Positions 1 through 51,661 of a DNA stretch of 51,661 nt are shown piece after piece (within the stretch, counting starts at the first letter, position 1; every line of letters starts with the position of its first letter). The notes beneath the pieces were generated by a model. The model did no database searches. It was not told where the DNA came from and saw nothing but the letters and a program-made list of their open reading frames with translations. The stretch spans positions 1-51,661 of the forward strand of contig JAHCJK010000019.1 in the NCBI GenBank assembly GCA_026184295.1. The letters are read 5' to 3'. The position numbers and the translations under genes were made by a program. This stretch comes from Planctomycetota bacterium (GTDB lineage Bacteria > Planctomycetota > SZUA-567 > H5-PLA8).

Positions 1-365
1 ACAGCCTCCTCAAGAGCCAGCAGGTGGTCCGCGCGATTCCCATCGCCGGCGCGATCGCCTCGTACGCCGTCGATCTGGTCAACGCCTCGCGCCCCGACGA
101 CGCCAAAGCCCCCGATTTCGTGAAGCAGTACGTCTCCGTGGGCGCGTCGCTGCGCGGCTCGCAGTACCTGGTGCTCGGCGCGCGGGCGCGCGCGGCCATG
201 GCCGGGCGCCTGGCGGTCTCGGTCGAAGACATCCGCTCCGTGGCCTACAGCGTCCTGCGCCACCGCATCGTGGTGAACTTCAAGGCCGACGCCGCGAAGG
301 TGAATTCGGACGAGATCGTGAAGCGCTTGATCGAGAAGGTGCCGGCCCCGAAGGCGAAGATGTAG
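1..365 (+). CDS. MoxR-family AAA+ ATPase, C-terminal part (5' end outside window)
   Basis: The frame is open from the first codons of the window, so this is the last ~120 residues of a longer gene; the AAA+ core with Walker motifs lies upstream. The visible part matches the C-terminal lid of MoxR ATPases: a helix with VNASRPDD, the VSVGASLRGSQYLVLGARARAAMAGR segment (conserved as GASPRA...AArA.A.l.GR in the family) and a final VLRHRIVVNF strand. MoxR ATPases are thought to act as chaperones that remodel membrane or metal-dependent complexes together with VWA proteins. The next genes are DUF58 and BatA-type VWA proteins, the usual partners. The C-terminal tail is basic and Pro/Ala-rich. The family is clear; the substrate is unknown. 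Confidence 0.85.
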   Translation, partial: SLLKSQQVVRAIPIAGAIASYAVDLVNASRPDDAKAPDFVKQYVSVGASLRGSQYLVLGARARAAMAGRLAVSVEDIRSVAYSVLRHRIVVNFKADAAKVNSDEIVKRLIEKVPAPKAKM

Positions 366-374
366 GCGTGTATT

Positions 375-461
375 CACCGCAGAGATCGCAGAGGACGCTG
401 AGCACAGCTTCTTATTGTAAAGGTCGTGCCGTGCTCTGCGTGCTCGGCGATCTCCGCGGTT
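375..461. repeat. Imperfect long inverted repeat (ACCGCAGAG-type intergenic element)
   Basis: The arms at 375-405 and 431-461 are 31 nt each and match at 26 of 31 positions when one is reverse-complemented, with a 25-nt AT-richer centre (406-430). The left arm begins CACCGCAGAGATCGC and the right arm ends GATCTCCGCGGTT. It fills almost the whole gap between the MoxR and DUF58 genes, and its 3' arm ends 16 nt before the DUF58 start. From memory, related ACCGCAGAGACGCAGAG-like sequences occur between genes in many bacteria, so a dispersed repeat is more likely than a gene-specific operator. There is no U-tract, so it is not a classical terminator, but the RNA would fold into a long hairpin inside the operon. 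Confidence 0.75.
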
Positions 462-477
462 GGAAAAGGTAAACTGC

Positions 478-1380
478 ATGGCGAAGCAGCCCGAGAAACC
501 CGACGTCCTCGACACCGCCACCCTGGCGCGGATGAGCAACCTCCAGTTGCTCGCGAAGACGGTCGTGGAAGGCTTCATCCTCGGGCTGCACAAGTCGCCC
601 TTCCGCGGGTTCAGCGTCGAGTTTGCCGAGTACCGGCCGTACGTGCCGGGCGACGACATCAAGCACATCGACTGGAAGGTCTACGCGAAGTCGGACAAGC
701 ACTACCTGAAGCTCTTCGAAGAAGAGACGAACCTGGCCTCGCACGTGATTCTCGACGCGAGCGGTTCGATGGCGTACGGCTCGGGGGAGATCACCAAGTT
801 CCAGTACGCGGCGCGGATGGCCGCGTGCCTGGCGTACTTCATGATGGGCCAGCGCGACGCGACGGGGCTGGTGGTCTTCGACACCGAGATCCGCGAAATC
901 CTGCCGCCGCGCCTGCGCCCCACGCACCTCCAGCACATCATCAACGTCGTCCAGTCGTGCGAACCCGGCGGCGAGACCGACCTGGCGCAGCCGCTGCACG
1001 CCGCGGCCGAATCGATCAAGAAGCGCGGCCTGGTCGTCGTCATCAGCGACCTGCTGGGCGAGATCGACGCGCTGAAAGGCGCGCTCCAGCATCTCAAGTT
1101 CGGCGGCCACGACGTCATCGTCTTCCAGGTGCTCGACCCGCACGAACTGGAATTCCCCTTCGACAACCTGGTCGAATTCACCGATCTCGAGACGGGCCAG
1201 CGGCTGCGCACCAGCGGGCGCGCGGCGCGCGAGGAGTACCTCAAGGAATTCAACGCGCACCAGGAGGCCGTCCGCGAGACCTGCGGCGACCTGAAGATCG
1301 ACCACGTAGTCTACGACACGCGCCAGCCGCTCGACATGGCGCTCGCCGAATACCTTTACCGCCGCGGGAGGGCCGGATGA
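478..1380 (+). CDS. DUF58 domain protein with VWA-like fold
   Basis: This 300-aa soluble protein has the DUF58 signature around residues 51-72 (EYRPYVPGDDIKHIDWKVYA). A VWA/MIDAS-like metal site follows: D93-x-S95-x-S97, T157 in GGETDL and D181 in VISDLL. DUF58 proteins are constant partners of MoxR ATPases and BatA-type VWA proteins, and may present substrates to the ATPase. The ATG at 478 is chosen because AAAAGG (464-469) lies 8 nt upstream; an in-frame TTG at 460 would bury that site. The stop overlaps the next start in an ATGA, which suggests translational coupling to the BatA-type protein. The residues expected for metal binding are intact. Confidence 0.93.
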   Translation: MAKQPEKPDVLDTATLARMSNLQLLAKTVVEGFILGLHKSPFRGFSVEFAEYRPYVPGDDIKHIDWKVYAKSDKHYLKLFEEETNLASHVILDASGSMAYGSGEITKFQYAARMAACLAYFMMGQRDATGLVVFDTEIREILPPRLRPTHLQHIINVVQSCEPGGETDLAQPLHAAAESIKKRGLVVVISDLLGEIDALKGALQHLKFGGHDVIVFQVLDPHELEFPFDNLVEFTDLETGQRLRTSGRAAREEYLKEFNAHQEAVRETCGDLKIDHVVYDTRQPLDMALAEYLYRRGRAG

Positions 1381-3398
1381 ACTGGCTGAACCCGGGTCTC
1401 GTCTGGTTCGCCGTGCTGGCCGCCGTGCCGGTGCTGCTGCACTTCCTGCTGCGCGAACGCGTGCAGAAGGTCGCCTTCGGCGCGATGCGCTTCCTGCGCA
1501 AGCAGACCAACCAGCTCCTGACGCGCAAGCGCTGGCTCGAATGGCTGCTCACCGCCATGCGCGCGCTGGCCGTACTGATCCTCGCGTTCGCTTTCGCGCG
1601 GCCGTTCTTCGCCGACCCGCAGGCCCAGGCGGCTTCGGGCACGCGGCCCGCGACGGTGGTCGTGCTGGACGTCTCGCGCTCGATGTCCTTCGGATCGCGC
1701 TTCAAGGACGCCCAGGCGAAGGCGGAGGAAGCGGTCAAGTCCGCCGGCCCCGGGCGGCTCTTCCGCGTCGTCACCTTTTCCGACACCGGGCGCATGCAGG
1801 TGAACGACGTGGACAGCGCGGGCGAGGCGCTCGGCCTGATCGGCAAGCTCGCGCCGACGCCCTACGCCACCGACCTGCTGGAAGGCCTCGACCGCGTCTT
1901 TGCCGGGCTGGCCAGCCAGTCCGCGGGCGGCGACGTGTACCTTATCAGCGACCTGCCCGCCGCGGCGCTCGCGGCCAACCGCGAGATTCGCCCGCTGCCC
2001 AAGGGCTTCCGCCTGCATGTCGAAGCCGTGGGCGGCGGCGAAAAGGCCGACGGCGCCGTCGTGACCGGCGGTTCGAACACGCTCGAGACCCACGCCGAGG
2101 AACGCAACGTCCAGTTGGCCGTGCGCGTCGCCAACTACGGGCCTGCCCGGGACGCGACGGTGAAACTGATCGTCAAAGACCAGGCCCTCGACATGCGCAA
2201 GGCCGCGCTCCCCGCCGACGGCGAGGCCGCCCTGACGCTGACCGGAACGCTGAACCAGGTGGGCGAATACCCCGGCGAAGTGAAACTGGAAGGCGTGAAG
2301 CCCGTGCTGAACGGCGACGACACCTTCCATTTCGTGCTTCGGGTGGTCCAGAACATCCGCGTCGCGGTGCTGAACGGCGCGCCGAGCGCCGACTCGACGC
2401 GCGACGCGGCCTACTACGCCGTCGAGGCGCTGAACGCGGGCGAGAACAGCCCCTATCGCGCCAAGGCCTACGACCGCCTGCCCGATCTGCGCGAGACCGA
2501 CGTCGTGGTGCTCTCCGGCGCGCACAAGCTCGACGCGGCCGACGTAAAGCGCCTGGACGCGTTCGTCAAGGAAGGCGGCGGGCTGCTGGTCGCGGTCGCG
2601 CCGGAGTCTTCGCCGGAGGCGTTCAACGCGAGCATCGGGGAGGTCGCGCCGGCGCGCCTGCGCCTGCTCAAGGACCCGAATGCTTCGATTTTCCTCGTGG
2701 CCTCGGACCTCAAGCACCCCTGGGTGCGCGGCGTCACCGGCAACAACCGCGGCGACCTGACCGGCGTGCACGTCCGCGGCGCGTGGGAACTTAAGGATTC
2801 GCAGGAGGCCAGCGTGATCCTGCGCTTCGACGACGGGCGTCCGGCGCTGATCGAGAAGCCGCGCGGCAAGGGCGCGACCCTGATGTTCGCGGCCTGCCTG
2901 GACCGCCGCGCGGGCGACTTTCCGCTGCGCGCGATCTACGTGCCGTTCGTCCGCGAATGCCTGCACCTGCTCTCTCAGCGCGCGGGCGCGTCGGGTTCGC
3001 TGGGCCTGGGCGACGCGGTGGCCGTGAACGCCGGCGCGGCGCTTACCAGCCCCGCCGGCAAGGAAGTGGCCGCGAAGGGCGAGCCCGTCGAGGTGACGCT
3101 CGACGAGTCCGGCATCTACCGCCTCCAGGACGGCGCCCACACGATGCTCTACGCAGTCAACGGCGCGCCGTCGGAAGCCGATCTCACGTCGGTCTCGGCC
3201 GAGGACGTGGAACGGCGCTTCAGCCCCGCGGCGGAAGGAAGCATCCGCCAGACCGAACACGGTTACGAGCGCGTGCTCGCGCCCGAGGAACGCCTGAAGA
3301 ACGAACAACGCGGCAACATCGGCTGGTGGCTGCTCGCCGCCATCCTGCCGCTGACGATCGCGGAGCTGCTGCTGGCTCGCTATGTAGGCAAGACGTAA
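1377..3398 (+). CDS. BatA-type VWA membrane protein
   Basis: This 673-aa protein begins with the BatA N-terminal domain: MNWLNPGLVWF, a membrane segment at about 8-24, a basic loop with MRFLRKQ, and a second segment at about 56-75. A VWA domain follows with a good MIDAS motif D98-V-S100-R-S102 (VVLDVSRSMSFG). The middle is a beta-rich extracytoplasmic-type region, then a GATase-like fold near 330-500 (VAVLNGAP and later FVKEGGGLLVAVAPE). A last membrane helix lies near 648-668. It overlaps the DUF58 gene by 4 nt. Bat proteins were first linked to aerotolerance in Bacteroides; in this kind of genome the role is unknown, and cell-envelope quality control is one possibility. The family call is firm. 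Confidence 0.9.
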   Translation: MNWLNPGLVWFAVLAAVPVLLHFLLRERVQKVAFGAMRFLRKQTNQLLTRKRWLEWLLTAMRALAVLILAFAFARPFFADPQAQAASGTRPATVVVLDVSRSMSFGSRFKDAQAKAEEAVKSAGPGRLFRVVTFSDTGRMQVNDVDSAGEALGLIGKLAPTPYATDLLEGLDRVFAGLASQSAGGDVYLISDLPAAALAANREIRPLPKGFRLHVEAVGGGEKADGAVVTGGSNTLETHAEERNVQLAVRVANYGPARDATVKLIVKDQALDMRKAALPADGEAALTLTGTLNQVGEYPGEVKLEGVKPVLNGDDTFHFVLRVVQNIRVAVLNGAPSADSTRDAAYYAVEALNAGENSPYRAKAYDRLPDLRETDVVVLSGAHKLDAADVKRLDAFVKEGGGLLVAVAPESSPEAFNASIGEVAPARLRLLKDPNASIFLVASDLKHPWVRGVTGNNRGDLTGVHVRGAWELKDSQEASVILRFDDGRPALIEKPRGKGATLMFAACLDRRAGDFPLRAIYVPFVRECLHLLSQRAGASGSLGLGDAVAVNAGAALTSPAGKEVAAKGEPVEVTLDESGIYRLQDGAHTMLYAVNGAPSEADLTSVSAEDVERRFSPAAEGSIRQTEHGYERVLAPEERLKNEQRGNIGWWLLAAILPLTIAELLLARYVGKT

Positions 3399-3405
3399 CC
3401 GCTGG

Positions 3406-3561
3406 GGTCAGGGATAAAAGGTCAGGGCACAGGGAACGGAAACGGCGGCGAAGCAGGGATACACGGGAACCATATAAAGGAGGCGGGAAGGGTCGGCGAT
3501 CGAGGTGCGGCGAACAGTGCGTGCGTTCCCCGGACTCGATCCCTCTGCCCTGAACCCTGAT
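3406..3561. repeat. TCAGGG-type short repeats with inverted arms
   Basis: The 163-bp gap between the BatA-type and DUF4175-like genes starts with two copies of GGTCAGGG (3406-3413 and 3420-3427). It ends with CCCTGAACCCTGA just before the next start codon. The segment 3422-3435 (TCAGGGCACAGGGA) pairs with 3540-3553 at 13 of 14 positions, about 100 nt apart. The right arm ends directly at the start of the next gene, so folding could mask its ribosome site. AAAGGAGG near 3476-3483 is a strong Shine-Dalgarno-like sequence but lies 80 nt from the chosen start. The pattern resembles dispersed intergenic repeats rather than a promoter. I see no other gene here. Confidence 0.55.
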
Positions 3562-5334
3562 ATGAGCGAACTGCAGGAGAAACTCGAACACGTGCGGGCC
3601 GCGTGGCGGCGCACCGAACTGCTCAAGGGCCTGAGCGTGCTCGTGGCCGACGCGGTGATCGTGGTGCTGGCGCTGGTCGCGCTGGACGCGCTGTATCATC
3701 TGCCGCCTCCGGTGCGCGGAGGCCTGCTGGCCGCGGGCGCGGTCGTGCTGGTGACGGCGGCGTTCGTGCTCTGCATGCGCCCGCTGAAGAAGCAGCACAG
3801 CCGCGAGGAGATCGCGCTGCATGTCGAAGGCCGCTTCCCGCAGTTGCAGGGCACGCTGCTGGCCGCCGTGGACTACGAAGAGCGCGAGAACGAGTCCGAG
3901 ATCGAAGCCGACCTGGTGGACGCGCTGCTGCTCGAGTGCCTGGACAAGGCCGCCGAGATCGACCTCGCGCAGGCGATCGACCGCAAGCGCCTGGCCTGGC
4001 GCGCGGGCGCCTGCGCGCTGCTGCTCGCGTTCTTCCTCGGCGCGGTGGCCGTGCAGCCGGGCTTCTTCAAGCGCGAACTGCAGCGCGTGCTCGCGCCGTG
4101 GAACGACCCGCCGCCCACGCAGGAGGAACTCGCCGCCGAGCAGCGCCGCAAGGACCAGCAGGAGCAGCTCGCGGAATACCTGCGCCAGGCGAGCAACCGC
4201 GAGGCCGAGCCGCTCAAGTTCGAAGTGACGCCGGGCGACGTGGAAGTCGAACGCGGCGGGCGCTTCGAGGCCGGCGTGAAACTCAGCCGCGCCGCCGGCG
4301 CGCCGGTGCTGATGTTCTCGAAGAGCGACGGGGGCTGGGGCAGCCTGCCGATGAACGAGGACCCCGCGCGCCCGCAGCATTACTTCCAGACGCTGGCCGA
4401 CGTGACCGAGGACCTGGCGTACTACGTCGCGGTGGGCGAGGAGAAGTCCGAGAAGTACCACGCGAAGGTCTTCGACCCCGGCGTGCTGAAGGAACTGCGC
4501 CTGACCTACCGCTATCCCGAGTACACCAAGCTCCCGCCCGCGACCGTGACGGGCTTCGACGGCGCCATCGACGCCTACGAGGGCACGCAGGTGGACGTGG
4601 CCGTGGTCGCGTCCAGCCGGCTCGCGAAGGGCACGCTGCATCTGAGCGGCGGGACGGACGTGCCGATGGCGGCCAACGGCAACGAGGCTTCCGCGACGCT
4701 GACGCTTTCCAAGCCCGGCGACTACGGGATCGAAGCCTACGACGTCCACGGCAAGAAGATTCCCGTGGAGCGGCGCTTCTCGATCCGCGTGCGCGCCGAC
4801 GAACCGCCCGAGATGGACCTGCTGCACCCGGCCATCGACCTGATGGTGCATCCGATGGAAGAGGTCGTCTTTGCCGCCGAAGTGAAGGACGACGTGGGCC
4901 TGAAGGAGGTGCGCCTGCACTTCACCTACGGCGTGATGAACGAAGAGGTGCTGAAGCTGCCCTGCAACGGCGAGAAGCGCAAGGTCGCCGATTTCGTGCT
5001 CGACCTGGAAAAGCGCGCCAACGTCCAGCCCGGCGACTCGATCACCTTCCATCTCGAAGCCGAAGACCTGAAGGGCCAGAAGGCGTACACGGACGTCTAC
5101 CAGATCACCATCCGGCTGTGGGAATCCTGGAGCTTCTACGCGGGCGGGCACCACCCCGGCGAACCGCATCCGCCCGGCGACCCCGAACTGATCTCCGTGA
5201 TGGGCGCGCTGTGGGACCTGCACACCAAGAAGGGCCAGATGACGAAGGAAGACTTCGAAAAGGAGATGCGCCGGCTCTCGAAGAACCTGGAGCACACCGG
5301 GAAGCCGGGCATGGGCCAGCCGTACAAGCCGTAG
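3562..5334 (+). CDS. DUF4175-like membrane protein with large extracytoplasmic region
   Basis: This 590-aa protein has an amphipathic N-terminus (MSELQEKLEHVRAAWRR), membrane helices near 24-44, 52-72 and 148-166, and a charged coiled stretch (TQEELAAEQRRKDQQEQLAEYLRQ, about residues 190-215). The rest, about 370 residues, is beta-rich and probably extracytoplasmic, with Ig-like segments such as LRLTYRYPEYTKLPP and VEDDVGLKEVRLHF-like strands. This layout resembles the N-terminal half of DUF4175 proteins found next to MoxR/DUF58/VWA genes. The ATG at 3562 is preferred over an in-frame upstream codon at 3505 because the upstream residues are encoded by the repeat and do not look like protein. 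There is no clear Shine-Dalgarno, so the start is less certain than the product. Confidence 0.8.
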   Translation: MSELQEKLEHVRAAWRRTELLKGLSVLVADAVIVVLALVALDALYHLPPPVRGGLLAAGAVVLVTAAFVLCMRPLKKQHSREEIALHVEGRFPQLQGTLLAAVDYEERENESEIEADLVDALLLECLDKAAEIDLAQAIDRKRLAWRAGACALLLAFFLGAVAVQPGFFKRELQRVLAPWNDPPPTQEELAAEQRRKDQQEQLAEYLRQASNREAEPLKFEVTPGDVEVERGGRFEAGVKLSRAAGAPVLMFSKSDGGWGSLPMNEDPARPQHYFQTLADVTEDLAYYVAVGEEKSEKYHAKVFDPGVLKELRLTYRYPEYTKLPPATVTGFDGAIDAYEGTQVDVAVVASSRLAKGTLHLSGGTDVPMAANGNEASATLTLSKPGDYGIEAYDVHGKKIPVERRFSIRVRADEPPEMDLLHPAIDLMVHPMEEVVFAAEVKDDVGLKEVRLHFTYGVMNEEVLKLPCNGEKRKVADFVLDLEKRANVQPGDSITFHLEAEDLKGQKAYTDVYQITIRLWESWSFYAGGHHPGEPHPPGDPELISVMGALWDLHTKKGQMTKEDFEKEMRRLSKNLEHTGKPGMGQPYKP

Positions 5335-5379
5335 ACCCTATGGAAGCCGAACGCTTTTGACGAACGGAGGACGGAACCG

Positions 5380-7659
5380 ATGTCGATGCGCATGACGATC
5401 CTGGCCGCGGGCGCGGTGCTTGGGCTGGGAGTCTTTTCCCTGCACGCCGAAGACGGCGGCGAGGTCGAGGTCCGCAAGATCGGCCTGCCGATCGGCTTCC
5501 CCGAGCCCACCGAGTCGGACAAGAAGCTGCTCGCGCTCGGCGACGCGGCCCTGCTGCGCGCGTACGACGCGATGCGCAAGCACGACGAAAAGACCGCGAT
5601 CGATGAACTCAACAAGGCCATGGCCTTCCGCAACCAGGTCATCCAGTCGAAGATGACCAGCAAGGAACTCGCCGGGAAGGGCTACTACGAAGCCAAGCAG
5701 GGCACCGCGGTGGACAAGGTGGACGTCGAAGGCGGACTCGAACGCTTTTTGGAAATCAAGAAGACCGGCGGGCAGATGGCCGCGGCCGACCACGACTACG
5801 AACTCCATAAGCGCAAGGTGATCAAGGACAGCGAGAAGGAAGCCAAGAAGCTGGCCGAGGAGCAGAAAGAACTGGCCGAGATGCTCCAGCAACTCGCCAT
5901 GACCCAGCCGCAGGCCGGCGGCGGCAAGCAGAACAAGAACCAACCGCAGAACCAGCCGCAGCAGGCCCAGGCCAACGGCGGCGGCGAGCAGCAGCAGAAT
6001 CAGAATCAGCCGCAGAATCCCAATGGCCAGCAGCAGGCCAATGCGCAGAATCCGGACGGCCAACAACAGGAGAACCCGCAGAATCCGAACGGGCAGCCAC
6101 AGGCGAATCAGCAGAATCCGAACGGCCAGCCGCAGGCGAATCAGCAGAATCCGAACGGACAACCGCAGGCGAATCAGCAGAACCCGAACGGCCAGCCGCA
6201 GGCGAATCAGCAGAATCCGAACGGGGCCCAAGATCCGGCGGGGCAGGCGGCGCAGAAGCAGGACGAGATCACCGGGATGCTGAACCAGCTCGCCACGAAG
6301 CTCGACCAGGCCAGCCGCAAGCCCGGAGACCAGCAGGCCAAGGCGGCGGAGGCCTTCCGGCAGGCGGCGGAGAGCGGGCAGCGGACGGCGGACAACATCC
6401 GCAAGGGCGAGATGCAGGCCGCCGCGGCGAACGGGCGCAACACCGAACAGCGCATCCGCGAAGCGCTGGCCGCCGCCGGCATGGCCAACACGACCTCGCT
6501 GGAGACGGCGCTGGAGAACGTCGAACGCGAGATCAAACGCCTGCAGAACGAGCAGCAGAAGGTGCTCGACCAGGCGCAGCGCGCGGGCGAAGGCGCCAAC
6601 GGCAAGGAAGCCGACGAACGCGTCCGCAACGAACGCACCAAGGCGCTGGCGGGCCAGCAGGCCGGCCTGATGGGCCAGATCAAGGAACTCCAGAACCAGG
6701 TGAACGCGCTCGCGCAGGGCACGGGCACCAACGACCCGACGCAGCGCACGCCTGAAAACGCCGCCCGCCAGGAACTCCAGGGCGCCTCGCGCGCGATGCA
6801 GGGCAAGCGCGCCGCGCAGGCCGCCACCAACGCCGCCGTGCAGCTCGGCCAGGGCGATATCCAGTCGGCGAGCAAATCCATGGCGCAGGTCCAGGAGGCG
6901 CTCAACGCCGCGCGCCAGAAGGTCGCCGACGCCGGCAACGCGCTGACCGGCGAAGACCGCACCGCGGCCGAACGTACCCTGCGCGAGCTGAAGAACCTCA
7001 CCTCCTCGCTGCGGCGCCTTGAGCAGACCGCTCAGGCGGCCGCGAACGGCGGCGAGGGCGCGCCGAATCCGGACGGCAAGACGGCCGAAGGCAAGGGCGA
7101 GCACCCGCGCGCCGGCGAAGGCAAGGATCCCGCCGGCAAGAGCGGCGATCCCGCCAAGGGCGAAGGCAAGGACCCGGCCGCCGCCAAGACGGGCGAAGGC
7201 AAGACCGGCGAGGGCAAGGGCGAGCAGGATCCGAAGGGTTCGTCCGAACAGGCCGGCCGCGAGGAACAGGGCAAGGAAGGCGTCTCCGCGACCTGGGGCC
7301 AGGTGCTGAACCGTTCGGCCAAGGACGCGCAGGCGGAAGCCATGAAGATGGCCGGGCGGCTGGAAAAGTTCACCGAGAAGGCCGACGCGAAGGCGATCGA
7401 AAACGCTTCGAAGAAGGAGACGGAGTTCGAACGCGACTTCACCGGCAGCCTGAAGCAGGTGCGCGCGCTGCTGGCGGAACTTGAAAAGGCCGAGGTGGAC
7501 CTGCAGAGCAAGGTCAGCAAGGAGCAGGAAAAGCGCGCGATGAAGAACATCCAGAAGGACAACGTCCCCAGCGAATACCGCGGCGCGGTGGCGGCCTACT
7601 ACGAGGAACTCTCGAAGGAAGGCGGCGCGCCGGACGCGAAGGAAGAACCGAAGAAGTAA
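5380..7659 (+). CDS. Secreted Gln/Asn-rich coiled-coil protein of the VWA operon
   Basis: This 759-aa protein starts with a signal peptide (MTILAAGAVLGLGVFSLHA, cleavage near 23-24). Residues 30-175 are charged and helical. Residues 175-290 are Gln/Asn/Pro-rich and contain six 11-residue copies of NPNGQPQANQQ-type sequence at 213-278. Residues 290-555 are predicted coiled coil, rich in Ala, Gln and Glu. Residues 560-635 are a Gly/Lys/Glu linker built from GEGKDPA-like units, and a charged helical end follows. ACGGAGGA upstream gives a well-placed ribosome site. Position suggests a structural or scaffold partner of the DUF4175-like protein, as large DUF4175 proteins carry a similar low-complexity Gln-rich C-terminal half; this may be a split version. 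No enzymatic motif is visible. Confidence 0.8.
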   Translation: MSMRMTILAAGAVLGLGVFSLHAEDGGEVEVRKIGLPIGFPEPTESDKKLLALGDAALLRAYDAMRKHDEKTAIDELNKAMAFRNQVIQSKMTSKELAGKGYYEAKQGTAVDKVDVEGGLERFLEIKKTGGQMAAADHDYELHKRKVIKDSEKEAKKLAEEQKELAEMLQQLAMTQPQAGGGKQNKNQPQNQPQQAQANGGGEQQQNQNQPQNPNGQQQANAQNPDGQQQENPQNPNGQPQANQQNPNGQPQANQQNPNGQPQANQQNPNGQPQANQQNPNGAQDPAGQAAQKQDEITGMLNQLATKLDQASRKPGDQQAKAAEAFRQAAESGQRTADNIRKGEMQAAAANGRNTEQRIREALAAAGMANTTSLETALENVEREIKRLQNEQQKVLDQAQRAGEGANGKEADERVRNERTKALAGQQAGLMGQIKELQNQVNALAQGTGTNDPTQRTPENAARQELQGASRAMQGKRAAQAATNAAVQLGQGDIQSASKSMAQVQEALNAARQKVADAGNALTGEDRTAAERTLRELKNLTSSLRRLEQTAQAAANGGEGAPNPDGKTAEGKGEHPRAGEGKDPAGKSGDPAKGEGKDPAAAKTGEGKTGEGKGEQDPKGSSEQAGREEQGKEGVSATWGQVLNRSAKDAQAEAMKMAGRLEKFTEKADAKAIENASKKETEFERDFTGSLKQVRALLAELEKAEVDLQSKVSKEQEKRAMKNIQKDNVPSEYRGAVAAYYEELSKEGGAPDAKEEPKK
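6016..6213 (+). repeat. 33-bp tandem repeat, six units, in coding sequence
   Basis: Six consecutive 33-nt units at 6016, 6049, 6082, 6115, 6148 and 6181 encode NPNGQQQANAQ, NPDGQQQENPQ and then four identical NPNGQPQANQQ. The last four units differ only at synonymous sites, which points to recent duplication with selection on the peptide. A partial seventh copy (NPNGAQ) follows. It is in frame, so copy-number change by slippage would alter length without breaking the gene. Confidence 0.95.
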
Positions 7660-7715
7660 CGCGGGTGCGAGGCCGGGAGCCACATTGAGAATGGGACCAC
7701 CACGAGGGAGCACGC

Positions 7716-9998
7716 GTGTTTCAGTGGCTGTTTAAATATCCGCTGCAATCCTACCGCGAAGGCGATCTGGGCCTGACCTGGAACCTTCGTCCGGAACTGC
7801 TGCTGCTCGCGCTGGCGCTGGCCGCCTTTGGCGCGTGGTGGCTGTACCGCCGCGAAGCCCGCGCGCCGCAGGGCTGGCGGCGCTGGGCGCTGCCGGCCTT
7901 GCGCGTGGCGGGCACGGCCCTGGTGGCGCTGGCGCTGCTCGGGCCGGTGCTGCGCTTCAGCAAGCGCGACGAACAGAAGGCGATCTTTGCCGTCGCCGTG
8001 GACGCCAGCACGAGCATGAACGTGAAGGACGGCGCGAGCGGCAAGACCCGTTTCGAACGTGCGCGCGCGGCGCTGGGCTCCGAAGGCAAGCTGGCCGAAG
8101 CCCTGGCCGAGTTCGGCGAGGTGCGGTTTTTCACGGTCGGCAGCCAGTGCCGCCCGGTGACGCCCGAACAGATGGCCGCGCTGCAGCCCGCCGACGACCA
8201 GAGCGCCCTCGCGCAGGGCTTGAAGGAACTCTCGCAGATGCTGCGCGGCCTGCCCGTCGAAGGCGTGGTGCTGCTGACCGACGGCATCGAGACCACCGGG
8301 GCCGACCCGGCGGGGCTGGCGCGGCTGGTCGCATCGCGCGGCGGGCACGTGCACTGCATCGGTTTCGGCGAAGCCAAGGGCCTTCCGGACCTGCAGATCG
8401 TGGACGTGCGCGCGCCCCGCAGCGCCGAACGCGGTTCGCTGGTGACGATGAACGTGCAGGTGCGCCGCAGCAACATCCAGGAACCCGTGCGCGTGCGGCT
8501 GTACCAGGACACCGAACTGCTGAAGGAAGAAGAGGTGCTCTTCGAACCCGGCGCAAACCTGGCCGACGCGCGCATCTCCTTCGTCGCCGAAGCCGAAGGC
8601 GCGGTGAAGTACAAGGTCGAACTCCCCGCCGCGCGGGACGAACAGATTCTCGACAACAACGAACGCATCGTGCAGGTGGACGTCAAGGAGACGCGCGTCG
8701 AGGTGCTGCTGGTGGAAGGTTCGCCGCGCCACGAGTACGCCTTCATCCGCCGCGCGATGGCCGACAACAAGCACTTCAAGGTCGTCACGCTTCTGCGCCT
8801 GGGCAAAGGCAACTACTACAAGCGCGCCGACGACGACAGCTTCCTCAGCGAAGGCTTTCCCGACACGGCCGAACGCCTGGGGCGCTTCAAGGCCGTGATC
8901 CTCAGCGACATCGAGGCCGGGTACTTTACCTCCGAGCAGCTCCGGCTGATCGTGGACTTCGTGAAGGTCCGCGGCGGCGGCCTGCTGATGCTCGGCGGCG
9001 TGAACGCCTTCAACCTCGGCGGCTACCAGAACACGCCGCTCGCCGACCTGCTGCCGGTCTCGCTGGCGCCCGGCGGCGTGGGCGAAGCCTTCGACGATTC
9101 GAAGTTCCAGATGCAGGTGACGCGCGAAGGCGCCGAAGACGAAATCCTGCGGCTGAGCGGCAACTCGGACGAGAACATCGCCCAGTGGAACCTCATGCCG
9201 CCGCTGAAGGGCTACAACCCGCTGTACGCGGCCAAGCCCGGCGCGGCGGTGCTGGCGCGGCATCCGCAGCCGGGCCCCGACGGCCGCCAGGCGGTGCTGC
9301 TGGCGGTGCAGGAAGTGGGCGCGGGGCGCACGGGCGTCTTCGCGGCGGCGAATTCGTGGCGCTGGCAGATGCTGCGGCCCGCGAACGACGATACGTTCAG
9401 GCGCTTCTGGTCGCAGACGATCCGCTGGCTGGCCGCGGGCAGCAAGGAGATGCTGAGCGTCGGCACCGACACGCGCGTCGCCGGCGTGGGCCAGAACGTG
9501 ACCATCACCGCGACGGTGCTCGACCGCCGCCACCGCCCCTGCAACGAAGCCAAGGTGCTCGCGCGGGTCAAGGACGGCTTCGGCAACGTGGACGAGGTCC
9601 GCCTCGCGTGGATTCTTCGGGAGGAAGGCGTCTACCAGGCCACCTTCCGGCCCACGCACGCGGGCGATTACAGCATCGGCGTCGAAGCGCAGGTGGAAAG
9701 CAACACGCTCGAAGCGCTGACCTCCCTCGCCGCCATCGAGACCTCTCCGGAACTCAACCGCATCGACATGGACGCCGCCCTGCTCACCCGCATCGCCAAC
9801 GAAGGCAAGGGCGTCGCCGATCTGGAAGGCAAGACCGACGCGGTGATCGCGTTCGTCCGCGAACACGCGGTGAAGCGCAGCCGCATGCTCGACCTCGTCG
9901 AAGAGAAGGAACTCCGCGACGCCCCCATCCTGCTGCTGCTGATCTGCGGGATCTGGTTCGCGGAATGGATCGTGCGAAGAAGGAGCGGCATGGCATGA
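7716..9998 (+). CDS. VWA membrane protein with GATase-like domain
   Basis: This 760-aa protein has two N-terminal membrane helices (about 27-44 and 58-77) and then a VWA domain with MIDAS motif D96-A-S98-T-S100 and a later LLTDGIETTG. A beta-sandwich region follows (VRVRLYQDTELLKEEEV). The glutamine-amidotransferase-like fold starts at VEVLLVEGSPRHEYAFIRRAM (about 330) and continues through VRGGGLLMLGGVNAFNLGGY (about 415-435), but no catalytic Cys-His-Glu set is evident. A C-terminal Ig-like segment and a last membrane helix near 738-753 complete it. The start is a GTG preceded by CGAGGGA. It is the second VWA protein of the operon and overlaps the DUF4159 gene by 4 nt (ATGA). The family is clear; the ligand is unknown. 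Confidence 0.9.
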   Translation: MFQWLFKYPLQSYREGDLGLTWNLRPELLLLALALAAFGAWWLYRREARAPQGWRRWALPALRVAGTALVALALLGPVLRFSKRDEQKAIFAVAVDASTSMNVKDGASGKTRFERARAALGSEGKLAEALAEFGEVRFFTVGSQCRPVTPEQMAALQPADDQSALAQGLKELSQMLRGLPVEGVVLLTDGIETTGADPAGLARLVASRGGHVHCIGFGEAKGLPDLQIVDVRAPRSAERGSLVTMNVQVRRSNIQEPVRVRLYQDTELLKEEEVLFEPGANLADARISFVAEAEGAVKYKVELPAARDEQILDNNERIVQVDVKETRVEVLLVEGSPRHEYAFIRRAMADNKHFKVVTLLRLGKGNYYKRADDDSFLSEGFPDTAERLGRFKAVILSDIEAGYFTSEQLRLIVDFVKVRGGGLLMLGGVNAFNLGGYQNTPLADLLPVSLAPGGVGEAFDDSKFQMQVTREGAEDEILRLSGNSDENIAQWNLMPPLKGYNPLYAAKPGAAVLARHPQPGPDGRQAVLLAVQEVGAGRTGVFAAANSWRWQMLRPANDDTFRRFWSQTIRWLAAGSKEMLSVGTDTRVAGVGQNVTITATVLDRRHRPCNEAKVLARVKDGFGNVDEVRLAWILREEGVYQATFRPTHAGDYSIGVEAQVESNTLEALTSLAAIETSPELNRIDMDAALLTRIANEGKGVADLEGKTDAVIAFVREHAVKRSRMLDLVEEKELRDAPILLLLICGIWFAEWIVRRRSGMA

Positions 9999-10759
9999 AG
10001 ACCCTGGCGTCCGGATGCGCGCTGCTGCTGGCGCTGGCCTCGCTGGCCGCGGCCGAACAGCCCAAGCCCGCCCCCGAAAAGGGCACGGTGGAAAACTACG
10101 TCCAGCTCTCCAAGACCGGGACGCGGGGCGAAGACCGCGTCAACACCGGGCAGTTTTACTTTCCGCGCCTGCAGTTCAAATGCCGCGAAGACGTGCCCGA
10201 CAAGTGGGACATCCATCCCGTCGGGGACCAGAAGCTGCGCGAGTCGATCAAGCGCCTGACCAACATCAACATTCTCGCCGAACCGGTGGTCGTGAACCTG
10301 GACAAGCTGGAAGAGATGTGCGAGTACCCGTACGTCTTCATGACCAGCGAAGGCGATTTCGTCCTGCCCGAGAAGCACGTCGAGAACATGCGCGAATACA
10401 TTTCGCGCGGCGGGTTTGTCTTCGGCGACGACTGCGTGCTCCACCAGGTCGGCGACAACTTCTACCGGGCCTTCGTGCGCGAGATGAAGCGCGTCTTTCC
10501 CGACAACCCGATGCGGCCGATTCCCGAGGACCACGAACTCTACAAGATCTTCTTCAAGCACAACCACATGCCCTTTCTGCAGGGAAAGAAGAATCCCCCG
10601 ATGGGACTCTTCGACAAAAAGACCGGACGCCTGATGGCGCTCGTCACCAGCGGCGACCTGCACTGCGGCTGGGTCGGCTTCGGCAACCTGAACAAGGACG
10701 AATGCAAGCGCGCCATCGAGATGGGCGTGAACATCGTCATTTACTGTCTGACGCATTGA
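9995..10759 (+). CDS. DUF4159 secreted protein
   Basis: This 254-aa protein has a signal peptide (MKTLASGCALLLALASLAAA) and a mature part matching DUF4159: GQFYFPRLQF, RLTNINILAEPVVVNL, PYVFMTSEGDFVLPEKHVENMREYISRGGFVFGDDC and a conserved GDLHCGWVGF near the end. The domain has a GATase-like/flavodoxin-like fold, and in other operons it is often fused to the end of a BatA or VWA protein. Here it is separate but translationally coupled to the upstream VWA gene by an ATGA overlap. AAGGAG lies 10 nt before the start. It probably works outside the cytoplasmic membrane with the two VWA proteins. No catalytic function is established. Confidence 0.88.
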   Translation: MKTLASGCALLLALASLAAAEQPKPAPEKGTVENYVQLSKTGTRGEDRVNTGQFYFPRLQFKCREDVPDKWDIHPVGDQKLRESIKRLTNINILAEPVVVNLDKLEEMCEYPYVFMTSEGDFVLPEKHVENMREYISRGGFVFGDDCVLHQVGDNFYRAFVREMKRVFPDNPMRPIPEDHELYKIFFKHNHMPFLQGKKNPPMGLFDKKTGRLMALVTSGDLHCGWVGFGNLNKDECKRAIEMGVNIVIYCLTH

Positions 10760-10838
10760 CAGCAGTGGGCAGTGAACAGCAGTGGTCAGTGGTCAGTGGT
10801 CAGTTAAAGGTGAACAGTAGTCAGTGAACAGTGAAGGA
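10760..10838. repeat. CAGTGGT-type heptamer repeat cluster
   Basis: The gap after the DUF4159 gene is made of CAGT-containing short repeats. Three exact TGGTCAG copies run head to tail at 10783-10803, flanked by degenerate copies (CAGTGGGCAGTGAACAG before; GAACAGTAGTCAGTGAACAG after). No matching complementary arm is present, so unlike the two repeats upstream it does not form a long hairpin. Similar CAGTGGTCAGT stretches are known between genes in several bacterial groups. It lies inside the operon, and the next gene starts at 10860. Confidence 0.75.
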
Positions 10839-10859
10839 TACGAATTGAGGATGCGGGCT

Positions 10860-11885
10860 ATGCGAAAACTGGGCTTGGTGCTGGCGGTGCTTGGCGTGCT
10901 CGGGTGCGGGCGAGCCTTTGCGGGCGATGCGCGGGCGCTGATCGTCAGCGGCGACCCGGGGCTCGAACCGGACGCGGCCACGCGCTTCGCCGACTGGACC
11001 GCGCGCTGGAAGAAGCTGCTCACCGAGACCTACGGCTTCAAGGCGGAAAACGTGCGCGTGCTGCGCGCCCCGGCCCTCAAGATCGACGGAAAGCCCGCGG
11101 AGGACGTGCCGGAGGCCGACCTTTGTTCGCACGAGAACGTCCTCAAGGCGCTGGGGGCGCTGGCGCAGGCCGGCCAAGACGGCGACCAGACGGTGCTGAT
11201 CCTGATCGGGCACGGGTACGGATCGCAGGGCCTCGGGAAGATCTGCCTGCCCGGGAAGGATCTGGACGACGTCGAGGCCGCCAAAGCGCTGAAGGGCCTG
11301 AAAGGCCGCCTGGTCTGCCTCAACACCGCGCCGGCCAGTTCGCCGTGGGCGAAGTCGCTTGCCGGGCCCGGTCGCGTGACGCTGACCGCCACCGTCAGCG
11401 ACACCATGGCCAGCGTGACGTACTACAGCGAGTTCCTGCTCCTGGCGCTCGAACCGGGCCGGGTGAACCTGCTCGACGCCTTCAACGCCTCGTCCGCGCG
11501 CATGATCCGCTGGTACCAGAACCAGTTCATGGAAGAAGCGACCAAGAAGAAGGCCGACCAGTCGAAGCTGATCATGACCGTCAACGGCAAGGAAAATCTG
11601 GCGCTCTGGAAGAAGCTCTACCCCAGCAAGCCCGTGTTGGCCGGCACCGACGACCCGATCGAGTCCAGCAACAATTTCGAAGCCAAGGAAGCGTGGCAGG
11701 GGCGCCGCGTGCTCTCCGAACTGCCCGGCCTGGAAGACAATGGCGACGGCGAGGTCGCCAGCGTATTCTCGGACAGCGAACTGGAAGAGGAAGGCCGCGC
11801 CATCCACTCGCTGCCCGCCAAGGACCAGGACGGCGTGAAAGGCGACGGCCATCTCGCGAAAACCACCGTGCTGGGAAAACCATGA
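10860..11885 (+). CDS. Caspase-like (clan CD) protein, probably without catalytic cysteine
   Basis: This 341-aa exported protein has an N-terminal hydrophobic signal (LGLVLAVLGVLGCGRAFA). It could be a type I signal or a weak lipobox at LGC. The mature part resembles caspase/C13-like proteins: an early strand RALIVSGD, the His motif ILIGHGYG, then LPGKDL, and the strand LVCLNTAPASS at the point where active members have the Cys of a D-x-C-x-S/G motif. Here that position reads N-T-A-P, with the only nearby Cys two residues earlier inside the strand. A later LEDNGDGE segment is typical of this family. It is therefore a probable pseudopeptidase. ATG 10860 is preferred (GAGG 9 nt upstream); ATG 10851 and GTG 10824 are also in frame. 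It sits directly before the giant secreted protein. Confidence 0.72.
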   Translation: MRKLGLVLAVLGVLGCGRAFAGDARALIVSGDPGLEPDAATRFADWTARWKKLLTETYGFKAENVRVLRAPALKIDGKPAEDVPEADLCSHENVLKALGALAQAGQDGDQTVLILIGHGYGSQGLGKICLPGKDLDDVEAAKALKGLKGRLVCLNTAPASSPWAKSLAGPGRVTLTATVSDTMASVTYYSEFLLLALEPGRVNLLDAFNASSARMIRWYQNQFMEEATKKKADQSKLIMTVNGKENLALWKKLYPSKPVLAGTDDPIESSNNFEAKEAWQGRRVLSELPGLEDNGDGEVASVFSDSELEEEGRAIHSLPAKDQDGVKGDGHLAKTTVLGKP

Positions 11886-11886
11886 C

Positions 11887-14800
11887 ATGCCCTCCTTCAA
11901 ACGCCGGACGCTTTCCCCGCGCCTGATCCTCCGCGGGGCGCTCGCCTTCGCCGCGTGCGCCGCGGCCCTGCGCGCCGGGGAAGAACCGCCCGCCGCGCCC
12001 CAGCCCAAAACCCCGCCGATCGCAGGCTTCGCCTGGACCAAGGTGTCGGGAATGGCCGACGTGGAACGCGTCTTTCCTTCGGAGGCCGACCCGGCGACCG
12101 CGTACGTCTCGACCGCGCACGGGCTTTTCGTCAGCCACGACCGCGGTGTCGCTTTTAAGGCGCTACCCGCCGAGGCCGCCAAGCCTCTGGGCGTGATCAC
12201 GGCCTTGCTCGAAAGCCCCGTGCGCCGCGGACAGCTTTACGCCGGCACGCGCGAAAAGGGCGTCTTCGCCAGCGAGGACGGCGGCGCGACCTGGCGCGGG
12301 CTGGGCGGCGTGGACAAGGGCCTCGCGCATCCGCACATCCACAAGCTGATCTTCGACGACTACGACCCGAGCTTCACCACGCTGTACGCGCTGCATTCGA
12401 TGGACCACGGCGGGGTGAGCGTGAGCGTGGACGGCGGCGCGACCTGGCGCGCCTTCGCCAGGGAGTACGGCGTGCAGGACCTCGCGGTCTTCCAGAGCAC
12501 CTTCTTCATGGCCGCCTCGCACCCGCCGGGGCAGGGCGAAGACGGCCTGTACCGCGGCGCGGACTTTTACCGCTCGCTGGACGCGGGCAAGAACTGGTTC
12601 CGCCTGCTGAACGTCGAGGCGCGGCCTTCCGACCTCGTCGGCAGCCGCCTGAACACGCGCACCGTCTGGTTCGGCACCGCCGGCGGGCGCCTGCTGGTGA
12701 CCTACGACTTCGGCACCTCTTCTTCGGAAGCCGGTCCCGAGAACGGGATGAACACCGCCTCGCTCGCGCGCGGGCTGGGGCCCTCGGGCGAGGAACGCAT
12801 CTTCGCGTACGATCCCACCGGCGAAGGCGTCGTCTACTCCTCCGACCATTTCGATTCCTGGCAGAAGCTCAACGAGGGGCTGTACGTCGGCGACCTGGTG
12901 GCCGACGGCGCGATGATGGCCGCCAACGCGGACGGCTCCGTGCTGTACGTCGTCAAGAACGGCGAACTCAACCGCGGCGCGCCCAAGGACCCGCGGGCGC
13001 TCGGCGCCGAGACCCGCGCGGAACCGCGCGCGGTCTTCGCGGGCGATGGCGAAGTGCTCTTCACCTGCCGCACGGCCGCGGGCGCGGACGTGAAGATGGA
13101 CCTGACGGGCGTCGCGGGTCCGGCCGACTTCGCCTTAAAGGACGACGGCCAGAGCGGCGACGGGGCCGCGGGCGACGGCGTGTACGCCGGGCGCTTTCAG
13201 GTTCCGGACAAGGCGCTGCGCCCGCCGCCGGAATTCAAGGGTCCGCGTCTGCCGGGGCTGGCGGCGCTGCCCGTGCGCATTCAAAAAGATGGCGCGTCCG
13301 AGGCCTCCCTGGCGGTCGTGTACGTCCTCCAGAAGTCCGAAGACCAGCCGCTCTGGAACGGCGAGACCCCCGGCGGCGGCGCGGCCTGGGCCGCGGGCGG
13401 CGTGGCGGCGGGCGCTTCGTCCGAACGGCCGCTCACCGGCGCCTCGCACCTGCGGGTCTCGGTCAACGCGCTGGGGCAGGCGGGCTTCAGTTGGAAGAAC
13501 GCGCCCGTGGACGCGCGCGGCTCCAAGTACCTCGCCTTTTTCGTGCGCTCGAACAAACCCGGCGCGACCTCCCTGCGCCTGGAACTGCGCGACGACGGGC
13601 GCGGCTACGGGCTGGAACACGCGGGGCGCTCGAACCTCGTGGACCTCGGCCGGTACCTCCGCGAACCGCTGAGCGACCGCTACCAGTACGTCGCGATCCC
13701 GCTCGCCGATTTCATCCTCGGCGGGGCCGCGGTGCCGCAGCGCCTGCGCGAGATCGTCTTCGATTCGCCCGGCGAGGACCGCGTGTACGACTTCGACGAG
13801 TTCGCGTTCACGCCCGCCAACGGCGCGCGCTTGGGGCCCGTTTCCGCCGAGGTCAAGCCGGACGGCTCCGGCCTGCGGCTCACGCTGCGTGCGATCAACG
13901 CTTCGGCGGCCGTGAAGGCGCGCGTAACCGCCGGCGGCAAGACCGTGGACCTCTTCGACGACGGCAAGCACGGCGACGAGGCCGCGGGCGACGGGCTCTT
14001 CGCGGCCGACGCGCCGCTGAACGCCTTCGGCGCGGGCGTAAAGGACCTGGCCTTCGAGATGGACGAACAGGGTCAGGCCGCGCGCGCGAATGTGACCGCG
14101 TTCCTGCCGCGCCGCGCGCCGGGCCTGTTGCCCGTCGTCCCCGCGAACCTGAAGCTGGACGGCAGCGCCGCCGCCTTCGAGGGCATCCCGCCCTTCGAGG
14201 TGAAGCAGGGCGCGCTGGAACTGAAGGCCTGCCTGGCCAAAGGCCCCGGGCACCTCTTCGTCGGCCTGGCGGTGAAGGACCCCGGCTTCGCGCCGCCGGA
14301 TTCGAAGAAGAAGCGTCCTTCGCCGGAGACGCTCCTGGAAGGCGCGCACGTCGAACTGCGGCTCACGTCCCCGACCACCGCGTTGGCGGAGATGCGTTCG
14401 GCGGCGGGCCCCGCGGACCACAAGCTCGTCTTCGCGCTGACCGACCGCAACGCCTTTGTCCTGCGCAACGGGAAGCAGATGGTCCAGACCGGCGGGAAAA
14501 AAGTGGACGGCGGATACTGGATCGAGGCGCAGGTGCCGCTGGACTGGTTCCACGCGGGCAACAAGCGCTGCGACTTCGACCTCGGCAAGGCCACGCGCAT
14601 CGACTGGGTCCTGCGCGGCTCCGACGGCAAGACTGCCGCGTGGTCCGGCGCGCCGAGCGAGAACCCCGACGCCTGGGGCCTGGCGTTCTTCGTCAACGAA
14701 CCCGGCGCGCCGCGGCTGGCCTTCGTGAGCTGCGCGGGGCCGCTGGCCACGTTCTCAAGCAACAAGCCGCTCGACCCGGCGACAGCCAAACCCGCCGCCT

Positions 14801-16488
14801 TCGATGCCGGCGCGGTGAAGATCGCCGGCGCGGAGCTTTCGCCCGACGGCCGCGTGCTCTACCTCAAGGCCGCCGACTGGCCGATGGGCCAGGCCTTGAC
14901 GCTCAAGGCGCCGGGCCTGAAGGCCGCGGACGGTTCGGGCGGGACGGCCGACGTGAGCTTTACCGCCGTCCCGGGCCGCGCGGTCACCGGCGATCTGCTG
15001 CAGGAATTCCTCCTCGGCCCCGTGCGCGAAGGCGTCGATCCGAACTCGGTGCTGAACGAGGACCCGCCCGGCACCGCCGATCTGAAACCCAGCGAAGGCC
15101 GCGGCTGGCGCACGGTCCGCGCGGAGAACGGCCTCTTCGACCTCGGCGCGCTCGCCGGGAACCTCGGCAACGTGACCGTCTGCGCGCACGTGTACGTCTA
15201 CTCCGACGCGGACCGCACGGCGCAGGTGTGGGTCGGAAGCGACGATGGCATCAAGGTGCACGTCAACGGCGCGGCGGTGCATACGAATTCGGCCATGCGC
15301 GGCGTCGCGCCGGACAGCGACAAGATTCCGAACGTGAAGTTCGTGAAGGGCTGGAACCGCGTGCTGCTGACCATCGCGCAGGGCGGCGGCGGCTGGGGCT
15401 TTTGCGCGCGCATCGTGGACGAAGCCGGCAAGCCGCCGAAGGGCCTGAGTTACACCGCGGCGAGCCCCTTCGGCCCGCAGGACGATCCCAAGCTGCCCAA
15501 GGCCGATCCCCCGGCGGCGCCCAAGGGCCAGAAGGTGGAAGCCGCCTGCACGGCCGGCGTGACGGTGGAGAAGGTCGAATTCCGCGGCTGGAAGGACGCG
15601 TGGAAGCTGAGCAACGAATCGTGCGAAGCGATCGTGGTGCCCGAGGTCGCGCGCATCCTGCATTTCGCGATGAAGGAGAAGCCGAGCGTGCTCTGGATCA
15701 ACGGCGACTTGGCCGGCAAGACCGCCAAGTCCGACAATCAGTGGTACAACTTCGGCGGCGACAAGATCTGGCCCGCGCAGCAATCCGAATGGGGCTGGCC
15801 CCCGGTCTACCATTTCGATTGCGCGCCCAACAAGGCCGAGGCCGTGCCCGGCGGCGTGAAGCTGAGCACGCCGACGAGCCCGAAGTTCGGCGCGGAGGCC
15901 GTGCGCGAGATCGTCCTCGACGAAAAGAAGCCGCTCCTGCGCATCCGCCAGACGATGACGCGCAGCGGCGATTCGGCCAAGGATCTGACGCTCTGGTCGG
16001 TGACGCAGGTGATCAAACCATCCTTCGCGCTGCTGCCGCTGGGCCAGCCGTTCGATAAGGACCGCCACAAGCCGCTGGGCGAACTGAAGCCGAACCTCTT
16101 CCGTGTTCACAAGACGGTGCTTTCGATCGAGAACGACGACGACGCGGGCCAGAAAGTGGGCGTGCGCTCCGACGAGGCCGCCCGCGAAGGCTGGGTCGCC
16201 GGCATCTTTCCCGGGCAGATGCTGGTGATTTCGCACGCGATCGAGAAAGACGGGCGCTACCCCGACGGCGGCTGCCACGGGGAAATCTTCACCGCGCCGA
16301 AGTCGCTGGGGAGCAATGTCGAACTGGAGTTGCTGAGCCCGCTGACGGCGCTCAAGAAGGGCGAGTCCTTCAAGCACGACCTGATCTGGCAGCTCGTGCC
16401 CATCGACGCCAACCAGCAGGACGAACCCGAACGCGCCGCCGCCGCCGCGCGCAAGGCCCACGAAGAAGCGCTCGCGATTCTAAAATAA
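11887..16488 (+). CDS. Giant modular secreted protein: beta-propeller, CBM-like modules, DUF4380-like end
   Basis: This 1533-aa protein starts 1 nt after the caspase-like gene and has a signal peptide (LRGALAFAACAAALRAG). Residues 50-345 are a YCF48/BNR-type propeller with repeats such as GVFASEDGGATWRGL, GVSVSVDGGATWRAF and FYRSLDAGKNWFRL. Two DDGxxGDxAAGDGxF/Y modules follow near 417 and 688. Between them is a galactose-binding-like beta-sandwich (YLAFFVRSNKPGATSLRLEL). A CBM9/DOMON-like module lies at about 755-935 (WIEAQVPLDWF), then an Ig-like domain, then a PA14-like lobe (VWVGSDDGIKVHVNG, about 1115). Residues 1230-1510 resemble DUF4380, a mutarotase-like fold. It may recognise or sense surface carbohydrate. 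The function is inferred only; the large size and the position at the end of a VWA operon are notable. Confidence 0.78.
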   Translation: MPSFKRRTLSPRLILRGALAFAACAAALRAGEEPPAAPQPKTPPIAGFAWTKVSGMADVERVFPSEADPATAYVSTAHGLFVSHDRGVAFKALPAEAAKPLGVITALLESPVRRGQLYAGTREKGVFASEDGGATWRGLGGVDKGLAHPHIHKLIFDDYDPSFTTLYALHSMDHGGVSVSVDGGATWRAFAREYGVQDLAVFQSTFFMAASHPPGQGEDGLYRGADFYRSLDAGKNWFRLLNVEARPSDLVGSRLNTRTVWFGTAGGRLLVTYDFGTSSSEAGPENGMNTASLARGLGPSGEERIFAYDPTGEGVVYSSDHFDSWQKLNEGLYVGDLVADGAMMAANADGSVLYVVKNGELNRGAPKDPRALGAETRAEPRAVFAGDGEVLFTCRTAAGADVKMDLTGVAGPADFALKDDGQSGDGAAGDGVYAGRFQVPDKALRPPPEFKGPRLPGLAALPVRIQKDGASEASLAVVYVLQKSEDQPLWNGETPGGGAAWAAGGVAAGASSERPLTGASHLRVSVNALGQAGFSWKNAPVDARGSKYLAFFVRSNKPGATSLRLELRDDGRGYGLEHAGRSNLVDLGRYLREPLSDRYQYVAIPLADFILGGAAVPQRLREIVFDSPGEDRVYDFDEFAFTPANGARLGPVSAEVKPDGSGLRLTLRAINASAAVKARVTAGGKTVDLFDDGKHGDEAAGDGLFAADAPLNAFGAGVKDLAFEMDEQGQAARANVTAFLPRRAPGLLPVVPANLKLDGSAAAFEGIPPFEVKQGALELKACLAKGPGHLFVGLAVKDPGFAPPDSKKKRPSPETLLEGAHVELRLTSPTTALAEMRSAAGPADHKLVFALTDRNAFVLRNGKQMVQTGGKKVDGGYWIEAQVPLDWFHAGNKRCDFDLGKATRIDWVLRGSDGKTAAWSGAPSENPDAWGLAFFVNEPGAPRLAFVSCAGPLATFSSNKPLDPATAKPAAFDAGAVKIAGAELSPDGRVLYLKAADWPMGQALTLKAPGLKAADGSGGTADVSFTAVPGRAVTGDLLQEFLLGPVREGVDPNSVLNEDPPGTADLKPSEGRGWRTVRAENGLFDLGALAGNLGNVTVCAHVYVYSDADRTAQVWVGSDDGIKVHVNGAAVHTNSAMRGVAPDSDKIPNVKFVKGWNRVLLTIAQGGGGWGFCARIVDEAGKPPKGLSYTAASPFGPQDDPKLPKADPPAAPKGQKVEAACTAGVTVEKVEFRGWKDAWKLSNESCEAIVVPEVARILHFAMKEKPSVLWINGDLAGKTAKSDNQWYNFGGDKIWPAQQSEWGWPPVYHFDCAPNKAEAVPGGVKLSTPTSPKFGAEAVREIVLDEKKPLLRIRQTMTRSGDSAKDLTLWSVTQVIKPSFALLPLGQPFDKDRHKPLGELKPNLFRVHKTVLSIENDDDAGQKVGVRSDEAAREGWVAGIFPGQMLVISHAIEKDGRYPDGGCHGEIFTAPKSLGSNVELELLSPLTALKKGESFKHDLIWQLVPIDANQQDEPERAAAAARKAHEEALAILK

Positions 16489-16492
16489 GCGG

Positions 16493-17257
16493 TCAACTGC
16501 CGTTGGCTTTGAGCGCCTCGGCCGGCGACTGCGGGAACCCGCCCGCGTCGGAATCGCTCGCGTCGCCCAGATACCGCACCAGCGCCAGCGTGGAACGGTC
16601 CACGAGCATCTGCGTGATGCGGTCGAAGATGAAGAAGAGCAGCAGCGCGACGAAGCAGTTCGTCAGGCCCCAGTTGAGCAGCGCGTGGGCATGGTCGAGC
16701 GCCGTGTACTGGCCGACGCGGTCGCCGACCAGCCAGGCCTGCATCGCGCGCGGCATCAACTGAGACGCCGAGAGCAGCCCGAGGGCGAGCGAGACCAGCC
16801 CGAGCGCGATCAGGACGCGAGGCCAGTGCCGGTAGCGCCCGCGCTCGGTCTCCCACGCCGCCAGCACGGCCGACTTGCTGATCAGCAGGCCTCCGCGCCC
16901 GGCCACCAGCCCCACCTTCAGCGCCCGGTGCATCGGTCCGGACTCGGGGCGGTCGCGGATTTCCACCAGGCCTTCCGGATTCGTGCGCGGCGGCAGCTTG
17001 GCAAAGGCCGCGCGCGAACCGCAGCGGTAGGCGTTGCCCGCGTTGGCGGTGCAGAAGACGATCGCGGCCAAAATCCCGCCGCTGAAGCCGACCAGCGCCT
17101 TGCCCCAGCGCTCGGTCTCCCAGACCAGGCGCACGTTCTCGCTCAAGCTGCCTTCGGCCTCGTAGTCGAACGCGTCTTCGGCGTGCAGCACGCACGCGCA
17201 GCAGGCCAGCCAAAGTGAGGCGAGCAGAAACGGTTTCCAACGCCGCATGCGATTCAT
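16493..17257 (-). CDS. Hypothetical membrane protein, three to four helices
   Basis: This 254-aa protein is not recognised as a named family. It opens with a signal-like helix (PFLLASLWLACCACVLHA) and then has hydrophobic stretches at VGFSGGILAAIVFCTA, WPRVLIALGLVSLALGLLSA and WGLTNCFVALLLFFIFDRI. The C-terminus is polar (SDSDAGGFPQSPAEALKANGS). The ATG at 17257 follows GGTGGG directly; an in-frame ATG at 17248 is 9 nt from that site and gives a better spacing, so either could be used. It converges on the giant secreted protein gene with a 4-nt gap and no terminator between them. It is divergent from ribokinase across a 178-bp gap with no obvious strong promoter. Confidence 0.7.
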   Translation of the reverse strand: MNRMRRWKPFLLASLWLACCACVLHAEDAFDYEAEGSLSENVRLVWETERWGKALVGFSGGILAAIVFCTANAGNAYRCGSRAAFAKLPPRTNPEGLVEIRDRPESGPMHRALKVGLVAGRGGLLISKSAVLAAWETERGRYRHWPRVLIALGLVSLALGLLSASQLMPRAMQAWLVGDRVGQYTALDHAHALLNWGLTNCFVALLLFFIFDRITQMLVDRSTLALVRYLGDASDSDAGGFPQSPAEALKANGS

Positions 17258-17435
17258 CCCACCCAACCTATAGGGCCGACCCAGGTCGGCAAGCACGTTC
17301 AACGCGGCGCCCGGCCGAGGGTTCATCCGAACCTCCGTTAGTCGCCTCCGGAAGGGGTAGAACGCGAGGATTTTTTGCCGGGCCACGGGTACGATGGATG
17401 CCACGCCGTACATCGAATGAAAGGAGTTTTCCCGC

Positions 17436-18410
17436 ATGGGCAAGCGCGGAGCCGGCCGCGTCATCGTGGTCGGGAGCAGCAACACGGATCTGGTGGTGCA
17501 TTGCGCCACGCTGCCCGGGGGCGGCGAGACGGTGCTCGGCGGCGATCTCGCGACCTTCGCCGGCGGCAAGGGCGCGAATCAGGCCGTGGCCGCCGCGCGC
17601 GCGGGCGCGAACGTCCGCTTTATCGGCGCGTTCGGCGACGACGCCTTCGGCCAGGCCCGCCGCGCGGACCTGGAGCGCGAGGGCATCGACTGCTCGGGCT
17701 GCGTGACGAAGAAGGGCGTGCCGAGCGGCGTGGCGCTGATCGCGATCGGCAAGGGCGCCAAAGGCCAGAAGGCCGAGAACCTGATCGTCGTCGCGCCGGG
17801 CGCGAACGCGCGGCTTACCCCCGCGGACGTGCGCCGCGGCATGCCGAAGGACCTGACGCTTGCCGACGTGATTCTGGTCTCGCTCGAGATTCCCTACGCG
17901 TCGGTGCTGGAAGCCATGAAGCTGGGCTGGCAGGACATCGGCCGCGCGCGCGTGATCTTGAACCCCGCGCCGGCGCCGGCCAAGGGACTGCCGAAGGCCT
18001 TTTTCGCGCACTGCCACTGGGTGACGCCCAACGAGACGGAATTCGAGGGCCTGGCCGGGACCAAGGCCGGCGGGAACAACGCCAAGCGCAAGGCCGACGC
18101 GCTTTCGCGGAAGTCGAACAAGTTCGCGCCCTTCCCCGTCTTCGTGGTCACGCGCGGCGCGCGCGGCGCCGAGACCTACTGTTCCGATCTGCCGGAGATT
18201 CTGTACGCGAAGGCTCCGAAGGTCCGTCCGGTGGACACCGTCGGCGCGGGCGACTGCTTCAACGGTTGCTACGCGGCCGAACTGTCCATCAAGGAAGTGA
18301 GCGCCCTCGATTTCGCCGTCGCGGCCGCCTCCTTAAAGGTGACGCGCCACGGCGCGCAGGCCGGTATGCCGTACCGCAGGGAAATCCTGAAGACCATGAA
18401 GAAGGCGTAG
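17436..18410 (+). CDS. rbsK: Ribokinase-like PfkB carbohydrate kinase
   Basis: This 324-aa kinase has all main ribokinase motifs: VVGSSNTDLV (11-20), the sugar-binding GGKGANQA (43-50), GAFGDDAFG, the strand NPAPAP, TPNETE, VTRGARGAE, and the anion-hole and catalytic DTVGAGDCFNG at 267-277 with catalytic Asp273. Ribokinases phosphorylate D-ribose at O5 so that it enters the pentose phosphate pathway. AAAGGAG (about 17420) lies ahead of the ATG. An insertion of Lys/Asn-rich sequence (KAGGNNAKRKADALSRKSNK, about 209-228) is longer than usual. No ribose transporter or RbsD is nearby; the next gene is an SLC13-type carrier. Another PfkB sugar or nucleoside substrate is possible. Confidence 0.88.
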   Translation: MGKRGAGRVIVVGSSNTDLVVHCATLPGGGETVLGGDLATFAGGKGANQAVAAARAGANVRFIGAFGDDAFGQARRADLEREGIDCSGCVTKKGVPSGVALIAIGKGAKGQKAENLIVVAPGANARLTPADVRRGMPKDLTLADVILVSLEIPYASVLEAMKLGWQDIGRARVILNPAPAPAKGLPKAFFAHCHWVTPNETEFEGLAGTKAGGNNAKRKADALSRKSNKFAPFPVFVVTRGARGAETYCSDLPEILYAKAPKVRPVDTVGAGDCFNGCYAAELSIKEVSALDFAVAAASLKVTRHGAQAGMPYRREILKTMKKA

Positions 18411-18432
18411 GCCCTCCTTATAAGGATATCGA

Positions 18433-20058
18433 ATGCAGGAAGCGCTCAGCGAACTGGAACAAAAATTCGAACGATTCCGCGCACGCTCGGGATGGGTGCT
18501 CGCGCCCATCGTCTTCCTCGGCCTGCTCTTCGCGCCGCTCAGCGAAGCCCCGCCGCCCAAGCCGGCCCCGCCCTCGGTAGAAACCAAGAGCGAAGCCAAA
18601 TCGGAAGCAAAGTCCGAGGCGAAATCCGAATCCAAGCCCGAAGCCAAGGCGGAAGCACCGGCGCGCAAGGGCATGACGCCGGCGGCGCACCGGCTTGCGG
18701 CCATCGTGGGCCTGGTGGTGGTGCTCTGGATTACCGAGATCATCCCCATGTCCGTCACGGCACTGCTCGGCGCGTGCCTGTGTGTGATCTTCAACGTGGC
18801 CTCGGCGAAGGCGGTCTTCATGCCCTTCGCGAACCCGCTGATGTTTCTCTTCATCGGCTCGTTCATCATCGCGCAGGCGATCATGCACCACGGCCTCGAC
18901 CGGCGCCTGGCCTTCGGCGTCCTCTCCCTGCCGCTGGTCGGGTCGAGCCCCTCGCGGCTGCTCTTCGCGTTCGGCGCGGTGACGGCCACGATCTCGGCGT
19001 TCATCTCCAACACCGCAACGACGGCGATGATGTATGCGATCGGCCTCGGCATCCTGCGGTTCCTCTACGACAAGGACCGCCCGGGCTCGGAAAAGCTGAG
19101 TCCGCGCTACGCGACCGGCATGATGCTGATGACGTCCTTCGCGGCTTCCGTCGGCGGGCTGGCAACGCCCATCGGCACGCCGCCCAACGTGATCGGCCTT
19201 AAGTTCATCCGCGACCAGCTGCATGTCGAATTCCCCTTCTTTAAATGGTGCGTCATCGGCGTACCGGCGGTGCTTGCGCTCTTCCTTTTCATCTTCGTCG
19301 TGCTGAACTGGTTCTGTTCGTCGGGCGTCAAGCGGCTGGAAGGATCGCAGGAACTGATCCGCGCCGAGCGCGCGAAACTGGGTCCGTGGACGGCGGGGCA
19401 GATCTCGACGGCGTTCTGCTTTCTCCTCACGGCGGGGCTCTGGATCGCGCCGGGCGTGATGGCGCTCATCTACGGCGAAGACGATTCGGCGTACAAACAG
19501 TTCACCAACCTGATGCCCGAAGGCGTCGCCGCGCTGCTCGGAGCGGTGCTGCTCTTTTTCCTGCCCGACGGCAAGGGCGGGCGCGCCATGTCCTGGGCCG
19601 AAGCGACGAAGATCGACTGGGGCGTCGTGCTGCTCTACGGCGGCGGCTTCGCGCTCGGCGAACTCTCCTTTCAGACCGGTCTGGCCGAACACCTGGGCGT
19701 GACGCTGACCGGCTGGCTACCCGGCGGCGGAAGCGGCCTGTGGCTGCTGGTCGCGGCCTCGCTGATTGCCGTGATCACCAGCGAATTCACCAGCAATACG
19801 GCCTCGGCGAACATGGTGGTGCCGGTGGTGATCGCCATCGCGCGCGCCTCCGGCGGCGACGCCCTGGAAGCGGCGCTCGTCGCGACCATCGCCGCGAGCC
19901 TCGGGTTCATGATGCCGGTCTCGACGCCCTGCAACGCGATCGTGTACGGCTCCGGCTACGTGCCGCTCAGCCGCATGATCCGGTACGGCATCCTCGTGGA
20001 CATCTTCGGCGCGGTGTTGGTGGTCTTCCTGATCAAAGGTGTGATCCCGCTGCTGTAG
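18433..20058 (+). CDS. DASS/SLC13-family anion (dicarboxylate or sulfate) : sodium symporter
   Basis: This 541-aa inner-membrane protein has about 11-12 hydrophobic helices. The two SNT signature motifs of the DASS/SLC13 family are present: ISNTATTAMM in the first half and TSNTASANM in the second. LATPIGTPPNVIGL and MMPVSTPCNAIVYG match the paired substrate/Na+ hairpins. Such carriers import dicarboxylates, sulfate or phosphate with Na+. The linker after helix 1 is a low-complexity SEAK/PEAK run not usual in the family. A ribosome site (AAGGA) stands at 18421-18426, and the gene starts 22 nt after rbsK, so the two are probably co-transcribed. Substrate cannot be set from sequence alone. Confidence 0.88.
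   Translation: MQEALSELEQKFERFRARSGWVLAPIVFLGLLFAPLSEAPPPKPAPPSVETKSEAKSEAKSEAKSESKPEAKAEAPARKGMTPAAHRLAAIVGLVVVLWITEIIPMSVTALLGACLCVIFNVASAKAVFMPFANPLMFLFIGSFIIAQAIMHHGLDRRLAFGVLSLPLVGSSPSRLLFAFGAVTATISAFISNTATTAMMYAIGLGILRFLYDKDRPGSEKLSPRYATGMMLMTSFAASVGGLATPIGTPPNVIGLKFIRDQLHVEFPFFKWCVIGVPAVLALFLFIFVVLNWFCSSGVKRLEGSQELIRAERAKLGPWTAGQISTAFCFLLTAGLWIAPGVMALIYGEDDSAYKQFTNLMPEGVAALLGAVLLFFLPDGKGGRAMSWAEATKIDWGVVLLYGGGFALGELSFQTGLAEHLGVTLTGWLPGGGSGLWLLVAASLIAVITSEFTSNTASANMVVPVVIAIARASGGDALEAALVATIAASLGFMMPVSTPCNAIVYGSGYVPLSRMIRYGILVDIFGAVLVVFLIKGVIPLL
18589..18660 (+). repeat. 12-bp tandem repeat encoding SEAK tetrapeptides
   Basis: Six in-frame 12-nt units encode SEAK, SEAK, SEAK, SESK, PEAK and AEAP. 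The nucleotide copies are degenerate, so the array is older than the 33-bp repeat at 6016. It lies in the loop between the first and second membrane helices of the SLC13-type transporter and would form a charged, flexible or helical linker. Confidence 0.85.
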
Positions 20059-20102
20059 CGGCGTTGCTTTTAAATTCCAACGGCCTGGGCTAAAGTATTC
20101 GC

Positions 20103-22031
20103 ATGGCGGAAGCGGGCCTACGACAGACGATGCGCGGCGGCATGCCCGGTACGGGCGAAGGCGGCCGCAACCAGGGCGGCGGAGCGGCGGGGTCTTCCGA
20201 AGGCGGCGAAAAGAAGAAAGCCTCCTTCGAAAGCGCCTGGCGCGAAGCGCGCGACCTGATTTCCCAGAATCGCGGCCGCCTGGGCGCCGGCCTCTTCATC
20301 CTCGCCATCAACCGCACGGTCGCGCTTTCGATTCCCTACAGTTCCAAGGTCTTCGTGGACGACGTGCTGGCGAACCACCAGTACGATGTCCTGAACTTTT
20401 TGATCCCGCTCGTGGCGGCGGCCTCGATCGTTCAGGCCGCCACGTCCTTCGCGCTCTCGCAGCTGCTTGGCGTGGCAGCGCAGCGCGCCATCACCGAAAT
20501 GCGCCGCAGCGTCCAGGAACACATCTCGCGCCTGCCGGTCAACTACTTCGATTCGACGCAGACGGGCGTCCTGATCTCGCGCATCATGAGCGACTCCGAC
20601 GGCATCCGGAACCTGGTCGGCACCGGGCTGGTGCAGCTGACCGGCGGCGTGGTCACGGCCACGGTCTCGCTGTGCATCCTCTTTTACCTGAACTGGCAGA
20701 TGACGCTGGCCAACGTGCTGGTGCTCGCCACCTTCGGCGCCGGCATGGCGGTGGCGTTCAAGCGCCTGCGCCCGCGCTTTCGCGAACGCAACAAGATTCA
20801 GGGCGAAGTGACCGGGCGCCTGGGCGAGAGCCTGGGCGGCATCCGCGTCGTGAAGTCGTACACGGCTGAAAAGCGCGAGGCGCTCGTCTTCGCCCGCGGC
20901 GCGCACAAGCTGCTCCGCAACGTCACCGGCACGATGACGGGGGTCAGCGCCGTCACGGCCTTCACGACCGTGATCATCGGCTCGACGTCCATCGTGATCA
21001 TGATCTTCAGCGCGCACTCGGACATGACGCCCGGCGAATTCCTCTGGTACATCATGCTCACGGGCCTGATGGCCGCGCCGGTGATCGAACTCGCCAGCAT
21101 CGGCACCCAGATCAGCGAAGCTTTCGCGGGGCTCGACCGCATCCGCGAGATCAAGCGCATGGCCACCGAGGACGCGGAGGACAACGAGCGCGCCCCGCTG
21201 AAGGAGATGCGCGGCGAACTGGAATTCCGCGGCGTCTGCTTCGAATACGTGCCCGGGATTCCCGTGCTGCGCGAAGTCAGCTTCACCGCGCCGGCGGGTT
21301 CCACCACCGCGCTGGTCGGGTCGAGCGGCTCCGGCAAGAGCACGCTCATCTCGATCGCCATGACCTTCAACCAGCCCGGCCAGGGCCAGGTGCTGCTCGA
21401 CGGCCGCGACCTGAATACCGTGCGCCTGAAGGACTACCGCGCGCATCTGGGCGTGGTCTTGCAGGAAAACTTCCTCTTCGACGGCACCATCGGCGAGAAC
21501 ATCGCCTTCGCGCGGCCGCACGCGACGCGCGAAGAGATTCAGGCCGCGGCGAAGATCGCGCACGCCGACGAGTTCATCGAACGCTTCCCCGAAAGCTACG
21601 ATTCGTACGTGGGCGAACGCGGCGTGAAGCTTTCCGGCGGCCAGCGGCAGCGCATCGCGATCGCACGGGCCGTGCTGGCCAATCCGCGGATTCTGATCCT
21701 CGACGAGGCCACCAGCAGCCTGGACAGCGAGAGCGAGGAGATGATCCAGGACGGGCTCAACAGCCTGCGCAAGGGCCGCACGACCTTCGTGATCGCCCAC
21801 CGGCTCAGCACCATTCGCAGCGCCGACCAGATTCTGGTGCTGGAAGAAGGCCGGATCGTCGAACGCGGCACGCACGGCGAACTGATCGCGCTCAACGGCC
21901 GCTACCGCCAACTGCACGACAAACAGTTCAAGCTCGAGGCCAACCGCTACATCAATCCGGGCGAAGACTTCACCCCCGACCCGCCCAAGCCGGCCGCTTC
22001 CACCAGTTCCTCGGGGCGCGGCCAGTTCTGA
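20103..22031 (+). CDS. ABC exporter, fused TMD-NBD (MsbA/lipid A-type)
   Basis: This 642-aa half transporter has a Gly-rich cytosolic N-terminus (about 1-55), six membrane helices (about 60-340) and a nucleotide-binding domain. The Walker A motif GSSGSGKST is at 406-414, the Q-loop is in VVLQENFLFDGTI, the signature LSGGQRQ is at 510-516, the Walker B ILILDEA has D534/E535, and the switch is IAHRLST. All catalytic residues are present, so it should hydrolyse ATP as a homodimer or heterodimer. Substrates of close families are lipids, lipid A or drugs; which one applies is not known. There is no clear Shine-Dalgarno before ATG 20103. The Gly-rich start and the Ser/Pro tail are poorly conserved in type. 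It converges on truD with an 8-nt gap. Confidence 0.92.
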   Translation: MAEAGLRQTMRGGMPGTGEGGRNQGGGAAGSSEGGEKKKASFESAWREARDLISQNRGRLGAGLFILAINRTVALSIPYSSKVFVDDVLANHQYDVLNFLIPLVAAASIVQAATSFALSQLLGVAAQRAITEMRRSVQEHISRLPVNYFDSTQTGVLISRIMSDSDGIRNLVGTGLVQLTGGVVTATVSLCILFYLNWQMTLANVLVLATFGAGMAVAFKRLRPRFRERNKIQGEVTGRLGESLGGIRVVKSYTAEKREALVFARGAHKLLRNVTGTMTGVSAVTAFTTVIIGSTSIVIMIFSAHSDMTPGEFLWYIMLTGLMAAPVIELASIGTQISEAFAGLDRIREIKRMATEDAEDNERAPLKEMRGELEFRGVCFEYVPGIPVLREVSFTAPAGSTTALVGSSGSGKSTLISIAMTFNQPGQGQVLLDGRDLNTVRLKDYRAHLGVVLQENFLFDGTIGENIAFARPHATREEIQAAAKIAHADEFIERFPESYDSYVGERGVKLSGGQRQRIAIARAVLANPRILILDEATSSLDSESEEMIQDGLNSLRKGRTTFVIAHRLSTIRSADQILVLEEGRIVERGTHGELIALNGRYRQLHDKQFKLEANRYINPGEDFTPDPPKPAASTSSSGRGQF

Positions 22032-22039
22032 CCAGGCCG

Positions 22040-23125
22040 TTAGGCGTCCGCGTCTCCGAGCAGTTCGCGCAGCACCACCGTCGCGTAGGCGCCCGAAGGC
22101 AGCGCGAACTTCAAGACCACGCCTTCTTCGTCCACGCTGGTCTCGGGCGCTTCCAGCAGCGGAATCCGCAGCGGCCGGCGCGCGCCGGGCTGGCGCTCTG
22201 CCTCGGGCCGGCCGAAGTCCTCCAGCTCCACGCCGCTCGCGGCCAAGACCTCGCGCTCGACCGTGCCGGGCGCGCCCTCGGCCAGCGGCGTCTTGGGACC
22301 GTACAGCGGGCCGCTGGGGCTGATCTCGAAGGAGTCGGCGCGCGGCTGTTCCTTGGCGGCGGCGGCTTCGTCTTCGACCTTAAAGGCCGCGCCGTTGCGA
22401 TGCAGCACGGCCAGATCGCCGGCCTGCAGCTTGCCGAGGTCCGGCATGCGCCGCGAGAGCACCTGGTTGAAGAGTTCGGACTGGAAGGCGTTGACCATCA
22501 GGTTGCGGAACTTTCCGTCGCGCGCGCGCGGCGGCGGCGTGCCCGCCTGCGCCGCGGCCTGCATGAATCCGGCCTCGTTGCCCTGCACGAGCATGCGGCC
22601 AAGCGCGGCGTTGTTCGCGTCCCGGCCGAAGCGCTGCGCGCCGAAGTAATTGGGCACGCCCTTGGCCTGCAGAAGGCCGAGGGTTTCGCGGGCGGCTGCG
22701 GCGAGCAGTTCGCGCGAACCGTCCGTGCGCAGGCGGATGACGAAGCGGTTGCCTTTCAGGTGGCCCATCTTGAGTTTGTTGCCGTGGCGCGAGACCTCGA
22801 GCACGCGGGCGTTCGGGCCCAGGTCGAGCGTGGCGAGGCGCTCGGGGGCGACGTGTTCGAAGCTGATCCACTGGCGCGTGACGGCCTGCGCGTCCTTCAG
22901 GCCCGCGATGCCGGCGTCGCGGTCGCGCTTGCCGAGCGCCTTCGCCAGCCTGCGCGCGAGGTCGTGCGTGTTCATGCCGCGCTTTTCGATCCAGAAATAG
23001 GCGTGCGTGCCGGCGCCGCCGGGCGCGTATTGCGGAATCTCTTCGACGATGAAATCTTCCGGCCGGGCCTTGAAGCGCACGCCCGTGAATGCGGCTCGGT
23101 TCGTCTCGGTCAGGAAGGGAAGCAT
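22040..23125 (-). CDS. truD: tRNA pseudouridine(13) synthase TruD
   Basis: This 361-aa protein converts uridine 13 of tRNA-Glu to pseudouridine. Catalytic motif GLKDAQAVTRQ is at 75-85, with the nucleophile Asp78. FxVEEIP-type start (DFIVEEIPQY), HAYFWIEKRGMNTHDLARRLAKAL, LKMGHLKGNRFVIRLR and NYFGAQRFG (about 156-164) are further TruD hallmarks. NAFQSELFN matches the TRUD domain insertion. The length and order fit the family. It stands alone on the minus strand, converging on the ABC exporter. The upstream gap is shared with the kinase, so both may draw on the lower-GC region 23126-23452. Confidence 0.95.
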   Translation of the reverse strand: MLPFLTETNRAAFTGVRFKARPEDFIVEEIPQYAPGGAGTHAYFWIEKRGMNTHDLARRLAKALGKRDRDAGIAGLKDAQAVTRQWISFEHVAPERLATLDLGPNARVLEVSRHGNKLKMGHLKGNRFVIRLRTDGSRELLAAAARETLGLLQAKGVPNYFGAQRFGRDANNAALGRMLVQGNEAGFMQAAAQAGTPPPRARDGKFRNLMVNAFQSELFNQVLSRRMPDLGKLQAGDLAVLHRNGAAFKVEDEAAAAKEQPRADSFEISPSGPLYGPKTPLAEGAPGTVEREVLAASGVELEDFGRPEAERQPGARRPLRIPLLEAPETSVDEEGVVLKFALPSGAYATVVLRELLGDADA

Positions 23126-23452
23126 GACGCCCTCGAAGTTGGTGTCTCGATCATCGCATGAAAGCCCGCGCTTCGCCCGTACAGCTTCGAAAACGGCTCC
23201 ATCGCACGTGTGATTTCACGGGATTTGTGCGGCTCCAATGCACGGGTCTGCGCATGTGATATCTGCACGGCATATAGCTTTGTTCGTTTGGAATCAATTC
23301 GGTTTGAAACAACCCTAATTTAAACGCAGATCAAATTATTGAAAAACCCGCAAGAAGGTATATTCATATTGACTGGACGCGGCGATTGACATACGTTTTG
23401 CGTATGTCAATCCTACACCTGAGATGACGCACCGAAAGGCCGGAGTTATCGC
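23126..23452. other. Intergenic control region, locally low GC
   Basis: This 327-bp gap separates truD (minus) from the kinase gene (plus). It is much richer in A and T than the surroundings, above all 23270-23400. It holds two TTGAC hexamers, TTGACT at 23369-23374 and TTGACA at 23386-23391. TACGTT at 23392-23397 is a weak -10 candidate for the first of these with 17-nt spacing. A perfect palindrome occupies 23385-23411. No tRNA fold, second gene or terminator is seen. It is the likeliest promoter region of the window. Confidence 0.6.
23385..23411. promoter_or_regulatory. Perfect 11-bp-arm palindrome upstream of the kinase gene
   Basis: ATTGACATACG (23385-23395) is followed by the 5-nt spacer TTTTG and the exact reverse complement CGTATGTCAAT (23401-23411). 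The left arm contains a consensus -35 hexamer TTGACA. This could be an operator that overlaps the promoter, or an RNA hairpin in the leader about 40 nt before the kinase start. There is no U-tract after it, so termination is unlikely. Confidence 0.6.
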
Positions 23453-24592
23453 ATGTCTTCCACTTCCATTTCCGCCGCCGTGCTTGACCAGCATCCGCAC
23501 TGGGTGCTTGCGATCAAGCGCAATCAGTTGACGCGGCAGCAGATCGAGGAAGCGATCGCCGTACAGCAATCGGTGTCGAAAGTCGGCGTCAAGAAAACCA
23601 TCGACGAAATCCTTGTACAAAAAGGGTACATCGACGCCGACGCGCTCGCCAAACTGGTGGAAGAATCGAAACCGCAGGAGCGCTCCAAGCGCTTCGGCAA
23701 CTTCGAGATCGTCGGGAAGCTTGGCGAAGGCTCGATGGGCAAGGTCTACAAGGCGCGGCAGATCGTCACCAAACGCATCGTCGCGCTGAAGGTGCTTTTT
23801 CCGGAGCTCGCCAAAGATCAGAACATGTTCGAACGCTTCCTGCGCGAAGCGCGCGCGGTGGGGCAGCTCCACCATCCGAACATCGTCTCCGGGCTCGACG
23901 TCGCGTGCGTCAACGGTCTCTATTACATCTGCATGGAGTACGTCGAAGGCGAGGCGCTCGACAAGAAGCTGCAGAAGGCGGGCGGCAAGCTGCCCGAGGC
24001 CGAGGTGCTGGAATACTGCCGCCAGACCGCCCTGGGCCTGCATCACGCGCATCAGAACAGTTACCTGCACCGCGACGTAAAGCCCGAGAACATCATCGTC
24101 ACCACCGGCGGCCAGGTGAAGGTGACCGACCTGGGCCTCGCGCGCAGCATGGGCGAACATCAGGTGCGCGCGCTCACGCAGGAAGGCGTCTCGGTCGGCA
24201 CGCCGTACTACATCTCGCCCGAGCAGGCGCAGGGCCTCAAGGATCTCCGCCCGGCCTCCGACCTGTACTCGCTGGGCGTGATGATGTTCGAATGCCTGAC
24301 CGGCAAGCTGCCGTTCGACAGCGAGAACTTCTACGAAGTGATGCTGATGCACGTCAACAACGCGCCGCCGGACGTGCGAACGATGGGCACGCCTTTCAGC
24401 GAGGACACCGCGCGCGTCGTCATGCGCCTGCTGGAAAAGGAACCCGCGCGCCGCTATCCCGACGGCGAAGCGCTGGCCGACGAACTGCAGCGTATTCTCG
24501 GCCAGCTCCAGGCCGCGCCGCCGCTCAAGGCCAAGCGCATGGGCGGCGACTCGCGCCCCGGCCGGACCAAAGGCTTCAACTTCGAAGCCTGA
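23453..24592 (+). CDS. Hanks-type Ser/Thr protein kinase with N-terminal extra domain
   Basis: This 379-aa cytosolic kinase has a helical N-terminal domain (1-78) in the style LTRQQIEEAI...IDEILVQKGYIDADALAKLVE, which is seen ahead of kinases in Planctomycetota. The catalytic domain starts at FGNFEIVGKL. It has a Gly-rich loop GEGSMGKVYK (91-100), catalytic Lys113 (VALK), the loop HRDVKPEN with D208, and the metal site D226-L-G, where most kinases have DFG. The activation loop ends GTPYYISPEQ. No membrane helix or sensor domain is present, unlike PASTA kinases. CCGGAG precedes the ATG. All catalytic residues are kept, so an active kinase is expected. The downstream M50 protease gene may be co-expressed; its target is unknown. 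Confidence 0.93.
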   Translation: MSSTSISAAVLDQHPHWVLAIKRNQLTRQQIEEAIAVQQSVSKVGVKKTIDEILVQKGYIDADALAKLVEESKPQERSKRFGNFEIVGKLGEGSMGKVYKARQIVTKRIVALKVLFPELAKDQNMFERFLREARAVGQLHHPNIVSGLDVACVNGLYYICMEYVEGEALDKKLQKAGGKLPEAEVLEYCRQTALGLHHAHQNSYLHRDVKPENIIVTTGGQVKVTDLGLARSMGEHQVRALTQEGVSVGTPYYISPEQAQGLKDLRPASDLYSLGVMMFECLTGKLPFDSENFYEVMLMHVNNAPPDVRTMGTPFSEDTARVVMRLLEKEPARRYPDGEALADELQRILGQLQAAPPLKAKRMGGDSRPGRTKGFNFEA

Positions 24593-24670
24593 GCGCCCCC
24601 GCGCTTTCTCCCAAGACCGAACAACCTCGTACGCGCCTGCCTTTGCATCCGCGCGCGCAGCGCCTATCTT

Positions 24671-24686
24671 GGCTCCTTGAGGAGCC
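24671..24686 (+). promoter_or_regulatory. Short hairpin that covers the Shine-Dalgarno of the M50 protease gene
   Basis: GGCTCC (24671-24676), loop TTGA, GGAGCC (24681-24686) form a perfect 6-bp stem. The ribosome site GAGGAG at 24679-24684 is partly inside the 3' arm and loop, 5 nt before the ATG at 24690. Folding would limit translation, like a small RNA thermometer or leader hairpin. The stem is short, so this is only a candidate. Confidence 0.45.
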
Positions 24687-24689
24687 CGC

Positions 24690-25478
24690 ATGCAGATCGT
24701 TCTCGAGCCGAAGCCGAACAAGTTCGATCTCAACTGGTCGATGCTCGGCGTTCCCACGCGCGTCTCGCCCTGGTTCTGGGCCATCACGCTGCTGATGGGC
24801 TGGCGGAAGGACGTTACGCTCGCCCCGTTGGCCATCTGGACCGCGTGCGTCTTCGTCTCCATCCTGCTGCATGAGTTCGGGCACGCGCTGACGGCCAAGA
24901 AGTTCGGCGCGTACAACGTGCGCGTCGTTCTGTATCACCTCGGCGGACTGGCGATTCACGAGGGATTCCTCACCACCACGCGCCGGGTGATCGTGCTGCT
25001 GATGGGACCCGGCGCCGGCTTCGTCCTTTGGGGCGCGGTCTTCGGGCTTGCGTACGCGGTGGACTTCCGGAACCTTCCCCTATCGCCGGATGGACGCTAC
25101 TACCTTGTGTTGGCGGTGGCCTACCTGCTTTGGATCAACGGAATCTGGGGACTGGTGAATCTCATCCCCGTCTATCCTCTCGACGGCGGGCAGATACTGA
25201 AGGAGGTTCTGACCGCCATGCGTCCGCGCGGCGGCGCGCGGCTGGCGCATTCGGCATGCATGGTGGTGGGCATCGTCGCCGCCGCGGGCTTCCTGGCATG
25301 GTGCGCGGCCGATCCGAAGAACGGACAACTCTATCCCGCCGTCCTTTTTGGCGTGCTTGCGTACCAGAATTACCGGCTGCGCCAGGCGTACACGATGTAC
25401 GACCAGGAAGAGGAAGCCTTCGCGCCGCGCCAGCCGTGGGAGCAGGACCCCGATTGGTGGAAGCGCGGCGGACGCTAG
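24690..25478 (+). CDS. M50-family site-2 intramembrane metalloprotease
   Basis: This 262-aa membrane protein has the zinc motif H61-E-F-G-H65 with catalytic Glu62 in a hydrophobic helix, and the third ligand in NLIPVYPLDGGQ (157-168; Asp165). Helices are also seen near 28-38, 100-120, 140-155 and 195-230. No PDZ or CBS domain is present, so it is a minimal S2P-like or SpoIVFB-like form. These proteases cut membrane-bound substrates, often anti-sigma factors or regulators. A 97-nt gap separates it from the kinase gene. No anti-sigma factor gene is near. The start has GAGGAG in a hairpin. It converges on the GH123-like gene with 3 nt between. Confidence 0.9.
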   Translation: MQIVLEPKPNKFDLNWSMLGVPTRVSPWFWAITLLMGWRKDVTLAPLAIWTACVFVSILLHEFGHALTAKKFGAYNVRVVLYHLGGLAIHEGFLTTTRRVIVLLMGPGAGFVLWGAVFGLAYAVDFRNLPLSPDGRYYLVLAVAYLLWINGIWGLVNLIPVYPLDGGQILKEVLTAMRPRGGARLAHSACMVVGIVAAAGFLAWCAADPKNGQLYPAVLFGVLAYQNYRLRQAYTMYDQEEEAFAPRQPWEQDPDWWKRGGR

Positions 25479-25481
25479 CGG

Positions 25482-27854
25482 CTATTTCGAAAGCGCCGCG
25501 CCGATGCGTTCGCGAAGGTCGAGCATCTTTCGCGGATCGCGGTCGTAGGACGTTACGCCCGTCACCAGAACCTCGCGGGCCTCCTTCAGAAGCGCCGCTG
25601 CGCCCGGGTCCTTCGCGGCGCGTTCCGTCAGCAGCGTCAGGTACTCGAAATCCTCCAGCCCGTCGCGCAGCGATTCGAAGCGCAGCGAACTGAGCGGTTC
25701 GCCCTGGGGCCCCGGATACATCAGCAGCCCGTCGCCGTGCGGCTTCTCGAGCTTCCACGCCGTGCGCGTGCCGTCGCCGGAGGTCCACCACGCCTTGTTC
25801 TCCAGGTTCTCGTTCCAGCTCTGGAAGAGGTCCCAATACTCGAAGCCCTTCGCGCCGGTGCGGAAGCAGATCCACGGCATCACGCGCGCGTCGAGCAGCG
25901 GGTATTCGACGAAGAGGTTGGGGTGCTCCGACGGCCAGATGCAGACGGCGAGCGTGATCTCGTTGCCCGCCTTGAGCCGCTCGGGGCCGCCGGCTTGCTC
26001 GAACTGGCCGAAGTAGAGGTCCCAGATGTCGGCGTGGCCGGCCAGCGCCTGCACGCCTTTGTACTCGTTGAGGCACTGCATGACGGGCAGGCCGGGCGCG
26101 GCCTTCTTGCTCAGCGCGTACATTTCCTTGCAGGCGTCCCACTCGCGCAGCTTCGGGTGGTCGGAGGCCTCGTCGATGTTGTAGAGCACCGCGGCGTCGA
26201 AGATGCCCTGCTCCTTCGCGTGCGCGGCGTAGGCCTTGATCAGCGCGGCGAACTCGGTTTTGAAGCGCTCGTCGTAGTCGCCGCCGCCGAACTTGCGGAA
26301 GCGCGGCACCTGCGCGAGCGGGAAGCGCGTGAGGTACGGCTTGAGCACGCCGATCCAGCGGTCGAGCTTCGCGAAGTCGTAGCCGTCGCCCGCCTTGGGC
26401 ACCTTCGGCGTCTTCCAGGCCCAGCCGTTCAGGAGCGTGCCAGGCGGGAGCCGGTTGCGCGCCGCCGCGAGCGCAAAACGTTCCGCGATCTTCTCGCCCT
26501 CGTCGCCGCCGTAGAACTTCGCGATCAGCGCGGGCTCGAACGCGAGCGAGAGCGCCGCGCAGTGGCCCTTGATCGGCAGCGTAAACGGGCGGACGTTCAC
26601 TTCGATCGGCAGCGTGGTCTTGCCCGTCGCGCATGCGACGCTCAACTCGCCCTTGTACGTGCCCGGCGCGGTGGCCTCGCTCGCTTCGACCGTGACCAGC
26701 ACCGGCTGGCATTCGCCGGGCTTGACCTCGAACTTCGCGTTCGGCAACAGCGGGTCGGGCCACCAGCCGAGCTTCTGCGACTGGTACGGCCGCTTGCCCT
26801 TGCTTGTGTCCACGTAGCCGACCAAATTCAGCTTCACCTGCGAAGCGGGCAGCTTCGCGCCGCCCGGTCCCGACAGGTCGCCCGCCAGCGAGACGGACAC
26901 CTCTTTAAGCGCCTTGCCGAGCGAGACGACGACCAGTTGCGCGCCTTCGCGCTCGTTGCGCGCAAGCGAGAGCTTGAGCGCCGGCGCGAAGTCGCCTCGG
27001 TACGGCTCGTCGAGGAAGACTTGCGTGAGGCTCGAGGCCACGCCAACCACGAAGTCCCCGCCGGTCTTTTCGCGCTCGGCGATTCCGCTGAGGAAGGAGG
27101 CGCGAATGCGCGCGACGTCTTCGGGCTTGGGCGAGGGATTCTTGCTGAGCAGATCGAGCTTTAGGTTTTCGGACATCGTACCGACTTCCGCATCGGGAAA
27201 CATCGCGCGGGCCCAGTTCCCCACCATTTCCAACTCGCGGCGCGCGGCGGCGGCCTCGTCCGGCGTCACCACGCACGCGCTGACCTCGTCGATGAAGAGA
27301 TCGCCCGTGCCGAAGTGGTAGATCCACAGCGAAAGCTTCGGCGGGTCTTCGCCCTTCGCGCCCTTGGGCACGACGACGCGCGCCTCGTACAGCTTCCAGT
27401 CCTTCGAGGCATCGATGTTGATCTTGTGCCAGCCGTTGTCGTCGGGATCGCCTTCCAAGTTGGCGAAGGCGCCGCCCTTCAGATTCTCGGTGCGCGCCCA
27501 GAATTTCACGCGCAGCGTCGCGCCGGCCTGGGCCGAGAACGAAGCCAGCGTGTGAATATCTCCGCGGCCCGCTTTGGTTCCGGCGACCTTCGCAGCCTTG
27601 CCGGTCTTGCCGAGGACGAGTTCGAAGGTATAGGCGCCGTTTTGTCCGCTGCGCCCGACCCACTGAGCGAAGGGACACTTCGTTCCGTCTCCGGCCTCGT
27701 CAAACGATCCGTTCTTGATCAGTTCGGGGCCCGCGCGTTCGGCCGGGGCCGCGTCCTGGGCCAAACCCGACGCACCCGCGCACGCCCAGCAGAACACCGA
27801 AAGGCCGATCAGCGCGCGCACTCCGCGCCCATTGGGAATTCCCGTGCCCTTCAT
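25482..27854 (-). CDS. Secreted DUF4091 / GH123-like protein
   Basis: This 790-aa protein has a signal region (VRALIGLSVFCWACAGASGLAQ). A carbohydrate-binding-like beta-sandwich follows (about 40-200, ELIKNGSFDEAGDGTKC, typical of CBM4/discoidin-type modules). The middle has a beta-rich domain and then a TIM-barrel-like half with a DE pair in YNIDEASD (D561/E562). Adjacent Asp-Glu is the catalytic pair of GH123 N-acetylgalactosaminidases, and DUF4091 is the C-terminal part (LRFESLRDGLEDFEYL). A hexosaminidase-like activity on outer polysaccharide is a reasonable guess but not shown. The gene overlaps the regulator stop by 4 nt (ATGA). AAAGGAGG lies 7 nt before the start, inside the regulator's end. 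Confidence 0.82.
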   Translation of the reverse strand: MKGTGIPNGRGVRALIGLSVFCWACAGASGLAQDAAPAERAGPELIKNGSFDEAGDGTKCPFAQWVGRSGQNGAYTFELVLGKTGKAAKVAGTKAGRGDIHTLASFSAQAGATLRVKFWARTENLKGGAFANLEGDPDDNGWHKINIDASKDWKLYEARVVVPKGAKGEDPPKLSLWIYHFGTGDLFIDEVSACVVTPDEAAAARRELEMVGNWARAMFPDAEVGTMSENLKLDLLSKNPSPKPEDVARIRASFLSGIAEREKTGGDFVVGVASSLTQVFLDEPYRGDFAPALKLSLARNEREGAQLVVVSLGKALKEVSVSLAGDLSGPGGAKLPASQVKLNLVGYVDTSKGKRPYQSQKLGWWPDPLLPNAKFEVKPGECQPVLVTVEASEATAPGTYKGELSVACATGKTTLPIEVNVRPFTLPIKGHCAALSLAFEPALIAKFYGGDEGEKIAERFALAAARNRLPPGTLLNGWAWKTPKVPKAGDGYDFAKLDRWIGVLKPYLTRFPLAQVPRFRKFGGGDYDERFKTEFAALIKAYAAHAKEQGIFDAAVLYNIDEASDHPKLREWDACKEMYALSKKAAPGLPVMQCLNEYKGVQALAGHADIWDLYFGQFEQAGGPERLKAGNEITLAVCIWPSEHPNLFVEYPLLDARVMPWICFRTGAKGFEYWDLFQSWNENLENKAWWTSGDGTRTAWKLEKPHGDGLLMYPGPQGEPLSSLRFESLRDGLEDFEYLTLLTERAAKDPGAAALLKEAREVLVTGVTSYDRDPRKMLDLRERIGAALSK

Positions 27855-28984
27855 ACCGAGCCTCCTTTGCGTGGTGCGGCGATGGACGAGCCTTCTTCGA
27901 AAACCATGGGCAGGACGCGGCCGGCGGGCTTCGCGCCGGGATCGGTGAGTTCGTCGAAGAGCATGCGCGCGGCCGCGGCGCCCACGCCATCGGGCGAGGC
28001 CCACGCGTAGGACGGCGCGACGGGAAAGACGAGGTCTTCGGCCGGACGGTTGATGAACGCAAGCGAGAGGTCCGCGGGCACCGAAAGCCCGCGCGCGGCG
28101 GCGGCCTGGCAGACCCCCGCGGCCTTGTGATCGTTGTCGCAGTAGACCGCGGTCAGGCTCGGCGCGCGCGCCAGGAGCGCCTCGCCCGCGCGGACGCCGG
28201 CTTCGAACGTGGGTTCAACGTCGCGGACGATCTGCGACTCAGGCGCGCCGCCCAGCGCGTCGAAGGCGCCCTCGGCCTTCGCATGGTCCCACTGAAAAGG
28301 ATCGGGGTCGGCCTCGTCGCGCCGGCCGAGCACCAGCCCGATACGCCCGCGCGCGTGCCCGGCGCGGAGCAACCGTTCGACCAGCGCGCGCGCGGCGGCG
28401 CGGTGATCGCGAAGCACGACGGCGTAGCCGGGCATTTCGTGCGGGACATCGAGCACCGCGTACGCCGCGCCTGCCTCGCGCAGCCGGTCGATGTGCGTCC
28501 GATTACCCGCGAAGTACGGAAAGACCACGCCTTCTCTCGCCTGCGCGTCCGAGACGCGGCGTTCCAGCAGGCCGTCGAGCACCTTCGCGCGCGCGACCTG
28601 CGAGAGCCCTTCGTGAACTTCCACGGTCATGCCGAGCGCGCGGGCTTCGTCGAGCAGATCGCGGAAGACGCTCAGACCTTTGGCCGCGGCCGGCGGGACG
28701 CCGCCGAGCAGATGCAGCCGCAGCCGCAGCGCGGCAGGCGCGGCCCGGCCGAGCACGCGGCTGCCGGTGCGCACCGCGCGGGCGATGTAGCCTTCGCGCG
28801 CAAGATCTTGAAGCGCGCGGCTGACCGTGGCGTGGCTGAGACGATATTCGGCCATGAGCTGCCGCTGCGTGGGCACCTTCGCGCCGGGCTTCCAGACGCC
28901 CGACCGGATGCGCTCCAACAGGTGCTGCTTGAGCCAGAGGTGCTTAACCTCTGATTCAGGCAGGGAGTTAGGAGCTTTTCGCAT
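27851..28984 (-). CDS. GntR/LacI-type transcriptional regulator (AraR-like layout)
   Basis: This 377-aa protein combines an N-terminal GntR winged helix (KQHLLERIRSGVWKPGAKVPTQRQLMAEYRLSHATVSRALQDLAREGYI, about 18-70) with a LacI/periplasmic-binding-type effector domain (about 90-370, including VPADLSLAFINRPAED near the end). The architecture is that of AraR-type sugar repressors. It is the first gene of a two-gene minus-strand unit with the GH123-like gene and is translationally coupled to it. AAGGAG (minus strand) precedes the ATG. Two perfect palindromes upstream (29012-29025 and 29030-29041) fit a dimeric self-repressor. The effector is likely a sugar, perhaps a product of the GH123-like enzyme; this is inference. 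Confidence 0.85.
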   Translation of the reverse strand: MRKAPNSLPESEVKHLWLKQHLLERIRSGVWKPGAKVPTQRQLMAEYRLSHATVSRALQDLAREGYIARAVRTGSRVLGRAAPAALRLRLHLLGGVPPAAAKGLSVFRDLLDEARALGMTVEVHEGLSQVARAKVLDGLLERRVSDAQAREGVVFPYFAGNRTHIDRLREAGAAYAVLDVPHEMPGYAVVLRDHRAAARALVERLLRAGHARGRIGLVLGRRDEADPDPFQWDHAKAEGAFDALGGAPESQIVRDVEPTFEAGVRAGEALLARAPSLTAVYCDNDHKAAGVCQAAAARGLSVPADLSLAFINRPAEDLVFPVAPSYAWASPDGVGAAAARMLFDELTDPGAKPAGRVLPMVFEEGSSIAAPRKGGSV

Positions 28985-29011
28985 TCCGATTTCCTACTCC
29001 TTCGCACCAAC

Positions 29012-29025
29012 TTAGGTATACCTAA
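29012..29025. promoter_or_regulatory. Perfect 14-bp palindrome, candidate operator for the GntR/LacI-type regulator
   Basis: TTAGGTATACCTAA reads the same on both strands. It starts 28 nt upstream of the regulator's ATG (28984) on the minus strand. Its position in the divergent gap suits self-repression. It is AT-richer than flanking sequence. Confidence 0.6.
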
Positions 29026-29029
29026 TCAT

Positions 29030-29041
29030 TGAATCGATTCA
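29030..29041. promoter_or_regulatory. Second perfect palindrome next to the first
   Basis: TGAATCGATTCA (12 bp) lies 4 nt beyond the 14-bp palindrome. The two may form a pair of operator half-sites or separate sites. A 12-mer palindrome is more likely by chance than the 14-mer, so this has less weight on its own. Confidence 0.4.
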
Positions 29042-29179
29042 TTATCTCTCCTTTATGTACACCGGCGCGAGCGACGGAACAAGAAAAATCCCGGGCCCTC
29101 GCGGCGGCTGACACCTGCGCATGCGGATTCGCCCGTATCCTTTATGATGCGGCGCGATTCCGAGGGTGGCAGGGAGCGC

Positions 29180-29599
29180 ATGGATTACGACATCGAACGG
29201 CGTTACTACGTCGAAAAGATCATGGACTACGTGGACGCGCTGGAGAACGCGTCGGAGTTGCAGCTTGCCGACGACAACCGCGTCCTCTTCCGCGTCGAAG
29301 GGCGGCCGTTCGAGGCGCTCGCGTGGATCGACAAGGACTCCGACATGATCTGCATCACGACGCGGACCGCCGACATGCCGGTGGAAAAGTTCGAGGAAGC
29401 GGTGAAGCTGCTGCAATCGAACCTGGAGACCTGCTGGGAGTACTGCGTGGCCGTCTCCGCCGTCGAACAGCGCTACGATCTCTCGATGGCGCTCTTCATC
29501 GGCGGGTTCACGTTCGAGGCCTTCGAGGCCGTGATCCACAACCTGATGAGCTGCGCCGAAGCGATCGAGACCAACCACGGCGCGAAGAAGGAAAAGTGA
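29180..29599 (+). CDS. Small acidic protein, YbjN/secretion-chaperone-like fold candidate
   Basis: This 139-aa acidic protein is not firmly recognised. Its pattern of a helix start (RRYYVEKIMDYVDAL), alternating strands (VLFRVEGRPFEALAWIDKDSDMICITTR), another helix (EKFEEAVKLLQSNLETC) and a last helix (AFEAVIHNLMSCAEAIETNH) resembles YbjN or type III chaperone (CesT-like) folds. No secretion system gene is nearby. The ATG at 29180 is supported by AGGGAG; an in-frame start at 29144 is possible but lacks such a site. It is 26 nt upstream of the aldo/keto reductase and probably co-transcribed. No signal peptide or membrane helix. Confidence 0.6.
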   Translation: MDYDIERRYYVEKIMDYVDALENASELQLADDNRVLFRVEGRPFEALAWIDKDSDMICITTRTADMPVEKFEEAVKLLQSNLETCWEYCVAVSAVEQRYDLSMALFIGGFTFEAFEAVIHNLMSCAEAIETNHGAKKEK

Positions 29600-29625
29600 C
29601 GCGCGCCGCCGCGCACGAGGACGCC

Positions 29626-30558
29626 ATGCCGAACCCGCAACCGCGCTTTGCGCCGCGCCGCGAACTGGGCCGCACCGGCTTTGCCGCCACGCGCCTGGGC
29701 GCGGGCGACCTGGCCGACCGCAACGTGCCGATCGAACAGTGCGTCGCGACCCTGCGCCGCGCGCTCGACGCGGGCCTGAATCTGGTGGACACCGCGCCGG
29801 GCTACGAAGACGGCTACAGCGAGGAGATCGTCGGGCGCGCGCTGCAAGGCCGGCGCGTCGGCGTCTTCGTCATCGACAAGATCGACCACCTGGACCGCCC
29901 GGTGGCCGCGCAAGTGGACGCGAGCCTGGCGCGTCTGCGCACGGACCACACGGACCTGTTCGTCTTCCACGGCGTCAGCAGGCTGAGCGACTGGCAGGCG
30001 CTGGCCGCGCCCGGCGGCGGCTTCGAACAGCTCGCGGCGTGCGTGCGCGCGGGCAAGACGCGCTTCCGCGGCATTTCGAGCCACCATCCGGACGTGCTGA
30101 ACGCCGCGCTGGACTCGAAGCTCTGCGACGTGGTGATGTTCCCCGTCGGCCCGTTCGTGGACGCGCGCTACGTGACCGAGATCCTGCCGCGCTGCAAGGC
30201 CGATGGCGTCGGCAGCGTCTGCTTCAAGACGTTCGGCGCGGGCAAGCTGCTGGGCGAGACCGAAGGCTACGGCCGGCCGCTCTCGGCGCGCCCGCGCGGC
30301 AAGGTCAGTTCCGGCGGCGGCGACGCGCCCGCGGCGACGCTGCTCGCGCGGATGGACGTGGATAGCTGCGTGCGCTACACGCTCACCTGCGACCCCGACG
30401 TGGCGCTTCTGGGCCTCTCCTTTCCCAACGAACAGGACGCGGCCTTCGCCGCCGCGGAAGCCTTTCGCCCCATGACGGCCGAAGAGATGGACGAGACCCG
30501 CGCGCGGGCGCGCGAGGCGATCGAAGGCAAGGGCGCGTGCTGGTGGAACCCGGCCTAG
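29626..30558 (+). CDS. Aldo/keto reductase
   Basis: This 310-aa protein has the AKR (beta/alpha)8 layout and the full catalytic tetrad: D55 (NLVDTAPGY), Y60, K85 (FVIDKIDHL) and H115 (LFVFHGV). ELGRTGFAATRLGAGDL at the start is the normal NAD(P)H-barrel opening. AKRs reduce aldehydes and ketones to alcohols. ACGAGG lies 6 nt before ATG 29626. A long in-frame extension upstream is out of register with the small acidic gene and is rejected. The gene sits ahead of the DUF4432 and lut genes, which suggests sugar or hydroxyacid metabolism, but the substrate is unknown. Confidence 0.88.
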   Translation: MPNPQPRFAPRRELGRTGFAATRLGAGDLADRNVPIEQCVATLRRALDAGLNLVDTAPGYEDGYSEEIVGRALQGRRVGVFVIDKIDHLDRPVAAQVDASLARLRTDHTDLFVFHGVSRLSDWQALAAPGGGFEQLAACVRAGKTRFRGISSHHPDVLNAALDSKLCDVVMFPVGPFVDARYVTEILPRCKADGVGSVCFKTFGAGKLLGETEGYGRPLSARPRGKVSSGGGDAPAATLLARMDVDSCVRYTLTCDPDVALLGLSFPNEQDAAFAAAEAFRPMTAEEMDETRARAREAIEGKGACWWNPA

Positions 30559-30629
30559 CGCGGCACTTGCAATAGCTGAAACAGGACCTAAGCAGGTACC
30601 TTGGTTTCGGCCGGAACGGAGAACGGTAC

Positions 30630-31748
30630 GTGGCGGACGTCTTCGGAAAACAGTGGAAGCGGGACGCCTTTCGCGCGCGCGTCGGCGAGATGGGCCAGGC
30701 CGCGGGCTTCGAACGCGTGGTGCTCGACGACGGGCACGCGCGCGGCGTTCGCGCGGCGATCCTTCGCACCGGCAGCGGGCTCGACGCCGAGATCATGCTC
30801 GACCGCGCGATGGATCTGGGCCGCGTGCACTACAAGGGCCACGCGCTGGCCTACCGCGCGCCCTTCGGCGACGTGCATCCGTCCTATTACAACGACGTGG
30901 GACTCGGCTGGCTGCGCACCTTCGGCGTCGGGCTCGTCACGACCTGCGGAATGCAGAACGCCGGCGCGCCGAACGTGGACCAGAACCAGCCGCACGGCCT
31001 GCACGGCGGGCTCTCCACGACGCCCGCGTGCGAAATCTCCGAGTCGGCCGAATGGCGGTGCGACGAGTACGTCGTCTCGATCACCGGAAAGATGCGCGAG
31101 ATCACCGCGACGGGGCTCTTCGGCCCCAACCTGTGCCTTACGCGCACGATCTCGAGCGCGCTCGGCGCGCGCTGGATCGAGATTCACGACGTGGTGAGCA
31201 ACGAAGGCTTCACGCCCTCGCCGCTCCTCTTTCTCTACCACATCAACGTCGGCTTCCCGATCCTCGACGAAGGCTCGCGGCTGCTCTCGTCCGCCACCCG
31301 CGTGGAACCGCGCGACGCGGTCGCCGTCCCGGGCCTGCCGGACCACGCGGACTTCGAGGCGCCGGTCGCGGGCTACAAGGAACAGGTCTTCTTTCACGAG
31401 ATGCGGACGGACGCGCGGGGCCTCGTCCGCGCCGGCATCGCCGCGCCCCGGCGCGCCTCGGGCGAACGCCTCGCCTTCGTCGTCGAATACCCGAAAGCAC
31501 AGTTGCCGATGTTCAGCGAATGGAAGCAGGTCGGCGCCGGCGTGTACGTCGTCGGCCTGGAACCCGGCACCTGCTCGGTGCTCGGGCGCGCGAACGAGCG
31601 GAAGCAGGGCCGCCTGAAGCCGCTCCAGCCGGGCGAGACCCGGACGTTCGACCTGACGCTGCGCGTGCTGGAAGGCGACGCCGAGATTCGCGCGCTGGAA
31701 AAGCAGCTCGCCGCCCTCAAGCGCGCCCCCGCGCGAAAGGCCCGCTGA
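30630..31748 (+). CDS. DUF4432 family protein (aldose-epimerase-like fold)
   Basis: This 372-aa protein matches DUF4432: LDDGHARGVRAAILRTGSGLDAEIMLDRAMDLGRV near the start, HGLHGGLSTTPA, LFLYHINVGFPILDEGS and EPGTCSVLGRANERKQG near the end. The fold is galactose-mutarotase-like, and members lie beside sugar catabolism genes. The start is GTG 30630 with GGAG 8 nt upstream. Its stop codon shares one base with the lutA start (TGATG), which suggests coupling. A sugar-anomer or sugar-acid substrate is plausible; the precise reaction is unknown. It is cytosolic, with no signal peptide. Confidence 0.85.
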   Translation: MADVFGKQWKRDAFRARVGEMGQAAGFERVVLDDGHARGVRAAILRTGSGLDAEIMLDRAMDLGRVHYKGHALAYRAPFGDVHPSYYNDVGLGWLRTFGVGLVTTCGMQNAGAPNVDQNQPHGLHGGLSTTPACEISESAEWRCDEYVVSITGKMREITATGLFGPNLCLTRTISSALGARWIEIHDVVSNEGFTPSPLLFLYHINVGFPILDEGSRLLSSATRVEPRDAVAVPGLPDHADFEAPVAGYKEQVFFHEMRTDARGLVRAGIAAPRRASGERLAFVVEYPKAQLPMFSEWKQVGAGVYVVGLEPGTCSVLGRANERKQGRLKPLQPGETRTFDLTLRVLEGDAEIRALEKQLAALKRAPARKAR

Positions 31749-32506
31749 TGCCCGCGCCGCGCCGCGTCTCCCTCTTCGTCACCTGCCTGGCCGACCAGAT
31801 GCGCCCCGAGACCGCCTGGGCCGCCGTCGAGTTGCTCGAACGCGCCGGCTGCGAAGTGGACGTGCCGCTCGCGCAGACCTGCTGCGGGCAGCCCGCGTTC
31901 AACAGCGGCTTCCGCAACGAAGCGCGCGAAGTCGTGCGCCACTGGCTCGACGTCTTCCGCGGCTCCGAGACCATCGTCTGCCCTTCGGGTTCCTGCACGA
32001 GCATGGTCAAAGTCTTCTTCAAGGAACTCTTCGATCCGCTGAGCGCCGAAGGGCGCGAGGTCCAGCGGCTCTCCGACCGGACGTACGAGCTGACGCAGTA
32101 CCTCGTCCACGTGCTCGGCATCACCAACTTCGGCGCGGAATACACCGGCAAGGTCGCGTACCACGCCTCCTGCCACCTGCTGCGCGAACTGAACGAGAAG
32201 ACCTCGCCCAAGGTCCTGCTCGAAAAAGTCGCCGGCGCACAGCTCGTCCCGCTGGCGGAGAACGAGACCGTCTGCTGCGGCTTCGGCGGGACGTTTTCGG
32301 TCAAACTGCCGGACGTTTCGACGGCGATGATGGACGAGAAGATTCGCGCGATCGAAGATAGCGGCGCGGACTGCGTGGTCGCATGCGACGGCGGCTGCCT
32401 GCTGCACATCGCCGGCGGGCTCTCGCGCATGGGCGCCCACGCGCGCGCCTTTCACATCGCCGAACTCCTGACCGGACGCGTGCCGCCTCCGCGGGCCGGG
32501 AACTGA
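31748..32506 (+). CDS. lutA: L-lactate oxidation subunit LutA (CCG-domain iron-sulfur protein)
   Basis: This 252-aa protein has two CCG domains. The first has C13, CCG at 45-47 and C78/C83 (CPSGSC). The second has [15 protein letters not shown] and CDGGC. CCG domains bind an Fe-S cluster and are found in heterodisulfide reductase and glycolate oxidase subunits. LutA, LutB and LutC together oxidise L-lactate to pyruvate in Bacillus. Here lhgO lies between lutA and lutB. The start overlaps the DUF4432 stop by one base. All Cys ligands are present, so it should be functional. Confidence 0.9.
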
Positions 32507-32523
32507 CCGCGGACGCGAGGCGC

Positions 32524-33714
32524 ATGCACACGACCGACGTGGCGATCATCGGCGGCGGCATCGTGGGCCTGGCCACGGCGTACCACGTGCTCCAGCGGCA
32601 TCCCGGCAAGCGCGCAATCGTGCTCGAAAAAGAGAACGGTCTCGCGAACCACCAGACCGGGCACAACTCCGGCGTCCTCCATTCCGGCATCTACTACAAA
32701 CCGGGCTCGCTGAAGGCGCTGAACTGCCGCCAGGGCAAGCAGGCGATGGAAGCGTTCTGCAAGGCCGAAGGCGTCGAGTACGAGATCTGCGGCAAAGTCG
32801 TCGTCGCGGTCGATGAGAAGGAACTCCCGGCGCTCCAGCGCATCCACGAACGCGCCGTGGCCAACGGCGTGGCCTGCGAACTGATCGGACGCGAACGTCT
32901 GCTCGAACTGGAACCCCACGCGGCGGGCGTGAAGGCGCTGCACGTGCCCGAGACCGGCATCGTGAACTACCGCCAGGTCTGCGAACGGCTCGGCGCGCGC
33001 ATCCGCGAAGGCGGCGGCGAGATTCTCTTCAACGCAAAGGCGCGCAAAGTGGACGCGCGCGCGGACGAAGTGGTCGTGGAGACCGCGGCGGGCGAAGTGC
33101 ACGCGAAGCTCGCGGTCAACTGCGCGGGGCTGTACTGCGACCGCGTCGCGCGTCTGGCGGGCCGCGATCCGGGCGCGAAGATCGTGCCTTTCCGCGGCGA
33201 ATACTACGAGTTGAAACCCGAAGCCAAGCACCTCTGCAAGAACCTGATCTATCCGGTGCCCGACCCAAGCTTCCCGTTTCTGGGCGTGCACTTCACCCGC
33301 ATGGTCGGCGGGCACGTCGAATGCGGTCCGAACGCGGTGCTGGCGTTCCGCCGCGAAGGCTACCGCCGCCGCGACATCCACCTCGGCGAACTCTTCGAAT
33401 CGCTCACCTACCCCGGCTTCCTGCGGCTGGCGGCGAAGTACTGGCGCAGCGGCATGGGCGAGATGTGGCGTTCGTTCAGCAAGCGCGCATTCGTGAAGGC
33501 GCTGCAGCGCCTGATGCCCGAAATCCGCGCCGAGCACCTGGAACCCGCACCGGCCGGCGTGCGCGCGCAGGCGCTTGCCCGCGACGGGAGCCTCGTGGAT
33601 GATTTCCTGATCGTGGAATCGGACCGGATGGTCCACGTCTGCAACGCGCCGTCGCCGGCGGCCACCGCGTCGCTGAACATCGGCCGGACGATCGTGGAAA
33701 AGCTGCGCCTGTAA
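32524..33714 (+). CDS. lhgO: L-2-hydroxyglutarate oxidase LhgO
   Basis: This 396-aa FAD-dependent oxidoreductase (DAO fold) has the dinucleotide motif [15 protein letters not shown] near the start (G10 to G15). [32 protein letters not shown] is a strong LhgO hallmark. Later [26 protein letters not shown] and [13 protein letters not shown] are typical. It oxidises L-2-hydroxyglutarate to 2-oxoglutarate and passes electrons to the respiratory chain. ATG 32524 follows GCGAGG; the open frame extends upstream to 32383 but overlaps lutA. Unusually it is inserted within the lut genes, which suggests shared regulation or shared electron transfer of 2-hydroxyacid oxidation. Confidence 0.93.
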
Positions 33715-33746
33715 CGAAGGTTCGCACCGGGGACGGCAGGACACGC

Positions 33747-35183
33747 ATGGACGTCACCTCCGAAAAGTTCGCCGAAAACGCCAACCGCGCGCTGCACGAC
33801 CCGGGCCTGCAGGCGGCGCTCAAGCGCGCGACCGGCAAGTTCGTGAACGAGCGCCTGCGCGCCGTCGCGGAGTTGCCCGGGTTCGAGGCGCTGCGCGAGC
33901 AGGGGCGCGCCATCAAGCAGGCGGCGCTCGACCGCCTCCCGCAACTCCTTGAAATATTCGAAGAGAAGGTGATCGAACGCGGCGGGTACGTGCACTGGGC
34001 GCGCGACGCCAGCGACGCGAACCAACTGGTGATCAACCTCGCGCGCTCCGAAGGCGTCAAAACCATCGTCAAATCGAAGTCGATGACGACCGAAGAGACG
34101 GGCCTGAACCACGCGCTGACCGAAGCGGGCTTCACGACCGTCGAGACCGACCTAGGCGAGTACATCCTCCAGCTCGACGAGGATTATCCTTCGCACATCA
34201 TCGCGCCGGCGGTGCACAAGACCAAGGAACAGGTCGCCGACATCTTCGAACGCACGCTGAAGGAAAAGAATCCGCCCGAGGCCGGCATCCCGGGCCTGAA
34301 CGCGATCGCGCGCCGCACGCTTCGCGAACGCTTCCTGAGCGCGGAGATGGGCATTACCGGGGCGAACTTCGCCGTCGCCGAGACGGGCACCATCGTGATC
34401 GTGGAGAACGAGGGCAACGCGGCGCTGGCGACCACGCTCCCGAAGATTCACGTCGCCGTCATCGGCATCGAGAAGATCGTCCCGCGTTTCAACGACCTGG
34501 CGGTGCTGCTCAAGCTGCTCCCGCGCAGCGCGACGGGCCAGCGCCTGACCAGCTACACCAATTTCCTGACCGGCCCCGCGAAGGAAGGCGAAGAAGGCCC
34601 GCAAAAGCTGCACGTGATCCTGCTCGACAACGGGCGCACGAGAATCTACGCCGACGACAAGCTGAATGGCAGCCTGCGCTGCATCCGCTGCGGCGCGTGC
34701 CTGAACGCGTGCCCCGTCTACCAGAAGACCGGCGGGCACGCCTACGGCTGGGTGTACCCGGGCCCGATCGGCGCGGTGATCAGCCCGCAGTACCTGGGCA
34801 TGGACCACGGGCACGTGCTGCCGTACGCGAGTTCGTTGTGCGGCGCGTGCTACGAAGTCTGCCCGGTCAAGATCGAGATTCCGCACATGCTGCTCGAACT
34901 GCGCAACCGCGTGGTCGAGAAGCCATCGCACGCCACCGGCGCGCCGGCCCGGCGAAATTTCTTCGAAGCGCTCTCGTTCAAGATCTTCGCGATCGCGGGG
35001 CGTTTCCCTTGGCTGTGGCAGGCGGCGACCACCGTCGGGCGTCATCTCCTGCGGGCCAAGGCCAGCGCGGGCGTGGTGGGCAAGGTTTCGCTGCCGGTGC
35101 TTTCGAACTGGACGCGCGAGCGCGACCTGCCGGAGCCGGCGCGCGAGAGTTTCCTGCAACAGTGGAAGGCGCGGCGGCCGTAG
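33747..35183 (+). CDS. lutB: L-lactate oxidation iron-sulfur subunit LutB
   Basis: This 478-aa protein has an N-terminal LUD-type domain (SMTTEETGLNHAL, VAETGTIVIVENEGNAAL) and a 4Fe-4S ferredoxin-like part with C312-IRC315-GAC318-LNAC322 and C365-GAC368-YEVC372. The C-terminal part has YAITGRFPWLWQ-like hydrophobic sequence before a basic end. LutB is the central electron-transfer subunit of the L-lactate oxidation complex. All eight expected cluster cysteines are visible or accounted for. It is 32 nt downstream of lhgO with a weak ribosome site. Length and order fit the family. Confidence 0.93.
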   Translation: MDVTSEKFAENANRALHDPGLQAALKRATGKFVNERLRAVAELPGFEALREQGRAIKQAALDRLPQLLEIFEEKVIERGGYVHWARDASDANQLVINLARSEGVKTIVKSKSMTTEETGLNHALTEAGFTTVETDLGEYILQLDEDYPSHIIAPAVHKTKEQVADIFERTLKEKNPPEAGIPGLNAIARRTLRERFLSAEMGITGANFAVAETGTIVIVENEGNAALATTLPKIHVAVIGIEKIVPRFNDLAVLLKLLPRSATGQRLTSYTNFLTGPAKEGEEGPQKLHVILLDNGRTRIYADDKLNGSLRCIRCGACLNACPVYQKTGGHAYGWVYPGPIGAVISPQYLGMDHGHVLPYASSLCGACYEVCPVKIEIPHMLLELRNRVVEKPSHATGAPARRNFFEALSFKIFAIAGRFPWLWQAATTVGRHLLRAKASAGVVGKVSLPVLSNWTRERDLPEPARESFLQQWKARRP

Positions 35184-35205
35184 CGCCGCGAACGGAAGGA
35201 GCGCG

Positions 35206-35958
35206 ATGAGCGCGCGGGACGAAATCCTGGATTCGCTGGGCGCCGCGGCCTCGCTGCCGGCCCGCAGCACGGGCGGCGCCTCGCCGCACACTTCGCAGGT
35301 GCTGCGCGCGGTGGCGGGCGCCAGCCTGTCCGGATTCTCGCGCGCCGTCAGCGCCGACTACAACGACGAGCAGGTGGACCGCTTCTGCGAACGCGTGCGC
35401 GCGGTGAAGGGGGAGGCCGAGCGCGCGGCCGATTCGTTCGCGGCCCGCGACCTGGTCAAGGCGCTGCTGACGCGCTGGGGGATTCGCGGCGTGGTCTACA
35501 ACGCCGACCCGCTGGTGATGGCCGTGGGCCTGCCCGCGCTGCTGGACGAACTGAAGATCGCGGCGCTGAAGCTCGACGGCGGCCCGGCCGAAGCGGCCTG
35601 GCGCGAGGAACTGGGCGCCGCCGCGCGCGAAAAACGCGAGCCCACCGTGCCGTGGGACCTGGCGGTGATCGGCTGCGAAGGCGCGATCGCCGAGTCGGGC
35701 ACCGTGATCCACCGCGCGGGCAAGGGCCACGGGCGCGGCGGCTGGCTGCTCAGCCAGTCGCAGCTCGTGCTCGTGGACGCGAACCAGCTCGTCCCCGACC
35801 TGGAGGCGCTCTTCGTCTCCGGCGGGGCGCTCGACCGCGACGACCTGCCGCGCGCGATCACGGCCGTCACCGGGCCGAGCCGCACGGCGGACATCGAACA
35901 GACGCTGACCGTGGGCGTGCACGGACCCGGGCGCTTCTGCGCCGTGGTCGTGGGCTAA
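35206..35958 (+). CDS. lutC: LUD-domain protein LutC
   Basis: This 250-aa protein has the LUD domain: LVKALLTRWGIRGVVYN, VIGCEGAIAESGTVI, then LVLVDANQLVPDLEALF and the highly conserved GPSRTADIEQTLTVGVHGP near 222-240. LutC is the third component of L-lactate oxidation, with lutA and lutB. AAGGAG precedes ATG 35206. The N-terminus (about 1-70) is variable, as usual. It is the last gene of the plus-strand unit and converges on a PhyH gene with 12 nt between. Confidence 0.9.
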   Translation: MSARDEILDSLGAAASLPARSTGGASPHTSQVLRAVAGASLSGFSRAVSADYNDEQVDRFCERVRAVKGEAERAADSFAARDLVKALLTRWGIRGVVYNADPLVMAVGLPALLDELKIAALKLDGGPAEAAWREELGAAAREKREPTVPWDLAVIGCEGAIAESGTVIHRAGKGHGRGGWLLSQSQLVLVDANQLVPDLEALFVSGGALDRDDLPRAITAVTGPSRTADIEQTLTVGVHGPGRFCAVVVG

Positions 35959-35970
35959 GGCGGCGGAACG

Positions 35971-36759
35971 CTACGCGCGGTAAATCACCGGACAATACAA
36001 CGGATCGTCCAGATGCGAGGCGTAGCCGTGGTCGGGCACGCTGGGAGCCGGGCGCGACTTTTCCGTGCGCATATGCAGCGCAAAGCTGCGGCGCGGCTGA
36101 GCCGTCCGGTTCGGGCCGCTGCCGTGAATCGTGTACTTGTGGTGGAAGCTCACCGCGCCCGCCGGCAGCAGTCCTTCCACTTCTTCCCACGCGGCGCCCG
36201 CGGGGATGGACATCGACTTGCGCAATTCCGCCAGGTCGCTGTTGAAGAAGTTCCCGCCTTCCAGCAGGCCCCACTGGTGCGACCCGCGCACAAACGCCAC
36301 GGGACCGATCTCCGGGGTGATGTCGCAGAGGGCCACCCAGGCGGTGAAGACTTCGCCTTCCCAGTATTTCCAGTACTGATAATCCTGATGCCAGCCGACG
36401 TTGCCGGCGTTCTCGCCGCCGGGCGGCTTAAAGAGAAGCTGCGTGGACCAGATCTGCACCATCTTGGCTCCGGTCACTTCCGCGGCCCAGCGTCCGATCG
36501 CGGGATGCGAGATCAGTTCCAGGATCGTGCGGTCGCTGAGCTGCGCGTTGTCGATCTTGCAGATCTTGCGCGGGTCGTCGCCGGGGTTCCAGCAGCGGCT
36601 GCCGGGCGCGACGCCGGTCTCGTACTCGCCGCGGATCACGGCGTCCATGCGCCCGACCGCGCGGCGCACCAGATCCTGAGGAATCGCCGGGGGCGAAAAG
36701 AAGAAGCCGTCGGCGGCGTAGCGTTCGGCGGCGGTGGCGGGCGCAAGCGTGCTCGGCAT
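35971..36759 (-). CDS. Phytanoyl-CoA dioxygenase (PhyH) family protein
   Basis: This 262-aa Fe(II)/2-oxoglutarate oxygenase has the metal motif WHQDYQ (H124, D126) and the distal His212 in IHGSGPNRT, with R224 in QPRRSFALH available to bind 2-oxoglutarate. The iron site is therefore complete. PhyH-like bacterial proteins hydroxylate diverse small molecules, so the substrate is open. It is the second of two PhyH genes on the minus strand; the two share only the core fold and motifs and are not recent copies by eye. A stem-loop lies between them. Confidence 0.9.
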   Translation of the reverse strand: MPSTLAPATAAERYAADGFFFSPPAIPQDLVRRAVGRMDAVIRGEYETGVAPGSRCWNPGDDPRKICKIDNAQLSDRTILELISHPAIGRWAAEVTGAKMVQIWSTQLLFKPPGGENAGNVGWHQDYQYWKYWEGEVFTAWVALCDITPEIGPVAFVRGSHQWGLLEGGNFFNSDLAELRKSMSIPAGAAWEEVEGLLPAGAVSFHHKYTIHGSGPNRTAQPRRSFALHMRTEKSRPAPSVPDHGYASHLDDPLYCPVIYRA

Positions 36760-36783
36760 CTGGGGCTCCCGTGTGAAAGCAGG

Positions 36784-36812
36784 AAGGACCGGACCCTGGG
36801 GGCCCGGCCCTT
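36784..36812 (-). terminator. Stem-loop between the two PhyH genes (possible weak terminator)
   Basis: On the minus strand AAGGGCCGG (36812-36804) pairs with CCGGTCCTT (36792-36784) with one G-U pair, and the interior can pair GGG/CCC around a 3-nt loop. The 3' side has only scattered T residues (TCCTTCCTGCTTTC), so termination would be partial at best. It might tune expression of the second oxygenase. Confidence 0.35.
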
Positions 36813-36850
36813 GCCTGCGGATTTCCCTGCGCGAAGCGGCGGCCCCGCGC

Positions 36851-37681
36851 TTATTCCTCGACGTACTTCGGCGCGGTCATGTTCACCTTCGGGCGCATCC
36901 CGCGCACCATCGGGCCGGGGCGGCCGAGCGACTGGCCTTCGGTCTGCGTGTTTTCGGGATCGCGGTAGCCGACGCGCACCAGGCGGCGGGTCTTGCTGGT
37001 CACGTTGATGTGCGAGCCGTGAATCGTGTGGATGTTGAAGATGACCACGTCGCCGCGCTTGGCCGGCACCGCGACGGTGTCTTCCAGGCTGTACTTGTCG
37101 GTCGGGAGGTGCGGGGTGCACCCGCCTTCGGGCGTGCGGGTGATGTGTTCGAGCGCGCCGAGCTTGTGGCTGCCGTCCATGAAGCGGATTTCGCCATTGT
37201 CGTGGCAGGTGTCGTCCAGGTGCACGAGCACGTCGATGTAGCGGCCGTCCGCGTGCTTGTAGAAGGCCCAGTCCTGGTGCATGGGGAACGGATGGCCGGT
37301 CTCGGGCGGCTTGGCGTGGAGCGTGCTGTGGTGGAGTTCGACGTTTTCGCCCAGGATGTCCTGCATGCTGTCGCAGAGGATCTGGTTGTTCACGGCGTCG
37401 TTCCAGGAGCGCGCGTAAAGCTGGAGGTCGTGCATCGCGATGAGCTTGGACTTCTTCTCGGTCGCTTCGTCCATGTAGACCTTGCGCCACGGGCCCGTCC
37501 AGCCGGCTTCCTTGGTGGCCCAGAGATCGATCAGGGTCATCAGGTCGCGGTCCATCGCGTCGATCTGTTCCTTGTTGAAAACCTTGGGGATGTGCAGGTA
37601 GCCGTGCTCGTTGTAGAAATCGACCTGTTCCTGCGTCAGGTGGAGCAGCTTGCGTTCGACGGCGGGGGCGAGAGCGGGCAT
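36851..37681 (-). CDS. Phytanoyl-CoA dioxygenase (PhyH) family protein
   Basis: This 276-aa oxygenase has iron ligands H135-Q-D137 (PMHQDWAFYKH) and His211 in IHGSHINVT, with an Arg at 222-223 for 2-oxoglutarate. The start at 37681 is chosen because AAGGAG (minus strand, 37696-37691) is 9 nt before it; the ATG at 37690 touches the site, and 37726 is upstream of it. Typical PhyH residues LHAKPPETGHPFPMHQDW and FMDGSHKLG are conserved. It lies 256 nt below the AraC-type gene on the same strand, so that regulator probably controls it, in the usual style of AraC activators of neighbouring catabolic genes. Substrate unknown. Confidence 0.9.
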   Translation of the reverse strand: MPALAPAVERKLLHLTQEQVDFYNEHGYLHIPKVFNKEQIDAMDRDLMTLIDLWATKEAGWTGPWRKVYMDEATEKKSKLIAMHDLQLYARSWNDAVNNQILCDSMQDILGENVELHHSTLHAKPPETGHPFPMHQDWAFYKHADGRYIDVLVHLDDTCHDNGEIRFMDGSHKLGALEHITRTPEGGCTPHLPTDKYSLEDTVAVPAKRGDVVIFNIHTIHGSHINVTSKTRRLVRVGYRDPENTQTEGQSLGRPGPMVRGMRPKVNMTAPKYVEE

Positions 37682-37937
37682 GTCGGGCATCTCCTTGGTA
37701 TTTTGATGGCTCGGTTTCGCTTCCAAAATTCCGCCGCGTCTGTGCCGCAGCGATGGAATTACTTACCCTGCGAATCGTCCTACAGCTATTGAGGGGTTGG
37801 GACGCGGATGTTTGAAATACGGACACGCGATACAAATACTTAATAGGCAATGGTTTATAAATAATTATTCATTGTTCGAAATCCGGCCATGCTTTTTCGA
37901 GGTCGCGCCAACCGTCTCCGAACGTCCGTGGCCTGCG
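37682..37937 (-). promoter_or_regulatory. AT-rich spacer between AraC-type regulator and PhyH gene
   Basis: This 256-bp gap is distinctly AT-rich around 37830-37885 compared with the GC-rich genes on both sides. No terminator hairpin is seen after the AraC gene, and no small gene is convincing. TATTTATAA-like stretches on the minus strand may be the promoter of the downstream PhyH gene. I could not place clear -35 and -10 pairs. Confidence 0.4.
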
Positions 37938-39023
37938 CTATTTGCGTTTTTTCATGGGACGTTCGATATGCCCGGGCTTTTTTCCCGGCGCGGCGGGGAT
38001 GGGCGACCGTTCCGGGTCGGCGAAGCGCGTGCCGCCGCGCTCGCGGAACTGCGCAGGCGGGAGCCCCGCGTGCTTGCGAAAGACGGTCGTGAAATAGCGC
38101 ACGTCCGGGAAGCCGACGCGTTCGGCGATTTCTTTGATCGGGAGGCTCCGGTCGAGCAGCAGTTGCGCGGCGGAAGCCATGCGCATCTCGGTCAGCGCGT
38201 CGATGGGCGTCTTCTTCGCGTGCTTGGTAAAGACGCGCGTGAAATGCCGGTCGCTCAGGTTCACCTGCGCGGCGATGTCCTGGATCGAGAGGTTGCGCAT
38301 CAGGTTGTCGCGCATGTAGCGCGTCGCCTGTTCCACCAGGGCCGCGTCGGGGTCCTGGGCGCGCGGCGCGACGGCCTCGCCCGGCAGCGCCTCGGGCAGG
38401 CTGGCGCGCGCGGTATCCAGGATCAGCTTGGACGCGAGCGCTTCCACCACGCCGGCAAAGCCGGGCTCGCGGCGGGAGATCTCCTCGCTCAGCAGTTCCA
38501 GCGTGCGCTCCATGCCGGGCACGCGCGCACTGACCCAGTGCTTCGAGTCCACGAACGCATGCAGGAGCCGGTCGAGGGCCTCGTCGCGGGCGGTCTCGCG
38601 CGGCGAAAGCAGGCGCTCGGGCGGCTTGGGTCCGGCGTCGCGCACCAGGGTGTACGACCAGAAGTAGATGCCGAGCGGGTCGTCCTCGTCGGCGATGATC
38701 TCGTGTTCTTCGCGCGGCTTGGCGATGAAGACATCGCCGCGCTTGAGCGGGTAATCGGTTCCCAGCATGCGGAAGAGCCCGCGCCCGGCGAAGGCGTAGC
38801 AGATCTCGTAATAGGTGTGCGCGTGGAGGTAATTGCGCCACCACTTGGTCCGGTCGATGAAACCCCAGCTCAGGAATTCGACGTTGAAGGAGCCGAGCCG
38901 GAAGTGGATGGGCAGGCGGTTGAGTTCGGTATGGCGCGCGCGCGGAATGCCGGGGATGCCTTCGCCTTCGCGCGCGGCCTCGCTCACCGGCGCGGAAGCC
39001 TGGACGGGAACCCGCTCGTTCAT
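37938..39023 (-). CDS. AraC-family transcriptional regulator with cupin-like sensor
   Basis: This 361-aa regulator has an N-terminal cupin-type domain (RNYLHAHTYYEICYAFAGRGLFRMLGTDYPLKRGDVFIAKPREEHEI, about 65-120) and a C-terminal double HTH: IQDIAAQVNLSDRHFTRVFTKHAKKTP and IKEIAERVGFPDVRYFTTVFRKHAGLPP. These are standard AraC elements. The start ATG 39023 is chosen from the domain layout; a longer frame reaches 39149 but covers the terminator. No strong ribosome site is visible. The gene is upstream of two PhyH genes on the same strand and likely regulates them in response to a sugar or similar ligand. Confidence 0.9.
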   Translation of the reverse strand: MNERVPVQASAPVSEAAREGEGIPGIPRARHTELNRLPIHFRLGSFNVEFLSWGFIDRTKWWRNYLHAHTYYEICYAFAGRGLFRMLGTDYPLKRGDVFIAKPREEHEIIADEDDPLGIYFWSYTLVRDAGPKPPERLLSPRETARDEALDRLLHAFVDSKHWVSARVPGMERTLELLSEEISRREPGFAGVVEALASKLILDTARASLPEALPGEAVAPRAQDPDAALVEQATRYMRDNLMRNLSIQDIAAQVNLSDRHFTRVFTKHAKKTPIDALTEMRMASAAQLLLDRSLPIKEIAERVGFPDVRYFTTVFRKHAGLPPAQFRERGGTRFADPERSPIPAAPGKKPGHIERPMKKRK

Positions 39024-39108
39024 GGGCCTATTGTAAAATACGGACGCCGGATTGGTAGCCCTTTGCGGGCGGAATCGGGCGTCGGAATCGGCGACAAGGC
39101 CTGCGGAG

Positions 39109-39142
39109 TAAAAAAACGCGGGACGGCCGAAGCCGTCCCGCG
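39109..39142 (-). terminator. Intrinsic terminator with UUCG tetraloop
   Basis: The stem 39117-39127/39132-39142 is an 11-bp perfect GC-rich helix. On the minus strand the loop is TTCG and the stem is followed by seven T residues (39116-39110). This is a textbook Rho-independent terminator for the isomerase gene that ends at 39169, and it isolates the AraC gene downstream. Confidence 0.93.
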
Positions 39143-39168
39143 CGTGCATCGTGGACCTGCCGGGCGGA

Positions 39169-39918
39169 CTACTTGTTGCCGGCGGCGAGCTTGTTCTGGG
39201 TCAGGTAGGCGTAACTGTCCTTCACGGCCTGAACCATGTCGGTGTCGCAGCGGTCGAGTTCGACGCTGTACCATTCGACCTTGCTGGCTTCGGCGGCGGC
39301 GAGGCAGCCCTTCACGTCCACCTTGCCCTTGCCGACGGCGGTCATGGCCTTGTCCTTGTCGCAGGGGCCGTCCTTGACGTGGAGCAGGAAGGTCTTGTCG
39401 GCGTACTTCTTGATGTTCGCGACGGGATCCTGGCCGCTCGTCTGCACCCAGTAGATGTCCTGCTGCCAGCCGACGTCGGGGCAGAGCTTGGTGAGCAGTT
39501 CGGCGCGCGAAGGCGTCGCGAATTCCCACCAGTGGTTGTGCAGGAGGACCTTCAGGCCGGCCTTGCCGAAGCGCGCGGTGGCGTCGTTGATGGTCTCGCT
39601 GAGCTTCTTGACGCCGTCGTCGCTGTCGAACGCGTCGCGCGGCGGGCTGGTGACGACGTACTTGTAGCCGAAGGTCTGCGCGTCGCCGATGATCGCGGCT
39701 TCGTTCTTCTTGTCGAAGACCCCGACGTGGGCGCCGGCGATGCCGAGCTTGTACTCGCCCAGAATCTTCTTCACGTCGGCGGCGGGAATATCGTGCAGGC
39801 CGGCGAGTTCGACGCCCTTGTAACCGATGTCGGCCACCAGTTTCAGGATCGCGGGAAAGCCCTGCTTCTTGATCTCGTCGCGCAGGGTGTAAAGTTGGAT
39901 CGAGAGCGGCTTAGGCAT
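39169..39918 (-). CDS. Sugar-phosphate isomerase/epimerase-like TIM barrel (AP endonuclease family 2 fold)
   Basis: This 249-aa protein has the xylose-isomerase-like barrel: SIQLYTLRDEI, VELAGLHDI (ligand Glu), IAGAHVGVFD, LLHNHWWEF, DIYWVQTSG, LHVKDG and WYSVELD. These match divalent-metal ligands of the family. The ATG at 39918 follows GAGGAG. No signal peptide is evident, although many Planctomycetota homologs are exported. The substrate is probably a sugar or inositol-type compound. It is transcribed alone, ending in a strong terminator. Upstream, between 39919 and 40093, lie a 7-bp-arm hairpin and two ACGTAA direct repeats. Confidence 0.87.
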   Translation of the reverse strand: MPKPLSIQLYTLRDEIKKQGFPAILKLVADIGYKGVELAGLHDIPAADVKKILGEYKLGIAGAHVGVFDKKNEAAIIGDAQTFGYKYVVTSPPRDAFDSDDGVKKLSETINDATARFGKAGLKVLLHNHWWEFATPSRAELLTKLCPDVGWQQDIYWVQTSGQDPVANIKKYADKTFLLHVKDGPCDKDKAMTAVGKGKVDVKGCLAAAEASKVEWYSVELDRCDTDMVQAVKDSYAYLTQNKLAAGNK

Positions 39919-39936
39919 GACAGTCTCCTCGGAGGC

Positions 39937-39953
39937 GCGGAACACGGTTCCGC
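39937..39953. promoter_or_regulatory. Inverted repeat upstream of the isomerase gene
   Basis: GCGGAAC (39937-39943), loop ACG, GTTCCGC (39947-39953) is a perfect 7-bp pair 19 nt before the isomerase start. Two AAACGTAA-type repeats (about 39954-39961 and 39965-39972) follow toward the divergent genes. It may be an operator or an mRNA leader hairpin. The rest of the gap (to 40093) has a TGTATAGG near 40050-40060 that may be a -10 for the plus-strand unit. Confidence 0.4.
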
Positions 39954-40093
39954 AAACGTAACAAAACGTAATCTATTCTCACAAAACATCACAGGCAAGC
40001 GGATTCCTCGCAGGGCATGGCGGCGCTTCGAAGGAAAGGCGGCTATTCTTTTACTGTATAGGAAAGGTGAGGCAAGGCAGGGTTGGGACGAAG

Positions 40094-40585
40094 ATGGCTT
40101 GGTTTATTTCTATCCTCTTTACTGGCCTTATCTTGGCAGGCACCGTTGGAACTTACATTTCCAATGCCCGCGTGCTGCACCTGTTGCAGGTGAGTGTCGT
40201 GACGCTGGCCATCGCGGTGCCGCTCTTTTTGGATTGGCTGCGCATGCAGCGCGAACTCTTCGTCCAGCGGGAGGCCGCCGCGCGCCCGCGCCTGACGCTC
40301 GCGCAGACCCTGCTCGTGCTTTTCGCGGCCAGCGTCGAACTCGGCGGCGCGGTGAACGTACTACAGGAGGCCCGCCCGGTGCTGGGCGTGCTCCTGATGG
40401 TGCTGACGCCGGTGTTTCTGTACGTGGTGCTGGAAACGATGGAGGTGCGCGGGCCGTTTTCGATCTACCGCCGCAAGATCGAACTTCCGGAAGGCGACGG
40501 GCTCTTCTGGACCGACGAACCGGTCCCGCCGCGCGAAGAAACCGTTCCCCAGGCGCGGGAGGCCGAACGTGACCGACGGGCTTGA
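40094..40585 (+). CDS. Small membrane protein, four helices, unknown function
   Basis: This 163-aa protein has four hydrophobic helices (about 2-22, 28-50, 68-92 and 94-118) and a polar C-terminal tail of about 40 residues (YRRKIELPEGDGLFWTDEPVPPREETVPQ). I do not recognise a family. It is the first gene of a four-gene set that ends in the ABC-2/CPBP fusion, and it overlaps the next gene by 17 nt. A role as an accessory to the transporter is possible but inferred only from position. The chosen start (ATG 40094) fits the first helix better than the upstream GTG at 40067. Confidence 0.65.
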   Translation: MAWFISILFTGLILAGTVGTYISNARVLHLLQVSVVTLAIAVPLFLDWLRMQRELFVQREAAARPRLTLAQTLLVLFAASVELGGAVNVLQEARPVLGVLLMVLTPVFLYVVLETMEVRGPFSIYRRKIELPEGDGLFWTDEPVPPREETVPQAREAERDRRA

Positions 40586-40904
40586 TACCGAACGACTCTT
40601 CCCCGTCCTGCTGGCCACGGCCGTGCTCTGGTTCGGCGTAGGCGGGTTCTGGCTGGAGAACCTCAAGGAGCAGTGCCGGCTCGAAGGGCGCCTGTTCGAA
40701 TTCCGCCTGCCGCTGCAGCAGTGGATGGTGCTGGCGCTGGGGCTCAGCATTCAAGTCGGGCTGCTGGTGAAGTACGCGACCGCCTCCGGCTTCGGGTGGA
40801 TGCTCTTCGTTTTCATGCCCCCGCTGATCTCGTGGGGCCTGCTGGAAGCCATCCGCCCGATCACCCGGCCCGCGCAGGAACCCAAGGACCCGGACTGGGA
40901 TTAA
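40569..40904 (+). CDS. Small membrane protein, three helices, unknown function
   Basis: This 111-aa protein starts with GTG and has hydrophobic stretches LFPVLLATAVLWFGVGGFW, WMVLALGLSIQVGLLVKYA and WMLFVFMPPLISWGLLEA. The C-terminus is short and charged (PAQEPKDPDWD). No family is recognised. It overlaps the first small membrane gene by 17 nt, so the two are probably translated together. 27 nt downstream is the ABC ATPase. Confidence 0.6.
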   Translation: MTDGLDTERLFPVLLATAVLWFGVGGFWLENLKEQCRLEGRLFEFRLPLQQWMVLALGLSIQVGLLVKYATASGFGWMLFVFMPPLISWGLLEAIRPITRPAQEPKDPDWD

Positions 40905-40931
40905 ATCGCCGATTGAAGCCCCTCTCCCCCC

Positions 40932-41786
40932 ATGGTATCGCAGGCATTGATGATTGAGATCGCGGGCCTCGAGAAGACCTTCTTCACCCACAAAGGCGAA
41001 CTCCTTTGCGCGGTCGGCGGCCTCTCGCTCTCCGTCGCGCGCGGCGAAGTCTACGGGCTGCTCGGGCCGAACGGCGCGGGCAAGACGACCACGCTGCGCA
41101 TGCTCGCGGGGCTGATGACGCCCACCGCCGGGCGCATCCGCGTGGACGGCGTCGCGGCCATCGACGCCGAACGCGGCATCTGGGAACCGATGGCGCTGAA
41201 GGAACGCATCGGCTTCCTGACCGCGAACACGGGGCTGTACGGGCGCCTTTCCCCCCGCGAAGTGCTCGACTACTTCGGCGAACTGCGCGGGCTCTCCGGC
41301 GCGACGCTACGCCAGCAGACCGAACGCTGGATCGCCCTGCTGGAAATCGGGGAATTCGCCGAACGGCGCTGCGAAGGGCTCTCCACGGGGCAGAAGCAGC
41401 GCGTGCAGATCGCGCGCACGCTGGTGGGCGACCCGCCCGTCCTGGTGCTCGACGAACCGACGCACGGCCTGGACGTCCTTTCCAACCAGCTCATCCTCAA
41501 CTTCATCGCCGAAGCAGGTCGGCAGGGGCGCACGATCGTGCTCTCGACGCACCACCTCGACGAGGTCGAGGAGGTCTGCCAGCGCTTCGGGCTCATGTAC
41601 AAAGGCAAGATGATCGCCGAAGGCACCCTGCCCGAACTGCGCGCCGCGTCTGGGAAGGAACGCCTCAGCGCGATCTTCCGCGAACTGGTCGCTCGCGTGG
41701 ATATGGCCACCCGCGGCAGCAGCGTCACGCTGGCCGCGGTCGAGGCCCCCAGCGCGCCTCCGCCCGAACCGGGAGGCACGGCATGA
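40932..41786 (+). CDS. ABC transporter ATPase (NatA/CcmA-like)
   Basis: This 284-aa ATPase has Walker A GPNGAGKTT (45-53), signature LSTGQKQR, Walker B VLVLDEPTHGLD and the switch His in LSTHHLDEVEEV. It fits the DrrA/NatA class that pairs with ABC-2 permeases. LSTGQ replaces the commoner LSGGQ but is usual in NatA-type proteins. The Pro-rich tail is variable. ATG 40932 is used here; ATG 40950 is also possible, since neither has a clear Shine-Dalgarno. The stop overlaps the next start by 4 nt (ATGA), indicating a two-component transporter. It probably exports Na+, a lipid, a drug or a peptide. Confidence 0.92.
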   Translation: MVSQALMIEIAGLEKTFFTHKGELLCAVGGLSLSVARGEVYGLLGPNGAGKTTTLRMLAGLMTPTAGRIRVDGVAAIDAERGIWEPMALKERIGFLTANTGLYGRLSPREVLDYFGELRGLSGATLRQQTERWIALLEIGEFAERRCEGLSTGQKQRVQIARTLVGDPPVLVLDEPTHGLDVLSNQLILNFIAEAGRQGRTIVLSTHHLDEVEEVCQRFGLMYKGKMIAEGTLPELRAASGKERLSAIFRELVARVDMATRGSSVTLAAVEAPSAPPPEPGGTA

Positions 41787-43972
41787 TCAGCTTCCCGAAG
41801 ATTCGCGCGATCTTCGTCAAGGAACTGCGCGACAGCCTGCGCGACCGCCGCACGGTCTTCGCCAACTTCGTGATCCCGCTGGTGCTCTACCCGGTGATGC
41901 TGCTGGTCGTGGGCGAGGCTACGCAGGTGGCGCAGTCGCGCCGCGAGAACGACCGCTACCGCGTCGCCGTCGAACCCGCCGAGGCGCTCGCGTTCGTCAA
42001 CAAGATCGCGGTGGACGACGAGGTCGCGCGGCTCACGGAACCGAAGAAGAGCAAGGCCCCGCCCAAGCCCGGCGAAAACGACGGCGAACCGCAGGCGGTG
42101 GACACGACGCCCCGGCTGGTCTTCGAGTACGTCCAGGATCCGCGGCGAGAACTTGAGAACCGCAACATCCAGGCGATCCTGCGGCTGCCCGAAGATTTCG
42201 AAAAAGCCATGAAACGAGCCGACGCCGGCGAGCCGCCGTTGGTGGAAGCGCTGTACGACCGCGCCGAACAGCGCTCCCGCGACGCCGCCGGCCACCTGAA
42301 CGACCTGCTGCTGCGTTACCGCACGCGCGTGGTGAAGGACCGCCTGAAGAACCACGGGATCGGGGAGGAACTGCTCAAGCCGTTCGACCTCAAGGAACCC
42401 GAGAACATCGCGCCGGCGGAAAAGGTCGGCGGCTCGGTCCTCGGCGCGCTGATGCCACTCTGGTTCATCATGATGATCATCCTCGGCGCCGTGCACCCCG
42501 CCGTGGACCTGACCGCCGGCGAAAAGGAACGTTCCACGCTGGAGACGCTCATCTCCGCGCCCGTGCGCCCGCTGGAAGTGATCTCGGGCAAGTTCCTCGC
42601 CGTCTCCGCGCTGGCGCTCAGCAACGCGGTGCTGAACGTGCTCAGCTTCTCCGTGACGTTTCACATCGCGGGGATCTCCAAGCTCCCCGAGTTCGTCGTG
42701 CCCTGGTCGGCGGTGCCTTCGGCGCTGCTTTTGCTCCTCCCGCTTACGCTCTTCTTCTCGGCGCTGCTGATGGCCGTGGCGAGCCTGGCCTCGAGTTCGA
42801 AGGAAGCGCAGGTCTACTGCCTGCCGGTCTTCCTCGTCCCGATGCTGGGGCTGATGGTGGTCTCGATTCCGGGCATCGAACTCAGCGGCCCGCTGCTGAT
42901 CGCTCCGGTGGTCAACACCGCGCTACTGATCAAGGAACTCTTCCTGGGCCACGAAGGGCTGGAGCAGGCCTACGTCTTCGTGCTGGGCAGCACCTGCCTG
43001 TACGCGGCGGCGGCCGTGGGCGTCGCCGCGCGGGTCTTCGCGCGCGAAGAGATTCTCTTTTCCTCGCAGGCCAGCCTGCGCCTGTTCCTCAGCCGGCAGT
43101 TTTTCCAGAAATGCGACCAGCCGCGCCCGGCCGACGCGCTGCTCGTCGCCGCCCTCGCCTTCCCGCTCATGTTTTACCTCCAGTCGGGTCTGATGCAGTG
43201 GGCCGCCGGATCGTCTTCGGCCTTCTCCATGGCCACGCTGCTCATCCTGCCGCAAGTGGCGGTCTTCCTGGCGGCGCCGCTGGCCATCGCCTGGTACCTG
43301 CGCGCGGGGATGCCCACGACGTTTCTGTGGCGCCTGCCGACGATGCGGGGCCTGCTCGCCGCCGCCTGCCTGGGCGGTTCGTCCTGGATCGTCGTCCAGC
43401 AACTCGCGGCGTGGCAATCGCTCTTCTGGAAGCTCGACCCCTCCGCGATGCAGGGCATCGAGATGCTCTTAAAGGATATTCCGCCTTCCCTGCTGGTGGT
43501 CTGCCTGGCGGTGACACCCGCGCTCTGCGAAGAACACTTCTTCCGCGGCTTCCTGCTCTCGGGCCTGCGCCACAAGACCGGCCGCGGCAAGTGGGCCTCG
43601 ATCCTCCTGGTCGCGGCGATCTTCGCCGCGTTCCACCTGCCGCTCTTCCGGCAGCCGGTCGTCTTCCTGCTCGGCCTGGCGCTCGCGTACCTCGCGTGGG
43701 AATCCGCGAGCCTCTGGCCCGGCGTGCTCTTTCACCTGCTGCACAACGGCCTCTCGGTGACGCTGGGCGAGACGCTCGTGGAAAACCGGGTCCCGCTCGA
43801 CGGCGCCCAGCCCGCGCCTCCGCCGGCGTACGTGGCCGCCGCGGCGGTGGTCTTTGTCGCGGGACTGCTGCTCGCGCGCAACAGCGGTCGGCGTCCCGAG
43901 CCCACGCCGCTACCGCCGCAGGAACTTCCCGCGCCGCCCAAGCCCGACTGGCCCGCGCAAAGCGAAGCCTGA
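41783..43972 (+). CDS. ABC-2 permease fused to a CPBP (CAAX-type) intramembrane protease
   Basis: This 729-aa protein begins as a NatB-like ABC-2 permease: a cytosolic start (FPKIRAIFVKELRDSLRDRRT), first helix (NFVIPLVLYPVMLLVVGE), a long extracytoplasmic loop (about 50-225), then five helices with GEKERSTLETLISAPV. From about 470 it is a second membrane module, with the CPBP motifs CEEHFFRGF (E583/E584 and R588), FAAFHLPLF and LFHLLHNGLS. These are the EExxxR, FxxxH and HxxxN/D motifs of CAAX-type proteases, so the site looks intact. The fusion is known in Planctomycetota-type genomes but the substrate is unknown. A permease that processes its own peptide cargo is one idea. Confidence 0.9.
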   Translation: MISFPKIRAIFVKELRDSLRDRRTVFANFVIPLVLYPVMLLVVGEATQVAQSRRENDRYRVAVEPAEALAFVNKIAVDDEVARLTEPKKSKAPPKPGENDGEPQAVDTTPRLVFEYVQDPRRELENRNIQAILRLPEDFEKAMKRADAGEPPLVEALYDRAEQRSRDAAGHLNDLLLRYRTRVVKDRLKNHGIGEELLKPFDLKEPENIAPAEKVGGSVLGALMPLWFIMMIILGAVHPAVDLTAGEKERSTLETLISAPVRPLEVISGKFLAVSALALSNAVLNVLSFSVTFHIAGISKLPEFVVPWSAVPSALLLLLPLTLFFSALLMAVASLASSSKEAQVYCLPVFLVPMLGLMVVSIPGIELSGPLLIAPVVNTALLIKELFLGHEGLEQAYVFVLGSTCLYAAAAVGVAARVFAREEILFSSQASLRLFLSRQFFQKCDQPRPADALLVAALAFPLMFYLQSGLMQWAAGSSSAFSMATLLILPQVAVFLAAPLAIAWYLRAGMPTTFLWRLPTMRGLLAAACLGGSSWIVVQQLAAWQSLFWKLDPSAMQGIEMLLKDIPPSLLVVCLAVTPALCEEHFFRGFLLSGLRHKTGRGKWASILLVAAIFAAFHLPLFRQPVVFLLGLALAYLAWESASLWPGVLFHLLHNGLSVTLGETLVENRVPLDGAQPAPPPAYVAAAAVVFVAGLLLARNSGRRPEPTPLPPQELPAPPKPDWPAQSEA

Positions 43973-44005
43973 AGCCGTGGACACTTTTCTCTAAAAGCGT
44001 AAGCG

Positions 44006-45715
44006 CTAGCGGTCGTCGCCCGGCGGAGGCGGCGGGGGCCGGTCGCCGTGTTCGCCGTGCGGAGGCGGCGGGCGGTCACCTTCCGGCGGAGGATGGTTGC
44101 CCTCAGGCGGCGGACCGCGACGGCCGCCGGGGCCGCCCGGACCTCCGGGCCCGTTCTGCCCGCCGCCGGGCGGTCCGCGGCGGTCCAGGTTCGCGTCCAC
44201 CACCTTGCCGTAGTAGCCGCCGATCAGGTACGGAAACGCGCCGGGAGTGACGTGGTAGTGCCAGCCGCGGTCTTTGTCGTAGTGGACGTTGAAGGCGTTG
44301 AGCGCGTTCTCCTTCAGGTCCTTCGCGAGCACGCCCTTGCTCTCGTACGGGCCGTAGATCGGAAAGCCGTCGAACGCGAAGCCGATCAGCGGCGAATGCT
44401 CGAGCCCCTCGTCAGCCCACGGCGAACGCACGCAGACCGGATACTTGTGGTAGTGGTACATGTTGTCGGGGCTGGGATGCCCGCAGCACCGGTCCATGAT
44501 ATCGACGGCTTCCTCCATCCCCACGTCGAACGGGTTGTAGAAGACGACGCCGTTGGCCGCGATCCCGATCGGACCCATGTTCAGCGCGCGGTTCTTGTTC
44601 TTCAGGTCCATCGCCTTGGCGTTGGGGTTGGGCTGCGGGTTGAGCGGGAAGCGGTAGGTCCGGTCCTTTTCCTGAATCGAATTGGGATTGCCCAAGTACC
44701 CCGGAAAGACCGCCGTGGGGTGGTTGGGGATGTTCTTCGCCTTCACGACCAGTTCGTCCTGCGTGAAAATCACCGTCACGTTGTCGGGCAGGAAGCGGTC
44801 CTGCGCCACCTTCTCGCCCGTCGCGTTCAAGTAGCCCGCGCGCAGCCACGCGGTCATGTTGCCCGCGAACGGCGCCTCCAGCCGGCCCGACTTGTAGTAC
44901 AGGCGCGAAGCGTTCGCGGCGGTAAAGCTCCTGGGCACGCCGGTCTCCGCCGCCAGCCGTTCGTAGTACCAGTGCCCGCCCAGATGCACGAGCGTCGAGC
45001 CCGCCTGAAGCTGAATCTCCTTCGCGGTGGCCGGAGCCCCGGCCAGGGCGCGATCGCGTTCCTGCGGCGCTTCGATGGCCTCAAGCGCCAGGTCGTCCAC
45101 GACGAACGACGCGTCCTTCTCAGAGGCGTTACCGTTGCGGAATCCGATGCTCAGCCGCAGCGCGTCGATGTTCGGAAACGGGAGTTTGAATTCGAAGCTG
45201 TAATCCTGCCAGACGGCCGCGCCGTTGCGCTTCTCCAGGCCGTTCGCGTCCAGGTCCTTGCGGCGCTGCCGGACGAGCGGCCAGAGTTCCTTCACCACGC
45301 CGTCGAGCGCCTCGGCGCCGCCCTGCGCGAAGAACTCGACGCGCATGAACAGATCCTGCTCGCCCGCGACCGAAAAACCCGGCTCCGGCAGCCCGCGAAA
45401 CGAGAACCGGTACCAGCGCCCGGCCTCCTTCTTCAGCGCCACCGGCAGCGAGCGCACGCGGCCTTCGCGCTTGCCGTCCTGGTTCAGGTCCCGGCCCGCG
45501 TACAGCCGCACGGCCATGGTGCCCGTCTCGCGCCCCTGGCGGCCGCCGAAAGCGCGCGCGGCATCGCCTTCCAGCTCGAAGCCCTTGGCCTGCTCCGCGC
45601 TCGCGCCGGCTTCTTCAAAGCCCGCGTTGGGCACGGGCGTGGCGTTCTCGCCGCGGACCGCCGCGCTCGCGAACAGAACCAGGCAGATCAACGGTGCGAA
45701 ATGAATGCGGATCAT
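44006..45715 (-). CDS. Secreted YHYH-domain protein with CBM-like N-terminal module
   Basis: This 569-aa protein has a signal peptide (IRIHFAPLICLVLFASAAVRG), a discoidin/CBM-type module (about 25-200, VPNAGFEEAGASAEQAKGF and FVVDDLALEAIE), and the YHYH domain with MYHYHKYPVC near 417-426, FDGFPIYGPYE and WHYHVTPGAFPYLIGGYYG. The last 60 residues are Gly/Pro-rich (GGPGGPGGRRGPPPEGNH...). The function of YHYH proteins is not established; the His-rich motif could bind metal. GAGGAG precedes ATG 45715. A longer frame to 45814 is rejected. It converges on the ABC-2/CPBP gene with a 33-nt gap and is divergent from the heparinase-like gene. Confidence 0.85.
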   Translation of the reverse strand: MIRIHFAPLICLVLFASAAVRGENATPVPNAGFEEAGASAEQAKGFELEGDAARAFGGRQGRETGTMAVRLYAGRDLNQDGKREGRVRSLPVALKKEAGRWYRFSFRGLPEPGFSVAGEQDLFMRVEFFAQGGAEALDGVVKELWPLVRQRRKDLDANGLEKRNGAAVWQDYSFEFKLPFPNIDALRLSIGFRNGNASEKDASFVVDDLALEAIEAPQERDRALAGAPATAKEIQLQAGSTLVHLGGHWYYERLAAETGVPRSFTAANASRLYYKSGRLEAPFAGNMTAWLRAGYLNATGEKVAQDRFLPDNVTVIFTQDELVVKAKNIPNHPTAVFPGYLGNPNSIQEKDRTYRFPLNPQPNPNAKAMDLKNKNRALNMGPIGIAANGVVFYNPFDVGMEEAVDIMDRCCGHPSPDNMYHYHKYPVCVRSPWADEGLEHSPLIGFAFDGFPIYGPYESKGVLAKDLKENALNAFNVHYDKDRGWHYHVTPGAFPYLIGGYYGKVVDANLDRRGPPGGGQNGPGGPGGPGGRRGPPPEGNHPPPEGDRPPPPHGEHGDRPPPPPPGDDR

Positions 45716-45754
45716 GAGGCTCCTCGGCTTATCTCGACCCGCGCAAGGTCCGCC

Positions 45755-45775
45755 GTCCGGCCCGCAAGGCCGGAC
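45755..45775. promoter_or_regulatory. 8-bp-arm inverted repeat in divergent gap
   Basis: GTCCGGCC (45755-45762), loop CGCAA, GGCCGGAC (45768-45775). It is in the 244-bp gap between the YHYH gene and the heparinase-like gene, 40 nt upstream of the former. There is no U-tract. The rest of the gap is GC-rich (45830-45920) except for an AT-richer block at 45795-45835. Confidence 0.45.
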
Positions 45776-45959
45776 CTCGGATGGGTTCCTACAGTAAATC
45801 TTATTCGAGGGCATATTTCAAATGTTCGCGGCGAGCCCGGCCGCGCGCGGAACGGGGAATGCGGCCGCGCCGCCCGTCAGCCCCGCTTCCGCTTGCCTCC
45901 CGGCGTTCCCGTAGGAAACTGGGCGCATCCCGCACCGCGGACAACTCGAGAGGCTCCCC

Positions 45960-47762
45960 ATGTTCGACCTGCCGAAGATCGAAGCCGAACTCAAACGCCG
46001 CGCCGCCTGGCACCTCAAGCAGACCCATCTGCTCGTCGATTACTACCGCGTGCGGCGGCGGCTGGCCTACCCGCTGCCGGTGCGCGCGATCCACATCTCC
46101 GAGATGAAAGTGCGCCGCGATTACTCGCGCGATTACCCCTGGCCGACCTGGATGACCTGGGCCCTGGAAGAACGCGTCGCGGCCCTCTGCGCCTCGGCCA
46201 AGCTCTTCGACGACGCGCCCGCCGCCGAGGCCGCCGCGCGCGACCTGGAAGCCCTGGCCGGCTGGCCCACCTACCGCCAGTACGAGAAGCCCGACCTCTC
46301 GCTCGGGCACGCCGGGCGCACCCTGCACCACGGATTCCTGTGGGCCAAGGACCGCGACGAGCGCCTGCGCGGGAAGATTCGGGAGGCCTTCGCGCGCATC
46401 GTGGAAGACACGCTGCCGTTCTCGGACAAGTTGCACGGTTCGTTCAAGCGTCCGGAAGACATCCTGACCTGCGAAAAGCCCGCCGCCGCGCTGCACAACA
46501 TTCCCATCATCGGCTCGGTGGGCGCGGCCCTGGCCGCGATGGCCCTGGGCGATTCGCACCGCGCCGCGGCCGAGACCCTGAACGAACGCCTCTTCGCGCT
46601 GCTTGGCGCGCTGCTGGAAATGCGCGCGCAGGGCTTCACCGAGGGCGTCGCGTACGACGGCTACGTGCTCGATTTCGCCGCCGACTGGCTCGGCGCGCTG
46701 CCCGAAGACCGCCGCGCGCCCATCCTGGACCACCCGCGCCTGAACGAACTCTTCGAGCAGAGCTACCGGCTCTCCGCGCCCGGCAGCGCCGTGGACGTGG
46801 CCGAACTGAGCGACGTCGAGGCCGTGGAGATGCCCTTCCATCTCTCGGCGCAGGCCAAGCTCCAGTGGATGCGGCTCGACCCCGTGCGCGCGTGGCATTT
46901 GCAGCGCTGCGACCCCGCGCGGCTGCGCTCGGAGGCGCTCTTGGTCCTGTGGGGCATCGGGACCGTCGCGCGGACGGCGCAGGAACCGGACTTCCAGCGG
47001 GCGATGCGCGCGGAAGCCCCACCCGCCGGCGCGCTGGACGCGCACTACGCGCTGGTCCTGCGCAGCGGCTGGGACGCGAACGACGTCGCCGTGACCATTG
47101 CGGCCTCGAATTCCTCGATGGGCCACATGCACTGCGACGCGGGCTCGCTGCTGATCGGCACGCGCGGGCGCTGGCTCGTCACCGACCCCGGCTACCAGCA
47201 GTACATGAACACGCGCGAACGCGAGTACACCCTGGGCGCGAAGGCGCACAACGCGCCGGTGATCAACGAGAAGGCGCAGGACCGCAAGGGCGTGAAGCGC
47301 CTGGCGCTGGAGGAGACGAACGGCGTGCTGCGCGCGGAACTCGACCTGACCGCCTGCTACCCGCCGGAACTGAAGTTGGGCTCCGTGGACCGCGCCGTCT
47401 GGCTGGTGGACAAGCGCATCGTGATCGTGGGCGACCGCATCCGCGGCGAGGACGTTCAGTCGATCGATTACTACTGGCACGGGCACCGCGAGGCCGCGTG
47501 GTGGGTGCACGAACGCTGGGCGCGCGTCTACCATCCCGAGGCGCCCGACGCGACGGTCTGGATCGCTTCGCCGCAGGCCCGCATTCAGGAAGCCGGCGTG
47601 GACCGCCTGCCGGGCTCGCGCGGGCAGATGACGCTCAGCGCTCCCGCCGATCCCAGCGCGAAGGTGATCTGGTGGATCTTCGGCATCGGCGCGAAACCGC
47701 CCGAACCGAAGGCCGAGGGCACGCGCCTGCGCCTGGGCGACTGGCTCTTCGACCGCGCCTGA
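45960..47762 (+). CDS. Heparinase II/III-like protein (polysaccharide lyase fold)
   Basis: This 600-aa protein has an alpha/alpha-toroid-type N-terminal half (ALEERVAALCASAKLFDD, then NIPIIGSVGAALAAMALGDSHRAAAETL) and a beta-sandwich half. The heparinase II/III motif GHMHCDAGSLLIG is at 388-400 (H389, H391, D393), followed by RWLVTDPGYQQYMN. No signal peptide is visible, which is uncommon for a lyase; it may act on intracellular oligosaccharides or be exported another way. The next genes are a glycosyltransferase and a methyltransferase, so the context is surface polysaccharide. GAGAGG lies 10 nt upstream of ATG. Catalytic details are inferred. Confidence 0.85.
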   Translation: MFDLPKIEAELKRRAAWHLKQTHLLVDYYRVRRRLAYPLPVRAIHISEMKVRRDYSRDYPWPTWMTWALEERVAALCASAKLFDDAPAAEAAARDLEALAGWPTYRQYEKPDLSLGHAGRTLHHGFLWAKDRDERLRGKIREAFARIVEDTLPFSDKLHGSFKRPEDILTCEKPAAALHNIPIIGSVGAALAAMALGDSHRAAAETLNERLFALLGALLEMRAQGFTEGVAYDGYVLDFAADWLGALPEDRRAPILDHPRLNELFEQSYRLSAPGSAVDVAELSDVEAVEMPFHLSAQAKLQWMRLDPVRAWHLQRCDPARLRSEALLVLWGIGTVARTAQEPDFQRAMRAEAPPAGALDAHYALVLRSGWDANDVAVTIAASNSSMGHMHCDAGSLLIGTRGRWLVTDPGYQQYMNTREREYTLGAKAHNAPVINEKAQDRKGVKRLALEETNGVLRAELDLTACYPPELKLGSVDRAVWLVDKRIVIVGDRIRGEDVQSIDYYWHGHREAAWWVHERWARVYHPEAPDATVWIASPQARIQEAGVDRLPGSRGQMTLSAPADPSAKVIWWIFGIGAKPPEPKAEGTRLRLGDWLFDRA

Positions 47763-47834
47763 CGCCGCGCGCCTTCACTATCTACCCGGCGCAAACTTAT
47801 TATAAGGTGACGCTTCCGCCTCTGGAGACCCCGG

Positions 47835-48617
47835 TTGCCGCTGCCCGACTACGCCCAGGCCGCCTATCCCCTCGCCCACCCCGCGAACGCCCCCGCGCCG
47901 GCGGTCTCGGTGATCATCCCCGCGTACAACGAAGAGACGCGCATCCCGCCGTACCTCGACGCGATCCAGGCGCACTTCGAGAAGACCGGCGAAGCCTGCG
48001 AGGTCCTGGTGGTCAACGACGGGAGCCGCGACCGCACGGCCGAGACGATCCGCGCGCGCATGGCCGGCGACCGGAACCTGGGGCTCGTCCACTACGACCG
48101 GAACCGCGGCAAGGGCCACGCGGTGCGCATGGGCATGCTCGCCGCGCGCGCGAACCTGCGCCTCTTCACCGACGCGGACGGTTCGACGCCGATCGAGGAA
48201 TTCGCGCGCCTGCGGGCCAAGGTGGAAGGCGAAGGCTTCGACGTCGCGGTGGGTTCGCGGCAGCTTTCCTCGCCTGAGGTGCACCGCAAGATCAAGCCGC
48301 ATCGCTTCGTGATCGGCCAGGGTTTTCGCATTCTGCGCCAGACGTTCCTGAACGTGCGCGTGCTGGACAGCCAGTGCGGGTTCAAGCTGCTCACCGGGCG
48401 CGCGGCCGAGCGCATCTTCTCGGTCTCGAAGATCGACGGCTTCGCGTTCGACGTGGAGATGCTCTTTCTGGCCGCGCGCGGCGGGATGAAGGTCGCCGAG
48501 GTCGCCGTCAACTGGTACGACTCGAACTCCACGCGCGTGAACCTGCTGGTGGACCCGTTCCGGATGTTCCGCGACATGCTGCGCGTGCGCGGGCTGCACC
48601 GCGAGACCAAGGTCTGA
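47835..48617 (+). CDS. Family 2 glycosyltransferase, dolichyl/polyprenyl-phosphate sugar synthase-like
   Basis: This 260-aa GT-A enzyme has [33 protein letters not shown] (D62), the metal motif TDADGST (D113-A-D115) and a C-terminal part ([30 protein letters not shown]) typical of ALG5/DPG-synthase-like proteins that transfer a sugar to a polyprenyl phosphate. It lacks C-terminal membrane helices. The start is TTG at 47835 with GGAG 7 nt upstream, which is an unusual start codon. TATAAGG near 47800 may be a -10 element. It probably works with the methyltransferase that follows 45 nt downstream in envelope glycan assembly. Confidence 0.88.
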
Positions 48618-48662
48618 CCGGGCGTTTACGCGCGCGCCAGGAAGAGGTACGATTCCGCACCG

Positions 48663-49514
48663 ATGGAAGAAGAACTCTTCGACGCCATTCACGCCAACGC
48701 CGAACGCCACTGGTGGTTTCGCGGCCGCCAGAAGATCGCGCTCTCGCTGCTGGACCGTTTTTACGGCAAGCGCGGCGCCGGCGCGCGCGTGCTCGACCTC
48801 GGCTGCGGCGTCGGCAACAACCTCAAGGCGCTGGAACCCTACGGCGAAGTCTGGGGCGCGGACCCTTCGGAGAAGGCGCTCGCGTACTGCCGGCAGCGCT
48901 TCACCGGGCGGCTCGACGAGGTCTGGCTGCCCGACAAGCTGCCCTACGAAGAGAAGACCTTCGACCTCGTGGTCATGCTGGACGTGCTCGAACACGTCGA
49001 AGACGACGTCGGGGCGCTCCAGCGCGTGCTGCGCATCCTCAAGCCCGGCGGCACCTATTTGCTCACCGTGCCCGCGCTGCGCTGGCTGTGGAGCTACCAC
49101 GACGTCGAACACCACCACTTCCGCCGGTACCACCGCGGCGACCTGCGCCGCAAGCTGACGCGCCTGGGCTTCGAGGTCCCGCACATCAGCTACATCAATT
49201 TCCTGCTGCTGCCGGCGATGGGCATGGCGCGCATGATGCTGCGCCCCAAGACCTGGAGCGCGCGCGACCTGCAGAACGGCACTGGCGCGGGCGGGCGCCT
49301 TCTGGAACGCATCTTCCGCTTCGAGCGCCACATGCTCTGGCTCGGCACGCTGCCCATCGGCGGCTCGCTGGTGGCCGTCGCGCGCCGCCCGCAGAACCTG
49401 GAACTTCCCCCCTGGCGCAAGGGCGATCCGCTGCCCACGCGGCGCGAATCGAAGCATATGCTGCGCGCGGTCCAGAAAGCTCCGGAAGGCGAACCGCCCA
49501 AGGTCGCCACCTGA
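48663..49514 (+). CDS. Class I SAM-dependent methyltransferase
   Basis: This 283-aa protein has SAM motif I VLDLGCGVGNN (43-53), GADPSEKALAYC, LVVMLDVLEHVEDDV and LKPGGTYLLTVPAL. The N-terminal HANAERHWWFRGRQKIALSLL is frequent in methyltransferases of polysaccharide or polyprenyl-sugar pathways. A hydrophobic helix (INFLLLPAMGMARMML) lies near 178-195 and may dock it to the membrane. It is next to the polyprenyl-phosphate glycosyltransferase-like gene, so a glycolipid or sugar methylation role is plausible. The Shine-Dalgarno is not clear. Confidence 0.88.
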   Translation: MEEELFDAIHANAERHWWFRGRQKIALSLLDRFYGKRGAGARVLDLGCGVGNNLKALEPYGEVWGADPSEKALAYCRQRFTGRLDEVWLPDKLPYEEKTFDLVVMLDVLEHVEDDVGALQRVLRILKPGGTYLLTVPALRWLWSYHDVEHHHFRRYHRGDLRRKLTRLGFEVPHISYINFLLLPAMGMARMMLRPKTWSARDLQNGTGAGGRLLERIFRFERHMLWLGTLPIGGSLVAVARRPQNLELPPWRKGDPLPTRRESKHMLRAVQKAPEGEPPKVAT

Positions 49515-49523
49515 GGGCGCGCG

Positions 49524-50477
49524 ATGCCCATCGTCAAAGACCAGGCGCAGATTCTGCGCGTCTTCGACCAGGGCAACACCAGCCAGGTGCTGGTGCTGCT
49601 GGGCCGGACGCTCGGGCAGATGCGCGTCCTCGCGAAGGGCTCCCGGCGTTTCCATAAAAAAGGTTTCGAAGGCGGCTTCGACATGCTCGCGCGGGGCGAG
49701 ATTCTCGTCTATCCGCGGCGCGACGAGACCCTGTGGATCTTCAAGGAGTGGGAAGAGCGCTCGCGCCCCGAAGACCTGGGCGCCTCGCCCGAACGCCTGG
49801 CCGCCGCGAGCTACCTCTGCGAACTCGCCGAAGCGCTCACGCGCGAGACCTCCGGCAGCAGCCTGAACGACGACGACGCGCACCGGCCCGTCGCGCACAC
49901 GTCGGGCGATGCCGTCCAGGCCCACGCCGATCTTTACGATCTGTTGGCCGGGGCGGTGGACCAGCTTTCGGCCCTGCCGCCGCGGGCCACGGCCGGCCCC
50001 GTGCTGCTCGCGTTCTCGCTCCACGCGCTGCGCGTGGCGGGGTTCACGCCCGGATTTTCGCGCTGCTCGCACTGCGGCAAGAGCCTGGTGCGCTCGCCCG
50101 ACGGGGAACCCTCGCGCGAGATGGCGCGGCTCAGCCACGAAGGCCTGGCGTGCGAGACCTGCCTGGCCGAGGAGGCGCTGAACAACATGCCCGTCGGCAT
50201 GGCGCCGCCCGCGACCAAGCGCGAACTCGCCCGCCTCGCCGCGCAGTTCCACGCGCCCGCGCGCCACGTATGGCTCGCGCCCGAGAGCCTGAACGCGCTC
50301 GATTACGTCATGCGCACGGGCAAAGGGGTCACACTTTCGAAGAACGCGGCCGAGGCGCTGGCGCGCGCGCTGATCGTGGCCGTGCACGGAGCGCTGGAGC
50401 GCGACCTGCGCACGCTGCGCGCGGCCGCGCGCGCGGTGTATCTGATGGGCCCGCGCCCGAAGGCGCTCGCGCGCTAG
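49524..50477 (+). CDS. recO: DNA repair protein RecO
   Basis: This 317-aa protein has an OB-fold start (MPIVKDQAQILRVFDQGNTSQVLVLLGRTLGQMRVLAKGSRRF), a helical middle (YLCELAEALTRE) and a zinc site of four Cys, C181-xx-C184 and C210-xx-C213. RecO loads RecA on SSB-coated DNA with RecR in recombinational repair. The length is slightly above usual (about 240-260) because of inserted loops. It starts 9 nt after the methyltransferase stop with a GAGGG site and is likely in the same unit, though functionally unrelated. It overlaps the esterase-like gene by 4 nt at the 3' ends. Confidence 0.92.
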   Translation: MPIVKDQAQILRVFDQGNTSQVLVLLGRTLGQMRVLAKGSRRFHKKGFEGGFDMLARGEILVYPRRDETLWIFKEWEERSRPEDLGASPERLAAASYLCELAEALTRETSGSSLNDDDAHRPVAHTSGDAVQAHADLYDLLAGAVDQLSALPPRATAGPVLLAFSLHALRVAGFTPGFSRCSHCGKSLVRSPDGEPSREMARLSHEGLACETCLAEEALNNMPVGMAPPATKRELARLAAQFHAPARHVWLAPESLNALDYVMRTGKGVTLSKNAAEALARALIVAVHGALERDLRTLRAAARAVYLMGPRPKALAR

Positions 50478-51571
50478 TCGATGCCCAGCGCTTCGCGGAC
50501 GGCGTTCACGATCTCGACCTGCGCGGGCGATTTGCCGTAGTAATTCTTGGTCAGGCCGATCGCGAAGCCGTGTACCGGATCGGCGTAGCCGACCGAACCG
50601 CCGTAGCCGCCGTGCCCGAAGGAACTGGCGCGCTTGCCGAGCATCCCGTCCTTGCCGCCGACCTGGTACCCGAGCCCGAAGCGGCCGGAGAGTTTCTCCT
50701 CCGGCGCGCCCATCGGGTTCTGCAGCTCCGACGCGATCTTCACCGTCTCCGGACGAAGCAGTTCGACGCCGCCGAGGCCGCCGGGCAGCAGCGCGGCGTA
50801 ATGCTTCGCGATGTCGCGCGCGCTGGCGATTCCGTTGCTCGAAGGCAGACAACTGCGCCGCGCGCCGATGGAATTCATCCATTCGTGCAGCGGATACATG
50901 CCGTGCGGGATCGTGTACGCGCCCTGCGCGTTGGGCGAGAACGGCTGCGTCGCTTCGGAATACAGGATCGCGACGCGCGCGTCCTCTTCGGCGGGCAGGC
51001 CGACGAAGAGATCTTTCAGGCCCAGCGGCTCACAGATTTCCGCCGCGAGCAGTTCGCCGAAGGTCGCGTTCGCGGCGCGGCAGAGCACCTCGCCGACGAT
51101 CCAACTGAAGGTCACGGCGTGGTACTCGATCTTCGAACCCGCCGGGTACAGCGGCGCGAGCGCCGCGTAGCTCGCGCAGGCGGCCTCCCAGTCGTGCAAC
51201 ACCTCAAGCGACATGGCAGCGTCGAGATGCGGCATGCCGCTGGAATGGGTCAACGCGTGCCGCAGAGTAATGCCGTCCTTGCCGGCCTGCGCGAAGGCCG
51301 GCCAATGCTTCGCAACCGGGTCGTCGTACGAGACGACGCCGCGTTCGGCCAGGCGGTGCGCAACGGTGGCCGCGATGCCTTTCGTCGTCGAAAAAACCGG
51401 GAAGAGCGTGGTCCCGTCCACGGGCTGGCGGGTCTCGCGGTGGGCCACGCCGGCCCAGGCATCCACCACCAGGCGTCCGCGGTGGTACGCGGCCACCTGC
51501 ACGCCGGTCTCGCGGCCTTCGGCCACCACGCGGTCGAGCAGGGTTTGAATCTTGGCTTGGAGTTCGGACAT
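50474..51571 (-). CDS. Serine beta-lactamase-like protein (esterase family VIII type)
   Basis: This 365-aa protein has the catalytic S61-T-T-K64 motif (FPVFSTTKG), Tyr150 in YHAVTFSW (YxN site altered to Y-H-A, as in family VIII esterases) and SFGHGGYGGSVGYADP near the C-terminus in place of KTG. It is probably an esterase, not a resistance enzyme. No signal peptide is seen. ATG 51571 has GAGGAA upstream; an in-frame GTG at 51625 is less likely. It is the last full gene of the window, convergent with recO. Confidence 0.9.
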   Translation of the reverse strand: MSELQAKIQTLLDRVVAEGRETGVQVAAYHRGRLVVDAWAGVAHRETRQPVDGTTLFPVFSTTKGIAATVAHRLAERGVVSYDDPVAKHWPAFAQAGKDGITLRHALTHSSGMPHLDAAMSLEVLHDWEAACASYAALAPLYPAGSKIEYHAVTFSWIVGEVLCRAANATFGELLAAEICEPLGLKDLFVGLPAEEDARVAILYSEATQPFSPNAQGAYTIPHGMYPLHEWMNSIGARRSCLPSSNGIASARDIAKHYAALLPGGLGGVELLRPETVKIASELQNPMGAPEEKLSGRFGLGYQVGGKDGMLGKRASSFGHGGYGGSVGYADPVHGFAIGLTKNYYGKSPAQVEIVNAVREALGID

Positions 51572-51596
51572 GGGTTCCTCGGGGATGTTGAACCGG

Positions 51597-51661
51597 TTAT
51601 TTCGCGGCGGCGGCGTGCGGTTCACGAACGGCGGCGGGCGCGCCGGCCACCGGCAGGACGA
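51597..51661 (-). CDS. C-terminal tail of an upstream gene (partial, cut by window edge)
   Basis: On the minus strand a frame enters from the window edge and ends with TAA at 51599-51597, coding an Ala/Pro-rich tail (VLPVAGAPAAVREPHAAAAK). It lies just upstream of the esterase-like gene on the same strand. It may be the end of a co-transcribed gene, but 21 codons cannot identify it and the frame could be chance. Confidence 0.25.
   Translation of the reverse strand, partial: VLPVAGAPAAVREPHAAAAK

Follow-up and report, generated by a model that had tools for sequence, protein, structure and literature searches.

A predicted exported clan CD pseudo-peptidase from a family linked to a membrane VWA protein, in a planctomycete MoxR/VWA operon

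The window analysed here, a stretch of 51,661 nucleotides from a bacterium of the Planctomycetota, contains, within a run of genes for MoxR- and VWA-type proteins, an open reading frame for which a first-pass annotation had proposed a caspase-like fold with its histidine motif and without its catalytic cysteine. The question raised by this locus is whether the product is indeed a peptidase relative deprived of its nucleophile and, if so, which role is left for it in such an operon. The reading frame and the two strings on which the proposal was built, ILIGHG and LVCLNTAPASS, are present as quoted (Table 1). Homologues with the same motifs were found in the same genus (70% identity), the same family (55%) and the same phylum (33-40%), so that a chance origin of these motifs can be discarded. 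Moreover, the gene shows a dN/dS of approximately 0.28 (NG86) and differs far more at codon position 3 than at positions 1 and 2, indicating that it is under purifying selection. As judged from these comparisons, it is a real gene. Its product is predicted to be exported by means of a Sec-type signal sequence, with a possible lipobox; the same-genus orthologue carries a canonical one (LAAGC).

Table 1. Genes and sites of the operon, with their positions in the window.
Feature	Position	Strand	Evidence or remark
MoxR-type AAA+ ATPase, C-terminal lid, cut by the window edge	3..362	+	Pfam AAA_lid_2, E 5.9e-18
DUF58 protein	460..1380	+	Pfam DUF58, E 4.5e-54
BatA-like membrane protein, VWA-type, ~672 aa, start approximate	1380..3398	+	N-terminal membrane segments, DVSRSMS motif
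DUF4175 membrane protein	3505..5334	+	Pfam DUF4175, E 3.7e-7; three hydrophobic segments
Putative exported Gln/Ala-rich coiled-coil-like protein, 759 aa	5380..7659	+	N-terminal hydrophobic segment; kept in G001
VWA/GATase1-like membrane protein, 760 aa, constant neighbour	7716..9998	+	Pfam GATase1_like, E 2.9e-13; VWA_2 below cut-off
DUF4159 protein with signal sequence, overlaps the VWA stop codon	9995..10759	+	Pfam DUF4159, E 2.1e-37
Predicted exported clan CD pseudo-peptidase, 341 aa (this study)	10860..11885	+	Orthologues 70% (G001) and 55% (G002); fold model
Predicted N-terminal signal sequence, residues 1-22 (MRKLGLVLAVLGVLGCGRAFAG); lipobox-like VLGC at 13-16	10860..10925	+	Hydropathy and lipobox pattern
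His118 codon (GHG of ILIGHG), at the position of the catalytic His; best-conserved column in the family	11211..11213	+	
Cys153 codon, within strand 150-155, unconserved, not the nucleophile position	11316..11318	+	
Pro158 codon, catalytic Cys position	11331..11333	+	Profile alignment to metacaspase-4 C139; Cys in paralogues
Acidic motif EDNGDG, residues 292-297, conserved	11733..11750	+	TEHxLLDDNGDG in relatives, here SELPGLEDNGDG
Sortilin/BNR-repeat and DUF4380/mutarotase-like protein, 1533 aa, same operon	11887..16488	+	

No match to the protein was obtained in Pfam up to E 1, nor in NCBIfam or PADLOC; this includes Peptidase_C13 (PF01650), which was equally unmatched across its own genome, and the C14 model PF00656, and a phmmer search against PDB sequences returned 0 matches. 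The AlphaFold2 model, built on an alignment of 48 relatives, reached a pLDDT of 90.4 and a pTM of 0.90, and the best Foldseek matches in the PDB all belong to clan CD, headed by GPI transamidase subunit K (E 1.8e-8, probability 1.00) and including yeast and plant metacaspases, legumains/asparaginyl endopeptidases, MALT1 and caspases. TM-scores against these matches are moderate (~0.3-0.56), and the protein is thus a distant member of the fold. An alpha/beta fold of the legumain/metacaspase type is therefore predicted with confidence from the model, in agreement with the caspase-like fold put forward in the first-pass annotation.

Within this fold, H118-G119 aligns with the GHG of metacaspases and lies, like the His-Gly motif of C13 peptidases, after the central strand. 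The position of the nucleophile was fixed by two alignments. The family profile places CA[S]ASG over DS[C]HSG of Arabidopsis metacaspase-4 (6w8s, C139), and the same column over DS[A]HSG, that is, A139 of its C139A mutant (6w8r); in the gapless alignment with paralogues, this column reads SA[C]CSD, SA[C]GSD, GM[C]ASD and GM[C]GSD. In the protein encoded in the window it is occupied by Pro158, within NTA[P]ASS, so that the A/S-C-x-S-G motif of C13 peptidases is broken at its cysteine, while Ser160 at +2 is kept. The first-pass annotation was thus right about the absence of the nucleophilic cysteine and mistaken about the residue that replaces it, since alanine or threonine is ruled out by both registers. 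Likewise, the only cysteine that it had noticed nearby, given as two residues earlier, is C153, which lies five residues before the nucleophile position, and C129 (KICLPG, 11 residues past His118) is also close. Cys153 is replaced by V, I, F or L in relatives and, on alignment register and poor conservation, was rejected as a nucleophile; the alternative that the cysteine of VCL could serve in this way is, on the sequence evidence, not borne out. A serine or threonine nucleophile, also contemplated earlier, cannot apply to a protein with proline at that position. The earlier annotation thus misplaced the nucleophile by one to two residues, and on this register its conclusion stands: cysteine has been exchanged for proline in this protein and in its two closest relatives, and the fold and the histidine have been kept under purifying selection, which supports the reading as a pseudoenzyme.

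The protein belongs to a family of PVC bacteria with several hundred members, not covered by a dedicated Pfam or NCBIfam model, for which no describing paper was found among the open-licence literature. When 392 genomes of the phylum were searched with a profile, about 50 clear members were obtained, and at least 441 encoding stretches were found in the GTDB species genomes; the best 80 of these at least 441 belong by title to Planctomycetota and Verrucomicrobiota, except for one Proteobacteria and one entry named only "bacterium". In a sample of 129 members, from which the distant C13-like protein L059 was excluded, the histidine is kept in 128, and the nucleophile column contains Ser (105), Ala (10), Pro (8), Cys (4) or Gly (2). 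The named loci were sampled by peptide patterns including GHGT[FY]D or DDNGDG, so that their histidine count is partly built in; in the sample drawn by profile, the histidine is present in 49 of 50. When columns were ranked by information content, His118 came first and the nucleophile column 59th, with D134, D293, E287, R172 and Ser160 near the top.

In a tree built with the motif columns left out, the nucleophile residue changed at least 12 times, and both proline and alanine arose several times. The four cysteine forms make up one clade inside the branch of the window, and a long stem leads to the proline clade. As the outgroup consists of one long branch that groups with a further long row, cysteine in the four-member clade may be either ancestral or regained. 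The natural series of Cys, Ser, Ala, Gly and Pro at one site offers a test bed for what becomes of a protease fold after cutting stops. In the alignment, the distant member L024 (G059:C198) also has proline at the nucleophile column, and it has lost the histidine as well (GQA for GHG).

Both ends of this series coexist in two relatives, G001 (same genus) and G002 (same family). Each encodes one cysteine form (L015, G001:C115; L013, G002:C1) and one proline form (L063, G001:C12; L003, G002:C738) at separate loci, each with a VWA/GATase1-like gene, which makes a direct comparison of the two copies possible. L015 keeps both His and Cys and matches Peptidase_C13 with 28.4 bits against a Pfam cut-off of 22.8. 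No DUF4159 match was found between the VWA gene and the family gene at the cysteine-type loci L015 and L013. In the genome of the window (94% complete) no cysteine copy was found, the protein described here being the only family member detected there. The proline-type gene of G002 (L003, 1486-2205, together with L012) undergoes a frame change after ~240 aa, its C-terminal part lying in another frame; this could reflect decay or an assembly error.

The genomic context of the family is highly constant. The family gene is immediately preceded, on the same strand, by the VWA/GATase1-like gene in 106 of the 114 loci with enough sequence and in 74 of the 76 named ones; some distant non-members are among the 114, and one locus is counted twice. 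The two genes mostly lie within about 100 bases of each other or overlap. The VWA/GATase1-like protein, in which membrane segments near both ends flank VWA and GATase1-like domains, is commoner than the family itself (314 of 392 genomes), and the nearest relatives of the one encoded in the window are those encoded beside family genes. In the window, genes for MoxR, DUF58 and VWA membrane proteins are found in one operon, all on the + strand, in a Bat-like arrangement. To our knowledge, no clan CD protein occurs in Bat or NorQ/NorD systems. In Planctomycetota and Verrucomicrobiota, several hundred predicted exported caspase-fold proteins thus form a family linked to a single VWA membrane protein, and a widespread, unexplained MoxR/VWA operon gains a further defined part. 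For DUF4159, no describing paper was found among the open-licence literature. Downstream of the family gene, the 1533-aa protein, whose C-terminal region is mutarotase-like (DUF4380/TTE1925) and which also contains Sortilin/BNR repeats and a choice-of-anchor X domain, is conserved in G001, G002, G004, G006, G027 and others. A second VWA/GATase1-like paralogue, 30% identical, is present in the genome of the window (G000:C218:1981-4293).

The combination of a caspase fold, a broken dyad and a MoxR/VWA context has precedents from which the family can be told apart. It resembles C13 peptidases (legumain, GPI8/PIG-K; PF01650) in the fold, the GHG histidine and the strand ending before the nucleophile loop, as well as through the same-genus paralogue that scores above the Pfam cut-off, but the protein described here carries proline for the catalytic cysteine, lacks a Pfam match and is encoded separately, with a predicted signal sequence, within a MoxR/VWA operon. 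From C14 peptidases and orthocaspases it differs by the lack of a PF00656 match and of the cysteine of the His-Cys dyad. Pseudo-orthocaspases, which occur mainly in Cyanobacteria and Alphaproteobacteria, are also caspase-fold proteins with a broken dyad, mostly replaced by Tyr-Ser, with Tyr-Asn also found in Cyanobacteria (PMC6426788). In the present family, by contrast, the histidine is kept, cysteine gives way to Ser, Ala, Pro or Gly, and the proteins are predicted to be exported and belong to PVC bacteria; neither the Tyr-Ser nor the Tyr-Asn pair is seen in the protein of the window. In a 2012 survey, the dyad was conserved in only 64% of planctomycete caspase homologues (PMC3501461).

A parallel in context is given by the MoxR-vWA ternary (VMAP) conflict systems, in which a MoxR-vWA system also includes a caspase-like component; about 70% of the caspase domains in effector position are reported to be inactive, and inactive domains fused to vWA have been interpreted as peptide-binding or dominant-negative components (PMC7159879). 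However, the caspase is there one of many variable effectors and is fused to the vWA component, whereas the protein described here is encoded by a separate ORF with its own predicted signal sequence, has no PADLOC match, is constantly found beside a membrane VWA/GATase1-like protein, and shares its operon with DUF58, DUF4175 and sometimes DUF4159. Pseudo-caspases beside MoxR-vWA pairs are therefore already known, and the family is distinguished by being separate, predicted to be exported, endowed with the histidine and constantly next to a VWA/GATase1 gene. Bat (aerotolerance) operons and NorQ/NorD-type pairs likewise combine MoxR ATPases with VWA proteins, with a role of NorQ/NorD in cofactor insertion (PMC3557215, PMC9976466).

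Since the family gene almost always directly follows the membrane VWA gene, its product is probably a binding subunit and not an enzyme. Our preferred reading, to which we assign a probability of roughly 0.7, is that the protein is exported and, as a pseudo-peptidase, works as a binding subunit of an envelope VWA system, and not as a protease. It would be made from one operon with the membrane-anchored VWA/GATase1-like protein, whose soluble domains it would meet, most likely outside the cytoplasmic membrane, as its signal sequence and the membrane segments near both ends of the VWA protein make possible. There, as a subunit of an envelope complex, it would bind a peptide or another ligand without proteolysis, and the MoxR ATPase and the DUF58, BatA-like and DUF4175 proteins would assemble or remodel this complex. 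Proline at the nucleophile position excludes catalysis through that position, and the retention of the histidine and of the fold suggests that the former active-site groove still binds something. A scaffold or ligand-binding role, as also envisaged in the first-pass annotation, would be read from the operon context. The histidine is almost never lost, and some chemistry or metal binding may still take place at the site. Moreover, with cysteine in four members and serine in most, inactivity need not hold for the entire family.

This abundance of serine is at the core of a different reading, in which the serine-bearing majority would be active clan CD hydrolases that use serine as nucleophile in a Ser-His dyad, the proline form of the window being a secondary loss within an enzymatic family. 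It is favoured by the presence of the histidine in all 105 serine forms and by their distribution across both Planctomycetota and Verrucomicrobiota. Nevertheless, serine has changed to alanine or proline in several lineages with the histidine and the operon position unaltered, which would not be expected of an essential nucleophile, and the open-licence papers searched yielded no serine enzyme of clan CD; we regard this reading as unlikely. It is also quite improbable that the family represents a PVC branch of clan CD which switched its nucleophile from cysteine to serine, yielding exported hydrolases or transferases of the serine type that are coupled to the VWA/MoxR machine, with the Pro, Ala and Gly forms as derived non-catalytic subunits. 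If true, these would be the first clan CD enzymes known to us to use a serine nucleophile.

Two further alternatives concern the protein of the window itself. An unconventional site, possibly metal-dependent, could be formed by His118 with Cys129 or with the acidic motif (E287, D293, D134). His118, D134, E287 and D293 are indeed among the most conserved columns, and Cys129 is common to the clade of the window, including cysteine- and serine-type paralogues. However, position 129 is mostly Asn outside this clade and the second conserved histidine of the family, in the region of the acidic motif, is Leu288 here, which makes such a site very unlikely. Finally, the protein could be a paralogue, in decay and without present function, of an active C13 peptidase, as might be thought from the long stem branch of the proline clade, from the split copy of G002, and from the sister species, which holds an intact His-Cys copy and a proline copy, each in its own operon. 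The low dN/dS, the intact full-length ORFs in two species, the retained histidine and operon order, and the fact that no other family copy was found in the genome of the window all argue against decay, which we consider highly improbable.

Most members also carry an EF-hand-like loop (ADLDKDGQxSLLEA, as in L036 and L028), which in the clade of the window reads EPGRVNLLDA (residues 196-208); a possible calcium site would thus have been lost in this clade together with the nucleophile and the second histidine (H288 to Leu).
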